Source: Rickettsiales bacterium (lineage in GTDB: Bacteria; Pseudomonadota; Alphaproteobacteria; Rickettsiales; SXRF01). Taken from it: a stretch of DNA of 64,000 nucleotides. The stretch lies in assembly GCA_025464625.1 (NCBI GenBank), contig JAOAUZ010000002.1:248001-312000 (forward strand). Reading direction: 5' to 3'. This document shows positions 1 to 64,000 of this stretch, piece after piece. The translations under genes and the position numbers were made by a program. Position 1 is the first letter of the stretch. Each line of letters begins with the position of its first letter. The notes under the pieces were generated by a model that was given only the letters and a program-made list of their open reading frames with translations, made no database searches and was not told where the DNA came from.

Positions 1-9
1 TTTTACAGG

Positions 10-462
10 TTATTTAGGAGCTACAGTCAGCACATTTCCAGAAATATCTTTAATTACTACCTGCGCACCAGATTCCAGTTTTTCTACGGTTACAGGCTCT
101 GCCAGCTTTGCCTTCATATTTGCGCCAGACCAAACCACCTCACCACCATGAATTTTATGCAGCCCTTTTTCACCAACAACAGCTGTTTCCCCAATAATAT
201 TGTGATAGGTAGCCTTGCCTTTACCAAGTTTCAGCTTCTGAATTGGCTTCCATAATATTACCGCCCAAACCGCTGTGGACACGACAAACACCAACGCCTG
301 TAACAGTTTGTCTTCAGGAGAGATAATAGAAAAATTAAGCAGCATGCCAACGGTAAGAGAACCGCAGCCTGCAAAGAGCAGACCAACCCCCGGAACACCC
401 ATTTCGGCAATGAGTAAAACAACACCAGCAACCAACCAGATAACCATTAAATTCGGTTCCAT
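10..462 (-). CDS. NfeD-family membrane protein (short form)
   Basis: A 150-residue protein with about three hydrophobic helices in its first 75 residues, followed by a small soluble domain (about 85-150) that looks like the NfeD OB-fold. Short NfeD proteins usually partner stomatin/SPFH proteins in membrane-quality control; no SPFH gene is in view, though one could lie left of the window. Its ATG overlaps the stop of the upstream NfeD-like gene by one base (TAATG), so the two are probably translationally coupled. Exact function is unknown. Confidence 0.75.
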   Translation of the reverse strand: MEPNLMVIWLVAGVVLLIAEMGVPGVGLLFAGCGSLTVGMLLNFSIISPEDKLLQALVFVVSTAVWAVILWKPIQKLKLGKGKATYHNIIGETAVVGEKGLHKIHGGEVVWSGANMKAKLAEPVTVEKLESGAQVVIKDISGNVLTVAPK

Positions 463-959
463 TAGAACTCCTGTTCTTTAATCTTCACCACAAGGTCATC
501 ATCAACAACATCCGTAACCATCATTTTTGTTCCAGCATCAATACTTTCTGCTTCAACGTCTGATGATAAACGAGCGTGTAAAATCCGCCCATTAACTTTA
601 ACATCTCCGCCAGTAACAGAATTAAGACCACCTTCCGCTACCTCAACAGTTTTTCCTATGCTGGCAAGACAAAAGTCTCTCTCTTCACTGGAGAGCTTTG
701 ATTTTGGCTTCGCTCCACGCAGTGCAATCCGCCATGAAACAATCGCCACAAAGAAAAATATAACCTGACCAACAACGAAATATATATAAACACCTTCAAC
801 ATCAGCACTAGGTGGTCTCATCACCCCTAACAAGATAAAAACAGCAACTGTAAACGCCGCGTAAGCAGCATAGGTAAGATTATATTTTCTCTGCATTTTA
901 TCGACAACAAAAAGAACTCCACCAATCGCCAACCAAGCAAGCACGGGTATAAAAGACAT
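462..959 (-). CDS. NfeD-like membrane protein, first gene of pair
   Basis: A 165-residue protein with hydrophobic segments at about 5-22, 30-48 and 58-80, then a soluble C-terminal part (about 95-160) in the style of NfeD OB domains: a GKTVEV strand, a GGDVKVNG turn and a final hydrophobic DDLVVKI strand. It is preceded by a good Shine-Dalgarno (AAGGAG about 7 bases before the ATG) and heads a two-gene unit with the following NfeD protein. Tandem NfeD-like genes could form a heteromeric membrane complex (inference). I did not recognise a more specific family. Confidence 0.6.
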   Translation of the reverse strand: MSFIPVLAWLAIGGVLFVVDKMQRKYNLTYAAYAAFTVAVFILLGVMRPPSADVEGVYIYFVVGQVIFFFVAIVSWRIALRGAKPKSKLSSEERDFCLASIGKTVEVAEGGLNSVTGGDVKVNGRILHARLSSDVEAESIDAGTKMMVTDVVDDDLVVKIKEQEF

Positions 960-979
960 TACATTCTCCTTGTGTTGAA

Positions 980-1519
980 TTATTTTAATGTATTCAGATA
1001 TGCAATTAAATTGGCACGATCCTGTGGGTTAGGCATACCAGCGAAAGACATTTTGTTCCCCGGAATAGCTTTTTTAGGATTAGCCAAGAAATCCGAAAGC
1101 TCCTGCGCTGTCCACTTTTTATCCTTCATCGCCATAAGAGCAGCGGAATAAGTATATCCATCCTTATGAGCAAAATGACTGCCAACCAAACCCCACTGGT
1201 TCGGTCCCACGCCATCTTTTCCGCCTTTATCAAAGCTATGACAAGACGTGCATTTTTTGACAAGAGCCTCGCCAGCCTTAACATCAGCCTTTGCCATGAG
1301 TGGCGCGATATCCACTGGCTTTTCTTCTGCTGCTGGAACACCGCTAGGAGCAGCATTTTCTGCGCCAGCTATGGTATAGCCACGTTTAACTTCGCCACCA
1401 TGCTCGCCTTCACCACCAGCATATAACCCCTCGCTTACAATTCCAGAAACCATCGCTATGATACCAGCAAGTAATACTGCGCCAGCTACTTTATTAAATT
1501 CCAACCCATTACCAGACAT
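980..1519 (-). CDS. membrane-anchored c-type cytochrome (CycM/c552-like)
   Basis: A 179-residue class I cytochrome c. An uncleaved N-terminal membrane anchor (about 10-30) is followed by a Gly/Glu/Ala-rich linker and one haem domain: CTSCH at 90-94 binds haem, and Met157 in the NKMSFAG segment is the probable sixth ligand. Anchored cytochromes of this type carry electrons from the bc1 complex to terminal oxidase in alphaproteobacteria, which fits the petABC operon at 7.8-10.9 kb. A GGAGAAA Shine-Dalgarno sits 8 bases before the ATG. It is transcribed divergently from kdsB across a 110-base gap. Confidence 0.85.
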   Translation of the reverse strand: MSGNGLEFNKVAGAVLLAGIIAMVSGIVSEGLYAGGEGEHGGEVKRGYTIAGAENAAPSGVPAAEEKPVDIAPLMAKADVKAGEALVKKCTSCHSFDKGGKDGVGPNQWGLVGSHFAHKDGYTYSAALMAMKDKKWTAQELSDFLANPKKAIPGNKMSFAGMPNPQDRANLIAYLNTLK

Positions 1520-1629
1520 AATAAATTTCTCCGAAAAACAACTTTAAAAAATGGCTTAATAATAATTGGTTGTCTTTATAATATACCCGCTCTATCTATT
1601 CAATAAGAACTTGAAGACAAAAGTATTAT

Positions 1630-2346
1630 ATGAATCCAATAATTATAATTCCCGCCCGCATGGCATCCACCCGCCTTCTAAATAAGCCAATGGCTTTGAT
1701 TGGCGGGCTGCCGATGATTGTGCAGGTTATGAAACGGGTGCAGGAATCTGGGATTGGCAGGGTGGTAGTTGCCTGTGATGGTGAGGAAATTGCTAGTGCA
1801 GTAAAAAATGCTGGTGGTGAAGCGGTGTTGACCGACCCTGATTTACCATCTGGTTCTGACCGAGTTTTCCAAGCTCTTACAAAAATAGACCCCGAAAAGA
1901 AACATGATATTATTATAAACGTGCAAGGTGATATGCCCTGCTTAGATCCAAAAATTATAAAGCGTGTTTTTGCTGTTTTGGATAATAAAGAAGTTGATAT
2001 AGCAACACTTGCTGCAGTGATTGCCGACGAAACAGAAAAAACTGACCCTGCCGTGGTGAAAATTGCGATGACAGGGCAGGGACGCGCACTTTATTTCTCC
2101 CGCGCCACCATTCCACATGGTGAAGGCGCATTATATCACCATATCGGGATTTATGCTTATCGGCGCACCGCTCTGGAAAAATTTGTGGCACTACCTCCAA
2201 GTTCGCTTGAACTAAGGGAAAAACTAGAGCAACTTAGAGCATTAGAAGCAGGAATTAGAATTGATGTTGCTGTGGTTGACACCGTTCCACTCGGTGTGGA
2301 CACGCAGGAAGGTTTAGAAAAAGCGAGGAAGATTTATGAGCAATAA
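1630..2346 (+). CDS. kdsB: 3-deoxy-manno-octulosonate cytidylyltransferase
   Basis: This 238-residue enzyme couples CTP to Kdo to make CMP-Kdo, the donor used by WaaA (encoded at 59.5 kb) for the LPS inner core. The nucleotide-binding N-terminus PARMASTRL, the LPSGSDRV segment near 77-84 and the NVQGDMP motif near 98-104 are typical of KdsB. Length matches the family (about 245). It starts a three-gene overlapping run: its last 11 bases overlap the PfkB kinase gene. The enzyme is cytoplasmic. Confidence 0.93.
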
Positions 2347-3316
2347 TAATTTTGATGTACTGGGCATTGGCAATGCAATTGTTGATATTTTGAGTTTTGC
2401 CGATGATAAATTTTTGCAAGATAACGGTTTTGCCAAAGGCAGCATGACTTTGGTTGATGAAGAAGTTGCAAAAAAATTCTACGCAAAATTAGGACAAACC
2501 ACCGAATGTTCTGGTGGTTCAGTAGCCAATAGTTTGGCTGGGCTTGCTTCGCTTGGCGCAAAAACTGCTTTTATCGGCAAGGTAAAAAATGATCAGCTCG
2601 GCGCAATTTTTACCCATGACCTCCACGCAGCAGGAGTATATTTTGACAGCAAGCCCGCAACAAGCGGCGCAGCAACTGCCCATTGCATGATTTGCGTAAC
2701 TCCAGACGCGCAGCGCACTATGGTGACTTATCTCGGCGCATGTGGCACAGTTTCCGAATCAGATAAAGACGATGCGCTTATTGCCCGTTCTAATATTTTA
2801 TATATTGAAGGTTATTTGTGGGATGCTGAAGCAGCAAAGATAGCAATCCGTTCATCAATTGCGACAGCAAAACAACATGGCAAACGTGTGGCTTTTACCC
2901 TGTCTGACACTTTCTGTGTGCATCGTCACCGTAGCGAATTTTTACAATTAATAGATAATGATATTGATATATTGTTCGCCAACGAAGCAGAAATAAAAGC
3001 CCTTTATGAAACTGAAGATTTTGACGCTGCCATAGCCAAAATTCGTGGCAAAGTTGCCGTTGCTGCTATCACCCGCAGTGAAAAAGGCAGCGTAGTCGTT
3101 ACCAAAGAAGTGGTGGAAACTGCACCAACCGACCCTGTGCATAATCTAGTGGATACAACAGGAGCGGGGGATCTCTATGCCAGCGGTTTTTTATTTGGAA
3201 TTTCGCGCGGCTGGGATTTGCTAAATTGCGCGAAGCTCGGCAATAAATGCGCGGGCGAAATAATCACTCAACTCGGCGCAAGAAGCCAGAAAAAACTAGA
3301 TGCGCTCGTGGCTTAA
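2336..3316 (+). CDS. PfkB-family carbohydrate/adenosine kinase
   Basis: A 326-residue ribokinase-fold kinase. The N-terminal GIGNAIVDI strand and the [14 protein letters not shown] segment are the substrate-binding motifs of the adenosine-kinase branch, and DTTGAGD at 273-279 carries the anion hole and catalytic Asp279. Adenosine kinase makes AMP from adenosine; a sugar substrate cannot be excluded from sequence alone. It overlaps kdsB by 11 bases and ampG by 17 bases, so all three are probably one transcript. kdsB next to a PfkB gene is common in alphaproteobacteria. Confidence 0.85.
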
Positions 3317-4553
3317 ATTATACCTCCAGCCACGTTTGCTAGTTGTTCTAGCTCTCGGTTTTGTGAGTGGTTTGCCGCTTGCTCTCACTGCCTCTACCCT
3401 TTCAGCATGGTTCACCGACTTAAAAATAGATAAAACATCTATCGGTCTTTTTGCCTCAGTTGCCACACCTTACGCCCTAAAATTTCTGTGGGCACCGCTG
3501 ATGGATGCCTATCAATTTCCTTTGTTTTCTAGGCTACTTGGTCACCGCCGCGGGTGGATATTGGCAACTCAAATCGGGCTGGTATTTTCTATCATCATAC
3601 TAGGTCTTGCCAACCCATCGCTAAACCCATGGCTTACAGCTTTAGCTGCACTAATTGTTGCCACATTTTCTGCAAGTCAGGATATTGTAATTGATGCCTA
3701 CCGCGTTGAAATATTAAATGAAGATGAGCAAAAAATCGGGGCAGGAATGGTGCAATTTGGCTATCGTTTCGGGATGCTTGCTTCAGGTGCTGGCGCACTT
3801 GCTCTAGCTGATCATGTCAGTTGGGAAATGACCTATTTTATAATGTCGGGGTTTATGCTGATAGGAATAATAACAATACTGCTCGCGCCAGAGCCAGCGG
3901 TAAACCGCGAAATAAAACCAGCTTCCATAGAACACCTCCTGCGTGATTATGTAATCGCACCGTTTTCTAATTTTACCAATAATAAAAACTGGTTACAGAT
4001 ATTGCTTTTCATCATGCTGTATAAATTGGGTGATGCCTTCCTTGGAATTATGACCAATCCTTTCCTAATTGAAATCGGATTTACTAAAACTCAAATCGCT
4101 GCGGTAGTAAAAATATATGGTTTGATTGCAACCCTTGTCGGTCTGCTCGCTGGAAGTATGCTCGCACTGCGCATCGGCACAGTAAAAACCCTTATGATAT
4201 GCGGTATAGGTCACGCCTTAACCAACCTGATGTTTGTTGTGCAGGCACGGGTGGGGGCTGATATAAATATTCTGGCACTGGGAATCTCGCTAGAAAATTT
4301 CAGCGGTGGGATGACAGCCTCCGCCTTTGTTGCGTTCATAAGCGCGCTGTGTCACAGCAAATATACGGCCACTCAATATGCCCTGCTTTCATCACTAGCT
4401 GCCATAGGTCGCACCCTACTCACCACTACCGCTGGCTGGACTGCTGATAATCTCGGTTGGGAAATATTTTTCATTATCTCTGTTCTGCTTGCTGTGCCAA
4501 GCCTTGTGTTGCTGTGGTGGCTGTCTAAGAGATTAAAGAAAAACAACAAATAA
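3300..4553 (+). CDS. ampG: AmpG-like muropeptide permease (MFS/PAT family)
   Basis: A 417-residue polytopic membrane protein with about 12 predicted helices. Its N-terminus (FVSGLPLALTASTLSAWF) and the following LKFLWAPLMD segment are hallmark AmpG motifs; ASQDIVIDAYRVEIL near 120-134 is also typical. AmpG imports anhydro-muropeptides for cell-wall recycling and is linked to beta-lactamase induction. Its start lies within the end of the kinase gene. The lytic transglycosylase encoded at 47.8 kb could supply its substrates (inference). Confidence 0.88.
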   Translation: MRSWLKLYLQPRLLVVLALGFVSGLPLALTASTLSAWFTDLKIDKTSIGLFASVATPYALKFLWAPLMDAYQFPLFSRLLGHRRGWILATQIGLVFSIIILGLANPSLNPWLTALAALIVATFSASQDIVIDAYRVEILNEDEQKIGAGMVQFGYRFGMLASGAGALALADHVSWEMTYFIMSGFMLIGIITILLAPEPAVNREIKPASIEHLLRDYVIAPFSNFTNNKNWLQILLFIMLYKLGDAFLGIMTNPFLIEIGFTKTQIAAVVKIYGLIATLVGLLAGSMLALRIGTVKTLMICGIGHALTNLMFVVQARVGADINILALGISLENFSGGMTASAFVAFISALCHSKYTATQYALLSSLAAIGRTLLTTTAGWTADNLGWEIFFIISVLLAVPSLVLLWWLSKRLKKNNK

Positions 4554-4567
4554 ATTCTTTACCACGC

Positions 4568-5155
4568 TTATCTTACAGGCTTTTCTTTAAGAATTTTATT
4601 TTCAGTTTTTATATCTTGCATTTCAAATTTTTGATTTATCTCACTGCGAAAATTCTGCATATCTGAACGCAAACCTTGTAATTCGTAAACAACTTTGTCA
4701 TTACTTGCAGAAACTTTAGCGACGGTCTCGTCTCGTATAGCCTGCATAGTTGTTGTATTCTGACTAAGCGAAGAATATATAATCCCAGTAAATCCTACAA
4801 AAACAGCAACAATTAAACTCACCAAACCAATAATAAGATTCAACTTACTATCGGTTTCCGCTAATTTTTTGTTGTTATTAAAAACTGTATGCTCTTCTGT
4901 CATTCTTTTATTATCGTGGTCATTGGTTAATTTTTCGTTAGTTTTATCTTCTTTTTCAATATGTTCAGAAGCATCTGAGTAGTCAGCCTCTACAGTTTTA
5001 ATAATTTTATTAGCAAGTTCTTCATCACCAGATGCTAGTAAACGCCGTATAGCAGCAGTTTTCAACTCATTTCCTGACATCTCAGAAGATGTCGTTGGCG
5101 TTGAGTCTGGTTCAACTATCGTTAATCGCGTTGGAGTTGTCCTGGAAGTGACCAT
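4568..5155 (-). CDS. hypothetical single-pass membrane protein with coiled-coil tail
   Basis: No family recognised. The 195 residues show a Ser/Thr-rich N-terminus, a charged Asp/Glu/Lys-rich region (about 55-105), one membrane helix (about 106-129) and a heptad-like C-terminal segment (about 135-190) likely to form a coiled coil. The ATG directly abuts the stop codon of the upstream gene (TAA-ATG), so the two form a bicistron. It converges on ampG with a 14-base gap. Composition (many Asn, Lys, Asp) resembles the other orphans of the window rather than its housekeeping neighbours. Confidence 0.65.
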   Translation of the reverse strand: MVTSRTTPTRLTIVEPDSTPTTSSEMSGNELKTAAIRRLLASGDEELANKIIKTVEADYSDASEHIEKEDKTNEKLTNDHDNKRMTEEHTVFNNNKKLAETDSKLNLIIGLVSLIVAVFVGFTGIIYSSLSQNTTTMQAIRDETVAKVSASNDKVVYELQGLRSDMQNFRSEINQKFEMQDIKTENKILKEKPVR

Positions 5156-5842
5156 TTACTGTTGCTCAATAACCTTTGTTAGTATCTCTTTCAAAAACAT
5201 TTGAAATTCCAAAAATTTATCCAAAAAAACCTTACATTCCGAAGCATTACTTACAGAATTCATGTCATGATTAAAATTAGCCATAAATACCAGTTTACTA
5301 TCTTTTTTTTCTAACACTATTTTTGCTACATCGTTAGGCTTTCCGTCTTGAATATCTAAATTATAGCCAAGAGTAATGCTTGCAGGAAAAAAATTGCCCA
5401 CTTTAACAGCTTCAGCATCTTTATTCAGTAGTTTATTGAGATTCTCATAGGGATTTTTTACGTCGCAGAATCCATGTAAATTTACTCCTACAGCGTTTAT
5501 AGTAGCTCCTTCTAAAATTAAATAATCTTTCAGAAAAGCACTAATTTTAGCAAGATTGTTTGTATCATTAAATTTCAATTCATTATTATTTTCAATGTTG
5601 GCGCGACCAACATCACCCATAAAGCCATACCCATTATCATAATTATTTATGGATAAAAATTGAGAGTCATCTGCATCATCTGTCCGTTGCCACCCAACCA
5701 CCCCTATTTTTTCTGCTTTTTTAAATACATGTCGCTCCAAATATTTAGACTGCATCAATGCACCAAAGGATTTTTCAATCTTTATTTTCTCGTTGGGTAT
5801 AATGGTTTGAGCAAAAACAACGGATGTTTTGGTGAGTTTCAT
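5156..5842 (-). CDS. hypothetical protein, first gene of an orphan pair
   Basis: No family recognised. From the ATG at 5842 (MKLTKTSVV, with GGA about 8 bases upstream) it encodes 228 residues; the longer frame to 5899 would need a TTG start and is less likely. It has no signal peptide or membrane helix, mixes short beta-like hydrophobic stretches with polar Asn/Asp-rich loops, and ends in a hydrophobic amphipathic helix (about 200-225). Its stop touches the start of the coiled-coil membrane protein, so they probably act together. They lie between ampG and hemF. Confidence 0.65.
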   Translation of the reverse strand: MKLTKTSVVFAQTIIPNEKIKIEKSFGALMQSKYLERHVFKKAEKIGVVGWQRTDDADDSQFLSINNYDNGYGFMGDVGRANIENNNELKFNDTNNLAKISAFLKDYLILEGATINAVGVNLHGFCDVKNPYENLNKLLNKDAEAVKVGNFFPASITLGYNLDIQDGKPNDVAKIVLEKKDSKLVFMANFNHDMNSVSNASECKVFLDKFLEFQMFLKEILTKVIEQQ

Positions 5843-5927
5843 AAATTTTCCAATATACTGAAATGTAGGATTAATAGTGGTGATTATAGGGAAATACAAA
5901 GTATGGTCAATAAAATTAACAAACAGC

Positions 5928-6869
5928 CTACGACCACCGAACCTCTGGCGGGAGGGACATGAGGATTGCTTCGGTATTTCCGCCTGTCATAAGCCCGAAG
6001 CGCGTACCACGATCATAGAGCAAATTAAACTCCACATAGCGACCACGTTTTGTTAGCTGCCATTCGCGCTGCTCCTTCGTCCATGCTTCCTGCATATGAC
6101 GGCGAACTAGCTGCGGATAAATATCGGCAAATGTTTTGCCCACTTCCTGCGTGAAAGCAAAATCTTTGTTCCAGTCACCTGTGTTCACATAATCATAAAA
6201 AATTCCGCCGATACCGCGCGGTTCATTGCGATGTTTCAGGAAAAAATACTCATCACACCATTTTTTGAATTTCGGGTAATATTCAGGATCAAATTTATCA
6301 CAGGTTGCTTTGAAAGCAGCATGAAAATCAGCTGTGTCCTGCTCAACTGGATACATTGGCGTTAAATCTCCACCACCACCAAACCAGCTTTTATAACCTT
6401 TATTATTGCTCCCAGAGTTTTCTCCTGAAAACTCTATGGGGCTTGGCTCAAGGCTGGCTCGGTCTGCTGACCTTGCTTCTCCACCTACCACAATCATTCG
6501 CGTGTTCATGTGTACGGCGGGAACAAGGGGTGAACACATGTGAGCAACCAGCGAAACACCGCTTGCCCAGAAGCGCGGATCAGCCTCTGCATTTGGAATT
6601 TCTTTACGCATGGTTTCTGAAAATTCGCCATGAACGGTGGAAATATTTACACCAACTTTTTCAAAAACCCGCCCTTTCATCACTGACATTTCACCGCCAC
6701 CACCTTCAGCACGCTGCCAAGGGGTGCGAACAAAACGCCCCGCAGGCGCAGTGCTGCCAGTAAGCTCATCTTCCAGTTTTTCAAAACGCTGGCAAATATC
6801 ATCACGAAGCGCGCGAAACCAAGCCGATGCCTGCTGTTTTTGCTGCTCAATATTTTCTGTATTATTCAT
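5928..6869 (-). CDS. hemF: oxygen-dependent coproporphyrinogen III oxidase
   Basis: A 313-residue HemF converting coproporphyrinogen III to protoporphyrinogen IX with O2; HemJ and HemH, encoded near 39-40 kb, would complete haem. Conserved blocks are clear: [16 protein letters not shown] (49-64), GVSLVAH (104-110), [14 protein letters not shown] (161-174), [20 protein letters not shown] and the C-terminal RGTRFGL. Odd feature: about 26-30 extra residues (about 130-160) sit between [10 protein letters not shown] and SWFGG, where family members I know run nearly straight through; the DNA there has a perfect hairpin. The first bases overlap trmL. Confidence 0.93.
6414..6435. repeat. hairpin inside the hemF insertion
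   Basis: Perfect 9-base inverted repeat AGAGTTTTC / GAAAACTCT separated by TCCT, followed by a smaller one (GGTC-TGCT-GACC at 6461-6472). Both lie in the DNA that encodes the extra 26-30 HemF residues, consistent with a palindromic element inserted in frame. It does not match the 70-90 bp repeat family found elsewhere in the window. Confidence 0.6.
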
Positions 6870-7317
6870 TGAATCCTCCAGTTTGCCTTAATGCCTCACC
6901 TAACACCATACTGGCAGCAAGCGCAACATTTAGAGAGCGGGCATTTTCGTGCATTGGGATTTTTATCTGAGCGTGAGATGATTTTACCACATAATCAGGA
7001 ACGCCTGATGATTCACGCCCAAGAAGCAATATATCGTCCTTCTGAAAAGAAAAATCCGTGTAAATATTTTTGGATTTTGTACTCAGTAATATAATACGGC
7101 AGTCAGCACCTATATTTTCTATAAATTTATTCCAAGAAATATGCCTCTGCAAATCAGTCTGCACGCCATAATCCATAGCCACACGCTTCAATTGTTTGTC
7201 ATCTAACAGAAATCCACACGGTTCAATAATATGCAGGCGAACACCTAAACATGCGGCAAGACGCATCAAACTCCCTGTATTTTGTGGTATGTCGGGTTCA
7301 AATAAGGCAATATTCAT
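6862..7317 (-). CDS. trmL: tRNA (cytidine/uridine-34 2'-O)-methyltransferase
   Basis: SPOUT methyltransferase that 2'-O-methylates the wobble base of leucine tRNAs. From the ATG at 7317 it has 151 residues, the normal TrmL size. The N-terminal [18 protein letters not shown], the [11 protein letters not shown] segment and the trefoil-knot C-terminus [18 protein letters not shown] are all diagnostic. A longer reading to 7356 adds residues unlike the family. Its end overlaps the hemF start by 8 bases, so trmL-hemF are co-transcribed. Confidence 0.9.
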
Positions 7318-7477
7318 ATTTATCAGGATTTTATAATAGTTAATAAAATGTAACAAAAAATTGATTTATTATTTATATAAAATTAGTCATTATAATAAAA
7401 CACGCTATACACAACGTATATTTGATGAAAATATACGCCTACAATACAAACCAACACAGCTAATGGAAAGTTATTTT

Positions 7478-7681
7478 ATGGTTCCACGTTCAAGCGGTTT
7501 TATATCAGCTACGGCTGTAACTTTTGCCGCTTTTGCTTCTGGAATGGGTATGTGTTTGTTCAATCTTGATACAGTTGGTGCATGCGTTGAGGTCGCTAAC
7601 GTATGGGTAGTTAAATTTCAGCAGATTGGCAACCATCTCGTGGCTTGGGGTGTTGCTATTTTGAAGAGCGTGAGACACTAA
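7478..7681 (+). CDS. possible small membrane protein upstream of petA
   Basis: A 67-residue frame starting at an ATG with GGAAAG 8 bases upstream. Residues about 8-28 are hydrophobic and small (Ala/Thr/Phe/Gly), and the C-terminal half is amphipathic, so a small inner-membrane or secreted protein is plausible. I recognise no homologue. The frame can be extended upstream to 7361 but the extension looks non-coding. It lies 108 bases before petA, separated by an inverted repeat. Being a short single frame, it could be chance. Confidence 0.4.
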   Translation: MVPRSSGFISATAVTFAAFASGMGMCLFNLDTVGACVEVANVWVVKFQQIGNHLVAWGVAILKSVRH

Positions 7682-7703
7682 ATAAACACACTCTAAAAAT
7701 ACC

Positions 7704-7751
7704 ATAACAAAATCGTAATCTAACAGTTGAAACTTCATAAGATTTTGTTAT
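7704..7751. promoter_or_regulatory. 11-base inverted repeat in the petA leader
   Basis: ATAACAAAATC (7704-7714) is repeated exactly in reverse complement as GATTTTGTTAT (7741-7751), with a 26-base spacer; a second inverted repeat TAGAGA-CA-TCTCTA follows at 7751-7764. Together they fill the gap between the small ORF and petA (start 7790). They could be an operator pair, an mRNA leader structure for the pet operon, or a weak terminator of the small ORF; no long T-run follows the stem. Confidence 0.4.
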
Positions 7752-7789
7752 AGAGACATCTCTACATCATTTTTTATAGAGTTTGTTTC

Positions 7790-8365
7790 ATGAGCCAACA
7801 TTCACAATCTACTTTGCTTTCAAACGAAAAACACGGTGATTCCAACGGAACTACCCGTCGTGATTTTATGATGCTAACGGCTGGCGCACTCGCTGCTGTT
7901 GGCGGTGCTGCGACCGCTTGGCCGTTCATTGATAGCATGAATCCAGCGGCTGACGTTCTTGCCCTTTCCTCCATTGAGGTTGATTTGTCCCCAGTAAGAG
8001 AAGGGCAGACCATTAAAGTAAAGTGGCGTGGCGTTCCTGTATTCATCCGCCACCGTACCAAGGCAGACATTGAAGAATCACGCAAAGTTCCTTTAAGCGA
8101 GTTGAAAGACCCACAAAAAGATGAAGATCGCGTACAGAAAGGTCATGATCAATGGTTGGTGATGGTTGGTGTGTGTACGCATCTTGGCTGTATTCCACTT
8201 GGTGGTGCTGGTGATTATGGCGGTAACGAAGGTGGTGGCTGGTTCTGCCCTTGTCACGGCTCGCATTACGATACTTCTGGTCGTATCCGCAAGGGTCCTG
8301 CACCGACAAATCTTGCTGTCCCACAATATACTTTCCTTAGCGATAACCGTATCAAAATTGGCTAA
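7790..8365 (+). CDS. petA: ubiquinol-cytochrome c reductase Rieske iron-sulfur subunit
   Basis: Rieske protein of the bc1 complex, 191 residues. A twin-arginine motif TRRDFMM (22-28) precedes the single membrane helix (about 29-47), which both exports and anchors it. The 2Fe-2S cluster motifs are CTHLGC (129-134) and CPCHGSH (153-159), giving two Cys and two His ligands and the disulfide pair. It passes electrons from ubiquinol to cytochrome c1 on the periplasmic side. petB follows only after an unexpected 468-base orphan gene. Confidence 0.95.
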
Positions 8366-8371
8366 AGGGGG

Positions 8372-8839
8372 ATGTTTTCTTTAAAAAGCAGTAGTTATTG
8401 TGAAAATGAGGCTGGCAAGACACTAACAAACAAGATTCTTGACTCGCTAAATAAAGATGAAAATGCCGAGACGATTAGACAATGTTATATGGAGATGATT
8501 AATTTAGAAAAAGGGTTGCCAATAGGGTTTAATGAGCTTGTGGTTTTTATTAATGAAGATGATTCTAAAATTGTACGCGAAAAAACATCTATGAACATTA
8601 ATTTTAAGACAGGCATTTTAGAACAAAGAGGAAATACTGACTTACATAATCTTTGCTCTACTATTTCTTATTTGACATCTAATCCAAGCTGTAAAACCTC
8701 GGTAAAAAAAGCTGGTAAAGCTGGAGAATGGATAAAGTTTGAAGGAATTGATAGGGATATTAAAAAATTGGTGGCGGAAGCTGGTGATTGTGAATTGAAA
8801 AGAATATTGAGTGCAAATTTGCAAAGAGGAAAGTGGTAA
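8372..8839 (+). CDS. orphan gene inserted between petA and petB
   Basis: Unrecognised 155-residue soluble protein. It starts 6 bases after petA (a purine-rich AAAGGGGG lies directly before the ATG) and ends 3 bases before petB, so it sits inside the pet operon in the same orientation. It has no signal peptide or membrane segment, is Lys/Glu/Asn-rich with five cysteines, and ends in a basic helix. Known pet operons run petA-petB-petC directly. Its composition matches other orphans in this window more than the flanking pet genes. A role with bc1 is possible but not shown. Confidence 0.7.
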   Translation: MFSLKSSSYCENEAGKTLTNKILDSLNKDENAETIRQCYMEMINLEKGLPIGFNELVVFINEDDSKIVREKTSMNINFKTGILEQRGNTDLHNLCSTISYLTSNPSCKTSVKKAGKAGEWIKFEGIDRDIKKLVAEAGDCELKRILSANLQRGKW

Positions 8840-8842
8840 AAC

Positions 8843-10123
8843 ATGAGTTCAGAACCTAAAGAACAGCAAGCAGGGATTAAAGGCTGGATTGAATATCGCC
8901 TGCCGATTTTTTCGTTTCTTAATAATAGTCTGGGGAATAATTTCCCTGCGCCACGCAATCTCAATTACTGGTGGAATTTCGGTTCTATCGCTGGCATCTG
9001 CCTTGTAATCCAGATTCTAACTGGTTTGTTTTTGTCCATGCACTATACGGCTCACGTTAGCTTTGCATTTGACAGCGTTGAAAAAATTATGCGCGACGTA
9101 AATTACGGCTGGCTGATGCGCTACTCGCACGCTGTTGGTGCATCAATGTTTTTTGTCGTGGTTTATATACATATTTGTCGTGGATTATATTATGGCTCCT
9201 ATAAAGCTCCGCGTGAAATTCTGTGGTGGCTTGGTTTGGTTATTTTCTTGCTGATGATGGCAACTGCTTTCATGGGCTATGTTCTTCCTTGGGGGCAAAT
9301 GAGCTTCTGGGGTGCGACTGTTATCACCAATTTATTCTCAGCAATTCCTGCCGTGGGCGAATCTATTGTGCATTTGCTGTGGGGTGGTTTTTCGGTAGAT
9401 AACCCAACCCTCAACCGTTTTTATTCTCTACATTTTTTATTGCCATTTGCAATTGTTGGTGTTGTTGTTCTGCACATTTGGGCGTTACATCAGCACGGCT
9501 CAAACAACCCACTTGGTATTGATGTTAAAGGCAAGCAGGACACAATTCCTTTGCATCCTTACTATACTTATAAAGATTTTTTTGGATTCGGTGTTTTCTT
9601 TATAGTGTTTGCATGGTTTGTATTTTTCTCGCCAAACTCTCTTGGGCATCCTGATAACTATACGCCTGCCAATCCGATGGTGACACCTCCGCATATTGTG
9701 CCTGAATGGTATTTCCTTCCGTTTTATGCAATTCTGCGCTCAATTCCTGATAAACTTCTTGGAGTTGTAGCAATGTTTGGTTCGCTACTAATTATGTTTG
9801 CACTTCCATGGATTGACCGCTGCAAGGTTCGCAGTGGGAATTTCCGCCCGTTATTTCAAAAGATTTATTGGGTGTTTATCCTAAACGCAATTGTGCTGGG
9901 ATATGTCGGTTCGCAACCTGCCGATTGGGGTATATTATATAGCTTCCTAGATTCCAAAGGAGCTTCCCTGTTGGATATTTCTGTTGGGCGTATCGCAACA
10001 GCTCTTTACTTCTCTTATTTTCCTGTCCTCTGGTTTATCAGCGGTCGTGAAAAAACATTACCACTACCAGTAAGCATTAGCGCAGCTGTGCTAACTAAAA
10101 ACAATAACAATGCACATCACTAA
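8843..10123 (+). CDS. petB: cytochrome b of the bc1 complex
   Basis: A 426-residue cytochrome b with eight expected membrane helices. The bis-histidine haem ligands show the classic 14-residue spacing on two helices: His96 and His110, His197 and His211. The Qo-site PEWY motif is at 287-290 and RYSHAVGAS at 93-101. It oxidises ubiquinol and pumps protons by the Q cycle in the inner membrane. Its stop overlaps the petC ATG (TAATG), so the two are translationally coupled. Confidence 0.96.
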
Positions 10124-10899
10124 TGGAACTGAAATATATGAAAAAATCTATTTTGATTGCGGTATCTTTAATAGCAATAAGCGCCAGCGGTTATGCTTTT
10201 GCCAGCAGTGAAGCTCACCTAAAAAAAATTGACTGGAAATCTGACGGTATGTTTGGCACAGTTGATAAGCAGTCTGCACAGCGCGGGCTTCAAGTTTATA
10301 AAGAAGTATGCGCTGCCTGCCATAGCTTGAACCGTATAGCCTTCCGCAATCTTGCCGAGATTGGTTTTTCCGAAGCGGAAATAAAGGCACTGGCAGCAAG
10401 CTACAAAGTAAAAGATGGTCCAAATGATTCTGGTGATATGTTTGAACGCAATGGCTTGCCATCAGATTATTTTGTTCCTCCATTTCCAAATGAGCAAGCT
10501 GCAGGTGCTGGCTTCAATGGCAAAGCTCCACCAGATTTGAGCTTGATTATAAAGGCTCGTCATGATGGTGCTAATTATCTTTATTCACTCCTTACTGGAT
10601 ATGGACAGGCTGTACCAAAGGAAGTTACTTTAACTGATGGTCAGCATTATAATCCTTATTTCGCAGGTGGAAATATATTGATGCCAGCTCCGCTTTCTGA
10701 TGGGCAGGTTACTTATTCTGACGGTACAAAAGCAAACGTTGACCAAATGGCGCGTGACGTTACCAACTTCCTGCAATGGGCCGCTGAACCAGAAATGGAA
10801 GCGCGCAAGCAGATGGGAATAAAAGTATTAATTTACCTCGCCATATTTACTGGTTTCATGTATGTTGCAAAACGTAATTTATGGAAAAAACTCCACTAG
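10123..10899 (+). CDS. petC: cytochrome c1 of the bc1 complex
   Basis: A 258-residue cytochrome c1. A cleavable signal peptide ends near FASS (26-29), the haem site is CAACH at 63-67, Met187 in NILMPAP is the likely axial ligand, and a C-terminal anchor spans about 233-249. Two starts are possible: the ATG overlapping the petB stop at 10123, or an in-frame ATG at 10138 that gives a tidier signal peptide beginning MKKS. I use the coupled start. lptD overlaps its 3' end by 19 bases. Confidence 0.94.
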   Translation: MELKYMKKSILIAVSLIAISASGYAFASSEAHLKKIDWKSDGMFGTVDKQSAQRGLQVYKEVCAACHSLNRIAFRNLAEIGFSEAEIKALAASYKVKDGPNDSGDMFERNGLPSDYFVPPFPNEQAAGAGFNGKAPPDLSLIIKARHDGANYLYSLLTGYGQAVPKEVTLTDGQHYNPYFAGGNILMPAPLSDGQVTYSDGTKANVDQMARDVTNFLQWAAEPEMEARKQMGIKVLIYLAIFTGFMYVAKRNLWKKLH

Positions 10900-13178
10900 A
10901 AAATAGGCAAAAGGAATTGAACATCAGACTAGAGAGAAGCAATAAATTTTTGTCTCGTTCGAGCTTGTATTCCATTGCCTACTGCCTGCTGCCCATTACC
11001 TACTGCCTATTGCCTGCGCCTGCTTTTGCCATTAGCGTTTCTGTTGGGGTTAATCCAACTCCTGTTTTTACTAAAACAAACGTAAAGCCAAAGGTAAAAC
11101 CATCCACAAAGTCGCCTGTTTTGCTCACTGCCGAACATGTGGATTACGATAAAGACTCATCGACCGTATTAGCCAGTGGCAAAGTAGAAATAGTTCAAGG
11201 CGAAACTATTATGCTTGCTGATCAAGTAACATATGATCAAGCAAACAACATTATGACTGCGAGTGGCAATGTCAGCATTTTAGAATCATCAGGCAATGTG
11301 CTTTTTGCCGATAGTTTAGAGCTGAAAGACGACCTCAAATCTGGTGTTATAAAACAGTTCAAAGCTCGTCTTTCTGATAATTCCCTGTTTGTTGCTAATA
11401 GCGCGAAAAAACATGATGAAAATATCACTGAACTATATCAGGCTGTATATTCTCCATGCAAAGTTTGTGCATCAAAAGAAGGTGGTGAATCACCATTATG
11501 GCAACTGCATGCGGATCATATTCTTATTAACCAGCAAAAACAGGAAGTGACTTATAAAAATGCGCTGATGGAAATTTACGGCGTACCAATTTTATATACA
11601 CCATATTTTTCACATCCGACACCAGGAGCTGATAATAAAAGCGGGTTGCTTGAACCAACATTTAAACAATCCACTAACCTTGGCACAGTATATAAACAAC
11701 CAGTTTATTACAGCATCGCCAAAGATAAAGATGTTACCTTCACACCTATTTTTACCACTTTAGAAGGTCCAGTACTTGCTGGAGAATATCGCCAATTATT
11801 TAATAATGGGGCGATGACACTTACTGGCAGTGTGACCAAGCCACAAACGCGTGACGCTGGTGGCGTAACCTCTAAAGGACAGAACTGGCGTGGGCATTTT
11901 GATGGAAAAGGGCAGTTTGCCATAGATAATAAAACTGACTGGGGATTTAATATACGCAGAACCAGCGATGATACTTATTTGCGTCGCTATGATTTTAGCG
12001 AAGATTCCCTTCTTACTTCGCGCATATATGCTGAAAAACGTGATTTTCTTACAGAGTTCAGTGGTGATAAATCGCGCAGTTTTGCCAGTGTGCAAACACT
12101 TAAATTTGATGGTCTGACTGCTGCCGATAATTCGCGTACCGCACCTGTTATACTGCCATTGATGGATTTCAATTGGGAATCTGCACCAAGTTTATATAAC
12201 GGGCGATTCTCTATGGACGGCAATCTCATGTCACTAACTCGCCAGCAAGGGGCAGAAAGTAGACGTATTTCAACCGCCGCTGGCTGGAAGCTACCATACA
12301 TAACATCTGACGGACAAATAATCGAATTTGCAACTCAACTTCGTACGGATATTTATTGGGTAAAAGATCAGCCTCTCGCAAGTAACGAAAATTACAATGG
12401 GCAAACTGGGCGAGTGATTCCACAGGCATCCCTGACTTGGCGTTACCCATTCATCAATCAATTTGAGCAGGGGAATTTGCTGCTAGAACCAATTGTGATG
12501 CTGGCTGCCAGCCCCAACAGCAGTAACTCAAATAAAATTCCTAACGAAGATTCACAAGTTCCAGAATTCAATACCAGCAATTTATTCAGTCCTAATCGCT
12601 TCGCTGGTTATGACCGCGTGGAAACTGGCGCACAAGCAGCCTATGGTCTGCGTGGACAGGCACAAATATATGGCAATAAATATATAGACTGGTTAGTTGG
12701 ACAACATTACCGCCAGAATACATCTAATAATTTTCCATATACTAATAATAGCACCAGTAATTTATCTGATTATGTCGGTAAAATGGATGTTTATTACGAT
12801 CCATTCACTATATCCTATCGTACCCGCCTTGATAAAGACAGCCTCGCTTTCAATCAGAATGAGGTGGCTGGTTCGGTAAATTATGATCCAATAATACTCA
12901 GTACCTCCTATCTCTCTCTTAAAAATGACCCTACCTTACAAAACAAAGAGGAAATAAGCGGAACTTTTGGAGTAAATCTAACCAAGCAATGGAATTGGGG
13001 TGTTGGCGCAACCCGTAACATAGAACTGGGAAGTCTGAGTAGTGCTTCTACAAGCCTAACTTTCCAGAACGAATGTCTTTATATGACCAATAGTTTTGGT
13101 AGAAACTACACTTTTGATCGTGATATCAAACCATCTACCACTTATATGTTTCGCGTTTCATTCAAAAATCTGGACTAA
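10881..13178 (+). CDS. lptD: LPS-assembly outer-membrane protein LptD
   Basis: A 765-residue protein with an N-terminal LptA/OstA-like beta-jellyroll (about 80-180: repeated 'A..V.YD....V.A.G.V' patterns) and a long beta-barrel ending in an aromatic Phe/Arg-rich strand at the C-terminus. Cys193, Cys196 and Cys732 could form the inter-domain disulfides known in LptD. It inserts LPS into the outer leaflet with LptE, and SurA, encoded next, is its known chaperone. The signal sequence (about 28-49) is unusual: its hydrophobic core is encoded by a degenerate short tandem repeat. The start lies inside petC. Confidence 0.92.
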   Translation: MEKTPLENRQKELNIRLERSNKFLSRSSLYSIAYCLLPITYCLLPAPAFAISVSVGVNPTPVFTKTNVKPKVKPSTKSPVLLTAEHVDYDKDSSTVLASGKVEIVQGETIMLADQVTYDQANNIMTASGNVSILESSGNVLFADSLELKDDLKSGVIKQFKARLSDNSLFVANSAKKHDENITELYQAVYSPCKVCASKEGGESPLWQLHADHILINQQKQEVTYKNALMEIYGVPILYTPYFSHPTPGADNKSGLLEPTFKQSTNLGTVYKQPVYYSIAKDKDVTFTPIFTTLEGPVLAGEYRQLFNNGAMTLTGSVTKPQTRDAGGVTSKGQNWRGHFDGKGQFAIDNKTDWGFNIRRTSDDTYLRRYDFSEDSLLTSRIYAEKRDFLTEFSGDKSRSFASVQTLKFDGLTAADNSRTAPVILPLMDFNWESAPSLYNGRFSMDGNLMSLTRQQGAESRRISTAAGWKLPYITSDGQIIEFATQLRTDIYWVKDQPLASNENYNGQTGRVIPQASLTWRYPFINQFEQGNLLLEPIVMLAASPNSSNSNKIPNEDSQVPEFNTSNLFSPNRFAGYDRVETGAQAAYGLRGQAQIYGNKYIDWLVGQHYRQNTSNNFPYTNNSTSNLSDYVGKMDVYYDPFTISYRTRLDKDSLAFNQNEVAGSVNYDPIILSTSYLSLKNDPTLQNKEEISGTFGVNLTKQWNWGVGATRNIELGSLSSASTSLTFQNECLYMTNSFGRNYTFDRDIKPSTTYMFRVSFKNLD
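10973..11020. repeat. degenerate GCCTACTGCC-type tandem repeat in lptD
   Basis: About five imperfect copies of a 9-10 base unit (versions of ATTGCCTACTGCCT) in a row. Translated, they supply alternating AYCLLP/TYCLLP blocks that make the hydrophobic core of the LptD signal sequence. Confidence 0.7.
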
Positions 13179-13183
13179 ATATC

Positions 13184-14509
13184 ATGCTTAAACCGCGCCT
13201 ATTTTCACTGCTTACTTTCTGTACGGCATTAACAATAGCAACCATAAGTGGCGGTGCTGATTGCTGGGCAAAAAATGAAATAAAAACTGAGCCGCAAACT
13301 GGTGGCGCACTGAACATAGCTGCTGTAGTTGGTGAGCAAGCAATATCTTCTTTCGATGTTGATAGCCGTATAAAATTTATTATCGCTACCACCAAAATAT
13401 CTAACTCTCCAGATACTATTGCAAACATAAGACCGCAAGTTATACGCACCCTGATTGATGAATCATTGCAACTGCAAGAAGCCGAAAAAAATAATATAAG
13501 AATAGATGATAACGAAGTTGAACAAGCAATAGCTGGTATAGAAACACAGCGTGGAATGCCCGCTGGTGGAATTGCTAACATGCTGGCAGCGAGTCATGTG
13601 CCAGAAAAAACTTTTAAAGACCAGATACGCGCCCAGTTAGCTTGGGGTAAATTGTTGGGAAGAACTGTTCGCCCACGAATAAAAATAAGCGATGATGAAG
13701 TTGCGCTTGCACAAGGACATATATCTTCATCAGAACAAGAGCCAATAAATATTAAAGAAGTAGAAATTTCTGTAATTAATTTGCCAGTAGAAAAACCACA
13801 ACAGGAAACTGATGCAAAAAAGCTTATCGAAAAGCTCCATGGTGAACTACGCAAGGGAGCAAATTTTGAAGAAGTTGCAAAACAATTTTCCGCAGCTGGT
13901 GATGGTAAATCATTCTGGATACGCCCAGCACAATTAGACCCTACAATAGCTCAAGCTCTCAAGAATACCAAAGCAGGAACCTACACTGCACCTATTCGCA
14001 CCCGTGATGGATTCAGTATAATCAAGCTGCTGAATGTAAAAGCAAATAAAAACCGTGAAAAAATCGCAAAAAGTCATACTGAAGTAAGTATGAAAGAAAT
14101 TCTATTAAAGCTGAAGCCTACCGCCAACGAAAAAGAAGTTGATGTGTTATTAAAAATAGGGGAAGAGGTTTCTAAAAACCCAGGAAATTGTCAGGACAAA
14201 GGGGTGGCTAACATCAGTAATTTAGACGATTTTGATATTGTAGTTAATTTCCGCAAAGCGGCACTGTCAGAATTACCTCCTGCGCTACGGAGCATCAGCG
14301 AAACTCTAAAAATCGGTGACGTGTCCATACCATTCGCCAGTGCTGAAGGTATTAGGCTATACATGCTTTGTGATAGAAAAGAAGTTGCTGGCACTCCTGC
14401 CAATCTTGATAAGGTTAAGGAAGGGTTGTTTCGGCAAAAATTTGACCTTGAAGCGCAAAAATACCTACGCGATGTACGTCGCGAAGCATTTATTAACATC
14501 CGCCAATAG
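13184..14509 (+). CDS. surA: periplasmic peptidyl-prolyl isomerase/chaperone SurA
   Basis: A 441-residue SurA-type protein. A signal peptide (about 1-29) is followed by the SurA N-terminal chaperone domain (about 42-170, with the AAVVGEQAISSFDVDSRI start typical of the family). Parvulin-like regions follow: FEEVAKQFSAAGDGKSFWI with ..TKAGTYTAPIRTRDGFSIIKL around 220-285, and a second, weaker one to about 410. It assists outer-membrane protein folding, notably LptD encoded just upstream. The gap to lptD is 5 bases. pdxA and ksgA, which often follow in alphaproteobacteria, are absent here. Confidence 0.9.
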   Translation: MLKPRLFSLLTFCTALTIATISGGADCWAKNEIKTEPQTGGALNIAAVVGEQAISSFDVDSRIKFIIATTKISNSPDTIANIRPQVIRTLIDESLQLQEAEKNNIRIDDNEVEQAIAGIETQRGMPAGGIANMLAASHVPEKTFKDQIRAQLAWGKLLGRTVRPRIKISDDEVALAQGHISSSEQEPINIKEVEISVINLPVEKPQQETDAKKLIEKLHGELRKGANFEEVAKQFSAAGDGKSFWIRPAQLDPTIAQALKNTKAGTYTAPIRTRDGFSIIKLLNVKANKNREKIAKSHTEVSMKEILLKLKPTANEKEVDVLLKIGEEVSKNPGNCQDKGVANISNLDDFDIVVNFRKAALSELPPALRSISETLKIGDVSIPFASAEGIRLYMLCDRKEVAGTPANLDKVKEGLFRQKFDLEAQKYLRDVRREAFINIRQ

Positions 14510-14732
14510 AGGAATGCCAGTTTATTGTTATAAATCAAATTATTATCTACAATTAACTAAATTGTCATAAAATGTTCGCAATTCTCTGATTTACAAACGT
14601 CATAAATTCAGGGTATTGTTAGGTTATCTACCTTATTGCCATGTACGTCATGACTATAAGTAGGGTAGATTTTTACATTTAGCGCGGGTAATTCTGCGTT
14701 TTTTAACAATTTAGTTTTAAAGGAAAAGTTTT
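14510..14732. promoter_or_regulatory. pilin gene leader with inverted repeat
   Basis: A 223-base non-coding leader before the VirB2-like gene, AT-rich. It contains ATCTACC (14626-14632) and its complement GGTAGAT (14664-14670), with extra TTAT/ATAA pairing inside, which could form a stem or an operator. AAAGGAAAAG about 8 bases before the ATG at 14733 is a good Shine-Dalgarno. I cannot fix a -35/-10 pair confidently. Confidence 0.4.
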
Positions 14733-15080
14733 ATGAAAACTCAAACTAAAAACCTTGCTACCGCTTGGCAGACCTCTCTTTTGGTAATGTTCAGCGCAAT
14801 CGTTGTTATGATGCCAGAAATGGCTTTAGCTGCTGCTGCTGCTGGTGGTGGTGACACAGTAATCGGTAACATGCTTTGTACTGTTGTTGGATTCTTCACT
14901 GGTAACGCTGGTCGCGGTCTTGCTACCCTCGCTATCATCATCATCGGCGTTGGTGCGTTGATGGGTAAAGTATCTTGGGGTATGGCTATCATCGTTGGTC
15001 TTGGTATCTCTTTGATCTTCGGTGCTGCTGCGATGGTAGACAGCTTGAACTCTGGTGGTTCAGGTTGCACAGCTCCTTAA
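14733..15080 (+). CDS. VirB2/TrbC-family type IV secretion pilin
   Basis: A 115-residue pilin precursor. A signal peptide (about 1-36, ending AAAAA) precedes a short polar stretch, then two hydrophobic helices (about 62-78 and 82-104) joined by the small MGKVSWG loop, the VirB2/TrbC architecture. Cys49 and Cys112 could form a disulfide. The segment NAGRGLATLAIIIIG...GKVSWGMAI strongly resembles rickettsial VirB2. VirB2 subunits build the T4SS pilus. No other virB gene is in the window, so this is a single-gene unit with its own leader and a strong terminator. Its Gly/Ala codons look biased, suggesting high expression (inference). Confidence 0.85.
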   Translation: MKTQTKNLATAWQTSLLVMFSAIVVMMPEMALAAAAAGGGDTVIGNMLCTVVGFFTGNAGRGLATLAIIIIGVGALMGKVSWGMAIIVGLGISLIFGAAAMVDSLNSGGSGCTAP

Positions 15081-15103
15081 TCTTAAGGAACTTAGTAATA
15101 AAA

Positions 15104-15136
15104 AACCTGCCAGAGGAAACTCTGGCAGGTTTTTTT
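15104..15136. terminator. intrinsic terminator after the pilin gene
   Basis: Perfect 12-base stem AACCTGCCAGAG / CTCTGGCAGGTT around a GAAA tetraloop, preceded by an A-run and followed by seven Ts. It lies 23 bases after the pilin stop; because the A-run makes it bidirectional, it may also end the convergent PEBP gene. Confidence 0.92.
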
Positions 15137-15791
15137 ATTTCACAAAATTACTGTAAGTGCCAACCAACTCACTTTTTGCCAAAGAATGTTTTTCAAGCTC
15201 TTTTACAATATCATCGCCTTTTGTATTTTCCTTTATCTCTAAGGCAGCAACATCAAGCGCATAAACAATAAAATGGTAATGGTGCAGGCGAGCATCATTA
15301 AATGGTGGGCATGGTCCATCATATCCTAGAAAAGTCTCAGCTGGTTTATCTTTTATGAAAGAAGCAAAATCATTTACCAGAGATTTTCCGCTAGTAAAAT
15401 TTTTGCCTGCACCTTCTGCTATTTCTGTTACGCTGGCTGGAATATCAAACTGCACCCAATGATAAAAATTCTGCCGTGGAAAATCTTCAGCAATAGTTTT
15501 TCCTTCTTTGTTAGCATCATCAAATTTGGCAGGCACATCAGGATCAACCACCACCAAAGCAAATGATTTTGTTTCCTTAGGCGCACCTGCCCATGAAAGC
15601 TGCGGGCTGATATTGGCTGCATCTTTCGTTTTACCCTTGCCATCTGGCGCGCAGTAAGCAAATTTATCAGCAATCGGCTTGCCATTTTCTATGCTGGTTG
15701 AAGTTACTGTTAGATTTCCTGCTTCCGCAAATGCGAAAGTTGAAAATAAACAGGATGTTACAAAGGCTGTTTTGGCTAAAGAATATTTCAT
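15135..15791 (-). CDS. YbhB/YbcL-type PEBP-family protein, exported
   Basis: A 218-residue protein with a signal peptide (MKYSLAKTAFV...FAFAEA, cleavage near 23) and a phosphatidylethanolamine-binding-protein fold. Family motifs are ISPQLSWAGAP, FALVVVDPDVP, FYHWVQFDIP, the GYDGPCPP anion-binding segment and HHYHFIVYALD. Bacterial PEBPs have no firmly known role. The start at 15791 was chosen for the signal peptide; the frame continues upstream to 16292 only as the antisense of nfuA. It shares a 91-base divergent intergenic region with nfuA. Confidence 0.9.
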   Translation of the reverse strand: MKYSLAKTAFVTSCLFSTFAFAEAGNLTVTSTSIENGKPIADKFAYCAPDGKGKTKDAANISPQLSWAGAPKETKSFALVVVDPDVPAKFDDANKEGKTIAEDFPRQNFYHWVQFDIPASVTEIAEGAGKNFTSGKSLVNDFASFIKDKPAETFLGYDGPCPPFNDARLHHYHFIVYALDVAALEIKENTKGDDIVKELEKHSLAKSELVGTYSNFVK

Positions 15792-15830
15792 AAACTCTCC
15801 ACTATTTAGTTTGTTGAACTTCTGCGAATA

Positions 15831-15848
15831 AAGCCTATATATAGGCTT
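15831..15848. promoter_or_regulatory. 18-base perfect palindrome between PEBP gene and nfuA
   Basis: AAGCCTATATATAGGCTT is identical on both strands. It lies 35 bases before nfuA and 40 bases before the divergent PEBP start, a good position for an operator bound by a dimeric regulator controlling one or both genes. I do not recognise the motif as a known iron or Fe-S regulator box. Confidence 0.5.
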
Positions 15849-15882
15849 CGTAATCAAATCATCAATAAAAATAGTAGAAATC

Positions 15883-16431
15883 ATGTTCATACAAACCGAA
15901 GTAACTCCCAATCCGCTGACGCTGAAATTTATTCCTGACGTAACTGTTATGGAATCTGGTACTGCGTTTTTCACTAATGCCGAAGATGCCACCATCTCGC
16001 CACTTGCAGTTGAGCTATTCGCAATCGAAGGTGTAACTGCTGTATTCTTGGGCGGAGATTTTATCACCGTAACTAAAGATGAAGCCAGTGACTGGAGCGT
16101 TCTTAAAGCTCCGCTGCTCACCAGCATTATGGATTTCTTCGTTGCAAAAAAACCTGTGATGCTTTCCAGCAAAAAAGAAGCTGTTGCAACAAATGAAAAT
16201 GACAGCGACCTCGTGAAACAAATTAAAGAACTGATTGAAACCCGTGTTCGCCCAGCAGTCGCGCAGGATGGTGGTGATATTATTTTCCACAATTTCAGTG
16301 ATGGTATTGTGCAATTGGAGCTACACGGCTCTTGCTCTGGCTGCCCAAGCTCAACTGTGACTCTTAAAAACGGGATAGAAAATATGCTGAAGCACTACAT
16401 CCCAGAAGTAATTGCCGTTGAGGCGGTGTGA
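15883..16431 (+). CDS. NfuA-like Fe-S cluster carrier (NifU family)
   Basis: A 182-residue Nfu protein with the Nfu N-terminal domain (about 1-90, beginning IQTEVTPNPLTLKF) and the C-terminal NifU-like scaffold (about 107-180). Cys151 and Cys154 in CSGCPS bind a bridging 4Fe-4S cluster in a dimer and hand it to client proteins; the Rieske protein uses a different cluster. Length fits the alphaproteobacterial form (about 185). Its stop overlaps the methyltransferase ATG (TGATG), tying a housekeeping gene to a restriction-modification pair. Confidence 0.92.
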   Translation: MFIQTEVTPNPLTLKFIPDVTVMESGTAFFTNAEDATISPLAVELFAIEGVTAVFLGGDFITVTKDEASDWSVLKAPLLTSIMDFFVAKKPVMLSSKKEAVATNENDSDLVKQIKELIETRVRPAVAQDGGDIIFHNFSDGIVQLELHGSCSGCPSSTVTLKNGIENMLKHYIPEVIAVEAV

Positions 16432-17345
16432 TGGTAGAAAATTCATTTTCTCAATTTGCAGATAGCTTTCGACCAGCATTATTTTTGCGCGAAGCAGAAA
16501 CTGCTGCATACAAACATCAAGAACCAAAAAACACTGTAAAATTAGCATATTGCAGTGACAAGAAAGATGCTTATTTGTTCCAAGCAGATTGCTTGGAAAT
16601 GATGGATAAGATGATTGTAAAACATCCTGAAGGTTGTTTTGATATGATTTTTGCCGATCCGCCATATTTTCTCTCCAATGGAGGAATATCATGCCAAGCA
16701 GGAAAAATGGTTTCTGTAAATAAAGGTAAATGGGATAAGTCACAGGGTGCAGAAGCAAATCATGCTTTTAATCTGGAATGGCTGAAACGTTGCCAGAAAC
16801 TGCTCAAACCAAACGGTACAATCTGGATTTCTGGAACAATGCACGTTATTTATTCTATAGGCTACGCATTACAACAACTTGATTATAAATTGCTAAACGA
16901 CATTATTTGGGAGAAACCGAATCCACCGCCAAATCTAGCCTGCCGCTACTTTACCCACTCAACTGAAACTGTTTTATGGGCTGCAAAAAATTCTAAATCC
17001 AAGCATGTTTTTAATTATGCGGATATGCGTGCCGAAAATAGCGGAAAACAAATGAAATCCGTATGGAGGTTTACTTCTCCACCAAACGCTGAGAAAACAC
17101 ATGGTAAACACCCAACCCAAAAACCTCTGTCTTTGGTAGAACGTTGTATTTTATCGTCCACCAATAAAGGTGATTTTATATTAGATCCGTTTGCTGGAAG
17201 CTCCACCACAGGCGTTGCTGCCACGACTCATAATCGGCGCTTTTGTGGTATAGAGTTAGAAAATGAGTACATAGATCTTTCAATCAAAAGATTGAAGGAA
17301 TCGAAGACCCTGCCCAGAATGACCAGTAAAATGGAGTACGCATGA
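16431..17345 (+). CDS. DpnA-like DNA adenine methyltransferase (probably GATC)
   Basis: A 304-residue beta-class amino-methyltransferase. The catalytic block FADPPYFLSNGGIS comes first (about 75-88) and the AdoMet-binding block DPFAGSSTTGV last (about 255-265). Between them WISGTMHVIYSIGYALQQ, NPPPNLACRYFTHSTET and GKHPTQKPLSLVERCI closely resemble DpnA/M2.DpnII, which methylates adenine in GATC; the GATC target is inferred from that likeness. It starts at the ATG overlapping the nfuA stop and overlaps the nuclease start (ATGA). It probably protects host DNA from the partner nuclease. Confidence 0.88.
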   Translation: MVENSFSQFADSFRPALFLREAETAAYKHQEPKNTVKLAYCSDKKDAYLFQADCLEMMDKMIVKHPEGCFDMIFADPPYFLSNGGISCQAGKMVSVNKGKWDKSQGAEANHAFNLEWLKRCQKLLKPNGTIWISGTMHVIYSIGYALQQLDYKLLNDIIWEKPNPPPNLACRYFTHSTETVLWAAKNSKSKHVFNYADMRAENSGKQMKSVWRFTSPPNAEKTHGKHPTQKPLSLVERCILSSTNKGDFILDPFAGSSTTGVAATTHNRRFCGIELENEYIDLSIKRLKESKTLPRMTSKMEYA

Positions 17346-17893
17346 AAGAAGGTGGTATTGGTGGGGGGAAAACTGTAACAGGTTTACATTTTGAAAAAAA
17401 AGTAGATTTCCAGACTTTGTTGCTTGGCATTGATGGTTATTATATAAAAGAAAATCCTAAAAAATCAAAGCGTGCAGGAAGTGATGTTTATTTTTATGAT
17501 GAATTAGTTGCAAGATGTTTTAAAAAATACGATTTTTATAAATTTCTTGACGAAAAAAACATCGATTGGAAGCCTATGGTTTCTGCTAGATTAGTGCCAG
17601 ATGATGCTTTATTAGTTATTGTGCGTGAAACACTTTTTATCATTGAAGTAAAATATCAACAAGGCACTGGTTCTGTGGATGAAAAATTGCAAACTTGTGA
17701 TTTTAAGAGAAAGAAATATTTAAAACTTGTTTCTAGTTTAGGGTTGAAAGTTGAATATGTGTATGTGTTGAGTGATTGGTTCAAAGCACCTAGATACAAA
17801 GATACATTGGACTATGTACATAGCGTAAATTGTCACTATAAATTCAATGAGTTACCCCTAGCATGGTTAGGGCTTCCAATTGGCAACAGATAA
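17342..17893 (+). CDS. PD-(D/E)XK nuclease, probable restriction endonuclease
   Basis: A 183-residue protein with a PD-(D/E)XK core: Pro86-Asp87 after a beta strand and, 15 residues on, Glu102-Val-Lys104 (IIEVKYQQ), followed by the conserved VDEKLQTCDFKRKKY helix. I know this family as stand-alone PD-(D/E)XK proteins next to methyltransferases. Coupling by ATGA overlap to the DpnA-like methyltransferase makes it the likely cleaving partner of a type II restriction-modification system. It is not the classical DpnII/MboI enzyme, so its target is inferred only from its partner. secF follows 12 bases later. Confidence 0.75.
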   Translation: MKEGGIGGGKTVTGLHFEKKVDFQTLLLGIDGYYIKENPKKSKRAGSDVYFYDELVARCFKKYDFYKFLDEKNIDWKPMVSARLVPDDALLVIVRETLFIIEVKYQQGTGSVDEKLQTCDFKRKKYLKLVSSLGLKVEYVYVLSDWFKAPRYKDTLDYVHSVNCHYKFNELPLAWLGLPIGNR

Positions 17894-17905
17894 AAAGGCA
17901 CAAAA

Positions 17906-18835
17906 ATGACTCTATCACTATTTCCGCACAAACCAACTTTTGATTTCATGGGTAAACGCTGGCTTGGTTTTATTTTTTCTATTGCGCTTACTGTTGCCTC
18001 TATCGGTATGACATTTACCAAAGGTCTTAATCTCGGCATTGATTTTACTGGTGGGATTTTGATGGAGATCCACACTCCACAAGTGGCAGATTTAGGCAAG
18101 CTCCGCGAGGTTTTAGGGCATCAGGGTTTCGGTGAAATTTCACTGCAAAATATCGGCGATGTAAAAGCTGGTTTGGATGTTATGATCCGTATTCAGGTGT
18201 CGGACACTGACAATCAATCTGCAGCTATCAAGAAAGTTAAAGATGTTCTGGAAAAAGAAATTGTCAGCGGAATTGAATACCGAAAAATTGATTATGTGGG
18301 CCCCACTGTTGGGCGGGAACTTATAGAATCTGGCGTATATGCCGTGCTTTCAGCATTTGCCTGCATCATGCTTTATGTATGGTTTCGTTTCGAGTGGCAA
18401 TACGGAGTAGGGGCTATTTTAGCTCTTATCCATGATAGCATTCTGATTCTTGGTTTTTTTGCATTCACCCGCTTAGAATTTGGGCTTACCGCGGTTGCTG
18501 CGATTCTCACCATAGTTGGTTATTCAATCAATGACTCGGTGGTGATTTATGACCGCATCCGCGAAAATATGCGTCGCTTCAAAAAAATGCCTATTTTCGA
18601 TTTACTGAATGTCAGCATCAATGAGACATTGTCACGCACTGTTCTTACTGCATCAACCACTCTGCTTGCCTCAATCGCATTGCTGGTGTTTGGTGGTGAA
18701 GTAATCCGCGCTTTCTCAGCAGCTATGGTATTTGGCGTTATTATCGGTACATATTCATCAATATTTATTTCTGCACCAACACTTATTTACTTGAATTTAC
18801 GCGCTAACACAGAGACTAAAGTTGAACCTGCATAG
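17906..18835 (+). CDS. secF: protein translocase subunit SecF
   Basis: A 309-residue SecF with six membrane helices: one N-terminal, then the periplasmic P1 region with the GLNLGIDFTGG motif (about 40-50), then five C-terminal helices including the GYSINDSVVIYDRIREN signature (about 207-222). With SecD it uses proton motive force to aid protein export. secD normally lies directly upstream in alphaproteobacteria; here the restriction-modification pair occupies that place and no secD is in the window. A palindromic repeat follows it. Confidence 0.95.
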   Translation: MTLSLFPHKPTFDFMGKRWLGFIFSIALTVASIGMTFTKGLNLGIDFTGGILMEIHTPQVADLGKLREVLGHQGFGEISLQNIGDVKAGLDVMIRIQVSDTDNQSAAIKKVKDVLEKEIVSGIEYRKIDYVGPTVGRELIESGVYAVLSAFACIMLYVWFRFEWQYGVGAILALIHDSILILGFFAFTRLEFGLTAVAAILTIVGYSINDSVVIYDRIRENMRRFKKMPIFDLLNVSINETLSRTVLTASTTLLASIALLVFGGEVIRAFSAAMVFGVIIGTYSSIFISAPTLIYLNLRANTETKVEPA

Positions 18836-18870
18836 TTTGTATGTCTTACATTTTTATGGATGAAAATGCT

Positions 18871-18943
18871 GTCATTCCGAATGCAATGAGGAATCTTTGC
18901 AATATTTATAACGCAAAGATCCCTCGACTACGCTCGGGATGAC
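18871..18943. repeat. palindromic repeat, copy 1 (intergenic)
   Basis: A 73-base imperfect palindrome starting GTCATTCCGA and ending CTCGGGATGAC, with complementary inner blocks AATCTTTGC and GCAAAGAT. It is one of five related elements in the window and lies between secF and ribF, where it could also act as an mRNA hairpin. Confidence 0.85.
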
Positions 18944-18970
18944 GGTAAGTAATCTGACAAGGGCAAAACG

Positions 18971-19909
18971 GTGAAAATTTTTCGTGATCTTGATAAAATA
19001 CCTGCGGAGTATAAAAACGCTGTTATTACGCTGGGAAATTTTGACGGGCTGCATATCGGACATCGCGCAATAATCGCTGAGGCAAAAGCAATTGCTGCTG
19101 CCACAAAATCTCCTCTCGCGCTGATGACTTTTGAACCGCATCCCAGAGAATTTTTTGCCAGTGATAAGGGAAGTAGTGGGCTACGGATTTATAACCTACG
19201 CAGTAAATTGATAGCCATTAAATCGCTGGGAATAGAATGCGTATTTCTGCTGCGTTTCAATGATAAGCTGACAAATTTAAGCGCGCACGATTTTATTAAA
19301 AAAATTCTGGTGGATAAGCTACGCGCAAAACATATTGTCACTGGCGAGAATTTCTTTTTTGGTAAAAACAGGCAGGGCAATAAAGAGCTACTGGCGCATG
19401 AGGCTGCCTCCCTTTCGTTTAGTTATACAGCCTACGCACAAGTGCTTGATAATGGAAATAATACAGTATCTTCAAGCAACATACGCTTACTTCTTGGTAA
19501 TGGTGATGTAAAAAAAACAGCATCCCTTCTGGGGCAACCATACCACATTAGTGGCAGAGTAAAACATGGTGAAAATAGAGGCAGCAGGATAGGATTTCCC
19601 ACCGCTAATATCGCGCTTGATAAATTATTTCTACCACGTTTTGGTGTGTATGAAGTAACTGCTCAAATTGAAGGTCAAAAAGAAAGCTATAATGCTATAG
19701 CTAACCTAGGTATAAAACCAACTTTTGGGATTAACGCACCGCTGCTTGAAGTGCATTTATTTGATTTTTCTGGGAATCTGTACGGAAAAAGATTATGTGT
19801 AGAATTCAAAGAATTCATCCGCGAAGAAAAAAAATTCCAATCCCTTGATGAATTAAAAGCTCAAATTGCTATGGATTGCGAGAAGGTAAAGTTATTGGGC
19901 AATATATGA
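18971..19909 (+). CDS. ribF: bifunctional riboflavin kinase / FAD synthetase
   Basis: A 312-residue enzyme making FMN and FAD. The N-terminal adenylyltransferase domain holds GNFDGLHIGHRAII (about 22-35) and TFEPHPREFF; the C-terminal kinase domain (about 185-305) holds GRVKHGENRGSRIGFPTANI. It starts with GTG just after the repeat element. Its stop overlaps the lspA ATG (ATGA). It is the first gene of a run of coupled genes reaching to purH. Confidence 0.94.
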   Translation: MKIFRDLDKIPAEYKNAVITLGNFDGLHIGHRAIIAEAKAIAAATKSPLALMTFEPHPREFFASDKGSSGLRIYNLRSKLIAIKSLGIECVFLLRFNDKLTNLSAHDFIKKILVDKLRAKHIVTGENFFFGKNRQGNKELLAHEAASLSFSYTAYAQVLDNGNNTVSSSNIRLLLGNGDVKKTASLLGQPYHISGRVKHGENRGSRIGFPTANIALDKLFLPRFGVYEVTAQIEGQKESYNAIANLGIKPTFGINAPLLEVHLFDFSGNLYGKRLCVEFKEFIREEKKFQSLDELKAQIAMDCEKVKLLGNI

Positions 19910-20385
19910 AAAGAAAACCAAATACACGAATATCATCACTTACTATTGCCCTGATAATTTTTATTCTGGATCAATGGAGCAAATTCAGCATATTACAACA
20001 TCCTGAATTATCGAATTATAAAACAATAGCAGTAACCTCGTTCTTCAACCTTGTTCTGGTATTTAACCGCGGTGTGAGTTTTGGAATGTTCGCAGGACAA
20101 AACCAGCCTTTACTTCTTATCGCCATAGCAGCAATAATTTTATCCATCCTGATTGTGTGGTTATGGGGCAATTCATCACTTATGGTCGCCATCGGCATAG
20201 GATTTATTATCGGCGGAGCATTAGGAAATGTGGTCGATCGCATTCTCTATGGCGCAGTGGTAGATTTCTTGGATTTCCATATAAATGATTTGCACTGGCC
20301 AGCGTTTAATATTGCCGATAGTTTTGTTTTCATAGGTGTTGTAGTTTTATGCGTTTATAGTATGTTCTTCGAGAAGAAAAATTAG
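19906..20385 (+). CDS. lspA: lipoprotein signal peptidase
   Basis: A 159-residue inner-membrane aspartyl protease with four helices that cleaves prolipoprotein signals. Catalytic motifs are NVVDRILYGAVVDFLDF (first Asp) and FNIADSF (second Asp). The ATG at 19906 overlaps the ribF stop; a further upstream start is unlikely. The next gene encodes a lipoprotein, a plausible substrate. Confidence 0.93.
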   Translation: MKRKPNTRISSLTIALIIFILDQWSKFSILQHPELSNYKTIAVTSFFNLVLVFNRGVSFGMFAGQNQPLLLIAIAAIILSILIVWLWGNSSLMVAIGIGFIIGGALGNVVDRILYGAVVDFLDFHINDLHWPAFNIADSFVFIGVVVLCVYSMFFEKKN

Positions 20386-20400
20386 CCTCAAGGATTCCTT

Positions 20401-21096
20401 ATGAAACTCTCAGCAAAACTATCCGTATTATTTACAACCTGCAGCCTTCTTTCCCTCACTGCCTGCGGTGGCGGCACAGTAAAAGACACCTTGGGCATAG
20501 GTCGCAAAGCACCAGATGAATTCCGCGTGGTATCACGCCCACCGCTTTCTGTTCCTCCGCAATTTAACCTGCGTCCACCTTCAGCAAATGCGGAATCACC
20601 GACTGTAATTCCAGCAGATAAGCAAGCGCAATCAATAATCACTGGTACTGCTGTAAAAACAAAAACTAGCAAAAATACAAAAGATGATGAAAATACTTTT
20701 GACTTAAAGGATGGCGATGCCGACACAGCTGTTGCTCCCGTTGACTCGACGGAACTACCTTCAACTACAACTAAGAAGGGTAGCAAAAAATCAGCTCCTG
20801 AAAAGGTCTCTAATGAATCTGGGTTTCTGAAAAAAATTGGCGCTGATAGAGCAGACCCGACAGTTCGCGACACGCTAATCCAACAAAAAATAGAGGCACA
20901 GGAAAAACAGGAAGAAGCCAGCTGGTGGAGCAGTGTAACCGCAAGTAAAGATAAAAAAGAAACTCTGGTGAATGCGAAAAAAGAAGCAGAGCGTATCCAG
21001 AAAAATAAGGCAGAGAACAAGCCTGTAACTGAGGGCGAAACTCCTGAAGTAAAAGATAAAGACCGCGGAGTTCTTGGTAATATTTTTGGCTGGTAA
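20401..21096 (+). CDS. DUF3035-type lipoprotein (BamF-like)
   Basis: A 231-residue predicted lipoprotein: signal peptide with lipobox SLTAC (Cys22), then TLGIGRKAPDEFRVVSRPPLSVPPQFNLRPP (segment about 30-60), the signature of DUF3035 proteins found between lspA and M16 peptidase genes in alphaproteobacteria. Some members are associated with the BAM outer-membrane assembly complex. The rest is low-complexity, rich in Lys, Thr and Asp/Glu, probably extended in the periplasm. It abuts the M16 gene with no spacer. Confidence 0.8.
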   Translation: MKLSAKLSVLFTTCSLLSLTACGGGTVKDTLGIGRKAPDEFRVVSRPPLSVPPQFNLRPPSANAESPTVIPADKQAQSIITGTAVKTKTSKNTKDDENTFDLKDGDADTAVAPVDSTELPSTTTKKGSKKSAPEKVSNESGFLKKIGADRADPTVRDTLIQQKIEAQEKQEEASWWSSVTASKDKKETLVNAKKEAERIQKNKAENKPVTEGETPEVKDKDRGVLGNIFGW

Positions 21097-22443
21097 ATGC
21101 GTAACAAAATCAACATTACCTGCGCGCTTTTGGCGTTTTTCTGGACATCGCCTTTGCATGCGGCTGATGCTCCAGTAATTGAGAATTTTACCCTAAAAAA
21201 CGGGCTGGAAGTTATTGTAATTCCTAACCACCGAATTCCTGCCGTTAATCACACTCTATGGTATCGCATCGGTGCTGCTGATGATCCATCTGGGAAATCT
21301 GGGCTGGCGCATTACCATGAACATGCAATGTTCCTTGGCACAAAAAAATATAAATCAGGTGAATATAGCAATATAATCGCTCGCAATGGCGGCGAACAGA
21401 ATGCCTTTACTGGGCATGATGCCACCGCTTATTTTATCAATATTTCCAAAGAAAATCTGCCACTCGCTATGGAGATGGAAGCTGACAGAATGGGTGAGCT
21501 TACTGCCAGCGATGACGCTATGGAAAAAGAAAAGCAGGTGATTATAGAAGAGAGGCGGATGCGTGTTGATAATAATCCTGACGCACTTCTTTATGAACAA
21601 GTAAATGCCCTCTTGTTCCGCCATCACCCTTACCGCCTGCCTGTTATTGGCTGGCAGCATGAAATGAACAATCTTAGCAAACAAGATGTAATCGATTTTC
21701 ATAAAAAATGGTATCATCCAAATAATGCAATTCTTATTGTAGGCGGCGATGTAACAGCCGCAGAAGTAAAATCTCTGGCTGAAAAATATTACGGTAAAAT
21801 TCCTAGAGCATCCATTCCAGCACGCCACTGGAATGAAGAACCTCCACAGCGCGGTGAGCGACGCATAACCATGCACCACTCGCAAGTTTCGCAAGCGGAA
21901 TTATCACGGGTATATGCTGTACCCAGCCTCGGTTACGGCAAAAAAGAACAGGCTTTGCCTTTATTTGTGCTGGCTCAAGTGCTAGGCGGTGGTAAAACCA
22001 GTAGGCTATATCGTTCATTGGTGACTGAGCAAAAATTAGCAACCGCCATAAATGTTGATTATAACGGATTTACGCGTGGACCAGCAGAATTTTCTATAGA
22101 TCTTGTGCCAGAGCAAGGTGTTGATCCAGCAAAATTGGAAGAGGCTGCGAACAAGGAATTGGAAAAATTCCTGAAAGAAGGTTTAACGGATGAGGAATTA
22201 TCGCGCGCGAAAACTTTGCTGAAAGCTGAAACCATTTTTGCTCGTGATGGTCTTTCGGAAATAGCCAATGTCATAGGCTGGATAAGGATGATTGGGCTGG
22301 ATAGCAACTATTTCACTAACTTCTCAGAACTTGTCGATAAAATTTCTGCACAGGACGTGCTTGCTGCTGCCAAAGAAGCCCTGAGAAGTGAACAATCTGT
22401 AACTGCTTCGCTTCTGCCTGAAAAAGAAGGTGCAGAAAAATGA
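21097..22443 (+). CDS. M16-family zinc metallopeptidase (catalytic partner)
   Basis: A 448-residue exported M16 protein. A signal peptide ends near HAADA (about 24). The inverted zinc motif is H72-x-x-E75-H76 within the segment GLAHYHEHAM, and the third ligand region is VIIEERRMR near 150. The C-terminal M16C half (about 190-430) includes GGGKTSRLYRSL. It degrades peptides in the periplasm, probably as a heterodimer with the next gene product, which lacks the zinc motif. It overlaps that gene by ATGA. Confidence 0.92.
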   Translation: MRNKINITCALLAFFWTSPLHAADAPVIENFTLKNGLEVIVIPNHRIPAVNHTLWYRIGAADDPSGKSGLAHYHEHAMFLGTKKYKSGEYSNIIARNGGEQNAFTGHDATAYFINISKENLPLAMEMEADRMGELTASDDAMEKEKQVIIEERRMRVDNNPDALLYEQVNALLFRHHPYRLPVIGWQHEMNNLSKQDVIDFHKKWYHPNNAILIVGGDVTAAEVKSLAEKYYGKIPRASIPARHWNEEPPQRGERRITMHHSQVSQAELSRVYAVPSLGYGKKEQALPLFVLAQVLGGGKTSRLYRSLVTEQKLATAINVDYNGFTRGPAEFSIDLVPEQGVDPAKLEEAANKELEKFLKEGLTDEELSRAKTLLKAETIFARDGLSEIANVIGWIRMIGLDSNYFTNFSELVDKISAQDVLAAAKEALRSEQSVTASLLPEKEGAEK

Positions 22444-23756
22444 GAAAAATAATTCTTCTGATAACAATCTTGTTTGCGACACCATCCTTTGCAACAACTG
22501 TAAAAGAAGTAAAAACTCAAAGCGGTTTTACAGCTTGGTTGGTTGAAGAACACTCGCAACCACTGATTTCCGTAAATATCGCCTTCAGAGATAGCGGAAC
22601 AGCTTATGACCCAGATGGCAGGGAAGGGCGCGCTGCTGTAGCCTCCGCAATGCTGCTGGAAGGGGCAGGGGGTATGGATTCACAAACCTTCGCCCGAACC
22701 TTAGAATCACACGCTATACGCCTTTCATTTTCTACTGATGAAGATAATTTTTCTGCAAATTTAGAAGCACTTAGTGAGCATAGGCAGCAGGCTTTTTCAT
22801 TTCTGGGGCTGACTCTAACAAAACCACGTTTTGATGAAGATGCGCTTGATAGCGTAAAAAGGCGGACGCTATCTACCTTAAAACAACAACAGGAAAAGCC
22901 TAATTACCGCCTGTCGCGTGCATGGCAGGAAAGAATTTACGGCAATCATCCATATAGCAAACCAGAACTGGGTACAGAAAAAACTATAAGTGATTTAAGT
23001 AGTGATGATTTACGGGTTTTTACCAGTAATTATTTAACCAGAAGCAACATAATTATCAGCGTTGTTGGCGATATAACAGCAGAGGAACTTTCATCCCTGC
23101 TTGATAAAAATCTGGGTGGTTTGCCAATAAATTATAAACCAGACGTAAAACTGGGTGACATTACTCCCCCAACCGATGAAAAACAGATAGTTATCGAGCA
23201 AGATATTCCGCAAACTATTATTCGCTTTGGAATGAAAGGCTTAAAACGCAGCGATCCCGATTACATAACTGGTTATGTGGTAAATTACCTGCTCGGCGGT
23301 GGCACTCTAACTTCCCGCCTTAATAATGAGATTCGTGAGAAACGCGGTCTGGCCTACTCTGTATCATCAAATCTAATTCCCATGCAGCATTGCGCCATCT
23401 TTATGGGTGGATTTGCCACCCGCAATGAAAAAGCTGGAGAGGCAGTTTCCATACTCAAGAAAACTCTAGCAGAATTTGCTGAAAAAGGGACAAATGAAGC
23501 GGAACTGGCTGATGCCAAACGCTTTCTTACTGGCTCATTTGTTGTGTCTATGGATAGCAATAGCAAAATTGTCGGTTTTCTCACTATGATGCAATTACAT
23601 AATCTTGGAATTGACTATATGGATAAACGTAATAATCTCATTAATTCAATCACCGTAAAACAGGTTGGTGATCTCGTAAAACGATTGATACAACCTGATA
23701 AATTACAGGTGATTATGATAGGAAAACCTCTACTGGGCGGGGATAGCAAACCATGA
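22440..23756 (+). CDS. M16-family peptidase homologue, zinc motif lost
   Basis: A 438-residue M16-fold protein with a signal peptide (ending FATT, about 20). At the position of HxxEH it reads GRAAVASAMLLEGAGG, so the zinc ligands are absent and it is probably the non-catalytic half of a pair, as in mitochondrial processing peptidase-like dimers. The typical substrate-binding loop GGGTLTSRLNNEIREKRGLAY is present (residues about 284-304). It overlaps the catalytic partner and pgi by four bases each. Confidence 0.92.
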   Translation: MRKIILLITILFATPSFATTVKEVKTQSGFTAWLVEEHSQPLISVNIAFRDSGTAYDPDGREGRAAVASAMLLEGAGGMDSQTFARTLESHAIRLSFSTDEDNFSANLEALSEHRQQAFSFLGLTLTKPRFDEDALDSVKRRTLSTLKQQQEKPNYRLSRAWQERIYGNHPYSKPELGTEKTISDLSSDDLRVFTSNYLTRSNIIISVVGDITAEELSSLLDKNLGGLPINYKPDVKLGDITPPTDEKQIVIEQDIPQTIIRFGMKGLKRSDPDYITGYVVNYLLGGGTLTSRLNNEIREKRGLAYSVSSNLIPMQHCAIFMGGFATRNEKAGEAVSILKKTLAEFAEKGTNEAELADAKRFLTGSFVVSMDSNSKIVGFLTMMQLHNLGIDYMDKRNNLINSITVKQVGDLVKRLIQPDKLQVIMIGKPLLGGDSKP

Positions 23757-25051
23757 ATCTATATCGTCACTTAACTGACTGCTGTATGCAGGAAAAAATC
23801 GGGGTACATGGTCTTAGCACAGAGGAAGTTGCTGGGCTTATGACCTCACTAAAATCTGGATTTTCTAAGCTTAAATCTGGTAATTTCGTGGGGGCAAATC
23901 CGATATTAAATATAACTTCTCGAACTGATGATTTCGAAGCAATTGAAATACTTACAGAAGCAATCCGCAAGCGCTTTAATCATGTAGTGGTGGTTGGATC
24001 TGGTGGTTCAGGTTTAAGTGGAGCAGCACTCCTCGCTTTTGCCCCATGTCCTGCGCCAACATTTGATTTTCTTGATAATATTGACCCAGACATGCTGGAA
24101 GATATTTTAGCAAAAATACAGATTGAGCATACCTGCTTCATAGTCATCAGCAAAAGCGGGACAACTCTGGAAACATTAAGCCAGACCTATGCGATAATCA
24201 GCCGTATAAAGAAAAAAATTGGGCGCACTGCTCTTCCTGCACAAATGATTATTATTACCGAACCAGAAGAATATGAAGGAAAGAATCCTTTGCGCCAGCT
24301 TGCGCGTGAATATGATGTTCGAGTATTGGATCATGAAACCGACATTGGCGGAAGATTTGCTATCTTAACTAATGTTGGTCTGCTTCCCGCAGCAATCGCT
24401 GGGATTGATATTTATGCGCTACGCCGTGGCGCGCGCAGCGTTATAACGCAACTGGAAAACGCAACAAACCTAGAAGAATTTGCTCCAGCAATTGGTGCTG
24501 CCGTACAATATGGCTTCTACCAGCGCAGCCGTAACATCAGCGTACTGCTTCCTTACAGTCAACGCCTATCAGGATTATCGTCATGGTATAGACAGTGCTG
24601 GGCAGAAAGCCTCGGCAAAGAGGGGAAGGGAACTACTCCTGCTTGCGCTATGGGCAGCACCGACCAGCATAGCCAGCTACAACTTTATCTAAGTGGTCCT
24701 AAAGACAAACTATTTCACATGATAACCTTAAGGCGCGAAGGAACAGGTGATGAAATTGAGGTTTTAGGAAATCGTCCAGAACTTGCCTATATGCACGGAA
24801 AAACACTTGGCGACGTTATGGCAGCACAGCAAAAGGCAACTTTTGAAACGCTAGTTGGTAATCGCTGCCCAACTAGACTTATTGAGTTAGATGCACTCAC
24901 AGCGGAACATTTCGGTGCGCTTATAATGCATTTTACATTGGAAATAATCTTCATGTCATTCTTATTCGAGATTAATCCTTTTGACCAGCCAGCCGTTGAA
25001 GAAAGTAAGGTTCTCGCACGGCAATATCTCTCATCTGGTGAAAGACAGTGA
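23753..25051 (+). CDS. pgi: glucose-6-phosphate isomerase
   Basis: A 432-residue Pgi interconverting glucose-6-P and fructose-6-P. VVVVGSGGSGLSGAAL (about 78-93) and VISKSGTTLETL (about 132-143) are the sugar-phosphate-binding SIS motifs; the second SIS domain contains SWYRQCWAESLGKEGKG and TPACAMGSTDQHSQLQLYL. It is shorter than E. coli Pgi (549) but similar to the compact alphaproteobacterial type. Both ends overlap neighbours by four bases. Confidence 0.92.
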   Translation: MNLYRHLTDCCMQEKIGVHGLSTEEVAGLMTSLKSGFSKLKSGNFVGANPILNITSRTDDFEAIEILTEAIRKRFNHVVVVGSGGSGLSGAALLAFAPCPAPTFDFLDNIDPDMLEDILAKIQIEHTCFIVISKSGTTLETLSQTYAIISRIKKKIGRTALPAQMIIITEPEEYEGKNPLRQLAREYDVRVLDHETDIGGRFAILTNVGLLPAAIAGIDIYALRRGARSVITQLENATNLEEFAPAIGAAVQYGFYQRSRNISVLLPYSQRLSGLSSWYRQCWAESLGKEGKGTTPACAMGSTDQHSQLQLYLSGPKDKLFHMITLRREGTGDEIEVLGNRPELAYMHGKTLGDVMAAQQKATFETLVGNRCPTRLIELDALTAEHFGALIMHFTLEIIFMSFLFEINPFDQPAVEESKVLARQYLSSGERQ

Positions 25052-26877
25052 TTAGAATTCTACCGCCAACCTTGATAAACCGCATCGCTGCGGGCGAGGT
25101 GGTGGAGCGTCCTGCTTCAGTAGTTAAAGAGCTGGTGGAAAATGCCCTTGATGCTGGCGCAACACGCATAGATGTTATTCTAGAACAAGGCGGAAAAAAC
25201 CGCATTGTCGTTACCGATAATGGCAAAGGAATGACGCGCGATGAGCTTGCTGTTGCCATACAACGACATGCTACTTCTAAACTACCGTCGGACGACTTGC
25301 TGGATATTCGCTTTCTTGGATTTCGTGGTGAGGCTCTGCCATCAATAGGTTCGGTGAGTCGCATGAGCATAACCAGCAGAACAGCAGGCAGCGAAAATGC
25401 GTGGCAGATTTTGGTGGAAGGTGGCGATGTAAGCGAGCCAATTCCTGCAACTTTAGCACAAGGAACATCTATACAGGTGCGGGATTTGTTTTACGCCACA
25501 CCAGCACGGCTTAAATTCTTAAAAACCGAACGCACAGAAATTTCGCAAAGCGTTGATATGCTGGGTCGACTCGCAATGGCGTATCCAGAAGTTTCTTTTT
25601 CGCTGACTTCTGATGGCAAAAATATGTTTAAGGTTGCAGCAACCAGCGGAATACTGGAAAGGCTGCGCGATATTATGGGCAAAGGATTTGCTGAAAATTC
25701 ACTGCCACTCAATCATATTCGTGAATCTGTAACTTTGACTGGCTTTGCTTCCTTGCCAACATTCAATCGCGGAACATCCAGCGAACAATATTTATTTGTT
25801 GGCGGTAGACCAGTGCGCGATCGCCTGCTGCTTGGTGCAGTAAAAGGCGCATATCAGGATGTTCTGGCACATGACCGCCATCCTGTCGTTGCCTTGTTTA
25901 TTGATCTGCCCAGCGCGGAGGTTGATGTCAATGTTCATCCCGCCAAAGCAGAAGTGCGTTTCCGCGATAGCCAGATGATTCGTGGAATGATTGTTGGGGC
26001 AATCAGAAACGCCCTATCCAGCGCAGGTTTTCGAGCTTCCAACACAGTAGGGGCGCAAGCACTAGAACGTTTTGCAACCACAGCATCAAATTATAATTCG
26101 TCTCCTTCCTATAATTATGGCAACTACGCTCAAGCGCAGTCGCAAACTGTTTTCGCCACCTTAAATGAATCCGCAATGCGTGTGTTTGAACCACAACCAA
26201 ATATCATGTCGTTAATTCCAAGCGATATGCTGCCACCAATGGCTCGCTCCCATGAATCATATGAGCGACAGGAAACAAATATTGATTACACCCTCTATCC
26301 ACTCGGTGCAGCAAGATGTCAATTACACAAAACCTATATTGTAGCAGAAACTACTGATGGTCTCGTTATTGTTGATCAGCATGCGGCGCATGAACGTTTA
26401 GTATTGGAACAGATGAAAATTTCTTTGGGAAAAACTGCAATTGCTAGACAAAAATTACTTATTCCTGAAATAGTGCAACTTAATGAAGTTATGGCAGAAG
26501 CATTACTCGCCCGCCAACAGGAACTATTGGAGCTTGGTTTTGCAGTTGAGAGTTTCGGCAGCGAAACAATTATTGTAAGAGAAACACCAGCTATGCTTGG
26601 TGAGGTTGACGTGCAGGGATTGGTTCGGGAATTGGCAGATAATATAAGTGAGTACGGTGAAACTTTGGCTCTGCGGGAAAAAATAGAACAGCTTTCAGGT
26701 ACTATAGCCTGTCACGGCAGTGTGCGAGCTGGTCGCTCATTAAATGTTACTGAAATGAATTCCTTGCTCAGACAAATGGAGCAGACTCCTCTCTCTGGAC
26801 AATGTAACCACGGTCGCCCAACTTACATTGAACTCAAACGCAAAGATGTTGAGACATTATTTGGGAGGAAGGGATGA
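25048..26877 (+). CDS. mutL: DNA mismatch repair protein MutL (endonuclease type)
   Basis: A 609-residue MutL. The GHKL ATPase domain shows ENALDAGAT (32-40), TDNGKGM (56-62) and GFRGEALPSIGSVS (about 91-104). A Tyr/Ser/Asn-rich linker (about 345-410) joins the dimerisation domain, which contains DQHA at 443-446 with Glu449 and Glu454, the DQHA(X)2E(X)4E nicking-endonuclease motif. Near the end GRSLNVTEMNSLLRQME and CNHGRPT complete the metal site. A GTG start overlaps the pgi stop (GTGA). A GATC methylase is encoded nearby, but an endonuclease-type MutL does not need MutH. Confidence 0.94.
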   Translation: MIRILPPTLINRIAAGEVVERPASVVKELVENALDAGATRIDVILEQGGKNRIVVTDNGKGMTRDELAVAIQRHATSKLPSDDLLDIRFLGFRGEALPSIGSVSRMSITSRTAGSENAWQILVEGGDVSEPIPATLAQGTSIQVRDLFYATPARLKFLKTERTEISQSVDMLGRLAMAYPEVSFSLTSDGKNMFKVAATSGILERLRDIMGKGFAENSLPLNHIRESVTLTGFASLPTFNRGTSSEQYLFVGGRPVRDRLLLGAVKGAYQDVLAHDRHPVVALFIDLPSAEVDVNVHPAKAEVRFRDSQMIRGMIVGAIRNALSSAGFRASNTVGAQALERFATTASNYNSSPSYNYGNYAQAQSQTVFATLNESAMRVFEPQPNIMSLIPSDMLPPMARSHESYERQETNIDYTLYPLGAARCQLHKTYIVAETTDGLVIVDQHAAHERLVLEQMKISLGKTAIARQKLLIPEIVQLNEVMAEALLARQQELLELGFAVESFGSETIIVRETPAMLGEVDVQGLVRELADNISEYGETLALREKIEQLSGTIACHGSVRAGRSLNVTEMNSLLRQMEQTPLSGQCNHGRPTYIELKRKDVETLFGRKG

Positions 26878-27863
26878 CTTTTTATCTTATTCTCTCCTTT
26901 TCAGTGTTTTTTATTTCGTTGATTGGCACAAAATTAGTCATTCTTACGCTTAAAAACCGACCAACAACACCAAATATTGATTTACTGCTTGGAAAACGTA
27001 AAGCCCCGACACCAGCCAATGGCGGTATCGCAGTGGTATTTGCAATAATTATTGGTCTTCTAGGAACCGAAGTAAATAGTGTTTATAAGATTATTCCTTC
27101 AATTTTTTTACTTACTGGATTGCCTTTACTTAGCAGCATTATGCCATTCCCAAGGACGATAAAATTGGCTGCGCGCTTGGCTGCAATTATCATTTCAATT
27201 GGTGTTTTTCCTAGCCCTATATTTAGCGATTTACTCCCACCATTATTTGATAAAATATTAGCTGTATTTTTTTGGTTGTGGATAATTCATAGTTTTGACA
27301 AACTAGAAAAGGTTGATGGATTACTACCTGTCCAAATGATTACTATCGGTGCTGGATTGAGTGCCATAACCATTTTATCTGAGGCATTTTTTTCTGACCT
27401 ATCTATACAAGCGTTGGTTTTTACAATGGCTGGTGTAGGTTTTTTATGGTGGAATCATTATCCAGCAAAAGTGTTCGCTGGTGAAATAGCCAGCGTGCCA
27501 GCTGGTTTTGTCGGTGGATACTTGCTGTTGCTGGCTTCAAGCCATGTCTATTTTGAAGCAGCCCTTATTATACCTGCTTATTTTCTTGCTGATAGCTTTA
27601 TCACTTTTTTCAACCGTCCTTTTTCAGAAAAACTGGATAGAGAACAAAAACCCACCGCACAACCTCTATATTGCTTGCGCGCAATCAGAAAAAGCAAAGC
27701 TCCGCAGTGGGTGATCCGTACTATAACTGGAATAAATATGCTTCTTATATTTTTGGAAGCGCAAATATTAATTAGTCCGCAAATGTTGATATTCAACCTG
27801 ATTATCGCTTACGCTATGGTATTTACTCTGGTCTGGTATTTTGCACGCATGGCAAGAAAATAA
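26874..27863 (+). CDS. degenerate MraY/WecA-family phosphoglycosyl transferase
   Basis: A 329-residue polytopic protein with about 10 helices. The layout follows the polyprenyl-phosphate HexNAc-1-P transferase family: TPANGGIAVV (about 45-54), then the usual Asp-Asp site, an N..DG loop and a PAKVFAGE segment. Catalytic residues are altered: the DD site reads SSIMPFPR (about 88-95), the NxxNxxDG loop reads HSFDKLEKVDGLL, and the GDxGS motif reads GEIASV. It may be inactive or have a changed role. It overlaps mutL (ATGA) and precedes a capD-like gene by 4 bases, suggesting surface-glycan work. Confidence 0.7.
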   Translation: MTFYLILSFSVFFISLIGTKLVILTLKNRPTTPNIDLLLGKRKAPTPANGGIAVVFAIIIGLLGTEVNSVYKIIPSIFLLTGLPLLSSIMPFPRTIKLAARLAAIIISIGVFPSPIFSDLLPPLFDKILAVFFWLWIIHSFDKLEKVDGLLPVQMITIGAGLSAITILSEAFFSDLSIQALVFTMAGVGFLWWNHYPAKVFAGEIASVPAGFVGGYLLLLASSHVYFEAALIIPAYFLADSFITFFNRPFSEKLDREQKPTAQPLYCLRAIRKSKAPQWVIRTITGINMLLIFLEAQILISPQMLIFNLIIAYAMVFTLVWYFARMARK

Positions 27864-27867
27864 TAAT

Positions 27868-29775
27868 ATGAGTCTATATAAATCTAACCGTTCAGTCCGA
27901 AATCTTATCGCAATCCTGCATGACACTATCATGGCAGCGGCTAGCTTTCTGCTAGCTGTATATATCCGCTTGGGTGATGAGCAAATAACTGATTCATTTT
28001 CTTATTTATTGGTAGGAACGACAACGTTCACTTTAGTGTGTATAGCCGTTTTTTCCTATATGCGCCTGTATCGCGGTTCATGGCGTTACGCCTCCATGCG
28101 CGATTTAACTACTATTGTTAAAGCCGTAACTTTATCGATATTGATTTTTGCAGTATTGATGTTTGTGTTTAACAGACTCAGTGGCTTACCGCGCTCAGTA
28201 TTATTTATAAACTGGATGCTACTGTTAATGCTGCTTGGTGGTCCTCGTTTTATTTACCGCGCCCTTAAAGATCACACGATAAACTGGAAAATGACGCTGG
28301 AGGAATTGAATAAAATTCCAGTCCTGCTGATTGGCGCAGGTGATTCTGCCGAACAATTCATCCGCAACAGCCAACGTGACAACCTATCACCCTATGAAGT
28401 TGTAGGGATGGTAGATGATGATCCCGCACAAAAAGGGCGGACTATCCACCGCGTAAGTATTTACGGTAACAGCGAAATAATTCCAACCATTGTAAAAAAG
28501 CTTGCCCGCAAAGGACAGAAGCCACAAAAACTTATAGTAAGTGATGAGGAAGTTTCTGGCTCAAGTATGAGCCACTTGCTTGATATAGCCGACAGTTTAG
28601 GAATACCGCTCGCACGTTTGCCTAGACTCAGCGAATTCAAGCAAGGTATCAGTAACAAAAAAATTGATGTTCGCCCCATTGCAGTTGAAGACTTGCTCGG
28701 TCGCTCGCAACATGTTTTAGACCGCAAAGCCATGCGTGAATTAATTGAAGGAAAAAGCGTATTAATCACAGGCGCAGGCGGTACTATAGGTGGAGAATTA
28801 ACGAGACAAATAGCATCTTATAATCCCAGCAGGCTGATAATATTAGAACTTAGCGAATTCAATATATACCAAATCGAGCGCGAGCTGCGCGGTACATTCC
28901 CATATTTACCACTTAACTGCGTACTTGGTGACGTGCGTGACGAATCGCATGTAGAAAATGTTTTTGTAAAACATACACCAGAATTAGTTTTTCATGCAGC
29001 CGCAGTTAAACACGTGCCTATTGCTGAATATAATATCGAAGAAACCATCCTTACCAATGTCTTTGGCACACGCAATGTTGCTGAAGCCTGCCTAAAACAT
29101 AAATCCCAAACGATGGTTATGATCTCAACTGATAAGGCGGTAAACCCAACTAATGTTATGGGCGCAAGTAAACGCCTAGCAGAAAGTTTCTGCCAAGCAC
29201 TAGGACAACAGGAACAAGTGGAAAAAAGTAATAATACCAAATTTATCACCGTGCGTTTTGGCAATGTGCTTGGCTCAACTGGCTCGGTTGTGCCATTATT
29301 TAATGAGCAGCTGGCAAAGGGTGGCCCTATAACTGTTACCAACTCTGAAATGACCCGCTATTTTATGACCGTTCGCGAAGCGGTAGAGCTGGTTTTACAA
29401 GCATCAGTTCTCGGTCGTGACATGCACGATAAGCAGGAATATATTTTCGTGCTGGATATGGGAAGACCAATGAAAATTATGGATCTTGCCCTGCAAATGA
29501 TAAAGCTGGCTGGGCTTAAACCTTATATTGATATTGATATTGTCTTTACTGGCTTGCGCCCCGGTGAAAAACTGTATGAGGAGCTATTTCACCTGTCAGA
29601 AAACATTGTTAAAACCGCGCATGAGGGCATTTTTCTAGCTTCTCCGCGCGAAACCGATCTAAAAACCCTCAAAAAATCCTTTTCTTCACTGCATGAAGCC
29701 TGTAAGTTGCGCCACTCCAGCACGGCTTTAGAGCTGCTGAGAAAACTAGTTCCTGAGTTTGCACCAAGAAGATAG
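27868..29775 (+). CDS. CapD/FlaA1-type UDP-sugar dehydratase/epimerase, membrane
   Basis: A 635-residue protein: four N-terminal membrane helices (about 12-125), a Rossmann-like regulatory domain beginning PVLLIGAGDSAEQF (about 152-165), and an SDR domain with VLITGAGGTIGGELTRQ (about 296-312). Its active site has STDKAVNPTNVMGASKR, where Met replaces the usual SDR Tyr, as in inverting 4,6-dehydratases such as PglF, WbpM and FlaA1. It probably makes a UDP-4-keto-6-deoxy sugar for surface polysaccharide. The ATG at 27868 was chosen over an upstream in-frame ATG lying inside the previous gene. Confidence 0.87.
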   Translation: MSLYKSNRSVRNLIAILHDTIMAAASFLLAVYIRLGDEQITDSFSYLLVGTTTFTLVCIAVFSYMRLYRGSWRYASMRDLTTIVKAVTLSILIFAVLMFVFNRLSGLPRSVLFINWMLLLMLLGGPRFIYRALKDHTINWKMTLEELNKIPVLLIGAGDSAEQFIRNSQRDNLSPYEVVGMVDDDPAQKGRTIHRVSIYGNSEIIPTIVKKLARKGQKPQKLIVSDEEVSGSSMSHLLDIADSLGIPLARLPRLSEFKQGISNKKIDVRPIAVEDLLGRSQHVLDRKAMRELIEGKSVLITGAGGTIGGELTRQIASYNPSRLIILELSEFNIYQIERELRGTFPYLPLNCVLGDVRDESHVENVFVKHTPELVFHAAAVKHVPIAEYNIEETILTNVFGTRNVAEACLKHKSQTMVMISTDKAVNPTNVMGASKRLAESFCQALGQQEQVEKSNNTKFITVRFGNVLGSTGSVVPLFNEQLAKGGPITVTNSEMTRYFMTVREAVELVLQASVLGRDMHDKQEYIFVLDMGRPMKIMDLALQMIKLAGLKPYIDIDIVFTGLRPGEKLYEELFHLSENIVKTAHEGIFLASPRETDLKTLKKSFSSLHEACKLRHSSTALELLRKLVPEFAPRR

Positions 29776-29796
29776 CAATAAAAAAGAATATAAAAA

Positions 29797-31338
29797 ATGA
29801 CTATAACCCGCGCACTGATTTCTGTTTCTGATAAGACTGGCTTGCTTGAATTTGCTAAATTTTTGGCAGGTCAGAATATTATTATTCTCTCAACTGGCGG
29901 CACAGCAAAAACCCTGCGCGATGCAGGAATTGCTGTAACTGAAGTATCAGACCATACTGGCTTTCCTGAGATTATGGACGGCAGGGTGAAAACCCTGCAC
30001 CCGAAAATTCACGGTGGAATACTTGCTATTCGCAGCAATGAAACACATAAAAAAGCTCTGAGCGACCATAATATAGAAACCATAGACCTTGTGGTTATCA
30101 ATCTCTACCCCTTTGAAGAAACGGTTGCTAAGGGCGCAAATTTTGAAACCTGTATTGAAAATATTGATATTGGCGGCCCCAGCATGGTTCGCAGCGCAGC
30201 TAAAAATCATGAATTTGTTACCATAGTAACTGACCCAAATGATTATGCTGTTGTGATGGAAGAAATGAGGGCAAATAAAAATTCCACCAGCCTTAAAACC
30301 CGCAAACTCCTTGCTGCTAAAGCCTATAGCAAAACCGCTGCTTATGATGCGGCTATCAGTGGATGGTTTAACGCACAAAATGAAACACCATTTCCACAAA
30401 ACCTGACCATTGCTGGAAGCCTGAAACAATCACTGCATTACGGCGAAAACCCACATCAAAAAGCAGCTTTTTATGCCACAGGAGAGATGGCAGGAACACT
30501 CGCTGGTGCAAAGCAGGTGCAAGGCACAGAACTTAGCTATAACAATCTTAATGACGTAAGTGCCGCCTTTGAATTGGTGCGGGAATTTGAGCAACCAGCG
30601 GTGGTAATAGTCAAACATGCTAACCCTTGCGGTGTAGCAGTTGGCACAAATATAGTAGAAGCATTTAGCAAAGCTCTAGCCTGCGACCCTGTTTCAGCTT
30701 ATGGCGGAATCATTGCCACTAACCGACCGCTAACTAAAGAATTCTGTGATGCTCTCGGTAAATTATTTTTGGAAGTGATGATTGCACCAGATGCAGACGC
30801 TGAAGCTATCTCCACACTTTCCAGCCGCAAGAAGTTGAAACTTTTGCTCTCTGGCAATATCAGCAAACCAAGCGCAAAGATGACAGTTAAAACTATCTCT
30901 GGTGGATTTTTATATCAGGAAGATGATGTAATCATCACTAAAGATGAACTTAAAACTGCAACTAAAGCCGTACCAAGCAAGGCTCAACAGGAAGATTTGC
31001 TGTTTGCCTTCACCGTTGCCAAACATGTGAAATCCAACACCATAGTGCTTGCTCGTGATGGCGCGACGGTTGGAATTGGGGCAGGGCAGATGAGCCGTAT
31101 TGACTCCACCCGCATCGCCTGCTGGAAGGCAAAAGAAGTAGGGCTGGGCACCGCAGGCTGCGTGCTGGCTTCCGACGCATTTTTCCCCTTTGCCGATAAT
31201 GTGGAAATGGCGGCACAGGCAGGAATTTCTGCCATCATTCAACCCGGTGGCTCAATGCGTGATGCAGAAGTGATAGAAGCAGCCGATAAACATAATATCG
31301 CTATGGTGTTTACCAGCATTCGCCACTTTAGGCATTAA
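29797..31338 (+). CDS. purH: AICAR transformylase / IMP cyclohydrolase
   Basis: A 513-residue bifunctional enzyme for the last two steps of IMP synthesis. The N-terminal MGS-like cyclohydrolase domain (about 1-145) has LSTGGTAKTLRDAGI, GRVKTLHPKIHGGIL and NIDIGGPSMVRSAAKNH; the transformylase domain has LSYNNLNDVSAAFELV, VIVKHANPCGVA and the C-terminal SDAFFPFADNVE...IQPGGSMRD. It converges on the glutamate dehydrogenase gene with one base between stops. purD is at 54.4 kb. Confidence 0.96.
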   Translation: MTITRALISVSDKTGLLEFAKFLAGQNIIILSTGGTAKTLRDAGIAVTEVSDHTGFPEIMDGRVKTLHPKIHGGILAIRSNETHKKALSDHNIETIDLVVINLYPFEETVAKGANFETCIENIDIGGPSMVRSAAKNHEFVTIVTDPNDYAVVMEEMRANKNSTSLKTRKLLAAKAYSKTAAYDAAISGWFNAQNETPFPQNLTIAGSLKQSLHYGENPHQKAAFYATGEMAGTLAGAKQVQGTELSYNNLNDVSAAFELVREFEQPAVVIVKHANPCGVAVGTNIVEAFSKALACDPVSAYGGIIATNRPLTKEFCDALGKLFLEVMIAPDADAEAISTLSSRKKLKLLLSGNISKPSAKMTVKTISGGFLYQEDDVIITKDELKTATKAVPSKAQQEDLLFAFTVAKHVKSNTIVLARDGATVGIGAGQMSRIDSTRIACWKAKEVGLGTAGCVLASDAFFPFADNVEMAAQAGISAIIQPGGSMRDAEVIEAADKHNIAMVFTSIRHFRH

Positions 31339-31339
31339 T

Positions 31340-34300
31340 CTACACAAAAACCCGCAGGTGATTGAGAGCGACCATCAGTTTTGACAGGTTGATAATCTCG
31401 CCAGATTTTATTTCCACTATAAAATTGCCGAAACGCTCTAAAGCCTCCTGCCTATCTTCCTGCCAATCAGCAAAACTCTTTCCAGCAGTGATTACTGATA
31501 TTGCCAAGCGACGCTGCTCATCATAAAAATCGCCAAGAATTGCTTGAGCAGCAAGCCTATCAAAATAAGAATCCATATTGATATTTTGTGAGCAGGAGCG
31601 CAGCCAATCTAAATGCAATTTACTGCCTATCTCACCATAGATTTCACTTACAGACGCAGTATCTTTTTTGGTCTGGCGAGCGATGGTGATAATATCAAAA
31701 ACTGACGATAATTGCTCTAAATCACCATTCATATCCTTAATCGCTGGCGCAAAATCCTTGATAACTTCAGAAATATTAATCGGCAGGCGAACATTACGCA
31801 GCAGCCAGAAAATAGAGCGTTCAACAAATTTCTGAATAGTAAAAATTGTTTCCATCTGCGCTGTAGTATCCATCTTCGTATCAATATTTTTCCACATTTC
31901 TGGTAAATTGAATAAATCGCGCACAATTATATAAGCCGCATTTACATCACGCATAGAAACGTTTAAGTCTACCGCCATGTTGAAGGTAAAAGTTGTTCCC
32001 GCATAATTTACGATGTCATTGGTTATGAGTGTTGCGATAATTTCTCTCCGCAAAGGATGTTTTTCTATCGCACCCACAAATTCCTCGCGCATCGCTTTCG
32101 GGAAATATTTCTTCAGATCGGAAACAAAATATTCATCATCAGGAAGGTTAGATTCCAGCAAGCTATTATAACGCGCCATCTTGCTATAAGAGAGCAATAC
32201 AGCCAGTTCTGGACGGGTAAGCCCTTTACCCGCAGTTTTAAGCTCTGCAAGCTGCTTGTCGCTCGGTAAAAATTCTATTGCCCTGTTGAGCAAACCAAGT
32301 TTTTCCAACTGATGAATCAGGCGAATCTGCGAATCAATAAGTTTAACTCCGCGTGCCTGCTCAATACTTAAAGCCTGAGTTTGCAAAATATTATCTTTCA
32401 GCACCAACTCCGCCACCTCATCAGTCATGGAAGCAAGCAGTGCATCACGTTTTTCCAATGTCAATTTTTTGCTGGAAATTTCGCCACTGAAAGCAATTTT
32501 TATATTAACCTCATGATCCGAACAATCAACACCAGCCGAGTTATCTATCGCGTCGGTATTTATCCTGCCACCACTGCGTGCATATTCAATACGTCCCTTT
32601 TGCGTGAAGCCAAGATTCCCGCCTTCACCAACGATCTTACAGCGCAACTCATGTCCATTAACGCGCACTGCATTATTCGCACGATCACCAACCTGTTCAT
32701 CGCTTTCATCCTGCGCCTTAACATAAGTTCCAATACCGCCATTCCATAGCAAATCAACAGGCGCGAGCAAAATAGCGCGGATTAATTCATCAGGTGTAAG
32801 GCTTGCTTTGCTAATACCAAGTGCAGCTTGCGCTTCTGCGCTCAAGCTAATACTCTTTGCGCTACGCTCATAAACGCCACCGCCTTTGGAAATGAGTTTT
32901 TTATCATAATCAGTCCAATTAGAGCGTGGTAATTCAAATAATCTTTTGCGCTCAACGAAACTGGTTTTTTCATCAGGAGTTGGGTCTATGAAAATATGCA
33001 AATGGTTAAATGCCGCTATAAGGCGCATATTCTTTGAAAGCAACATACCATTACCAAACACGTCACCCGCCATGTCACCAATGCCAGTTGCAGTGAATGT
33101 TTTGCTGTCTATATCAACACCCATCTCTGCAAAATGACGTTTAACCGAAATAAACGCACCCTTAGCGGTAATCGCCATTTTTTTATGGTCATAACCAACT
33201 GAACCACCAGAAGCAAAAGCATCACCCAGCCAGAAATTATAGGCAGCAGATACAGAATTAGCAATGTCTGAAAAGCTTGCTGTGCCTTTATCAGCAGCAA
33301 CCACCAAATACGGGTCATCGCCATCATGACGAACTGTTTGCGCAGGCGGAACGATTTTTCCAGCAACGATATTATCCGTAATATCAAGCAATCCGCTTAA
33401 ATATAATTTATAGCAGGCAATTCCTTCTTCCTGCAATTTATCACGAGCAGCGGGTGCTTGTTTCAGCACGAAACCACCTTTAGAGCCAACTGGCACTATC
33501 ACCGAATTTTTTACCATCTGAGCTTTCATTAATCCCAGCACTTCAGTGCGAAAATCATCTGGTCTATCCGACCAACGTAAGCCTCCACGCGCTACTTTAC
33601 CGCCACGCAGATGGATGCCTTCCACGCGCGGTGAATAAACAAAAATTTCTGCAAAAGGCACTGGTTTTGGTAAGTCAGGAACATGTGCCGAATTGAATTT
33701 GAAAGAAAGAACTGGCTTTTGTGCGCCATCACTTCCTGATTGAAAATAATTGGTGCGCAAAGTTGCGTTTATAAGCTCTATGTAACGACGCAAAATACGA
33801 TCATGCACCGCGCTTTCCACCTGCGCCAGTTGCTGTTCAAAATCAATTGTTGGTTGGTTGTTGCCCGTTGCTGGGTTAAAACGTGATTCAAAAAATTCCA
33901 CGATATTTTTTACAATCTGTGGATAGGAGATGAAAGCCTGACTAATTGCTATTAATCCATGCACAAACCCAGCTTGCCTTAAATATTTAGCGTAAGCGCG
34001 CAGCAACACCACTTGCCTGAAACCCAGTCCTGCCTTCAAAATAAGAGAATTCAAGCGATCATTTTCCATTTCCAATCGCCAGATTTTCAACAATGCTTCT
34101 TCAAGAAGTGGTTTGATTTTATCAAAATCAATTTGAGCTTCGCTTATATGCTGCAAACGAAAATCACGCACCCACACCGCCACATTATTCAGATTTTGTG
34201 GTTTAACCAAAAAGGGATGCTCTTCAATAACTCGAAAGCCAGCATTTTCCAGCATCGGCAGAATGTCAGAAAGAGCAATTTCTTCATTAGGATTATAAAT

Positions 34301-35980
34301 TTTCAAATGAAAAATCTGTTTGTTTTCTGCCTTATGAGAAAGTTCTAACGCTAAACTATTAGTGGCTATTGCCTGTTCTATTTTTTCAATGTCAGCGACT
34401 GCTTCTTTGGTGCTGTAGCTATTAATATAGCTTTGTGGAAAAGAATTTCCATAAGTATGCGCCAATTTTTCTGCTGCTTTTTCACCATGCCGCGCAACCA
34501 AAGAATCAGTAAGCAAATCTGCCCACTGATATGCACATTTAGCGATTTCTTTTTCCACAGCCTGCAAAGAAACTTTAGGAATATCATTCGGAGTGGTGCG
34601 AATAATCAGGTTCAGGCGGGCAAGCGGTGCTTCGTTAATCTGCGTGGAAAATGAGGAGCTAACACCATTATAACTGCGCTCGATAATCTGCTGAATCTGA
34701 CGGCGCAGCTCTGTGGAAAAACGCTCACGCGGAACAAATATCATAAAGCTGATAAAACGCTCAAACACGTCCTTGCGTGCAAAAATCCGTACAGTTGGCT
34801 TGGATTCCAGCGCCAGAATACCCATGCTTGTTTCCAGCATATCATCATCTGACATTTGGAAAATTTCATCCCGCGGCAAAAATTCCAAAATAGTCTTCAG
34901 TGATTTTCCATCATGGCTGGCGGGATCAAATTCCGAACGCTCCAAAACGCGGGCAACCTTGCGTCTGATAAGGGGTATTGATTCCGTGCTTTGATAATAA
35001 ACATTAGAAGTAAACAGCCCTAAAAAGCGAATTTCACCAACAACATTGCCGTTTTTATCAAACTTTTTAAGCCCAATATAATCCATCGGCACAGAGCGAT
35101 GCACCAGCGAACGGCGGTTTGATTTGGTGATTTCAATTAACTGCGGAACAAGTAGGAAATGACGTTGTTCAAGTGGCATTGCCTCTATTCCGCGCGGGGC
35201 AAATTCATCTGCAAGTTTCAAAATACCAAGCCTAGAATCAGGAATGACAGCAAATATTTCTTTGCCCTTATCATCAAAAAATTGATACTCCGCGTAGCCA
35301 AGAAAAATAAAGTTTTTATCGACTATCCATTCTAAAAAATCACGCACTTCATCTACAGAATCCACACCTGTAGGCTGTTTATATGATTTTAGAGAGCCAG
35401 TCGCAAATTTGGCTTTCTCCATGATTTTCTGCCAGTCTTCAACCGCTGCCCGAACATTCTGTAATATCCATTCCAGATCCAATATAAATTGTTCAGATGT
35501 CGTGCCTTCTGGCAAAGCTGAAATCTCAAAATGGATGAATGATTCTTTCTTTTCGCTTTTATCACTAAGAGCAGAAATTTTTCCGCCCTTATCACGCGAA
35601 ACATTTATTATAGGATGGATGGTATTATAAATGGTAAAGCCACGACGTGTAAGCTCGATCGAAAGTGAATCTACCAGAAATGGCATATCATCATTGATGA
35701 GCTCAAGCACAAGATGTTTAACCTCATATCCGTGCTGTTTTTTATCAGGTGTAAAAATTCGGATTTTCGGCGCACTTCCAACGCGTTCGCCCATAAATTC
35801 AAAGGCATTCTTCGCCACAGCAATGGCAATATCTGGTTCTAAAGCCAGCAAATCATCAACGGGCAATTTTGCATAAAATTTGGAAACAAAATATGAAAAA
35901 TCTTTGCTGGAATCTTTAGGTAGGGCAGAAATGATTTTGGCAAGATGCGCGCTCTGTTGTTGCAAGTAGGATGTAATCAT
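31340..35980 (-). CDS. NAD-specific glutamate dehydrogenase, large type
   Basis: A 1,546-residue enzyme of the 170-180 kDa class, oxidising glutamate to 2-oxoglutarate. N-terminal ACT-like regulatory regions (first about 600 residues) precede the catalytic block with GGKVARGGLRWSDR, DDFRTEVLGLMKAQMVKN and VPVGSKGGFV (about 790-845), and the later GGNLGFTQKGRIEYA segment. Length is close to rickettsial homologues (about 1,580). I start at the ATG at 35980; an upstream in-frame ATG at 36037 lies in a palindromic repeat and adds non-family residues. It lets glutamate serve as a carbon source. Confidence 0.94.
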   Translation of the reverse strand: MITSYLQQQSAHLAKIISALPKDSSKDFSYFVSKFYAKLPVDDLLALEPDIAIAVAKNAFEFMGERVGSAPKIRIFTPDKKQHGYEVKHLVLELINDDMPFLVDSLSIELTRRGFTIYNTIHPIINVSRDKGGKISALSDKSEKKESFIHFEISALPEGTTSEQFILDLEWILQNVRAAVEDWQKIMEKAKFATGSLKSYKQPTGVDSVDEVRDFLEWIVDKNFIFLGYAEYQFFDDKGKEIFAVIPDSRLGILKLADEFAPRGIEAMPLEQRHFLLVPQLIEITKSNRRSLVHRSVPMDYIGLKKFDKNGNVVGEIRFLGLFTSNVYYQSTESIPLIRRKVARVLERSEFDPASHDGKSLKTILEFLPRDEIFQMSDDDMLETSMGILALESKPTVRIFARKDVFERFISFMIFVPRERFSTELRRQIQQIIERSYNGVSSSFSTQINEAPLARLNLIIRTTPNDIPKVSLQAVEKEIAKCAYQWADLLTDSLVARHGEKAAEKLAHTYGNSFPQSYINSYSTKEAVADIEKIEQAIATNSLALELSHKAENKQIFHLKIYNPNEEIALSDILPMLENAGFRVIEEHPFLVKPQNLNNVAVWVRDFRLQHISEAQIDFDKIKPLLEEALLKIWRLEMENDRLNSLILKAGLGFRQVVLLRAYAKYLRQAGFVHGLIAISQAFISYPQIVKNIVEFFESRFNPATGNNQPTIDFEQQLAQVESAVHDRILRRYIELINATLRTNYFQSGSDGAQKPVLSFKFNSAHVPDLPKPVPFAEIFVYSPRVEGIHLRGGKVARGGLRWSDRPDDFRTEVLGLMKAQMVKNSVIVPVGSKGGFVLKQAPAARDKLQEEGIACYKLYLSGLLDITDNIVAGKIVPPAQTVRHDGDDPYLVVAADKGTASFSDIANSVSAAYNFWLGDAFASGGSVGYDHKKMAITAKGAFISVKRHFAEMGVDIDSKTFTATGIGDMAGDVFGNGMLLSKNMRLIAAFNHLHIFIDPTPDEKTSFVERKRLFELPRSNWTDYDKKLISKGGGVYERSAKSISLSAEAQAALGISKASLTPDELIRAILLAPVDLLWNGGIGTYVKAQDESDEQVGDRANNAVRVNGHELRCKIVGEGGNLGFTQKGRIEYARSGGRINTDAIDNSAGVDCSDHEVNIKIAFSGEISSKKLTLEKRDALLASMTDEVAELVLKDNILQTQALSIEQARGVKLIDSQIRLIHQLEKLGLLNRAIEFLPSDKQLAELKTAGKGLTRPELAVLLSYSKMARYNSLLESNLPDDEYFVSDLKKYFPKAMREEFVGAIEKHPLRREIIATLITNDIVNYAGTTFTFNMAVDLNVSMRDVNAAYIIVRDLFNLPEMWKNIDTKMDTTAQMETIFTIQKFVERSIFWLLRNVRLPINISEVIKDFAPAIKDMNGDLEQLSSVFDIITIARQTKKDTASVSEIYGEIGSKLHLDWLRSCSQNINMDSYFDRLAAQAILGDFYDEQRRLAISVITAGKSFADWQEDRQEALERFGNFIVEIKSGEIINLSKLMVALNHLRVFV

Positions 35981-36032
35981 GAGTAAATACTTCTTATAAT
36001 TAAATAAAATTAGATAAAGGATTTCTAAACTT

Positions 36033-36121
36033 GTCATCCCGAGCTTGTCGAGGGATCTTTACAATTGAAAACAATTATAATGCAAAGATCTCTCACATTC
36101 GCTACGCTCGTTCGAGATGAC
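36033..36121. repeat. palindromic repeat, copy 2 (intergenic)
   Basis: An 89-base palindrome with outer arms GTCATCCCGAGCTTGTCGAG and ...CGTTCGAGATGAC and inner AAGATCTCTC. It is the longest of the five copies. It sits between the divergent glutamate dehydrogenase and cysQ genes and so is in both upstream regions. Confidence 0.85.
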
Positions 36122-36160
36122 AAATAAGGTTTTTAGAATTCCCATAAAAAAATACCGCAT

Positions 36161-36925
36161 ATGAATAGCACTAATTATAACGAATATCTAGTCTCAGCTT
36201 GCGAAATTGCACGCGCGGCTGGGCATATAATTATGAATTATTTTTCAAATGGTTACTCTAAAAATAAGAAGTCTGATGATAGCCCAGTTACCGAAGCAGA
36301 TATTGCTGCCAACAAATATATAACAGAAAAACTAACCGATATTGCATCCCACATCCCCATTATTGCCGAAGAAGATGAAATTATGGGAAGTAGCGAACAT
36401 AAGCGGTTTTTTCTGGTAGATCCGCTGGATGGAACGCGCAGTTTTGTACGCGGTGAGCCAGAATTTACAGTAAATATCGGGCTTATAGAAAATAACCAGC
36501 CCGTATTTGGTGTTATTTACTGCCCACCGCAAGATATACTCTATTTTGGCATGGTGGGCGAAAACGCCTATAAACAAACGGGAAGTGACAAACCGCAAAT
36601 CATAAAAACGCGCAGCGCAGCAAGTGATGGTTTAACAGTGGTACGCAGTCGCTCACATCCTTCTAAAGCCACGAATGATTATCTGCAAACATTGCGGATA
36701 AAAGAATTAGTCAGCGGTTCTAGCTCGGTAAAATTCTGCATGGTGGCGGAAGGCAGTGCGGATATTTACCCACGCTTTGGCAGAACCATGGAATGGGACA
36801 CCGCCGCTGGTCACGCTATCCTAAATGCCGCAGGTGGGCGCGTTGAAACTGCAGACGGAAAACCGTTTTTATATGGAAAAAAAGGATTCGAAAATCCTGC
36901 TTTTATAGCGTTTGGGAAGAAATAA
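36161..36925 (+). CDS. cysQ: 3'(2'),5'-bisphosphate nucleotidase CysQ
   Basis: A 254-residue inositol-monophosphatase-fold enzyme. Metal-site motifs: DSPVTEADIAAN (about 40-51), AEEDE (about 68-72), VDPLDGTRSFVRGEPEFTVN (about 87-106) and the C-terminal EWDTAAGHAIL. The SSSVKFCMVAEGSADIYPRFG segment (190-210) matches CysQ rather than SuhB or HisN. It removes the 3'-phosphate from PAP/PAPS. Palindromic repeats flank it on both sides and it stands as a single plus-strand gene among minus-strand neighbours. Confidence 0.87.
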   Translation: MNSTNYNEYLVSACEIARAAGHIIMNYFSNGYSKNKKSDDSPVTEADIAANKYITEKLTDIASHIPIIAEEDEIMGSSEHKRFFLVDPLDGTRSFVRGEPEFTVNIGLIENNQPVFGVIYCPPQDILYFGMVGENAYKQTGSDKPQIIKTRSAASDGLTVVRSRSHPSKATNDYLQTLRIKELVSGSSSVKFCMVAEGSADIYPRFGRTMEWDTAAGHAILNAAGGRVETADGKPFLYGKKGFENPAFIAFGKK

Positions 36926-36929
36926 TATT

Positions 36930-36997
36930 GTCATTCCGAATAAAATGAAGAATCTTATCATTATAACGTAAAGACCTCTCGACAAGCTCGAGGTGAC
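36930..36997. repeat. palindromic repeat, copy 3 (intergenic)
   Basis: A 68-base copy starting GTCATTCCGAATAAAATG and ending GCTCGAGGTGAC, between the convergent cysQ and gshB genes, beginning 5 bases after the cysQ stop and ending 5 bases before gshB. It may serve as a shared hairpin at both transcript ends. Confidence 0.85.
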
Positions 36998-37002
36998 AGT
37001 GG

Positions 37003-37941
37003 TTATAACTTCCCTTCAATCGTATTCCAAATATCGCTCTCCAGCTTGGTTCCACTTAATTTATTAGCCGCACGAAGGGTGGTTGGAGAGGTTATATTTA
37101 TCTCGGTGAGCCAATCGCCAATAACATCCAGCCCAACAAAAATTAGACCTTTATCTTTGAGAGGTTGGCGTAGTGCTTCACAAATTTCCTGTTGTTTTTT
37201 GGTGAGATCCACTTTCACCGCTGTCCCGCCAACACGCATATTCGCGCGAATATTACCAGATGCAGGAATACGTCCAACAACGCCAGCCACTTCACCATCT
37301 ATCAAGATAATTCTTCTATCCTCACTTTTTACTTCAGGTAAAAAACGCTGCGCTATTATCGGCTCTTTACTGCCAGCAAACAACATTTCTGTTATGGCAT
37401 TAAAATTATCGTCGCCGTCTTTCAGATGTAAAATCGCTCGACCGCCATAGCCATAAAGTGGTTTTAAGATAATATCTTTATGCTGCGCGTAAAACGCTTC
37501 GATTTCCTGTATATCAGAACTGATAAGGGTAGGGGGCATAAACTCGCGCAGCAGCGTGGGAAATAATTTTTCAGGGTGATTGCGCACGCTGGCGGGATTG
37601 TTCACAACTAAAGTTTTCGGAGCTAACTGTTCTAACAAATAGGTAGTTGTCAGATAGGTCATATCAAATGGTGGGTCTTGGCGCAGCAGCACCACATCCA
37701 TAGTCCGCAAATCTAGAGAAAAACTTTCCCCCATCTCATAATAATGCTCGACATTATCAAAGAATTTTATTGGATGAGCGCGGGCGCGAATTTCACCATC
37801 ATGATAGGTAAGTTTATCAGGCGTATAATAAAAAACCTCATGCCCACGCGCGCATGCCTCAATCCCCAGCAATAAGGTGGAATCACTGCGCGGATTGATG
37901 GATTTTATTTCATCCATCTGTATGGCGATGCGGAGGGTCAT
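37003..37941 (-). CDS. gshB: glutathione synthetase
   Basis: A 312-residue ATP-grasp ligase that joins glycine to gamma-glutamylcysteine. N-terminal IAIQMDEIKSINPRSDSTL, the central ILKPLYGYGGRAI (ATP-binding loop, about 156-168), RFLPEVKSEDRRIILIDGEV and C-terminal GLDVIGDWLTEINITSPTT are all GshB hallmarks. Length equals the family norm (about 315). It is the last gene of the leftward hemE-to-gshB run and is 9 bases from the BON lipoprotein gene. Confidence 0.95.
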   Translation of the reverse strand: MTLRIAIQMDEIKSINPRSDSTLLLGIEACARGHEVFYYTPDKLTYHDGEIRARAHPIKFFDNVEHYYEMGESFSLDLRTMDVVLLRQDPPFDMTYLTTTYLLEQLAPKTLVVNNPASVRNHPEKLFPTLLREFMPPTLISSDIQEIEAFYAQHKDIILKPLYGYGGRAILHLKDGDDNFNAITEMLFAGSKEPIIAQRFLPEVKSEDRRIILIDGEVAGVVGRIPASGNIRANMRVGGTAVKVDLTKKQQEICEALRQPLKDKGLIFVGLDVIGDWLTEINITSPTTLRAANKLSGTKLESDIWNTIEGKL

Positions 37942-37950
37942 AATGGCTAC

Positions 37951-38553
37951 CTAATTCGGCAAATATCCTCTGCGCGGGTCATCCTTCAGGCGCACATAGC
38001 TGACCACTCGCTGCACATAGCTGGTGGAGCTTGCCACATTGGTGGCGCGGTTAAGCTCTTCCTGATTTTGGGCAATACCCATCAGATAAACCACCTGATT
38101 CACCGTAATCACTGAGTAATTGATGTTATGAATGTCTTTACCAAATAACAAACGGGTGCGAACCTGCGTGCTTATCCACACGTCTTTGGCATAATTCATA
38201 AAACCAGATTTATCATTAATCTGTAATTCATTTATAACTTCCTTCACGCCACCAACCTGCCACGCGAGTTTCACTGCTTCAATCTGCGAATCAGGCTTAT
38301 CTACATTACCAGTTAGCAACACACGTCCTTCAACCACTTTAATTTCTACATTGGCGAGTAAATCTTTATAATCCTGCTTGGCATAAAGATTTTTGATTTG
38401 CAGCATTATTCCAGTGTCGTCTATTGCATTGCCCACCGAACGTTCCTGCGCCACCACAACTGCGGTTTCTGTCGCGCCACCTATTGCGAGCGGCACACAA
38501 CCAGACAAAGTAATCATAGGTAATAAAAATACAGATAGTTTTATTCCACGCAT
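37951..38553 (-). CDS. BON-domain lipoprotein (DolP/OsmY-like)
   Basis: About 200 residues: a lipoprotein signal (MRGIKLSVFLLPMITLSGC, lipobox LSGC) followed by two BON domains, the first about 50-118 (NVEIKVVEGRVLLTGNVDKP) and the second about 125-190 (YSVITVNQVVYLMGIAQNQEE). It is probably an outer-membrane lipoprotein binding phospholipid, as DolP does. A GGAGG lies just upstream of two consecutive ATGs; I use the second, whose first base overlaps the yraN TGA. BON lipoproteins next to yraN are common in proteobacteria. Confidence 0.87.
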   Translation of the reverse strand: MRGIKLSVFLLPMITLSGCVPLAIGGATETAVVVAQERSVGNAIDDTGIMLQIKNLYAKQDYKDLLANVEIKVVEGRVLLTGNVDKPDSQIEAVKLAWQVGGVKEVINELQINDKSGFMNYAKDVWISTQVRTRLLFGKDIHNINYSVITVNQVVYLMGIAQNQEELNRATNVASSTSYVQRVVSYVRLKDDPRRGYLPN

Positions 38554-38954
38554 CATATCCTCCACGCATCTTTTAAGTGTCTTGGTAATTTATTTGGTAC
38601 AATTAATATCGCATCGAAGCGTATAATACGTTCACTCACACTCGCAAGTCCAGCGATTTTACCACCACCCGCCATTAACCATTCCACAGCACCTAAAATC
38701 TTCTGCTGTTTCCAAGGAGTAATGCTATAAGCGCAATCAGAAAAATTCTGGCGGGCTTTAACTTCAACAATAGCCAAAACTTTTCCTTTCACCGCCAAAA
38801 TATCAATTTCACCTTTTGGATTACGATAACGTTCGGCAATAATTCGGTAGCCTTTCAGGCGCAAAAAAATAGCTGCGATTCTTTCCGCAGCTAACCCAAA
38901 TTTATAAGCACCTTTCTTTTTTAAGTAATTCTTTTTTGCGGTTTTCATATCCAT
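38553..38954 (-). CDS. YraN/UPF0102 family nuclease-like protein
   Basis: A 133-residue protein with a PD-(D/E)XK-like core: GLAAERIAAIFLRLKGY, PKGEIDILAVKGKVLAIVEVKAR (Asp and Glu-x-Lys of the motif). The family is widespread, with no settled function, often beside rsmI, BON lipoproteins or gshB, as here. It overlaps the lipoprotein start and follows hemJ by one base, so it is read from the haem transcript. Confidence 0.88.
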   Translation of the reverse strand: MDMKTAKKNYLKKKGAYKFGLAAERIAAIFLRLKGYRIIAERYRNPKGEIDILAVKGKVLAIVEVKARQNFSDCAYSITPWKQQKILGAVEWLMAGGGKIAGLASVSERIIRFDAILIVPNKLPRHLKDAWRI

Positions 38955-38955
38955 A

Positions 38956-39402
38956 TCATATCGGGCGAACCACTACCAAAATAACAATGCCAATCATCAG
39001 CACCGTTGGAACTTCATTCAATATACGATAAAACTTTGCAGATTTCGTGTTTTTATCACCCGCAAAATGGCGACGGCAGCGTGCCATCACTGCATGCGCT
39101 AATTGCATTAAAACCAGTAAAGTTAGCTTATAATGCATCCATTTGCCATTTTGTTCAGCGTCCAGCGCATTAGTATATTTCATCAACCACAAACCAGCAC
39201 CCCACGCCACAATCATCGCTGGATTTATGATGAAACGCAATAACCTGCGCTCCATAATTTTGAATAATTCTGATGCCTCACTGCCAATTTTTACCTGCGA
39301 ATGATACACAAATAAACGTGGTAAATATAACATCCCCGCCATCCACGAAATCACTGCAATTATATGCAGCGCCTTTATCCAATGGTATAATTCTGCGCTC
39401 AT
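38956..39402 (-). CDS. hemJ: protoporphyrinogen IX oxidase HemJ
   Basis: A 148-residue four-helix membrane protein starting [20 protein letters not shown], with the conserved His of [21 protein letters not shown] and the HYKLTLLVL segment. HemJ converts protoporphyrinogen IX to protoporphyrin IX; HemH, encoded next, then inserts iron. The ATG overlaps the hemH TGA by four bases; a longer frame to 39438 is only an antisense-like extension into hemH. Confidence 0.9.
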
Positions 39403-40460
39403 GCTGCCATCTCTTTTTCTGCTACCGCATATGGACATTTTTCAAATGTTCTTGGGCAATAATGCCCTTTGCTGAAAGAACAAATTTTTTCTTCCTTTTC
39501 TGCCTTTAGACATAAATCAGCAAGAGCCTCGATAAATAGTGGTTCAACCCCAAGTGCTGGAACGCGGACATATCCTATTGCCCCATGTTTTTCTGCCAAA
39601 CGACGATATTCAATATCAAGCTCCACCAACGTTTCTGAATGTTCTGATACAAATGATACTGGGACTACAAGCAAAGGAATTTTTTCCTTACCAGCACGCT
39701 TTATTTCACTTTCTGCTGAAGGACCAATCCATTTCATTGGACCAACTCGACTCTGATAGCAAATACTGTAATCAAGTTCTTCAATGGCAAGAATCTGGGT
39801 GATTACAGAAACTGTTTTCTCCACCTGCCACTGATACGGATCGCCTTTTTCAATTATTTTCTCTGGCAATCCATGTGCTGAGAAAAGAACTCTCGGCTTA
39901 CCATTTTCTGATGCCTTCCAATATGAATCTTTGATTAATTTTGCATGGGCAGTGATGAAACCCAAATCTGCTGGGTAACAGCAAATTTTTGTTGTTGGCG
40001 CATCCAAATTTATGCTTTTTGCAGCCCGTTCCCAATCGGCGAATGACGAACCTGTGGTTGTAGTTGAAAATTGCGGATAAAGAGGAAGTAAAATTATATT
40101 ATCAGGAGAATAATTTTTTACATTCCTAACCACCGTATCACTCATTGGATGCCAATAGCGCATCGACACAAAAACTTTATATTCTGAGTTTTTATTCCTA
40201 TAGGAAAGCTGTGTCTCTAATTCTTTTGCTTGCAAATTGGTGAGTTCCAGAATTGGCGATTTACCGCCAATTTTATTATAAATATCCAATGCTTTTACAG
40301 ATCTTCTACTGGAAATCAATTTAGCAACCATCCAACGCAACGGGTTAGGTAAATCAATAATCGCTGGATCATAAAACAGATTAAATAAGAACGGCTTTAT
40401 CGCCTTTATTTCATCAGGTCCGCCAAGATTAAATAATATTACAGCTGTTTTTTTGGTCAT
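39399..40460 (-). CDS. hemH: ferrochelatase
   Basis: A 353-residue ferrochelatase that inserts Fe2+ into protoporphyrin IX. Motifs: [47 protein letters not shown] (catalytic His) and [18 protein letters not shown] (Glu). The C-terminal extension has several Cys ([19 protein letters not shown]), as in alphaproteobacterial ferrochelatases thought to carry an Fe-S cluster. It is coupled by four-base overlaps to hemE and hemJ. Confidence 0.95.
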
Positions 40461-41512
40461 GATTTTATAGAATGGTTTTTAATTATATCACAAATTGCAG
40501 ATACATTATCCGTTGGTGTGTTTGGCAAAATACCATGTGCAAGATTAAAGACAAAGGGTTTATCACCTAATTCACTAATAATTTTTTTGGTCTGCAAGCA
40601 TGCTTCATTCTTATCTTCTGCAAGCAGCACTGAGTCTAAATTTCCCTGTGGTATCACTAATTTTTGTAATTCATTTTTTGCAACATTAAGTGATATTGAT
40701 CCATCAAAACTAACTGCATCCACCCCTGTGTTTTTTGCGTAATCTATAGTTTTACTGCCTGCAAGTCTTGGAAATCCAATAACAGGAATATTTGGATATT
40801 TTTCTTTAATCGCAGAAGTTATTTTTTTACTTGGTGTTATAGAATAATCTAAAAATTCCTGCTCGCTTAACACCCCAGCCCAAGAATCAAAAAGTTGTAT
40901 AACCTGCGCGCCTGCTTTTATTTGTTCCAACGAATGCTCTATAACTGACTGCGTAAGTATATCAATTAATCCAGTAAAAAACTCTTTTTTTCTGAACGCT
41001 GTTTGCCTAACCGAAGAAAAATCCCTACTCCCTTTCCCTTCAATCATGTAACACGCTAAAGTCCATGGTAAACCACAAAAGCCAATTAAAGCTGTATTTT
41101 GTGATAATGACTTTCTGGTAAGATTAATTGCCTTGTATACTGGCTGTAATGTTTCACTAAAATTATTCTTTGATAATTGAGAAATATCAGAAACAGGATC
41201 TAATATAGGTCCATGTCCTTCTGCAAATTTCACATCAACCCCAAGAGCATCAGGAATAACTAGAATATCCGAAAATATAATAGCTGCACTCATTCCATAA
41301 CGAGTTATAGGCTGTAATGTAACCTCACAAGCTGCATCTGGTGTGTAGCAAAATTCTAAGAAATTACTAAAGTTTTTACGAACTTCACGATATTCTGGCA
41401 AATACCTCCCTGCTTGGCGCATAAACCAAAAAGGTATTCTTTCTACAACATCTTTATTTTTTGAATGACCTTTTTCAAAGCACGATAAAAAAATATTACT
41501 ATTATTACTCAT
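40457..41512 (-). CDS. hemE: uroporphyrinogen decarboxylase
   Basis: A 351-residue enzyme making coproporphyrinogen [20 protein letters not shown] (about 26-42), [12 protein letters not shown] with the active Asp, [16 protein letters not shown] and FDSWAGVLS are family motifs. It is the first gene of the leftward run hemE-hemH-hemJ-yraN-BON-gshB and begins right at the origin region, the place hemE takes beside Caulobacter and Rickettsia oriC. HemF, the next step, is encoded at 6 kb. Confidence 0.95.
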
Positions 41513-41686
41513 AAAGGTATTTTCTTATTAGTAGTATTAGTTATTAGCCGTTTTTCGGGGATTGTTTTTTAGTAACATTATTATCAACAGAAATACAGGA
41601 TATAAAATTTTATGGATAAGTTTTTGATAATAGATTTAAGCTATTCAATCTACTTAAATAATAAAAATTATAATATATAAAAAATC

Positions 41687-41695
41687 TGTGGATAA
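41687..41695 (-). promoter_or_regulatory. DnaA box, exact consensus
   Basis: TGTGGATAA, the complement of TTATCCACA, directly after the AT-rich tract of the origin. Confidence 0.85.
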
Positions 41696-41733
41696 GTAAT
41701 ATTATCACTGTATTTAACAGTATTTAAATAAAC

Positions 41734-41751
41734 TTTTCCACATGTGAATAA
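41734..41751. promoter_or_regulatory. abutting DnaA boxes in opposite orientation
   Basis: TTTTCCACA (one mismatch, plus) is followed without a gap by TGTGAATAA (matches TTATNCACA on the minus strand), forming a back-to-back pair. Confidence 0.75.
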
Positions 41752-41822
41752 AATAGATGACTTGATAGTTGTTTATATGGATAAAATATAACTCACAAAT
41801 TCACACAGAAAATACACAAAAC

Positions 41823-41831
41823 TTATCCACA
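41823..41831 (+). promoter_or_regulatory. DnaA box, exact consensus
   Basis: TTATCCACA, 18 bases from the 3' end of the origin-proximal orphan gene. Confidence 0.85.
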
Positions 41832-41849
41832 AAGTTATAAGTAGATAAA

Positions 41850-42365
41850 TTATCTACACAAGTTTTTATCATGATTAATTAGAGGAATTTGTGGATTATC
41901 CAATTCAATTTTTCTACCCTCATAAAAATTAGAAAAAGCTTTAATTATTTTTTTCATCTCTTCGGCAGTTTGATTACCTTGAGGAGAAAGAGCAGATTCA
42001 TCGGCACCAGAAGATTCTAAATGATATTGTACAGATCTTAATTTACCTTTCATTCCATCACTACTTCCAATTCCACTAAGGAATTCCTTAAATCTTTCTC
42101 GAGCAGTATTTATATGTTCATCATTGGATGGTATGTCTTTACATGAATAAATATCATGAACAGCTTGAGAAAGAGCTTTCATAACCTCAGCAGATTGTTG
42201 CCCTCTAGGATCAAGAGCTTTTTCATCAACCCCAGCATCACTCAAATGTTCTTTCATCTTTGATAGTGTGCTTTTTTCACCATCAATTAGTTGTATGAAA
42301 TCTCTTCGAGCAGCAATTATATCCAGCTGCCTTTTTTCTTCTTTGCTTTTTCCAAAACCAAACAT
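41850..42365 (-). CDS. origin-proximal orphan with two internal repeats
   Basis: Unrecognised 171-residue soluble protein. It contains two similar helical units: about 17-80 (with HLSDAGVDEKALDPRGQQSA) and about 85-152 (with HLESSGADESALSPQGNQTA). Each has the pattern HL(x)SGxDExALxPxGxQxAExMK and ends in an aromatic helix (VHDIY / FSNFY). The N-terminus MFGFGKSKEEKRQ is basic. It is transcribed towards oriC, its stop overlapping a weak DnaA box, and lies between oriC and ppsR where other alphaproteobacteria, as far as I know, have no such gene. A replication role is only a guess. Confidence 0.7.
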   Translation of the reverse strand: MFGFGKSKEEKRQLDIIAARRDFIQLIDGEKSTLSKMKEHLSDAGVDEKALDPRGQQSAEVMKALSQAVHDIYSCKDIPSNDEHINTARERFKEFLSGIGSSDGMKGKLRSVQYHLESSGADESALSPQGNQTAEEMKKIIKAFSNFYEGRKIELDNPQIPLINHDKNLCR

Positions 42366-42552
42366 AATTATTACTCTATAAAAATAACTTTAATGGTATT
42401 TATCGAGACAATGCTATCATAACAGAATATATAAATAAAATTAATGTTTAATGACAATAATTGAGGTTTAATGTATATATTGCCAGTAAATGACTAAGAT
42501 GTTATAAAATCATCAGTTTTTATATATTTAACTATCCAGAAAATAGAAAATC

Positions 42553-43383
42553 ATGAAAAAATTTAATCTCCACCTTGTGTCAGATTCTACAGGAGAAACA
42601 GTAGGTAGTGTCGCTAGAGCTGCCTTAGTTCAGTTTGAGGATGTGGACGCAGAGGAATTTAGCTGGACTCTGGTGCGTAGCAAAGCGCAAATGGAGAAAG
42701 TTATTGAAGAAATAAGGGAAAATCCAGGTGCTGTGATGTATACGCTGGTAGATCCAAAACTGCGCGATATGCTGAAAATAGAATGTGCCAAGCGTGGGCT
42801 GCCTTGCATTGAGGTGTTATCTAGCGTAGTTTCCGAATTATCATCTTATCTAGGAATAGAAAGCCACGCGCAAACAGGCAAGCAATATGAGCTGAACGAG
42901 GAATATTTTACCCGCATGGACGCTATTAATTATGCATTGGCGCATGATGACGGGCAAGGACACTGGGAAATGGAAGAGGCGGATATTATTATTCTTGGCG
43001 TGTCACGCACCTCAAAATCACCAACCTGTATGTATTTGGCATATAAAGGATATAAAGCAGCCAATATCCCGCTAGTTTTAGATTGTCCGCTTCCGCCAAG
43101 TTTAGAAACGCTGAAAAGACCACTTATTATTGGTCTCACGATTAATCCTGATAGGTTACAACAAATCCGTAAATCACGCCTGCAATCGTTAAGTCAGGAA
43201 GGCGAAACCAACTATGTTGATATGGAATATATGCAGAAAGAAATTGCTGAAGCGCGCAAACTATATTCCAAACACCGTTGGCCAGTGATTGATGTAACCA
43301 AGCGTTCAGTGGAAGAAACCGCAGCAACCATTGTACAATACCTAAAAAAACATCAGGAAAAATTGGCAGGAAGTGGTGAGTAA
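42553..43383 (+). CDS. ppsR: PPDK/PEP-synthase regulatory kinase-phosphotransferase (DUF299)
   Basis: A 276-residue DUF299 protein that phosphorylates and dephosphorylates pyruvate phosphate dikinase or PEP synthase. HLVSDSTGETVGSVARAAL (7-25) and the P-loop GVSRTSKSPTCMYLAYKG (about 152-169) are signature motifs, as is GLTINPDRLQQIRKSRL. It is the homologue found beside the origin in alphaproteobacteria. It starts the rightward run ppsR-aroE-coaE-dnaQ; its 3' end overlaps aroE. maf, which I expect between ppsR and aroE in relatives, is missing. Confidence 0.93.
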   Translation: MKKFNLHLVSDSTGETVGSVARAALVQFEDVDAEEFSWTLVRSKAQMEKVIEEIRENPGAVMYTLVDPKLRDMLKIECAKRGLPCIEVLSSVVSELSSYLGIESHAQTGKQYELNEEYFTRMDAINYALAHDDGQGHWEMEEADIIILGVSRTSKSPTCMYLAYKGYKAANIPLVLDCPLPPSLETLKRPLIIGLTINPDRLQQIRKSRLQSLSQEGETNYVDMEYMQKEIAEARKLYSKHRWPVIDVTKRSVEETAATIVQYLKKHQEKLAGSGE

Positions 43384-44197
43384 AATAATAAAAGCAGGGG
43401 TTATCGGATTTCCTGTGGAGCATAGCCTGTCGCCACGTCTGCATAATTATTGGCTAAAAAAATATAATATTGCTGGTGAATATAAAGCCTATCCCGTCAA
43501 GCCAGAAAATCTGGCAGGGTTTATTGATGATTTGCGAAAAGATGAAGATTTTGTTGGCGTGAATCTGACTATTCCACATAAAGAAACGGTAATTCCGTTT
43601 TTGGATGGAATAGATGATATTGCAATGGCAATTGGGGCGGTGAATACCATTATTGCAAAAGATGGAAAACTTCATGGTACAAATACGGATGTTTATGGAT
43701 TTTACGAAAATATTCACCAGCATATTAAAGGTAAAAATAAAGCTGTTGTGCTTGGAGCAGGTGGGGCAGCTAAAGCAGTTATTTTTGCTTTGGAAATGGA
43801 AAAATTTGAAGAGATTATTATTACTAATCGGACTCGGGATAGAGCCTTAATTTTAGCACATATATATACATCTGGTTCACAAGTAGCCAATTGGGAAAAT
43901 CGTAACAAAATATTAGAAAATGTCGATTTATTAGTAAACACCACCAGCCTTGGAATGACAGGTAAAGAACCACTAGAGATTGATTTATCATTACTTCCTA
44001 AAACTGCATTAGTTACAGATATTGTCTATAATCCGCTGGTAACTCCATTGCTTGCGCAGGCACAGGCTAGGGGAAATCCAACTGTTGATGGGTTGGGGAT
44101 GCTGCTGCATCAAGCTGTGCCAGCATTTGAAGCGTGGTTTGGAGTAAAACCAGAAGTTACGCAGGAACTCAGGCAATATGTTTTAAGTGGAAAATAA
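43376..44197 (+). CDS. aroE: shikimate dehydrogenase
   Basis: A 273-residue NADP-dependent enzyme of aromatic amino-acid synthesis reducing 3-dehydroshikimate. IGFPVEHSLSPRLHNYWL, VNLTIPHKETV (catalytic Lys), NTDVYGF, VLGAGGAAKA and NTTSLGM are family motifs. The start is one of two adjacent GTGs (43373 or 43376) within the end of ppsR; I take the second, 5 bases after GGCAGG. Confidence 0.94.
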   Translation: MSKIIKAGVIGFPVEHSLSPRLHNYWLKKYNIAGEYKAYPVKPENLAGFIDDLRKDEDFVGVNLTIPHKETVIPFLDGIDDIAMAIGAVNTIIAKDGKLHGTNTDVYGFYENIHQHIKGKNKAVVLGAGGAAKAVIFALEMEKFEEIIITNRTRDRALILAHIYTSGSQVANWENRNKILENVDLLVNTTSLGMTGKEPLEIDLSLLPKTALVTDIVYNPLVTPLLAQAQARGNPTVDGLGMLLHQAVPAFEAWFGVKPEVTQELRQYVLSGK

Positions 44198-44201
44198 AAC
44201 T

Positions 44202-44786
44202 ATGGTTGTTATTGGGCTTACAGGCAGTATTGGAATGGGGAAAAGCACCATTGCGCGCCAATTTTCTGCGCTTGGAGCTAAAATTTGTAGTGCTGATGCC
44301 TGCGTGCATAAATTGATGAGTAAAGGCGGAAAGGCAGTCACTGAAATAGAAAAATATTTTCCAGAGGCGGTAAGAGATGGTGAAGTTGATAGACAGATAC
44401 TCGGCAAAATAGTTTTTGCTGATAAAACCAAACTTACAAAACTAGAGAATATATTGCACCCGCTTGTACAGAAAATGGAAGATGATTTTATTGTTAAAGT
44501 AAAGCGATTAGGAGCGACATTAGTGGTTCTTGATATACCGCTTTTATTTGAAACAGATGGACATGAGAGAGTGGATTTTACTGTGGTTACCTCAGCTCCT
44601 TATTTTATTCAGAGGCAGCGGGTTATGGCACGAAAAAACATGACCACAGAAAAATTTGAACGAATTATCGCCAGTCAGATGCAGGATCTAGAAAAACGTA
44701 ATCGTGCTGATTTTGTGATTCCTACAGGCTTGGGAAAAGCCTATAGTTTTAAGCTGGTGAAGGAATTGCTTTCAGAGATTAGGTAA
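44202..44786 (+). CDS. coaE: dephospho-CoA kinase
   Basis: A 194-residue P-loop kinase for the last step of coenzyme A synthesis. GLTGSIGMGKSTIA (about 5-18) is the Walker A segment; DIPLLFETDGHERVDFTVVT and RVMARKNMT...RIASQ are typical. The ATG at 44202 fits the family N-terminus; a GTG at 44187 overlapping aroE is possible but adds five unusual residues. It is followed 8 bases later by dnaQ. Confidence 0.93.
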   Translation: MVVIGLTGSIGMGKSTIARQFSALGAKICSADACVHKLMSKGGKAVTEIEKYFPEAVRDGEVDRQILGKIVFADKTKLTKLENILHPLVQKMEDDFIVKVKRLGATLVVLDIPLLFETDGHERVDFTVVTSAPYFIQRQRVMARKNMTTEKFERIIASQMQDLEKRNRADFVIPTGLGKAYSFKLVKELLSEIR

Positions 44787-44794
44787 GAGGAAAA

Positions 44795-45484
44795 ATGAAA
44801 CGTGAAATAGTACTAGATACCGAAACTACTGGGCTTGACCCATTCAGCGGACATCGAATGGTGGAAATAGGTTGTGTGGAACTGATTGATGGTTTGCGGA
44901 CAGGAGAATTTTTTCATAGCTATCTTAATCCAGAGCGTGATGTTCCAGCGGAGGCGTTTCGCGTGCATGGTCTTTCCACGCAGTTTTTAAGTGATAAACC
45001 AATTTTTTCTGAGAAGGTAGATAGTTTTCTTGAATTTATAGCTGATGCAACGCTGGTTATCCATAATGCTGCATTTGACATGAAATTTGTGAATTTTGAA
45101 CTGGATAGATTAGGATTTCCAGCAATAGCAATGGATAGAACTGTTGATACGGTTCTCATCGCCCGCAAAAAATTCCCAGGTAGTCCAGCAAGTCTGGATG
45201 CTCTTTGCAAAAGATTTGATATAGATTTGTCTGGTCGTACTAAGCATGGCGCGCTTCTGGACGCTGAACTGCTGGCAGAGGTTTATCTGGATTTAATGGG
45301 TGGTAGACAGGCGATATTTGCCCTTGATACAAACAGCAAAGCGATTACTTCCAGCGAATATACTGTCACGAAAACAAGAACTACACTAGAAGCTAGGTTC
45401 TTCGAAGTTTCTGAAGAAGAGGAAGAAGCTCATAAAGCGATGCTTACCAAACTTAAAAACCCTCTATGGTTGGAAGCGATTTGA
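44795..45484 (+). CDS. dnaQ: DNA polymerase III epsilon subunit (3'-5' exonuclease)
   Basis: A 229-residue DEDDh proofreading exonuclease. Exo I EIVLDTETTGLDP (3-15), Exo II VIHNAAFDMKFV (about 87-98) and Exo III KHGALLDAELLAEVYL (about 150-165, catalytic His and Asp) are intact. The C-terminal tail (about 180-229) would bind the polymerase alpha subunit. The position after coaE, near oriC, is the usual alphaproteobacterial arrangement. Two hairpins follow it. Confidence 0.94.
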   Translation: MKREIVLDTETTGLDPFSGHRMVEIGCVELIDGLRTGEFFHSYLNPERDVPAEAFRVHGLSTQFLSDKPIFSEKVDSFLEFIADATLVIHNAAFDMKFVNFELDRLGFPAIAMDRTVDTVLIARKKFPGSPASLDALCKRFDIDLSGRTKHGALLDAELLAEVYLDLMGGRQAIFALDTNSKAITSSEYTVTKTRTTLEARFFEVSEEEEEAHKAMLTKLKNPLWLEAI

Positions 45485-45568
45485 GATAGACCATTATATA
45501 TCGCTTTAGAAAATACAAATCAATACATTAACCTACATTATTTATAAAGCATTTTGGGCATGGCATTG

Positions 45569-45588
45569 ATACCGCCCTTCGGCGGTAT
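45569..45588. terminator. hairpin downstream of dnaQ
   Basis: Perfect 8-base stem ATACCGCC / GGCGGTAT with a CTTC loop, 84 bases after the dnaQ stop. No T-run follows directly, so it is a stem-loop rather than a certain terminator. Confidence 0.5.
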
Positions 45589-45597
45589 GACCGATAA

Positions 45598-45627
45598 AAA
45601 AAGGGCTTCCAAACGGAAGCCCTTTTT
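45598..45627. terminator. bidirectional intrinsic terminator between dnaQ and ompA
   Basis: Perfect 13-base stem AAAAAGGGCTTCC / GGAAGCCCTTTTT with an AAAC loop, flanked by A and T runs, lying between two convergent genes. It is likely to end both transcripts, most clearly ompA. Confidence 0.92.
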
Positions 45628-45650
45628 CGTTCTACAACTGATAGAAGAAA

Positions 45651-46214
45651 TTATTTCTTCATAACTAGTTTGAGTTCTACGCGACGATCTTCCGCCAAGC
45701 AAGCGATCAAGTCTGCTTTAGCAAGGTTAGCATCACATTTAGTAACAGGTTTGCTTTCACCGAAAGACTCAACAGTAAGTTTACGAGCTTTCAAACCTTT
45801 TTTAGCAAGATAGCTTTTTACAGTTTGAGCGCGTTTAGCAGATAGTTTTTTGTTATAACCATCTTTACCAATGCTATCAGAATAACCAGCGATATCAACA
45901 GTTTCAATTTCTTTTGATTCTTTGATAATTTTAGATACAGAATCAAGCTTCGTTTTTTCTTTAGCATTCAAAGTTGATTTGTTGAAATCGAAATATACGC
46001 TCAACATTTCTTTGGTTAGACCAGCAACTTTGCCAGAGCATTCATCGCTTGCAGAATCCCATTTGGTGATTACACAGTTACCATTTGTGCTGTGAACAAT
46101 ATTTTTGTTGGTATCTTTAACCACATCTTTAGCAGATTCAGCAGCAAAAACACTTGCTGGAGAAAGCATAACGCTTACAGTTGCGAGCAGGCAGGCTTTT
46201 TTAAGGGTAATCAT
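45651..46214 (-). CDS. OmpA-family outer-membrane/peptidoglycan-binding protein
   Basis: A 187-residue exported protein: signal peptide (about 1-25, ending VFAAES) and a C-terminal OmpA domain (about 70-185) with VYFDFNKSTLN, VDIAGYSDSIGKDGYNKKLSAKRAQTV (Asp113 and Arg128, the peptidoglycan-binding pair) and EDRRVEL. Cys47/Cys59 and Cys160/Cys172 may form disulfides. There is no N-terminal beta-barrel, so it resembles the short Pal/OmpA-like type that tethers the envelope. It is a single-gene unit with a strong terminator and repetitive codon use suggesting high expression. Confidence 0.9.
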   Translation of the reverse strand: MITLKKACLLATVSVMLSPASVFAAESAKDVVKDTNKNIVHSTNGNCVITKWDSASDECSGKVAGLTKEMLSVYFDFNKSTLNAKEKTKLDSVSKIIKESKEIETVDIAGYSDSIGKDGYNKKLSAKRAQTVKSYLAKKGLKARKLTVESFGESKPVTKCDANLAKADLIACLAEDRRVELKLVMKK

Positions 46215-46518
46215 GAGCAGTATCCTTTATTTTTAAAAGTTATAATTCCAAGTATTTAGTTAAACACGCAATATCTTCAGTTGTAATCTACGAAGCAAGA
46301 CCCTGAATTCGTTGGATAACTACCAATTTATCCACGAGCGCAGCACACACTTCCTACACCAGACACAGACATAATCTACGCTTAATAGCTTAGTAAACAC
46401 TTGATTGTCAGGTAAATTATGCAAAAACCCATATATATAATGCATGTTTTTAGCAAACTGATGCCAGATTGCCACAGGTATATATCAGTAATTTACATAG
46501 CATTAAGACGGATTTATC
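46215..46518. promoter_or_regulatory. 304-base non-coding region upstream of ompA
   Basis: No gene seen on either strand. It must hold the ompA promoter and leader and the 3' end of secB. It includes one DnaA-like 9-mer, TTATCCACG at 46328-46336, and a run CCCATATATATAATGCAT near 46430. I cannot identify a promoter with confidence. Confidence 0.4.
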
Positions 46519-46965
46519 TTAAGACTTGACCCTATTTTGCATATAAAGTGAATGAAAATCAATAGGATCAAGCATTAATGGAGGAAATCCACCGTCTCTA
46601 GTCAAATCCGAAATAACCCTTCTTGCAAAAGGAAATAAAACAAATGGGCAATCAATCATAATTAGCGGTTCAATATGCTCTTGCGGAACATTGGCAACTT
46701 CAAATATTCCAGCGTAGGACACATCAGCTAGGAACAGTGCGCTGCCCTCATTTGTTGCTCGAGCGGTGATATGCAGCATGGTTTCATAAATATTTTCTTG
46801 AAGTTTCTGAGCTTTTAATTCAACATTAACTTCAATTTTCGGGGAATAATTATTGGAAATTAAACTCTGTGGGGCATTGGGATTTTCAAAAGAAATATCC
46901 TTAACATATTGCCCTTTTATAACAAAACTAGGAGCTTTTTCTTGAGATGGCTTGTTTTCAGTCAT
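46519..46965 (-). CDS. secB: protein-export chaperone SecB
   Basis: A 148-residue SecB that keeps preproteins unfolded for SecA. QYVKDISFENPNAPQSL (about 19-35), EVNVELKAQ, the central FLADVSYAGIFEV and CPFVLFPFARRVISDLTRDGGFPPLMLDPIDF segments (last at about 105-138) are all conserved. The gene is divergent from the Tim44-like gene, the usual alphaproteobacterial order near dnaQ. Confidence 0.95.
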   Translation of the reverse strand: MTENKPSQEKAPSFVIKGQYVKDISFENPNAPQSLISNNYSPKIEVNVELKAQKLQENIYETMLHITARATNEGSALFLADVSYAGIFEVANVPQEHIEPLIMIDCPFVLFPFARRVISDLTRDGGFPPLMLDPIDFHSLYMQNRVKS

Positions 46966-47077
46966 ATTATGTTTCCTCTAAAATCTGTATCATATTCGTT
47001 TGCTCTGCTGCACAATAGAACATATACATAAGGTTATATCCATAAAAATATTATTTAAAAGAAGAGATAGAATCAAT

Positions 47078-47758
47078 ATGCCTGAAGAATTCCCTTATGC
47101 TGATCTAGTGATTATGGCATTAATTGCAGGGTTTATACTGTTGCGGTTGCGTAGTATTCTCGGACAAAAAACCGATGATGACAGACCTAATTTTTTTCAA
47201 CCATCGAAACCTAAAGCGTCAGAGGATTCAGAGCCTATCATCCAATTAAGCGAAAAATCTCTTAAATTGCGTCCGCGCGTCGAGATGGATCCGTATTCTG
47301 CGACTTTGAGTGAAGGCATAGTTTTGCAGTCTATTAATGACATTAAGGCTAAAGATCCGTTGTTTAATTCCACCACTTTTCTTGACGGTGCGAAGATGGC
47401 GTTTGAAATGGTATTTGATGCCTTTGCCAAAGGCGATAAACAGACATTATCTGCATTGCTCTCGCAGGAAATTTATAATGATTTTATACGCCATATTGAT
47501 GAGCGTGAGAAACAGGAAAACAAGCAAGAAACCACATTGCTTTCGGTGAAAGCAAAGGAAATTGTTGGTGCTAAATTGGATAAAAATATGGCGCAAATAA
47601 CAGTTAATTTTGAAAGTGAGCAGGTCACCATAGAGCGCAGCAAAACTGGTGAAATTGTTAGTGGCGATCCATCAGACACCCATCATGTGAATGATGAATG
47701 GGTGTTTGAGCGTGATGTTACTTCAAAAAATCCTAACTGGAAAATAATAGAAACATAA
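47078..47758 (+). CDS. Tim44/TimA-like membrane-associated protein
   Basis: A 226-residue protein with one N-terminal membrane helix (about 9-26), a charged linker and a C-terminal Tim44-like domain (about 85-225: FDAFAKGDKQTLSALLSQEIYNDF, VKAKEIVGAKL, WVFERDV...NPNWKI). Alphaproteobacterial TimA is the bacterial relative of mitochondrial Tim44, with an uncertain inner-membrane role. I start at the ATG at 47078; the longer frame from 47000 lacks family likeness. Its stop overlaps the mltA ATG (TAATG). Confidence 0.9.
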   Translation: MPEEFPYADLVIMALIAGFILLRLRSILGQKTDDDRPNFFQPSKPKASEDSEPIIQLSEKSLKLRPRVEMDPYSATLSEGIVLQSINDIKAKDPLFNSTTFLDGAKMAFEMVFDAFAKGDKQTLSALLSQEIYNDFIRHIDEREKQENKQETTLLSVKAKEIVGAKLDKNMAQITVNFESEQVTIERSKTGEIVSGDPSDTHHVNDEWVFERDVTSKNPNWKIIET

Positions 47759-48840
47759 TGCGTAATTATTTTTGTATATTAGGTCTTTTATTGGCACTTT
47801 CTGGCTGTGCAGTAAGCAAAGATCATTTTGAGGCACGTCAATTGGGTTTTGAGCAGCTTTCTGACTGGTCTCGTGAAGACCACGTTGCTGCATTAGAAGT
47901 GTTTAAAAATTCTTGCCCTATTTTGGCAAATAAATCTCGCCCGACTACCAGCGAAAGTGGAATAAACGTAAATTCGCTATTATGGACTTCGCTTTGCAGT
48001 GAAGCGCAGCAAGTGACAAATAATACTCAGGCGCGGGAATTTTTTGAAAGACGTTTTGTGCCTTACCGTATAGCAAATAATGGTAAAGAGCGGGGATTGT
48101 TTACAGGTTATTATGAACCAATTTTGTACGGTTCTTTGCGTAAAGGTGAAGATTTCAAATACCCGCTTTATGCGGCTCCACCAGAATTAAAAAATCAAAA
48201 ACCATATTATACACGCGCGGAAATTGATCGCGGTGCGCTGGTAAAACGAGGCTTGGAAATAGTATGGGTTGATGACCCAGTTATGCTGTTTTTTATGCAG
48301 ATACAGGGTAGCGGTCGTGTGCGTCTGAAAAATGGTCGTGAATTACGCATTGGCTATGCCGATCAAAATGGACATCCTTACGTTTCGCTGGGAAAAATTA
48401 TGGGTGACGAGGGATATTTATCAAAAGATGTGGTGAATTTCTTTACCATACGCCAGTGGTTATATGAACATCCTAAGCAGGCAATTTCGCTTATGCAGCG
48501 CAATCCGTCATATGTATTTTTTAAGATAATTGATAAGCCTATAGTAGTTGGTTCGATTGGCGCGCCCTTGACTGCTAAACGCTCAATAGCAATTGATTAT
48601 AACTATATCCCGTACGGCTTACCGCTTTATATGGAAACTGAACTGCCAAGTAGCAATGGGACAACAATTTTCCGCAGGCTTATGATAGCGCAGGATACTG
48701 GCGGAGCAATACGTTCGCCCGTGCGTGCGGATATATTCTTTGGTGCAGGTGATGAAGCTGAATATTTGGCAGGATATATGAAAAATCAAGGCGTATATAG
48801 CTTGCTTGTGCCGAAGGAAATAACTTCGCAAATGCCATAA
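47758..48840 (+). CDS. mltA: membrane-bound lytic murein transglycosylase A
   Basis: A 360-residue lipoprotein (lipobox LSGC, Cys17) that cleaves peptidoglycan, giving anhydro-muropeptides that AmpG (3.3 kb) could re-import. MltA domain motifs are LFTGYYEPIL (about 116-125), FFMQIQGSGRV and, in the 3D domain, IAQDTGGAI...GRADIFFG-like IRSPVRADIFFGAGDEA with the catalytic Asp. Coupled to the Tim44-like gene; smr follows 48 bases later. Confidence 0.93.
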   Translation: MRNYFCILGLLLALSGCAVSKDHFEARQLGFEQLSDWSREDHVAALEVFKNSCPILANKSRPTTSESGINVNSLLWTSLCSEAQQVTNNTQAREFFERRFVPYRIANNGKERGLFTGYYEPILYGSLRKGEDFKYPLYAAPPELKNQKPYYTRAEIDRGALVKRGLEIVWVDDPVMLFFMQIQGSGRVRLKNGRELRIGYADQNGHPYVSLGKIMGDEGYLSKDVVNFFTIRQWLYEHPKQAISLMQRNPSYVFFKIIDKPIVVGSIGAPLTAKRSIAIDYNYIPYGLPLYMETELPSSNGTTIFRRLMIAQDTGGAIRSPVRADIFFGAGDEAEYLAGYMKNQGVYSLLVPKEITSQMP

Positions 48841-48888
48841 ATATCTACTATGCTTTGCTGCAAATGACTATTTCTAGAGTATAGGTTT

Positions 48889-49434
48889 ATGGTGCGCAAA
48901 CGTTCATTAACTCCTGAAGAAAAGCGTCTGTGGAAACATATAACGCGCAATGATGTTCCATTGCAAATTAATGATGATGATGCGGAAGAACCTGAAGAAG
49001 TAGAGAATGCTGAAATTATTCAGCCAAAAACAACCGCAAAATCTTCTAAAAAACAGCAATCTGTCGACATATCTAAACATGACAATTTTCCAAACAAGGC
49101 GAAATCATTAGGTGATTATTCAGGCATTGATCGCAATACAGCAGAGCGTTTCCGCAAGGGTGATGCGCCTATTGATGCGACGCTAGATTTGCACGGAATG
49201 ACTAGTGAAAAAGCTCACCGTGCGCTTGTTTCCTTTATACAAAAACACATAAAACTGGAAAGTCGCCGTTTGTTGGTGATTACTGGCAAAGGAAGCGGTA
49301 TATTGCGTTCGTCATTGCCAGATTGGTTGACTGCACCAAACTTAAGCAAGGAGATACTCGCTTTTGATGTGGCGAAACAAAAACATGGCGGTGCTGGTGC
49401 TTATTATATTCTGTTAAAACGAAAAAGAAAATAA
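48889..49434 (+). CDS. Smr/MutS2-domain protein
   Basis: A 181-residue protein with a basic N-terminus (RKRSLTPEEKRLWKHITRND), a charged linker and a C-terminal Smr domain (about 98-178): LDLHGMTSEKAHRALVSFI and VITGKGSGILRSSLP. Smr domains can nick nucleic acid; the LDLHG and GKG motifs are intact. The order tim44-mltA-smr is the usual alphaproteobacterial block. Confidence 0.92.
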   Translation: MVRKRSLTPEEKRLWKHITRNDVPLQINDDDAEEPEEVENAEIIQPKTTAKSSKKQQSVDISKHDNFPNKAKSLGDYSGIDRNTAERFRKGDAPIDATLDLHGMTSEKAHRALVSFIQKHIKLESRRLLVITGKGSGILRSSLPDWLTAPNLSKEILAFDVAKQKHGGAGAYYILLKRKRK

Positions 49435-49445
49435 AGAACCTATCT

Positions 49446-50141
49446 ATGACGCATGATAAACCACATATTTTGGTTGTTGATGATGATGACCGTTTGCGCT
49501 CGCTTCTAAGCAAATATCTTAGTGAGCAGGGGTTTATTGTGACGGCAGCAGCAGATACTAATGAGGCTCGGAGAAAATTGAGTGCATTAATTTTTGATTT
49601 GCTGATTTTAGATGTTATGATGCCAGGTGAAACGGGATTGGAACTTCTTTCTTCGCTAAAAAATAATCATATCCCAACCCTAATGTTATCAGCTATGGGC
49701 GAAGCAGAAGATCGCATAAGTGGCTTGGAACTTGGTGCAGAAGATTATTTAACCAAGCCTTTTGAGCCTAAGGAGCTGGTGCTGCGTATTCGTGCTATTT
49801 TAAGGCGGGTTTCTACTCAGGAAGAAAAATCACAAATATTGCAGTTTGGCGAATTTCGTTTTGATCTTTCCAATTCACAGCTTAAACGTGGCGATGAAAT
49901 TGTATATCTGACTTCCAACGAAGCGTTGATGCTAAAGCTTTTGGCACAACATGCAGGGACTCCAGTATCACGAGAGGAACTGTCAAAACTTATGCCGAAC
50001 AGTGGTAATGAACGCAGCGTGGATGTGCAGATGGTAAGGTTGCGTAAAAAGATAGAAGAAAATGATAGCAAGCCACTTTACATCCAAACCATACGCGGTG
50101 CTGGCTATGTGCTTTATGCTCAGAAGGCGGGCAATGTATGA
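49446..50141 (+). CDS. OmpR-family response regulator
   Basis: A 231-residue regulator: receiver domain (about 5-120) with acidic DDDD (14-17), phospho-acceptor Asp56 in LILDVMMPGETG and Lys in LTKPF; winged-helix DNA-binding domain (about 135-228) ending IQTIRGAGYVLY. It overlaps the sensor kinase gene by four bases (ATGA), so the pair is a two-component system. The closest type is OmpR/EnvZ-like; the signal is unknown. Confidence 0.93.
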   Translation: MTHDKPHILVVDDDDRLRSLLSKYLSEQGFIVTAAADTNEARRKLSALIFDLLILDVMMPGETGLELLSSLKNNHIPTLMLSAMGEAEDRISGLELGAEDYLTKPFEPKELVLRIRAILRRVSTQEEKSQILQFGEFRFDLSNSQLKRGDEIVYLTSNEALMLKLLAQHAGTPVSREELSKLMPNSGNERSVDVQMVRLRKKIEENDSKPLYIQTIRGAGYVLYAQKAGNV

Positions 50142-51454
50142 GTAAGAAATACTTGCCAAAAAGCCTGTTTGCTCGTGCATTGCTGATTTTAGTTTTGCCG
50201 ACTTTACTTATTCAGCTAGTGACTGCTTACATATTTTTTGATCGCCATTGGGAAAATGTAACACGTCATATGTCCAATTCTCTGGCGGGTGAGGTGGCAT
50301 TTCTTATCAAGCAATTGAAAGATGTGCCTACTAAGCAAAAGCCACAGGTTGTCAGTGAGTTTGAGGCAGCGACTGGTATAAATGTTTCTATTGAAGGAGC
50401 TGAGTCATTTAATCCAAAAAAATCTTCGATTGATTTTCCAGAATTTCAGTCGGTGTTGCGTACTAAAATTACAGAAAAGTTTACAGTGCAGAAAATAAGA
50501 GATGGCGGATATATTGAGATACGCATCCAGCTCCCCAATCAATCGCTAAGAATTGTTACAGGAACAAAGCGTTTGGAAAGCCGAACTACTAAGATTTTTC
50601 TTTATTGGATGCTAGGAGCGTCAGCATTATTTTTGTTAATTGCGATTATTTTTCTGCGTAATCAGATTCGTCCAATAACTCGGCTTGCTATGGCAGCCGA
50701 TAGTTTTGGACGTGGTGTGGATACACCAAATTTTCGCCCAAGCGGAGCAATGGAAGTGCGTAAAGCGGCGCGGGCATTCATTGTCATGCGTGAGCGCATT
50801 CGTCGCCAGATTCGCACCCGCACAGATATGTTATCAGGAATTTCGCATGACCTACGCACCCCGCTTACACGCATGAAATTGCAACTTGCCATGCTGCCTG
50901 ATGATGTGGTGAAGCGCGCAGATATGCAAGAGGCAATCATCGAGCTAAATGATGATGTATTACAGATGCAGCACATGATTCAGGAATATCTGGATTTTGC
51001 CCGCAATGAGGGAAGAGAGGAAACTGTGCGTGTGTGGTTGAACGAACTGCTTGAAGATGTAGTGAGTGACTATAAGAGGATGCAGCATGATGTTACTCTT
51101 ACGATCGAAAATAAATTGGAAATAAATTTGCGACTTAGTCCTTGCAGACGGATGTTGCATAATTTGATTGATAACGCTCTGCGTTATGGCAAAAGCTGCC
51201 ATCTGACTTTACGAATTTCTGGCAGCTACGCCGAAATTATAGTTGATGATGAAGGGGTTGGAATTCCTGAAGAGAAGCGTGCTGAAGTATTCAAGCCGTT
51301 TAGCCGTCTTGAACCGTCGCGCAATAGCAAAACTGGCGGTGTCGGGCTTGGTCTTACCATTGCCCGCGATGTGGTTCTGGCGCATGGTGGGGCGATATCT
51401 CTTGATGCTTCACCTTCAGGCGGACTTCGTGTATTAATACGCCTACCGTTGTAA
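50138..51454 (+). CDS. EnvZ-like sensor histidine kinase
   Basis: A 438-residue membrane kinase. Two helices (about 12-32 and 150-170) flank a periplasmic domain of about 115 residues; a HAMP domain (about 172-225) leads to the H-box ISHDLRTPLTRMKLQL with His237, then the N-box HNLIDNALRYG, DDEGVGIPEEKR and GGVGLGLTIARDV. It phosphorylates the partner regulator encoded just upstream. Confidence 0.93.
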   Translation: MSKKYLPKSLFARALLILVLPTLLIQLVTAYIFFDRHWENVTRHMSNSLAGEVAFLIKQLKDVPTKQKPQVVSEFEAATGINVSIEGAESFNPKKSSIDFPEFQSVLRTKITEKFTVQKIRDGGYIEIRIQLPNQSLRIVTGTKRLESRTTKIFLYWMLGASALFLLIAIIFLRNQIRPITRLAMAADSFGRGVDTPNFRPSGAMEVRKAARAFIVMRERIRRQIRTRTDMLSGISHDLRTPLTRMKLQLAMLPDDVVKRADMQEAIIELNDDVLQMQHMIQEYLDFARNEGREETVRVWLNELLEDVVSDYKRMQHDVTLTIENKLEINLRLSPCRRMLHNLIDNALRYGKSCHLTLRISGSYAEIIVDDEGVGIPEEKRAEVFKPFSRLEPSRNSKTGGVGLGLTIARDVVLAHGGAISLDASPSGGLRVLIRLPL

Positions 51455-51468
51455 TTCAGAGGCAAACC

Positions 51469-51759
51469 ATGGCATTGTTTTTATTCAGATTCTATCCAGT
51501 ATTGCTACCGCTATTGTTATATTGGGTTTGGCTTTTCATAGTGCGCCGTCGCGCTCGTAAAAAAGGTGAACCACTACCGCGCTTTCGTGATGGTCCACTG
51601 TTTTTACTGATAATATCAAGCCTTGTGGTGGCTATTTTATGTTTTCTGGTTTTAGGATTTTCTGTTATCGGAAAGGAGAGTAATGTTTCTTATACTCCAC
51701 CAACATACTCAAATCAGGTAGAAGGAAAAAAACATACTCCAGCACAGGTTAACCCATGA
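51469..51759 (+). CDS. small membrane protein, DUF6111-like
   Basis: A 96-residue protein with two helices (about 7-24 and 43-66) separated by a basic RRRARKKGEPLPRFRDGP loop. I believe it belongs to a small family (DUF6111) found directly before cca in alphaproteobacteria; the function is unknown. It overlaps cca by four bases (ATGA). Confidence 0.75.
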   Translation: MALFLFRFYPVLLPLLLYWVWLFIVRRRARKKGEPLPRFRDGPLFLLIISSLVVAILCFLVLGFSVIGKESNVSYTPPTYSNQVEGKKHTPAQVNP

Positions 51760-52994
51760 GATTAAATCCTGATTGGTTGGCATGGTCGCAAACACAAAAG
51801 CTTATAAAAGCATTTTCTGATGCGGGTAAAGCAAAGGAGTTACGTTTTGTTGGTGGTGCAGTGCGCGATAGTTTGCTTGGAATATCCGTCAGCGATGTAG
51901 ATGCAGGAACCACCCTTACTCCGCAAGCTGTTACGGAGTTGTTACAAAATGCTGGTATAAAAGCAATTCCAACTGGGATTAAGCACGGGACAATAACCGT
52001 TGTGATTGACAGAAAAAATTTTGAAGTAACTACGCTACGTCGTGACACAGCTTGTGATGGTCGCCACGCTGAAGTGGAATTTACGGATAATTGGCAGGAA
52101 GATGCAGCGCGCCGTGATTTCACCATGAACGCACTATACCTTTCCGCAGATGGTGAATTATTTGATTATTTTTCTGGTGTAGAGGATGCACAGGCGGGGA
52201 GGGTACGGTTTATTGGTGATGCTCACCAGCGAATTACAGAAGATTATCTGCGAATCTTACGTTTTTTCAGGTTCTTTGCTTTTTATGGAAAGAATGATGT
52301 TGATAAAGCCGCGCTTGCTGCCTGCACAAAATTTGCAGAAAAAATAGAATCTCTTTCTGGTGAAAGAATACAGCATGAAATGCTGAAATTATTGGCTGCA
52401 CCAGCAGCATCTGTTGCGCTTGATTTGATGCAGAGCTGCGGTGTATTAAAACAAGTATTTGGGTTTGATATTTGCTTTCGTCATCCCGAGCTTGTCGAGG
52501 GATCTTTGCAGAATAAAGTAAAGATTTCTCGCATTGTTCGAAATGACAATAATATAAGCCATATAATGATAGCTTTATTCCTTCTTAGTGCTGAAATTTC
52601 AGCAGCTGATGCTCTAAATATATTAGCTATTCGCTGGCGTTTATCAGGCGATCTAAAAAAATATCTTCTAACTATCATCACTTACATAAATGATATATCA
52701 GCAAACATTCCTATCTCTCGCCAGAAACATTTAATCAGAAAATTAGGATCAGAAATTTTTTCGGATATTATTTTGCTCAAGCAGGAATTGCAGCCACAGG
52801 GAAATTTTAGTGCAATGCTTGCGCTGGCAGAAAATTGGCAGATACCAACAATGCCCGTAAGTGGCAGAGATTTAATTGAACTTGGCATTCCCGAAGGAAA
52901 AATACTAGGAGAAAAGCTGCATAAACTGGAAAAAATTTGGGAAGAAAGCGATTACAAACTCACCAGGGATGAGCTATATAAATATATCGGATAA
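51756..52994 (+). CDS. cca: CCA tRNA nucleotidyltransferase / poly(A) polymerase with in-frame repeat
   Basis: A 412-residue class II nucleotidyltransferase that adds or repairs the tRNA 3' CCA. Head domain motifs: RFVGGAVRDSLLG (about 29-41) and SDVDAG catalytic Asp pair, then TLRRDTACDGRHAEVEFT, RRDFTMNALYL and RISEDYLRILRFFRFFA-like ITEDYLRILRFFRF. Odd feature: residues about 242-265 (beginning RHPELVEGSLQ) are encoded by a palindromic repeat lying in frame in the body domain. The frame stays open and the C-terminus is normal, so the product is probably functional. Confidence 0.92.
   Translation: MRLNPDWLAWSQTQKLIKAFSDAGKAKELRFVGGAVRDSLLGISVSDVDAGTTLTPQAVTELLQNAGIKAIPTGIKHGTITVVIDRKNFEVTTLRRDTACDGRHAEVEFTDNWQEDAARRDFTMNALYLSADGELFDYFSGVEDAQAGRVRFIGDAHQRITEDYLRILRFFRFFAFYGKNDVDKAALAACTKFAEKIESLSGERIQHEMLKLLAAPAASVALDLMQSCGVLKQVFGFDICFRHPELVEGSLQNKVKISRIVRNDNNISHIMIALFLLSAEISAADALNILAIRWRLSGDLKKYLLTIITYINDISANIPISRQKHLIRKLGSEIFSDIILLKQELQPQGNFSAMLALAENWQIPTMPVSGRDLIELGIPEGKILGEKLHKLEKIWEESDYKLTRDELYKYIG
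52480..52547. repeat. palindromic repeat, copy 4, translated inside cca
   Basis: A 68-base copy from GTCATCCCGAGCTTGTCGAG to GTTCGAAATGAC, same family as the four intergenic copies, lying entirely in the cca reading frame without stop codons. It adds about 23 residues with HPELVEGS at the start. Confidence 0.9.
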
Positions 52995-53001
52995 TAGAGA
53001 T

Positions 53002-53733
53002 TTATTTATCACCAATTTCTGAAGGTTCTCCGCCTTCATTCCCAGAAAATTCTTCAAGTGCGTAGCCAGCAGAGCGCACAGTGCGGATTAGGTCTGGTTG
53101 TTTGCCGTCATAATCAAGACCTTTACGCAAGCGACGGACGTGAACGTCGACAGTGCGCAGCTCAACGTAAATATCATGCCCCCATACAGCATCAAGCAGC
53201 TGCTCACGGGAAAACACGCGGGCTGGGTGTTCCAACAGGTAGCGTAGCAGTGAAAATTCGGTTGGGCTTAAATGGACTTCACAATCATTGCGGGTAACTT
53301 TGTGACCAGCGACATCCATTTTTATGCCTGCAAAGGCAAGAATTTTTTCTGATAGGGCAGGGCGGAAACGACGGAATACCGCACGGATGCGGGCAACAAG
53401 TTCTGCTGGTGAAAACGGTTTTACCAGATAATCATCAGCTCCAGCATCCAAACCTCTTATGCGATCGCTTTCTTCGCCACGCGCGGAAAGCATGATGATT
53501 GGGATGCCTTTAGTGTCCTGATTCCATCTTAGCTGTTTGCAAATATCAATGCCCGACATTGAAGGAAGCATCCAGTCCAGAACGATAATGTCTGGCTTGT
53601 AATCCTTCACCATGCCGATTGCTTCTTCGCCATCGCCAGTGGAATAAACGCGGAAACCCTCACGCTCCAAATTGTAGCGTAACAAAGTAACGATAGCGAT
53701 TTCATCTTCAACTATTAAAACAGATATTTCCAA
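53002..53733 (-). CDS. phoB: PhoB-type response regulator
   Basis: A 243-residue OmpR/PhoB-family regulator. Receiver: EDE (9-11), Asp53 in VLDWMLPSMSG and Lys in LVKPF; winged-helix domain ending VRRLRKGL...DLIRTVRSAGYAL. The receiver sequence, with WMLPSMSGIDICKQLRW, is closest to PhoB, which controls phosphate starvation genes. No PhoR or PhoU gene is adjacent, so the identification rests on sequence alone. CtrA is a less likely alternative, since its domain sequence differs. Confidence 0.8.
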   Translation of the reverse strand: MEISVLIVEDEIAIVTLLRYNLEREGFRVYSTGDGEEAIGMVKDYKPDIIVLDWMLPSMSGIDICKQLRWNQDTKGIPIIMLSARGEESDRIRGLDAGADDYLVKPFSPAELVARIRAVFRRFRPALSEKILAFAGIKMDVAGHKVTRNDCEVHLSPTEFSLLRYLLEHPARVFSREQLLDAVWGHDIYVELRTVDVHVRRLRKGLDYDGKQPDLIRTVRSAGYALEEFSGNEGGEPSEIGDK

Positions 53734-53822
53734 AGCTTGTGGTCTCCGAAACTCGATTGCGCGAGTGAGTATTGTAACATAGTATTATTTATAGACAATA
53801 GTTGTTAATAAAAGATAAACAT

Positions 53823-54359
53823 ATGAATTCTAAATTAAAAATGCTTCTTGATATAGGCCCTTTGGCAGTATTTTTTCTTGCTTATCGCTTTTCTGGCGTA
53901 TTTGCAGCCACGGCGGCAATTATGGTTTCCACTGTAATTTCCCTGATTGTAACTTATTGGATTGAAAAGAAAATAGCAATTATGCCACTGGTTTCTGGGG
54001 TGATTATCACAATATTTGGTACTTTAACTTTAGTGCTGCATGATGAAATGTTTATAAAAATGAAGCCGACATTGGTGAATTTGATATTTGCGTCAATTCT
54101 ACTTGGCGGAGTTTATTTTAAGAAGTCGCTACTTAAATATGTTCTTGGTAGTGCAATGTCTCTTGGTGATGCTGGCTGGCGGATATTATCGCTACGTTGG
54201 GGAATGTTTTTTGTGTTTCTGGCGGGACTTAATGAATTTATCTGGCGCAATTTTTCCACCGATTTTTGGGTGAATTTCAAGGTATTTGGAATGCTTACGC
54301 TGACTATTTTATTCACCATTCTGCAAATGCCACTGATTAAGAAGCACGGGGAGGATTAG
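53823..54359 (+). CDS. yciB: septation protein A / intermembrane YciB family
   Basis: A 178-residue inner-membrane protein with about five helices. LLDIGPLAVFFLAYR, the conserved FGTLTLVLHDEMFIKMKPT and FAGLNEFIWRNFSTDFWVNFKVFG-like LAGLNEFIWRNFSTDFWV are family signatures. YciB/IspA affects envelope synthesis and septation. I start at the ATG at 53823; a TTG at 53802 is less likely. A palindromic repeat follows. Confidence 0.92.
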   Translation: MNSKLKMLLDIGPLAVFFLAYRFSGVFAATAAIMVSTVISLIVTYWIEKKIAIMPLVSGVIITIFGTLTLVLHDEMFIKMKPTLVNLIFASILLGGVYFKKSLLKYVLGSAMSLGDAGWRILSLRWGMFFVFLAGLNEFIWRNFSTDFWVNFKVFGMLTLTILFTILQMPLIKKHGED

Positions 54360-54369
54360 GTTTTATTCT

Positions 54370-54438
54370 GTCATTTCGAGTGCAACGAGAAATCTTTGCG
54401 TGATAATGACAAGATCCCTCGGCTACGCTCGGGATGAC
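54370..54438. repeat. palindromic repeat, copy 5 (intergenic)
   Basis: A 69-base copy from GTCATTTCGAGTGCAACGAG to ACGCTCGGGATGAC, between the convergent yciB and purD genes, 10 bases after the first and 8 before the second. Confidence 0.85.
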
Positions 54439-54446
54439 AAAAAGGA

Positions 54447-55706
54447 TTACACCGCTTGCCAAGCTATGTCGCGACGGCAAAAACCTTCTTTCCAATCGAT
54501 TAAATCAACAGCTTTATAGGCGTTGGCTTGCGCTTCTTTTATGCTGTTTCCTAGTGCAGCAACACCTAACACTCTGCCACCAACACTGATAATCTCCCCG
54601 CTTTTTTCAGCAGTTCCTGCATGAAAAATTTTTACATTAGGAAGTGAACCAGCTTTCTTCAAGCCACTAATCACGCTGCCTTTTTCATAAGCAGCAGGAT
54701 ATCCTTTTGCTGCCATTACTACACATACAGCAGCTTGCCCAGAAAACGAAATATGTTTTTCATCAACAGAGCCATTAGCGCAGGAAAGCAGCAATTTAAA
54801 CAAATCACCATCAAAACGCATCATAAGAGATTGGGTTTCAGGATCACCAAAACGAACGTTATATTCCAGAAGCTTTGCTCCGTCTTTAGTGAGCATCAAT
54901 CCCGCAAACAGCACACCTGTAAATGGGCAACCCTCTTTTTCCATAGCTTTCATGGTCGGGTGGATTATTTTTTCCATCACTTCCCTGCGTATCGCATCGG
55001 TCACAATCGGAGGTGGGCTATATGTTCCCATACCCCCAGTGTTTGGCCCTTTATCGCCATCATAAGCGCGCTTGTGATCCTGCGCGAAACCAAATTCCAC
55101 AGCTTTTTTTCCATCACATAGCGCAAAAAAACTAGCTTCTTTTCCTTCCAAAAATTCTTCAATCACCACCTGCGAACCTGCTGCTCCAAACTCGCCTGAG
55201 AACATATTTTCTATGGCTTCCACCGCCTCTTTTTTATTTTCAGCGATGATAACGCCTTTGCCTGCTGCAAGACCATCCGCTTTCACAACGATAGGAAAAT
55301 TTTTACCCTCTAAAAATTGCAGAGCGTCTTTCTTATCAGCAAAAAAACCATAAGCAGCGGTTGGGATTCCATATTTCTGGCACAGATTTTTCATAAAACC
55401 TTTGGAGGCTTCAAGCTGTGCTGCCTTTTTGCTGGGCGCGAATACAGGGATATTTTCAGCACGCAAAGCATCGCTAAGACCATCCACCAGAGGTTGCTCA
55501 GGCCCGATCACCACCAGTGCGATTTTTTCACTTTTGCAGAAATTTATAATTTCATCAGGCTTGGTAAGAGGTACGCAAGTCACATCCTGCGCGATTCCAG
55601 CATTACCAACCGCACAAAAAACCTGCGACACGCTCGGTGATTGTTTTAACCTCCAGCTAAGGGCATGTTCGCGCCCACCGCCACCAATTACCAGAACTTT
55701 GTTCAT
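54447..55706 (-). CDS. purD: phosphoribosylamine-glycine ligase (GARS)
   Basis: A 419-residue ATP-grasp enzyme for the second step of purine synthesis. VLVIGGGGREHALSWRL (4-20), KADGLAAGKGVI (about 142-153), DHKRAYDGDKGPNTGGMGTYSPPP (with the GPNTGGMG loop) and EYNVRFGDPETQ are family motifs. It is a single gene here, convergent with yciB and divergent from mntP; purH is at 29.8 kb. Confidence 0.96.
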   Translation of the reverse strand: MNKVLVIGGGGREHALSWRLKQSPSVSQVFCAVGNAGIAQDVTCVPLTKPDEIINFCKSEKIALVVIGPEQPLVDGLSDALRAENIPVFAPSKKAAQLEASKGFMKNLCQKYGIPTAAYGFFADKKDALQFLEGKNFPIVVKADGLAAGKGVIIAENKKEAVEAIENMFSGEFGAAGSQVVIEEFLEGKEASFFALCDGKKAVEFGFAQDHKRAYDGDKGPNTGGMGTYSPPPIVTDAIRREVMEKIIHPTMKAMEKEGCPFTGVLFAGLMLTKDGAKLLEYNVRFGDPETQSLMMRFDGDLFKLLLSCANGSVDEKHISFSGQAAVCVVMAAKGYPAAYEKGSVISGLKKAGSLPNVKIFHAGTAEKSGEIISVGGRVLGVAALGNSIKEAQANAYKAVDLIDWKEGFCRRDIAWQAV

Positions 55707-55796
55707 TGAATAAACCTTTTATTATAGGATAAATATTTGCTTCTTATATACAAAAGCAGCATTATGAAGCAAGCAAGGTTTTAGATTAGGTGTATT

Positions 55797-56357
55797 ATGA
55801 GTGTTATTTCTAATGGTTTATTGGCATTTAGCATGTCAGCGGATGCTTTTGCAGCCTCTGTGAGTAAAGGGGTGGTTCTGCGTAAGCCAAAATTGACCTA
55901 TGCTATGCGTGTGGGAGCAATTTTTGGCGGTATAGAAACCCTAACCCCAATAATTGGCTGGCTAATTGGTTTGGCTGCTAGTCGTTTCATAGAAGCAATA
56001 GATCATTGGGTGGCATTTATTATTTTAGCTGTGGTCGGTGGCAAAATGATTTTTGAAGGTTTTAGTAATGAACATAAAGAGAAAAAAGAATCACATAAAC
56101 TAAGTGTTCTAATTTTTACCGCCATCGGCACTAGCATTGATGCTATGGCTGTTGGGGTGACCCTTGCCTTGATTGATGTAAATATAATCGTAATGGCTTT
56201 GATGATTGGTATGGCGACTTTTGTAATGTCAACAATTGGTATAATGACAGGGCATTATATCGGCACAAAAGCAGGCAAAGTCGCCGAAATACTAGGTGGT
56301 TTATGCCTTGTTGCCATCGGCACTAAGATATTATTCGAACATTTGGGAGTTTTGTAG
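55797..56357 (+). CDS. mntP: MntP-type manganese efflux pump
   Basis: A 186-residue membrane protein with six helices arranged as two repeats. The paired motifs FSMSADAFAASVSKG (about 11-25) and IGTSIDAMAVGVTLA (about 110-124) carry the metal-binding Asp residues. MntP exports Mn2+. It is often regulated by Mn-sensing riboswitches; I did not see one in the 90-base upstream gap. xseA begins one base after its stop. Confidence 0.9.
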   Translation: MSVISNGLLAFSMSADAFAASVSKGVVLRKPKLTYAMRVGAIFGGIETLTPIIGWLIGLAASRFIEAIDHWVAFIILAVVGGKMIFEGFSNEHKEKKESHKLSVLIFTAIGTSIDAMAVGVTLALIDVNIIVMALMIGMATFVMSTIGIMTGHYIGTKAGKVAEILGGLCLVAIGTKILFEHLGVL

Positions 56358-56358
56358 C

Positions 56359-57708
56359 GTGGAAAACATCCCAGACGTAGGTCATAACCAGATAATCTAT
56401 TCCATAAGCGAGGTGGCGCAGTCCATCAAGCGGATGGTGGAGGATAGGTTCGGGCGTGTTTCCCTGCGTGGTGAGATTTCAGGCTGGAAAGTGGCGAGTT
56501 CAGGGCATGTTTATTTCCGCCTGAAAGATGATAACGCGGTGATAGATGCTGTTTGCTGGAAAGGGACTGTTGGCAAGTTCGCTTTCAAGCCAGAAGATGG
56601 GTTGGAAGTGGTGGCAACAGGCAAGCTCACCACTTATCCTGGAAAATCGTCATATCAAATTGTGGTGGATTCCATGCAGCCAGCTGGTGCAGGTGCGCTT
56701 ATGGCACTGCTGGAAAAACGGCGCAAGGAGCTGGAAAAAGAAGGCTTGTTTGCGCCTGAACGCAAGAAAAAGCTGCCGTTTCTACCACAAATAATTGGCG
56801 TTATAACCTCACCGACTGGTGCGGTAATCCGTGATATTTTACATCGCATCTCTGAGCGATTTCCTGTGCATGTTCTGGTCTATCCTGTGGCAGTGCAGGG
56901 CGAGGGGGCTGCCGAGCAAATTACAAATGCTATCAATTTCTTTAATTCCCTGAATCCTGAATCCCGAATCCTGAAACCTGATCTACTGATAGTCGCCCGT
57001 GGTGGAGGCTCAATCGAAGATCTTTGGGCATTTAATGAAGAAATAGTGGTGCGCGCTGCCGCAAATTCAAAAATTCCACTTATTTCTGCTGTTGGGCATG
57101 AAACCGATACCACGCTTATTGATTATGCTTCTGATATGCGCGCGCCAACACCAACAGCTGCTGCGGAAATGGCTGTGCCTGTGCGTGATGAACTGCGTCT
57201 TGCTGTGGGGCAACTCTCACTACGTCATGACAGCGCGATTTCCCGACTGCTTTCGCAGCGCAGTGAGCAGTTGCAAGGGCTGGCGCGTGGACTTCCCAAA
57301 CCTGTGCAACTACTGCAAACCGCAACGCAGCGTTTGGATGATTGGCAGGAAAGGTTGCTTGCGGCACTTCCTGCATTACTTATCCGCAAGGAACAGCAAT
57401 TAGCAATGCTTACGGCGCAGCTTCGCCCGCAAGCACTGAAAAATGAAATTAATAAAACTCAGGAACGTCTGCTGGAATTGCAGGCAAGAATAAACACTGC
57501 ATCATTGCGCATAATTGACACGCGCAAGGAAAAACTAGCAAGCCTTGCAAGTCTGCTGGAAAGCGTGAATTATAAGAAAATCCTAGCGCGTGGCTTTGCT
57601 CTGGTTAAAGGCAAAAATGATAAGCTTATAACCACTGCTAAAGAAGCGAAAACCAACGAATCACTGAATATTATTTTTGCAGATGGAGAATTAATAGTTA
57701 AGCCTTAG
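56359..57708 (+). CDS. xseA: exodeoxyribonuclease VII large subunit
   Basis: A 449-residue nuclease subunit. N-terminal OB domain (about 12-105: ISEVAQSIKRMVEDRFGRVSLRGEIS region), then the catalytic domain with VITSPTGAVIRDILHRI, VARGGGSIEDLWAFNEE and SAVGHETDTTLIDYASD, and a C-terminal coiled-coil region (about 300-430). The GTG at 56359 starts the family N-terminus. In the middle, NSLNPESRILKPDLL is encoded by a CCTGAATC-type simple repeat. xseB is not in the window. Its last 11 bases overlap the convergent acyltransferase gene. Confidence 0.94.
   Translation: MENIPDVGHNQIIYSISEVAQSIKRMVEDRFGRVSLRGEISGWKVASSGHVYFRLKDDNAVIDAVCWKGTVGKFAFKPEDGLEVVATGKLTTYPGKSSYQIVVDSMQPAGAGALMALLEKRRKELEKEGLFAPERKKKLPFLPQIIGVITSPTGAVIRDILHRISERFPVHVLVYPVAVQGEGAAEQITNAINFFNSLNPESRILKPDLLIVARGGGSIEDLWAFNEEIVVRAAANSKIPLISAVGHETDTTLIDYASDMRAPTPTAAAEMAVPVRDELRLAVGQLSLRHDSAISRLLSQRSEQLQGLARGLPKPVQLLQTATQRLDDWQERLLAALPALLIRKEQQLAMLTAQLRPQALKNEINKTQERLLELQARINTASLRIIDTRKEKLASLASLLESVNYKKILARGFALVKGKNDKLITTAKEAKTNESLNIIFADGELIVKP
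56943..56980. repeat. CCTGAATC-type simple repeat inside xseA
   Basis: Four imperfect copies of CCTGAATC (or CCCGAATC / CCTGAAAC) in a row encode part of a loop in XseA. It is the same style of short tandem repeat as in lptD but with a different unit. Confidence 0.65.
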
Positions 57709-58558
57709 GCCAGCGTTTATGCACCCAAAACCATTGTTCGGGATGTTCGCGAATCCAGCCTTCTAGCATTTGGTTTATCGCAATCATGATATTCTGCACG
57801 TCTTTGTCTTTATCGCCTGTTTTCTTATATTCTAACGGCTTTTCTATTATGGTTTCAAAATTAGCACCTTTAGTGCGTATAACGCGGGCAGGTATAATCG
57901 GCGCGTCATAGCGCAGTGCCAACTCGGCAATGGCAGGGGCGGTCATCGCCGGTCTTCCAAAAAATGGAACTGAAATTCCGTCATTCATTTTTTGATCAAC
58001 GAGCATGGCAATCGCTTCGTTATTTTTTATAGCGCGGGCAATTTTCACCGCACCTTGCCTGCCTTTTGGAATCATGTTGAAACAGCGTGTGGCGCGGATT
58101 TTAGCAATCATATCATCCACCAGCGGATTATTCGCTTCGCGGTACACTGCAGTTATCGGGCGGTTGTGAAGTTGGGCAACGCAGGCGAGCAATTCCCAGT
58201 TGCCAACATGCCCTGAAAATAAAAATGCGGGCTTGCCTTGCGCGGGCAGATTTTCTGCTCCTGTGATTTTAATACGCTTTACAATATATTCACTCGGCAA
58301 ATGTGAAAGTTCTGCTGCAACCCGCCCTAAATTATCCCACATTCTATCGAGAAGTTTATTTTGCTCCATACGAGAAAGTTTAGGAAAAACATATTTTAGA
58401 TTTTCGCGCGCAGTTCTGTTTGCCGAAAGATAAGGTCCAATTGAACGCGCCATTAAACCGCCGATGGTTGACGCGCTGTCTAGCGAAAACTGGCGGAAGG
58501 CAGTAAACAGCAGGTGTAATACGACCGCCTCAATCGTGTGCTTAAGTTTTTTTAGCAT
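57698..58558 (-). CDS. lipid A acyltransferase, LpxL/LpxM (HtrB) family
   Basis: A 286-residue acyltransferase with one N-terminal membrane anchor (about 10-25). The catalytic HxxxxE box is SGHVGNWE (about 115-122); VDQKMNDGISVPFFGRPAMT and the C-terminal EGWIREHPEQWFWVHKRW are hallmarks. It transfers a secondary acyl chain to Kdo-lipid A precursor; I cannot tell which chain. It overlaps lpxK by 17 bases and is the last gene of the leftward LPS run. Confidence 0.9.
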   Translation of the reverse strand: MLKKLKHTIEAVVLHLLFTAFRQFSLDSASTIGGLMARSIGPYLSANRTARENLKYVFPKLSRMEQNKLLDRMWDNLGRVAAELSHLPSEYIVKRIKITGAENLPAQGKPAFLFSGHVGNWELLACVAQLHNRPITAVYREANNPLVDDMIAKIRATRCFNMIPKGRQGAVKIARAIKNNEAIAMLVDQKMNDGISVPFFGRPAMTAPAIAELALRYDAPIIPARVIRTKGANFETIIEKPLEYKKTGDKDKDVQNIMIAINQMLEGWIREHPEQWFWVHKRWPKA

Positions 58559-59537
58559 TAATCGTCGCTTCTATTAGTGCGTTTAATTTTTCGTGATTTT
58601 CAAATATTAATCCCATCTCGGCAACATGAATATCTTTAATTTCTTCTTTGAACTGAGTTGCCATGCGCGCTGCATCCTTGCTAGTGGTTACAAGCATTGC
58701 CCCATGTTCTTGTGCTTTTTTATGCAGCATCAGCAGATCTTTTTGTTTGTAGCGATAATGATCGGCGAAGGATATTTTTTCTACTATCTCTGCACCAGCA
58801 TTTCTAAGCATGTAATAAAATTTATGGGGAATGGCAATTCCACAAAAAGCGATAATTTTTTTTCCGTTAAGTACAAGCATGGATGGCTTGGGCTGTGAAC
58901 GTGCGAGCAGGAAGGGAATATTGGGTAAAGAAGTGGGCAGAAAATTAGCCGGATTGATTATTACTACCGCGTTCGCACGTTTAAGACCAGAGGTTACAGG
59001 CTCACGCAGAGGCCCTGCTGGAAGTAGCCTTTCATTGCCGAAACTTAGCCTCCTATCCACAACTATAAAGGATAGGTTTTTGGTAAGGGATGGATTTTGA
59101 AATCCATCATCCATAACAATCATTTCTGCCCCTTGTTCTATAGCAAGATTTGCTGCTTCCACCCTGTTTCTACCAACGATAGTAGGCAGCACTTGCGCCA
59201 GCAATAAAGGCTCATCACCAACCTGCTGCGCACTATGAATTTCTGGGTTTACACGCAGTGCTGATTTCTGATTTCCACCATAACCACGACTAACAAAAAA
59301 TGCCTTGATGTTTTTGTTTTTGAGAAGCTCGCCAATATGCAAAGCAACAGGGGTTTTCCCAGCACCGCCAACGGTTAGATTGCCAACACAGATGACTGGT
59401 ATCGGCAAAGTTACAGGTGTAATTCGCGCATAATTTATTTTGCTGATAAGAAAATAAACCCACGAAAACGGCAATAGCAGAGTGGATAACAAAGTAGATA
59501 ATAAATTTTTTGAACTCCAGAAACGAGGTGCTTTCAT
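58542..59537 (-). CDS. lpxK: tetraacyldisaccharide 4'-kinase
   Basis: A 331-residue membrane-associated P-loop kinase adding the lipid A 4'-phosphate. A short N-terminal helix, then ICVGNLTVGGAGKTPVALHI (Walker A, about 50-69), SRGYGG, VGDEPLLLA and MIVMDDGFQNPSL (Walker B-like) are conserved. It is coupled to waaA by a four-base overlap and to the acyltransferase by 17 bases. Confidence 0.94.
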   Translation of the reverse strand: MKAPRFWSSKNLLSTLLSTLLLPFSWVYFLISKINYARITPVTLPIPVICVGNLTVGGAGKTPVALHIGELLKNKNIKAFFVSRGYGGNQKSALRVNPEIHSAQQVGDEPLLLAQVLPTIVGRNRVEAANLAIEQGAEMIVMDDGFQNPSLTKNLSFIVVDRRLSFGNERLLPAGPLREPVTSGLKRANAVVIINPANFLPTSLPNIPFLLARSQPKPSMLVLNGKKIIAFCGIAIPHKFYYMLRNAGAEIVEKISFADHYRYKQKDLLMLHKKAQEHGAMLVTTSKDAARMATQFKEEIKDIHVAEMGLIFENHEKLNALIEATINAKKT

Positions 59538-60808
59538 GGTTTTTTCACTGGCGTAAAAATAGGTGCAATAACGTCAATTATTTTGGATGCCGTTCCGCCT
59601 TTGTTTCGCAACCATTCCTTAGTTAGCATCTGCATTTTTGTTAGGTCATCGGAGCTGCGTATAAGCCTGTCAATTTGCGTAGCAAGATCTGTGGTGTTCT
59701 GCACACGAATGCAGATGGATAATTTTTCCATTTCGGAGTATATATCAGAAAAATTATCGGTATGAGTACCTGTGAGAATACAGCAGCGTAAACGTGCCGC
59801 TTCCAACGGATTCTGCCCGCCATGTGTTATCAGCGAACCGCCCATAAATACAATTTCTGACAAGCGATAAAACAAACCAAGCTCACCGAGCGTATCAGCA
59901 ACATAAAATTTTGTTTCGGGAGTTATTTTATCGCCACGCGAACGCAAAGCAACTTTGCCATGTGTTGAAAGTATCCCAGATATTTCCTCGCCACGTTCAG
60001 GGTGGCGGGGGACAATTATGGTCAGTAAATTTGGGTATGTAGAAGCAAGTATATTATGGGTTTTAAGTAGCTGCTCCTCTTCGTTAGCATGAGTGCTGGC
60101 AGCCAGCCAAACGGGACGCATTCCTATCGCTTGTTGCAGGGAAAATAAATCTGCCTCATTGCAGGGAAGGGGAAGAGCATCATATTTAAGATTTCCCAGA
60201 CAGCGCACATCTTTAGCTCCTAATGCACGAAAACGCTGCGCATCTTCATCGCTTTGGACAAAAACCAGCTCAAAACAATTAAGCATATCAAACATCATAA
60301 GCAGAGCATGTTTCTGCCACGAATTGTAAGAACGCACCGACATGCGCCCATTGATAATAAGCATGAAACAGCCACGCGCCTTTGCATTCATCACCAGATT
60401 AGGCCAGAGTTCAGACTCTACCCAAAAACCGATGTCAGGTCTCCAGTGACGTAAGAAACGATTAGTTGCTTCTTGCGTATCAACAGGTACAAATTGATGA
60501 ACAACATTTTTTGGAGTGCGCTTTTCTATAAGTTTGGCAGAAGTGACAGTGCCAGTGGTAAGCAAGATATGCACATCGGGAAAGTGTGATTGCAATTGTT
60601 CGATAAGCAGCAGCACAGAATTTGCTTCACCCACACTTGCTGCGTGCATCCATACTAGAGTTCCTTTAGGGCGTGGGATTTTTGTAAAACCAAAACGTTC
60701 ACGAAATCTTTCTTTGCTTTCCTTGCCTTTGAGCAGGCGAATACGCAGCCACAAGCCAACAAGTGGAGAAAGAACAGAGGTAATTATTTTATATGTCTTA
60801 TAGCGCAT
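59534..60808 (-). CDS. waaA: 3-deoxy-D-manno-octulosonic acid transferase
   Basis: A 424-residue GT30 enzyme attaching Kdo to lipid A. RFRERFGFTKIPRPKG, WMHAASVGEANSVLLLIE (about 53-70, with the catalytic Glu), ESELWPNLV, ASTHANEEEQLL and FMGGSLITHGGQNPLEAA are signatures. It uses CMP-Kdo made by KdsB (1.6 kb). It overlaps the DUF374 gene upstream by 11 bases. Confidence 0.95.
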   Translation of the reverse strand: MRYKTYKIITSVLSPLVGLWLRIRLLKGKESKERFRERFGFTKIPRPKGTLVWMHAASVGEANSVLLLIEQLQSHFPDVHILLTTGTVTSAKLIEKRTPKNVVHQFVPVDTQEATNRFLRHWRPDIGFWVESELWPNLVMNAKARGCFMLIINGRMSVRSYNSWQKHALLMMFDMLNCFELVFVQSDEDAQRFRALGAKDVRCLGNLKYDALPLPCNEADLFSLQQAIGMRPVWLAASTHANEEEQLLKTHNILASTYPNLLTIIVPRHPERGEEISGILSTHGKVALRSRGDKITPETKFYVADTLGELGLFYRLSEIVFMGGSLITHGGQNPLEAARLRCCILTGTHTDNFSDIYSEMEKLSICIRVQNTTDLATQIDRLIRSSDDLTKMQMLTKEWLRNKGGTASKIIDVIAPIFTPVKKP

Positions 60809-61445
60809 CCGCTTGTTCCACCAGACTATTCATAGACGTTTCGATGGCGATTCTTGTTGCCTCATCAGCCTGTTCTATCATAATTGGTGCGCCAATACAA
60901 AACACTATTCTGCCGAACGGCTTTGCTACCATAAACCTATCCCAGCTTCTTAGGCGTTTATGTTTAGAAGCATAAAATGTCACAGAAAGCACAGGTTTTT
61001 TTGATAGTTTTGCGATGGTAACTATACCAGCCTCTGCCTGTTGATTGGGACCACGCGGACCATCAGGCGTGATGCTGATATTATCACCTTTTTTAAGCAG
61101 GCGGACGATATTACGCACTGCTTCTGTCCCGCCTTTGCTGGATGAGCCAACTACGGTATCCTGCCCGAAATGGTTGATAACCTGTGAGATTAATTTACCG
61201 TCACGATGTTCGGAAATCAGCACATGCATTTTGCGCGGTGGGTTAATAGCAGGAAGCATCATCATTCGCCCATGCCAAAAGGCAAAAATTGCGTTTTGCT
61301 CCCCACGCATAAAAATTTCTGCATCAGGGTGAATATGAAATTCTTTGCGACTGGTAAGCATCACCAAACGAATATATGCCGCCAGCAAATGGCTGAGAAT
61401 TGCTTGCGTGCATGGATGTTTGAGGAGGCGTTTGGAAAGGGACAT
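60798..61445 (-). CDS. DUF374 lysophospholipid acyltransferase-like protein
   Basis: A 215-residue protein of the DUF374/LPLAT class. FAFWHGRMMMLP (about 53-64) carries the catalytic His; VVGSSSKGGTEAVRNIVRLL, ISITPDGPRGPNQQ (about 121-134) and SWDRFMVAKPFGRI are conserved. Members sit directly upstream of waaA in alphaproteobacteria and probably acylate lipid A or its Kdo region. It is the first gene of the DUF374-waaA-lpxK-acyltransferase run. Confidence 0.9.
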   Translation of the reverse strand: MSLSKRLLKHPCTQAILSHLLAAYIRLVMLTSRKEFHIHPDAEIFMRGEQNAIFAFWHGRMMMLPAINPPRKMHVLISEHRDGKLISQVINHFGQDTVVGSSSKGGTEAVRNIVRLLKKGDNISITPDGPRGPNQQAEAGIVTIAKLSKKPVLSVTFYASKHKRLRSWDRFMVAKPFGRIVFCIGAPIMIEQADEATRIAIETSMNSLVEQADAL

Positions 61446-61680
61446 TGTTAAGAGATTTGTTTTATAAAATTATATGCTGAAATATTGATAGTATTTTCTT
61501 TGCTTTGTCATCAAATTTTGTTGGAAAAGTACTGGATACAGAGATACTTGTTAATAAATATATCTATTTATCAATAGATTACAAATAAAAGCAAAGTGTA
61601 ACAAAACATTAACTTAATACAAGGGGCGTGGTGTGGTATGATGCTCCCTCAAACTAATTAACAAAAGCAAAGTAAATAGT
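61446..61680. promoter_or_regulatory. divergent intergenic region upstream of the broken orphan
   Basis: A gene-free AT-rich region between the leftward LPS run and the rightward orphan. A candidate promoter for the orphan is an extended -10, TGGTATGAT with TATGAT at 61637-61642, and a weak -35 TTAATA at 61614-61619 (17-base spacing). It should also contain the promoter of the DUF374 gene, which I cannot locate. Confidence 0.4.
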
Positions 61681-62247
61681 ATGGCAAACAAAAAAGATGT
61701 TAAGAGTGAATTTGAAGAGACAGAAAAGCTCGTGGGATAAGAATTCAAAAGAGGTGGTGAGGAGGTGCAGCATTCTTTGCTGGCGCATAGGGTGGGTAAT
61801 ATAGTTGATATAATAGCTAATAATTCGCAGGTAAAAGGAGATGTAGGTCTTTGCTTGCCGTCATCAGACCAAGACTGTGATTGCAGACCAGAGCTTTACA
61901 TAAGATTTTCTGGTAGGGATGCAAGTAGAGTTGCCAAGAATGTTAAAGATCTTATTAAGGGTACTATATTGGGTGAGGCTTATATGAAGCCATCGCATAG
62001 TGATACTATGGAAAACTATTGGAATCGCCAGAATTTATTGTTTAATCCTGACCATAATGGTCAGTTCATAGTGGAGAACGCTTCTAAGATAAACGGAGAG
62101 ACTCGTGAAATCAAATTTGATTTAGAAAAACTATCTAAAATGTCCCAAGAAGATTTTGAGAAAACAATGGTTAATATCCAATCCAAAAAGGCGGCTGTTG
62201 CCAAGTTTGTGGGTGAAAACTCTACTGACGCAGGAAGAATGTTGTAG
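61681..62247 (+). pseudogene. orphan gene with in-frame TAA near its start
   Basis: Read in one frame, an ATG at 61681 gives MANKKDVKSEFEETEKLVG, then TAA (61738-61740), then EFKRGGEEVQHSLLAHRVG and a further open frame to 62247. The codons on both sides look coding, so a single nonsense change in a roughly 188-residue gene is likely. Alternatively, translation restarts at the GTG at 61765, which has GGTGAGGAG just before it, giving 160 residues. No family recognised: a soluble, Asn/Lys/Asp-rich protein with Cys-containing PSSDQDCDCRPEL near its start. It separates an msbA-like gene from the LPS run and is on the opposite strand. Confidence 0.65.
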
Positions 62248-62256
62248 CTTTCGCCA

Positions 62257-64000
62257 TTATTTTTCAAAATTATTGGCGTAGAGCTGGTAATATTTGCCGC
62301 GTTGTTCCAGCAAGTTTGCGTGGCTGCCGCTTTCAATTACTTTTCCGCCTTCTATCACATAAATAATATCAGCATTTACGATGGTGCTTAAGCGGTGGGC
62401 GATAACCAGAGTAGTACGCCCTTTCATCAGAGTCTGCAGAGCTTGTTGGATGTTGCGCTCTGATTCGTTATCAAGCGCGGAAGTTGCTTCATCGAGCAGC
62501 AATATAGGGGCATTTTTAAGCATGGCGCGGGCAATTGCGATGCGCTGGCGTTGCCCACCAGAAAGACGCACGCCATGCGCGCCAATCATTGTGTTGTAAC
62601 CTTCAGGCATGGCGCGGATAAAATCATCAGCCGAAGCATTTCGCGCAGCTGCAAAAATTTCTTCATCACTTGCTCCAGTTTTCCCATAAGCAATATTGGC
62701 TTTGATTGTGTCATCAAAGAGCATTGATTCCTGCGGAACAAACGCCATAGCTTCACGCAGGCTGTGCAGAGGTACATTTTTAATATCCTGACCATCTATA
62801 GAGATGCTACCTTGCTGCACATCATAAAAACGCAGCAGCAAATTCATCAGCGTTGATTTTCCGCCACCTGAAAGCCCAACAAGAGCAGCAGTTTTTCCTG
62901 CTGGCACATCCAGCGTTATTCCATTAATTCCAATTATTTCGGGAGTGTAATGAAAAATTATATTATCAAAACGGATGCTGCCATTTTGCACGGCAAGAGG
63001 TTTCGCATCAGGCGCATCAATAATTTTTGGGGGAGTATCCAGAACATTAAACAAACGGCTGGCAGCTGCGATGCCTTCTTGCAACACACCATTCAAACCA
63101 GACAAGGCACGCACAGGTTTATATGCCATAGCAAAAGATGCGATGAATGAAGAAAACTCACCAGTAGTTATTGTTCCGTCTAAAACCTGTGAACCGCCAT
63201 ACCATATGACCAGAGCGATTGAAACACCGCTTAATGTTTCCATAAGAGGTGTAGATGCCGATTGAACGCGAATTGCTTTATAATAAAGGCGGAAGAGTGA
63301 TTCAATTATTCCGCGCACCCGCGAAACCTCAAAACTTTCGCGGTTATAAGATTTTACAGTGCGTACCCCGCCAAATATCTCATCAAGAGTTGTGGTAAAA
63401 TTGCCAAGCTCATCCTGAGTTCTGCCTGAAATATTACGCATCTTTTTGCCTAGGCGAATTATTGGATAAATCGCAACAGGAAAAGCAACCAACGAAAGAA
63501 ATGAAAGAAACGGATTCTGATAAATCATTATAGCAAACAAAAATAGCAAACTGAGCGATTCTTTGGCAATAGCGGTAAGCACGTTGGAAAAAGCATTACG
63601 CAGTAAATTTATATCATTGGTAAAGCGTGAAATCAGCCTGCCTGATGATTGTTGGTGGAACAAACCAATATCACTTTTCATCAGATGTTCAAACAACCGC
63701 ACTTGCATGTCAGAAACAATGCGCTGCCCGATATAGCGCATGTAAAGTATGTTGCCGTAATTTGCTACCGCACCAATTATGGAGATGAATAGGAATGCCA
63801 GTGGAATTATAAGCAGCATGGCGCGACTTTTTTGAATAAAAATCTGATCCAGCAAAGGCTGAATCATCCATGCTTTAAGCCCCACACAGCTTGCCACAAT
63901 CACCATGCAGAATATGGCAATAAATAATTTGCGTTTATAAGGTGCAATATGCTCACGCAGCAACCGCCCTATAACTTCTCTACCAGTATGTTGTTTGTTG
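62257..64000 (-). CDS. MsbA-like ABC exporter, 5' end beyond window
   Basis: A fused membrane-ATPase exporter, at least 580 residues. Six helices (about 1-310 of the visible part) precede an ATPase domain with Walker A GLSGGGKSTLMNLLL, Q-loop FVPQESMLF, signature LSGGQRQRIAIARAML, Walker B ILLLDEATSALD and H-loop VIAHRLST. The frame stays open to base 64000: upstream of the first possible start, a TTG at 63963, it still reads coding-like sequence (RLLREHIAPYKRKL), so the true start lies outside. Beside LPS genes, it probably flips lipid A-core; other lipids or drugs are possible. Confidence 0.9.
   Translation of the reverse strand, partial: NKQHTGREVIGRLLREHIAPYKRKLFIAIFCMVIVASCVGLKAWMIQPLLDQIFIQKSRAMLLIIPLAFLFISIIGAVANYGNILYMRYIGQRIVSDMQVRLFEHLMKSDIGLFHQQSSGRLISRFTNDINLLRNAFSNVLTAIAKESLSLLFLFAIMIYQNPFLSFLSLVAFPVAIYPIIRLGKKMRNISGRTQDELGNFTTTLDEIFGGVRTVKSYNRESFEVSRVRGIIESLFRLYYKAIRVQSASTPLMETLSGVSIALVIWYGGSQVLDGTITTGEFSSFIASFAMAYKPVRALSGLNGVLQEGIAAASRLFNVLDTPPKIIDAPDAKPLAVQNGSIRFDNIIFHYTPEIIGINGITLDVPAGKTAALVGLSGGGKSTLMNLLLRFYDVQQGSISIDGQDIKNVPLHSLREAMAFVPQESMLFDDTIKANIAYGKTGASDEEIFAAARNASADDFIRAMPEGYNTMIGAHGVRLSGGQRQRIAIARAMLKNAPILLLDEATSALDNESERNIQQALQTLMKGRTTLVIAHRLSTIVNADIIYVIEGGKVIESGSHANLLEQRGKYYQLYANNFEK

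Follow-up and report, generated by a model that had tools for sequence, protein, structure and literature searches.

A predicted replication origin beside hemE in a Rickettsiales-like alphaproteobacterium, with a TAG repeat at conserved distances from DnaA boxes

The window analysed here is a 64-kb stretch of genomic DNA, positions 248001-312000 of contig C5, and all coordinates refer to it unless a contig is named. Within it, a short AT-rich region separates two sets of genes. Leftward lie a UPF0093 (hemJ-like) gene, hemH and hemE, and rightward are ppsR, aroE, coaE and a gene for a dnaQ-like exonuclease. A preliminary description of this DNA had recognized the hemE/ppsR setting of alphaproteobacterial origins. 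That assignment is borne out by the flanking Pfam matches (PF01208 and PF03618), and the order hemE, oriC, ppsR-aroE-coaE-dnaQ matches those of Caulobacter and Rickettsia. The region had also been described as gene-free. This is correct for 41513-41849, but the last nine bases of the interval ending at 41858 overlap an open reading frame (ORF), and the order is thus hemE, oriC, ORF, ppsR. The features of the locus are listed below.

40457-41512, minus strand: hemE, uroporphyrinogen decarboxylase (PF01208).
41513-41849, no strand: core of the predicted oriC, without genes and with a GC content of about 22%; collinear with the entire hemE-ppsR gap of the sister species.
41529-41540, plus strand: TAGTAGTATTAG, a DnaA-trio-like TAG repeat; TAGTGGTAGTAGTAG and GTGTAGTAGTAG stand at the same place in the sisters.
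41541-41549, plus strand: TTATTAGCC (TTATCAGAG and TTATCAAAG in the sisters), abutting the TAG repeat; speculatively, a possible very weak DnaA site with four mismatches.
41556-41561, minus strand: CGGGGA (TCCCCG on the minus strand), resembling the Caulobacter W-box TCCCCA (consensus from PMC4285127).
41581-41589, plus strand: DnaA box with one mismatch, TTATCAACA, exact in sister L003.
41611-41619, minus strand: DnaA box with one mismatch, TTATCCATA.
41641-41704, no strand: AT tract, candidate unwinding element.
41687-41695, minus strand: exact DnaA box, TTATCCACA.
41734-41742, plus strand: DnaA box with one mismatch, TTTTCCACA, left half of a back-to-back pair.
41743-41751, minus strand: exact DnaA box, TTATTCACA, right half of the pair.
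41776-41784, minus strand: DnaA box with one mismatch, TTATCCATA.
41823-41831, plus strand: exact DnaA box, TTATCCACA.
41850-41858, plus strand: box with one mismatch, TTATCTACA, without counterpart in the sisters.
41850-42365, minus strand: ORF of 171 aa with no Pfam family and with weak paralogues, between oriC and ppsR here, not in the sisters.
42553-43383, plus strand: ppsR/COG1806, kinase-pyrophosphorylase (PF03618).
43373-45484, plus strand: aroE, coaE and the dnaQ-like exonuclease gene, in origin-flanking gene order.

A rescan of 41513-41858 yields three exact TTATNCACA boxes and five with one mismatch, in agreement with the earlier count of three and at least five, and the back-to-back pair reported at 41734-41751 is real. 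Neither the three exact boxes nor the total of eight exact or near boxes was reached in any of 3000 dinucleotide-preserving shuffles of this 346-bp region, for which the means are 0.03 and 0.88, respectively. A further one-mismatch box is found on the minus strand at 41890, just outside the interval. Exact boxes were counted over the whole genome (1,899,048 bases in seven contigs), near boxes over 742 kb of sampled genome and the 64-kb window. The genome contains 96 exact boxes in total, and the only three that fall within 300 bp of one another are those at 289687, 289743, and 289823 of contig C5. No denser cluster was detected elsewhere; the best other 300-base stretch in the 742 kb sampled has five boxes, none of them exact, as compared with eight including three exact at the hemE site. 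Five one-mismatch boxes, three of them TTTTCCACA, also occur at 34431-34731, grouped in 300 bases inside a large gene (31340-36037) that looks like NAD-dependent glutamate dehydrogenase. The GC content is normal there, and this grouping is probably a coincidence.

The oriC region is richer in AT than the genome average, with 78% as compared with about 58-59% in the sampled genome. The AT tract pointed out in the preliminary description is real as well: according to nearest-neighbour energies, the 30- and 50-bp segments beginning at 41655 form the least stable duplex in the 64 kb. The most AT-rich 100 bases of the window are at 7300-7400, with 13% GC.

A skew minimum is expected at an origin, and the cumulative GC skew of the window reaches its minimum at 42388, with the sign changing from minus to plus here. 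This minimum misses the box cluster by about 540 bp, an offset too small for skew to resolve. Skew was sampled across the genome in 20-kb stretches that cover less than half of it; on contig C5 it is negative in nine of the 10 stretches to the left of the window and positive in all six to the right. On contig C6, the largest, it is first positive and then, from around 450-550 kb, negative, a terminus-like pattern, though two of the stretches sampled there (L065 and L066, within 100001-170000) are almost wholly masked as N. Because a minus-to-plus change is unaffected by reversal of a contig, C5 carries the minimum and C6 the maximum in either orientation.

DnaA itself is encoded away from oriC, by a full-length gene with an intact DHTTV motif at 511842 of contig C6. 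A dnaA gene distant from the origin is usual where oriC adjoins hemE. Given that control regions can also carry DnaA boxes, the hemE-ppsR cluster could in principle serve DnaA titration or belong to a DnaA-regulated promoter of hemE or ppsR, with the true origin elsewhere, such as near dnaA. A smaller cluster (one exact and three near boxes) does exist on contig C6 at 510722-510820, upstream of rpsT, a rhodanese-like gene, and dnaA. However, it is half as dense, and the broad skew there falls from plus to minus, whereas an origin shows the reverse. The hemE site, by contrast, has the skew minimum together with the gene setting conserved at origins. We see scarcely any chance that the origin lies elsewhere. 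An origin at dnaA in particular is rejected on the basis of skew direction and box density, and the cluster at 510722-510820 probably serves DnaA in feedback control of its own operon.

The region 41513-41858 is thus almost certainly the single chromosomal replication origin of this Rickettsiales-like alphaproteobacterium. The boxes, the skew, the uniqueness of the cluster, and the gene setting all agree with the original reading of a replication origin between hemE and ppsR. From computed features (a unique box cluster, a switch in skew, a conserved gene setting, and a spacing kept among relatives, described below), we infer that DnaA binds, that the strands open, and that initiation is bidirectional. 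DnaA would most likely nucleate at the exact boxes at 41687, 41743, and 41823, and then would spread across the weak boxes. Opening would occur in adjacent AT-rich DNA, either the AT tract at 41641-41704 or the hemE-side end with the TAG repeat, and would be followed by helicase loading and the departure of two forks in opposite directions. The position of oriC provides a starting point for chromosome coordinates and aids contig orientation in this uncultured Rickettsiales-like genome. The origin is an ordinary one of an already known kind, in the usual alphaproteobacterial position next to hemE. What is added to the first reading is the conserved spacing of the TAG repeat and an ORF insertion private to the lineage.

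For comparison, loci were retrieved via ppsR from metagenome-assembled genomes with titles such as 'Rickettsiales bacterium' and 'Alphaproteobacteria bacterium', as well as from other relatives. In the sister species L002 and L003, 334 and 358 bp separate hemE from ppsR, and both of these gaps can be aligned over their full length with 41513-41845. All three species share identical boxes at 41687 and 41823 and also have boxes, of varying form, at 41581, 41734, and 41743. In most relatives, DnaA boxes stand in the same place, (G)TGGTAGTAG or a similar sequence is present near hemE with the strand unchanged, and a GGGGAT-like motif follows the TAG repeat at a similar place.

The sequence TAGTAG is present in the forward direction in 21 of the 41 regions, in each case within the 40% nearest to hemE, and in reverse in three; shuffles give a mean of 2.8 and a maximum of seven, and these counts are to be read with the post hoc choice of the motif and the shared ancestry of the 41 regions, which are not independent, in mind. 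Where the repeat is clear, in 15 regions, it is 5 to 57 bp from the hemE start. The hemE promoter has to lie on this same side, and the repeat could be part of that promoter or of the hemE leader instead of a DnaA-trio. We think this rather unlikely. The distance to hemE varies, whereas the distances to the boxes hardly do: the best forward box is 37-45 bp from the repeat in 10 of 13 regions (40 bp in the window) and the best reverse box 69-73 bp in nine of 11 (70 bp in the window), within search ranges of 20-75 and 45-110 bp that were set after the spacing profile. The strand preference of the repeat, 21 forward against three reverse, also speaks against a promoter or leader element. The constant repeat-to-box spacing, set against the varying distance to hemE, is the stronger argument for the TAG element.

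Origins located between hemE and COG1806 have been described for Caulobacter crescentus and Rickettsia (PMC1914354). By the features used there for hemE-type origins, the present region has the position, the TTATNCACA boxes, and the AT content, with no comparable DnaA-box cluster elsewhere among the exact boxes of the whole genome or the near boxes of the 742 kb sampled and the window. It shares with the Caulobacter crescentus Cori and the Rickettsia prowazekii oriC (PMC1914354) the flanking genes, the size class (~340-400 bp), an AT content above that of the genome, and DnaA boxes. The boxes in the window read TTATCCACA, whereas the Caulobacter G-box is TGATCCACA (PMC4285127). In contrast to both origins, an ORF is placed between oriC and COG1806, and CtrA and IHF sites are not above chance. 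The CtrA motif TTAA-N7-TTAA occurs at one place, matching both strands, and shuffles give as many in 51%; the single IHF-like match is equalled in 42%. Zero to few CtrA sites are reported for several Rickettsiales (PMC1914354). CcrM GANTC and GATC sites are absent from the oriC region. In the 64-kb window, parS searches return two matches with three mismatches each, about the level of chance, and Rfam and tRNA scans return none.

The basal unwinding system (BUS) of Bacillus subtilis and others (PMC8287927) resembles the window in having a one-strand TAG repeat with DnaA boxes to one side. Its rule calls for at least three NAN trinucleotides, consensus 3'-GAT-5', and a DnaA box with no more than two mismatches within 16 bp of the trios (PMC8287927). 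The trinucleotides are present at 41529-41540 as TAG TAG TAT TAG. Unlike in the BUS, the nearest box with up to two mismatches, that at 41581, is 40 bp from the repeat, as it is 37-45 bp away in most relatives, and the W-box-like GGGGAT lies between. Because no such box falls within 16 bp, the TAG repeat is not classed as a BUS. It nevertheless has the sequence of DnaA-trios and may work like a BUS, and it is a candidate unwinding element. The AT tract is the other candidate; the TAG repeat is favored by conservation and the AT tract by duplex stability, and either may be the opening site.

As a tentative proposal, which we hold to be possible and no stronger, hemE-type origins of alphaproteobacteria could share an opening module. 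Its elements would be AT-rich DNA, the TAG repeat, a weak W-box-like GGGGAT in inverted orientation, and two DnaA boxes, the forward one about 38 bp and the reverse one about 70 bp farther along. Access to the trio would be long-range, by way of weak sites or a bend in the DNA, unlike in Bacillus, where a strong box abuts it. We found no statement of a TAG repeat-box spacing in the literature searched (mostly open-access, main texts). The conserved spacing predicts the opening site of such origins in a way that can be tested.

The 171-aa ORF and its spacer (42366-42552) together occupy 41850-42552, about 700 bp that are absent from both sister species compared. Relatives of the ORF were not found in three congeners, and Pfam and PHROGs searches gave nothing significant. 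It could be thought to take part in origin control, for example by transcription running into oriC, which would be an addition to the origin and not a true rival of it. The ORF points toward oriC, its final three codons (TGT AGA TAA) form the near-consensus DnaA box at 41850, and a search for a terminator-like site between the ORF and oriC found none. Yet the sister species do without it, and confidence in its single-sequence structure model is low (pLDDT 44). Moreover, relatives of the family are found at unrelated loci, and its place beside oriC is most simply put down to chance. A role in origin control is accordingly very improbable in our estimation, and the ORF is most simply a chance insertion of a repeat-protein family member next to oriC. 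The family is lineage-specific and mostly helical. Weak relatives of the ORF are located next to mreB in the same genome, where paralogues of 307 and 210 aa adjoin the mreB-like gene on contig C6, and also in one further family of the order. One congener carries a relative of the mreB-side paralogue.
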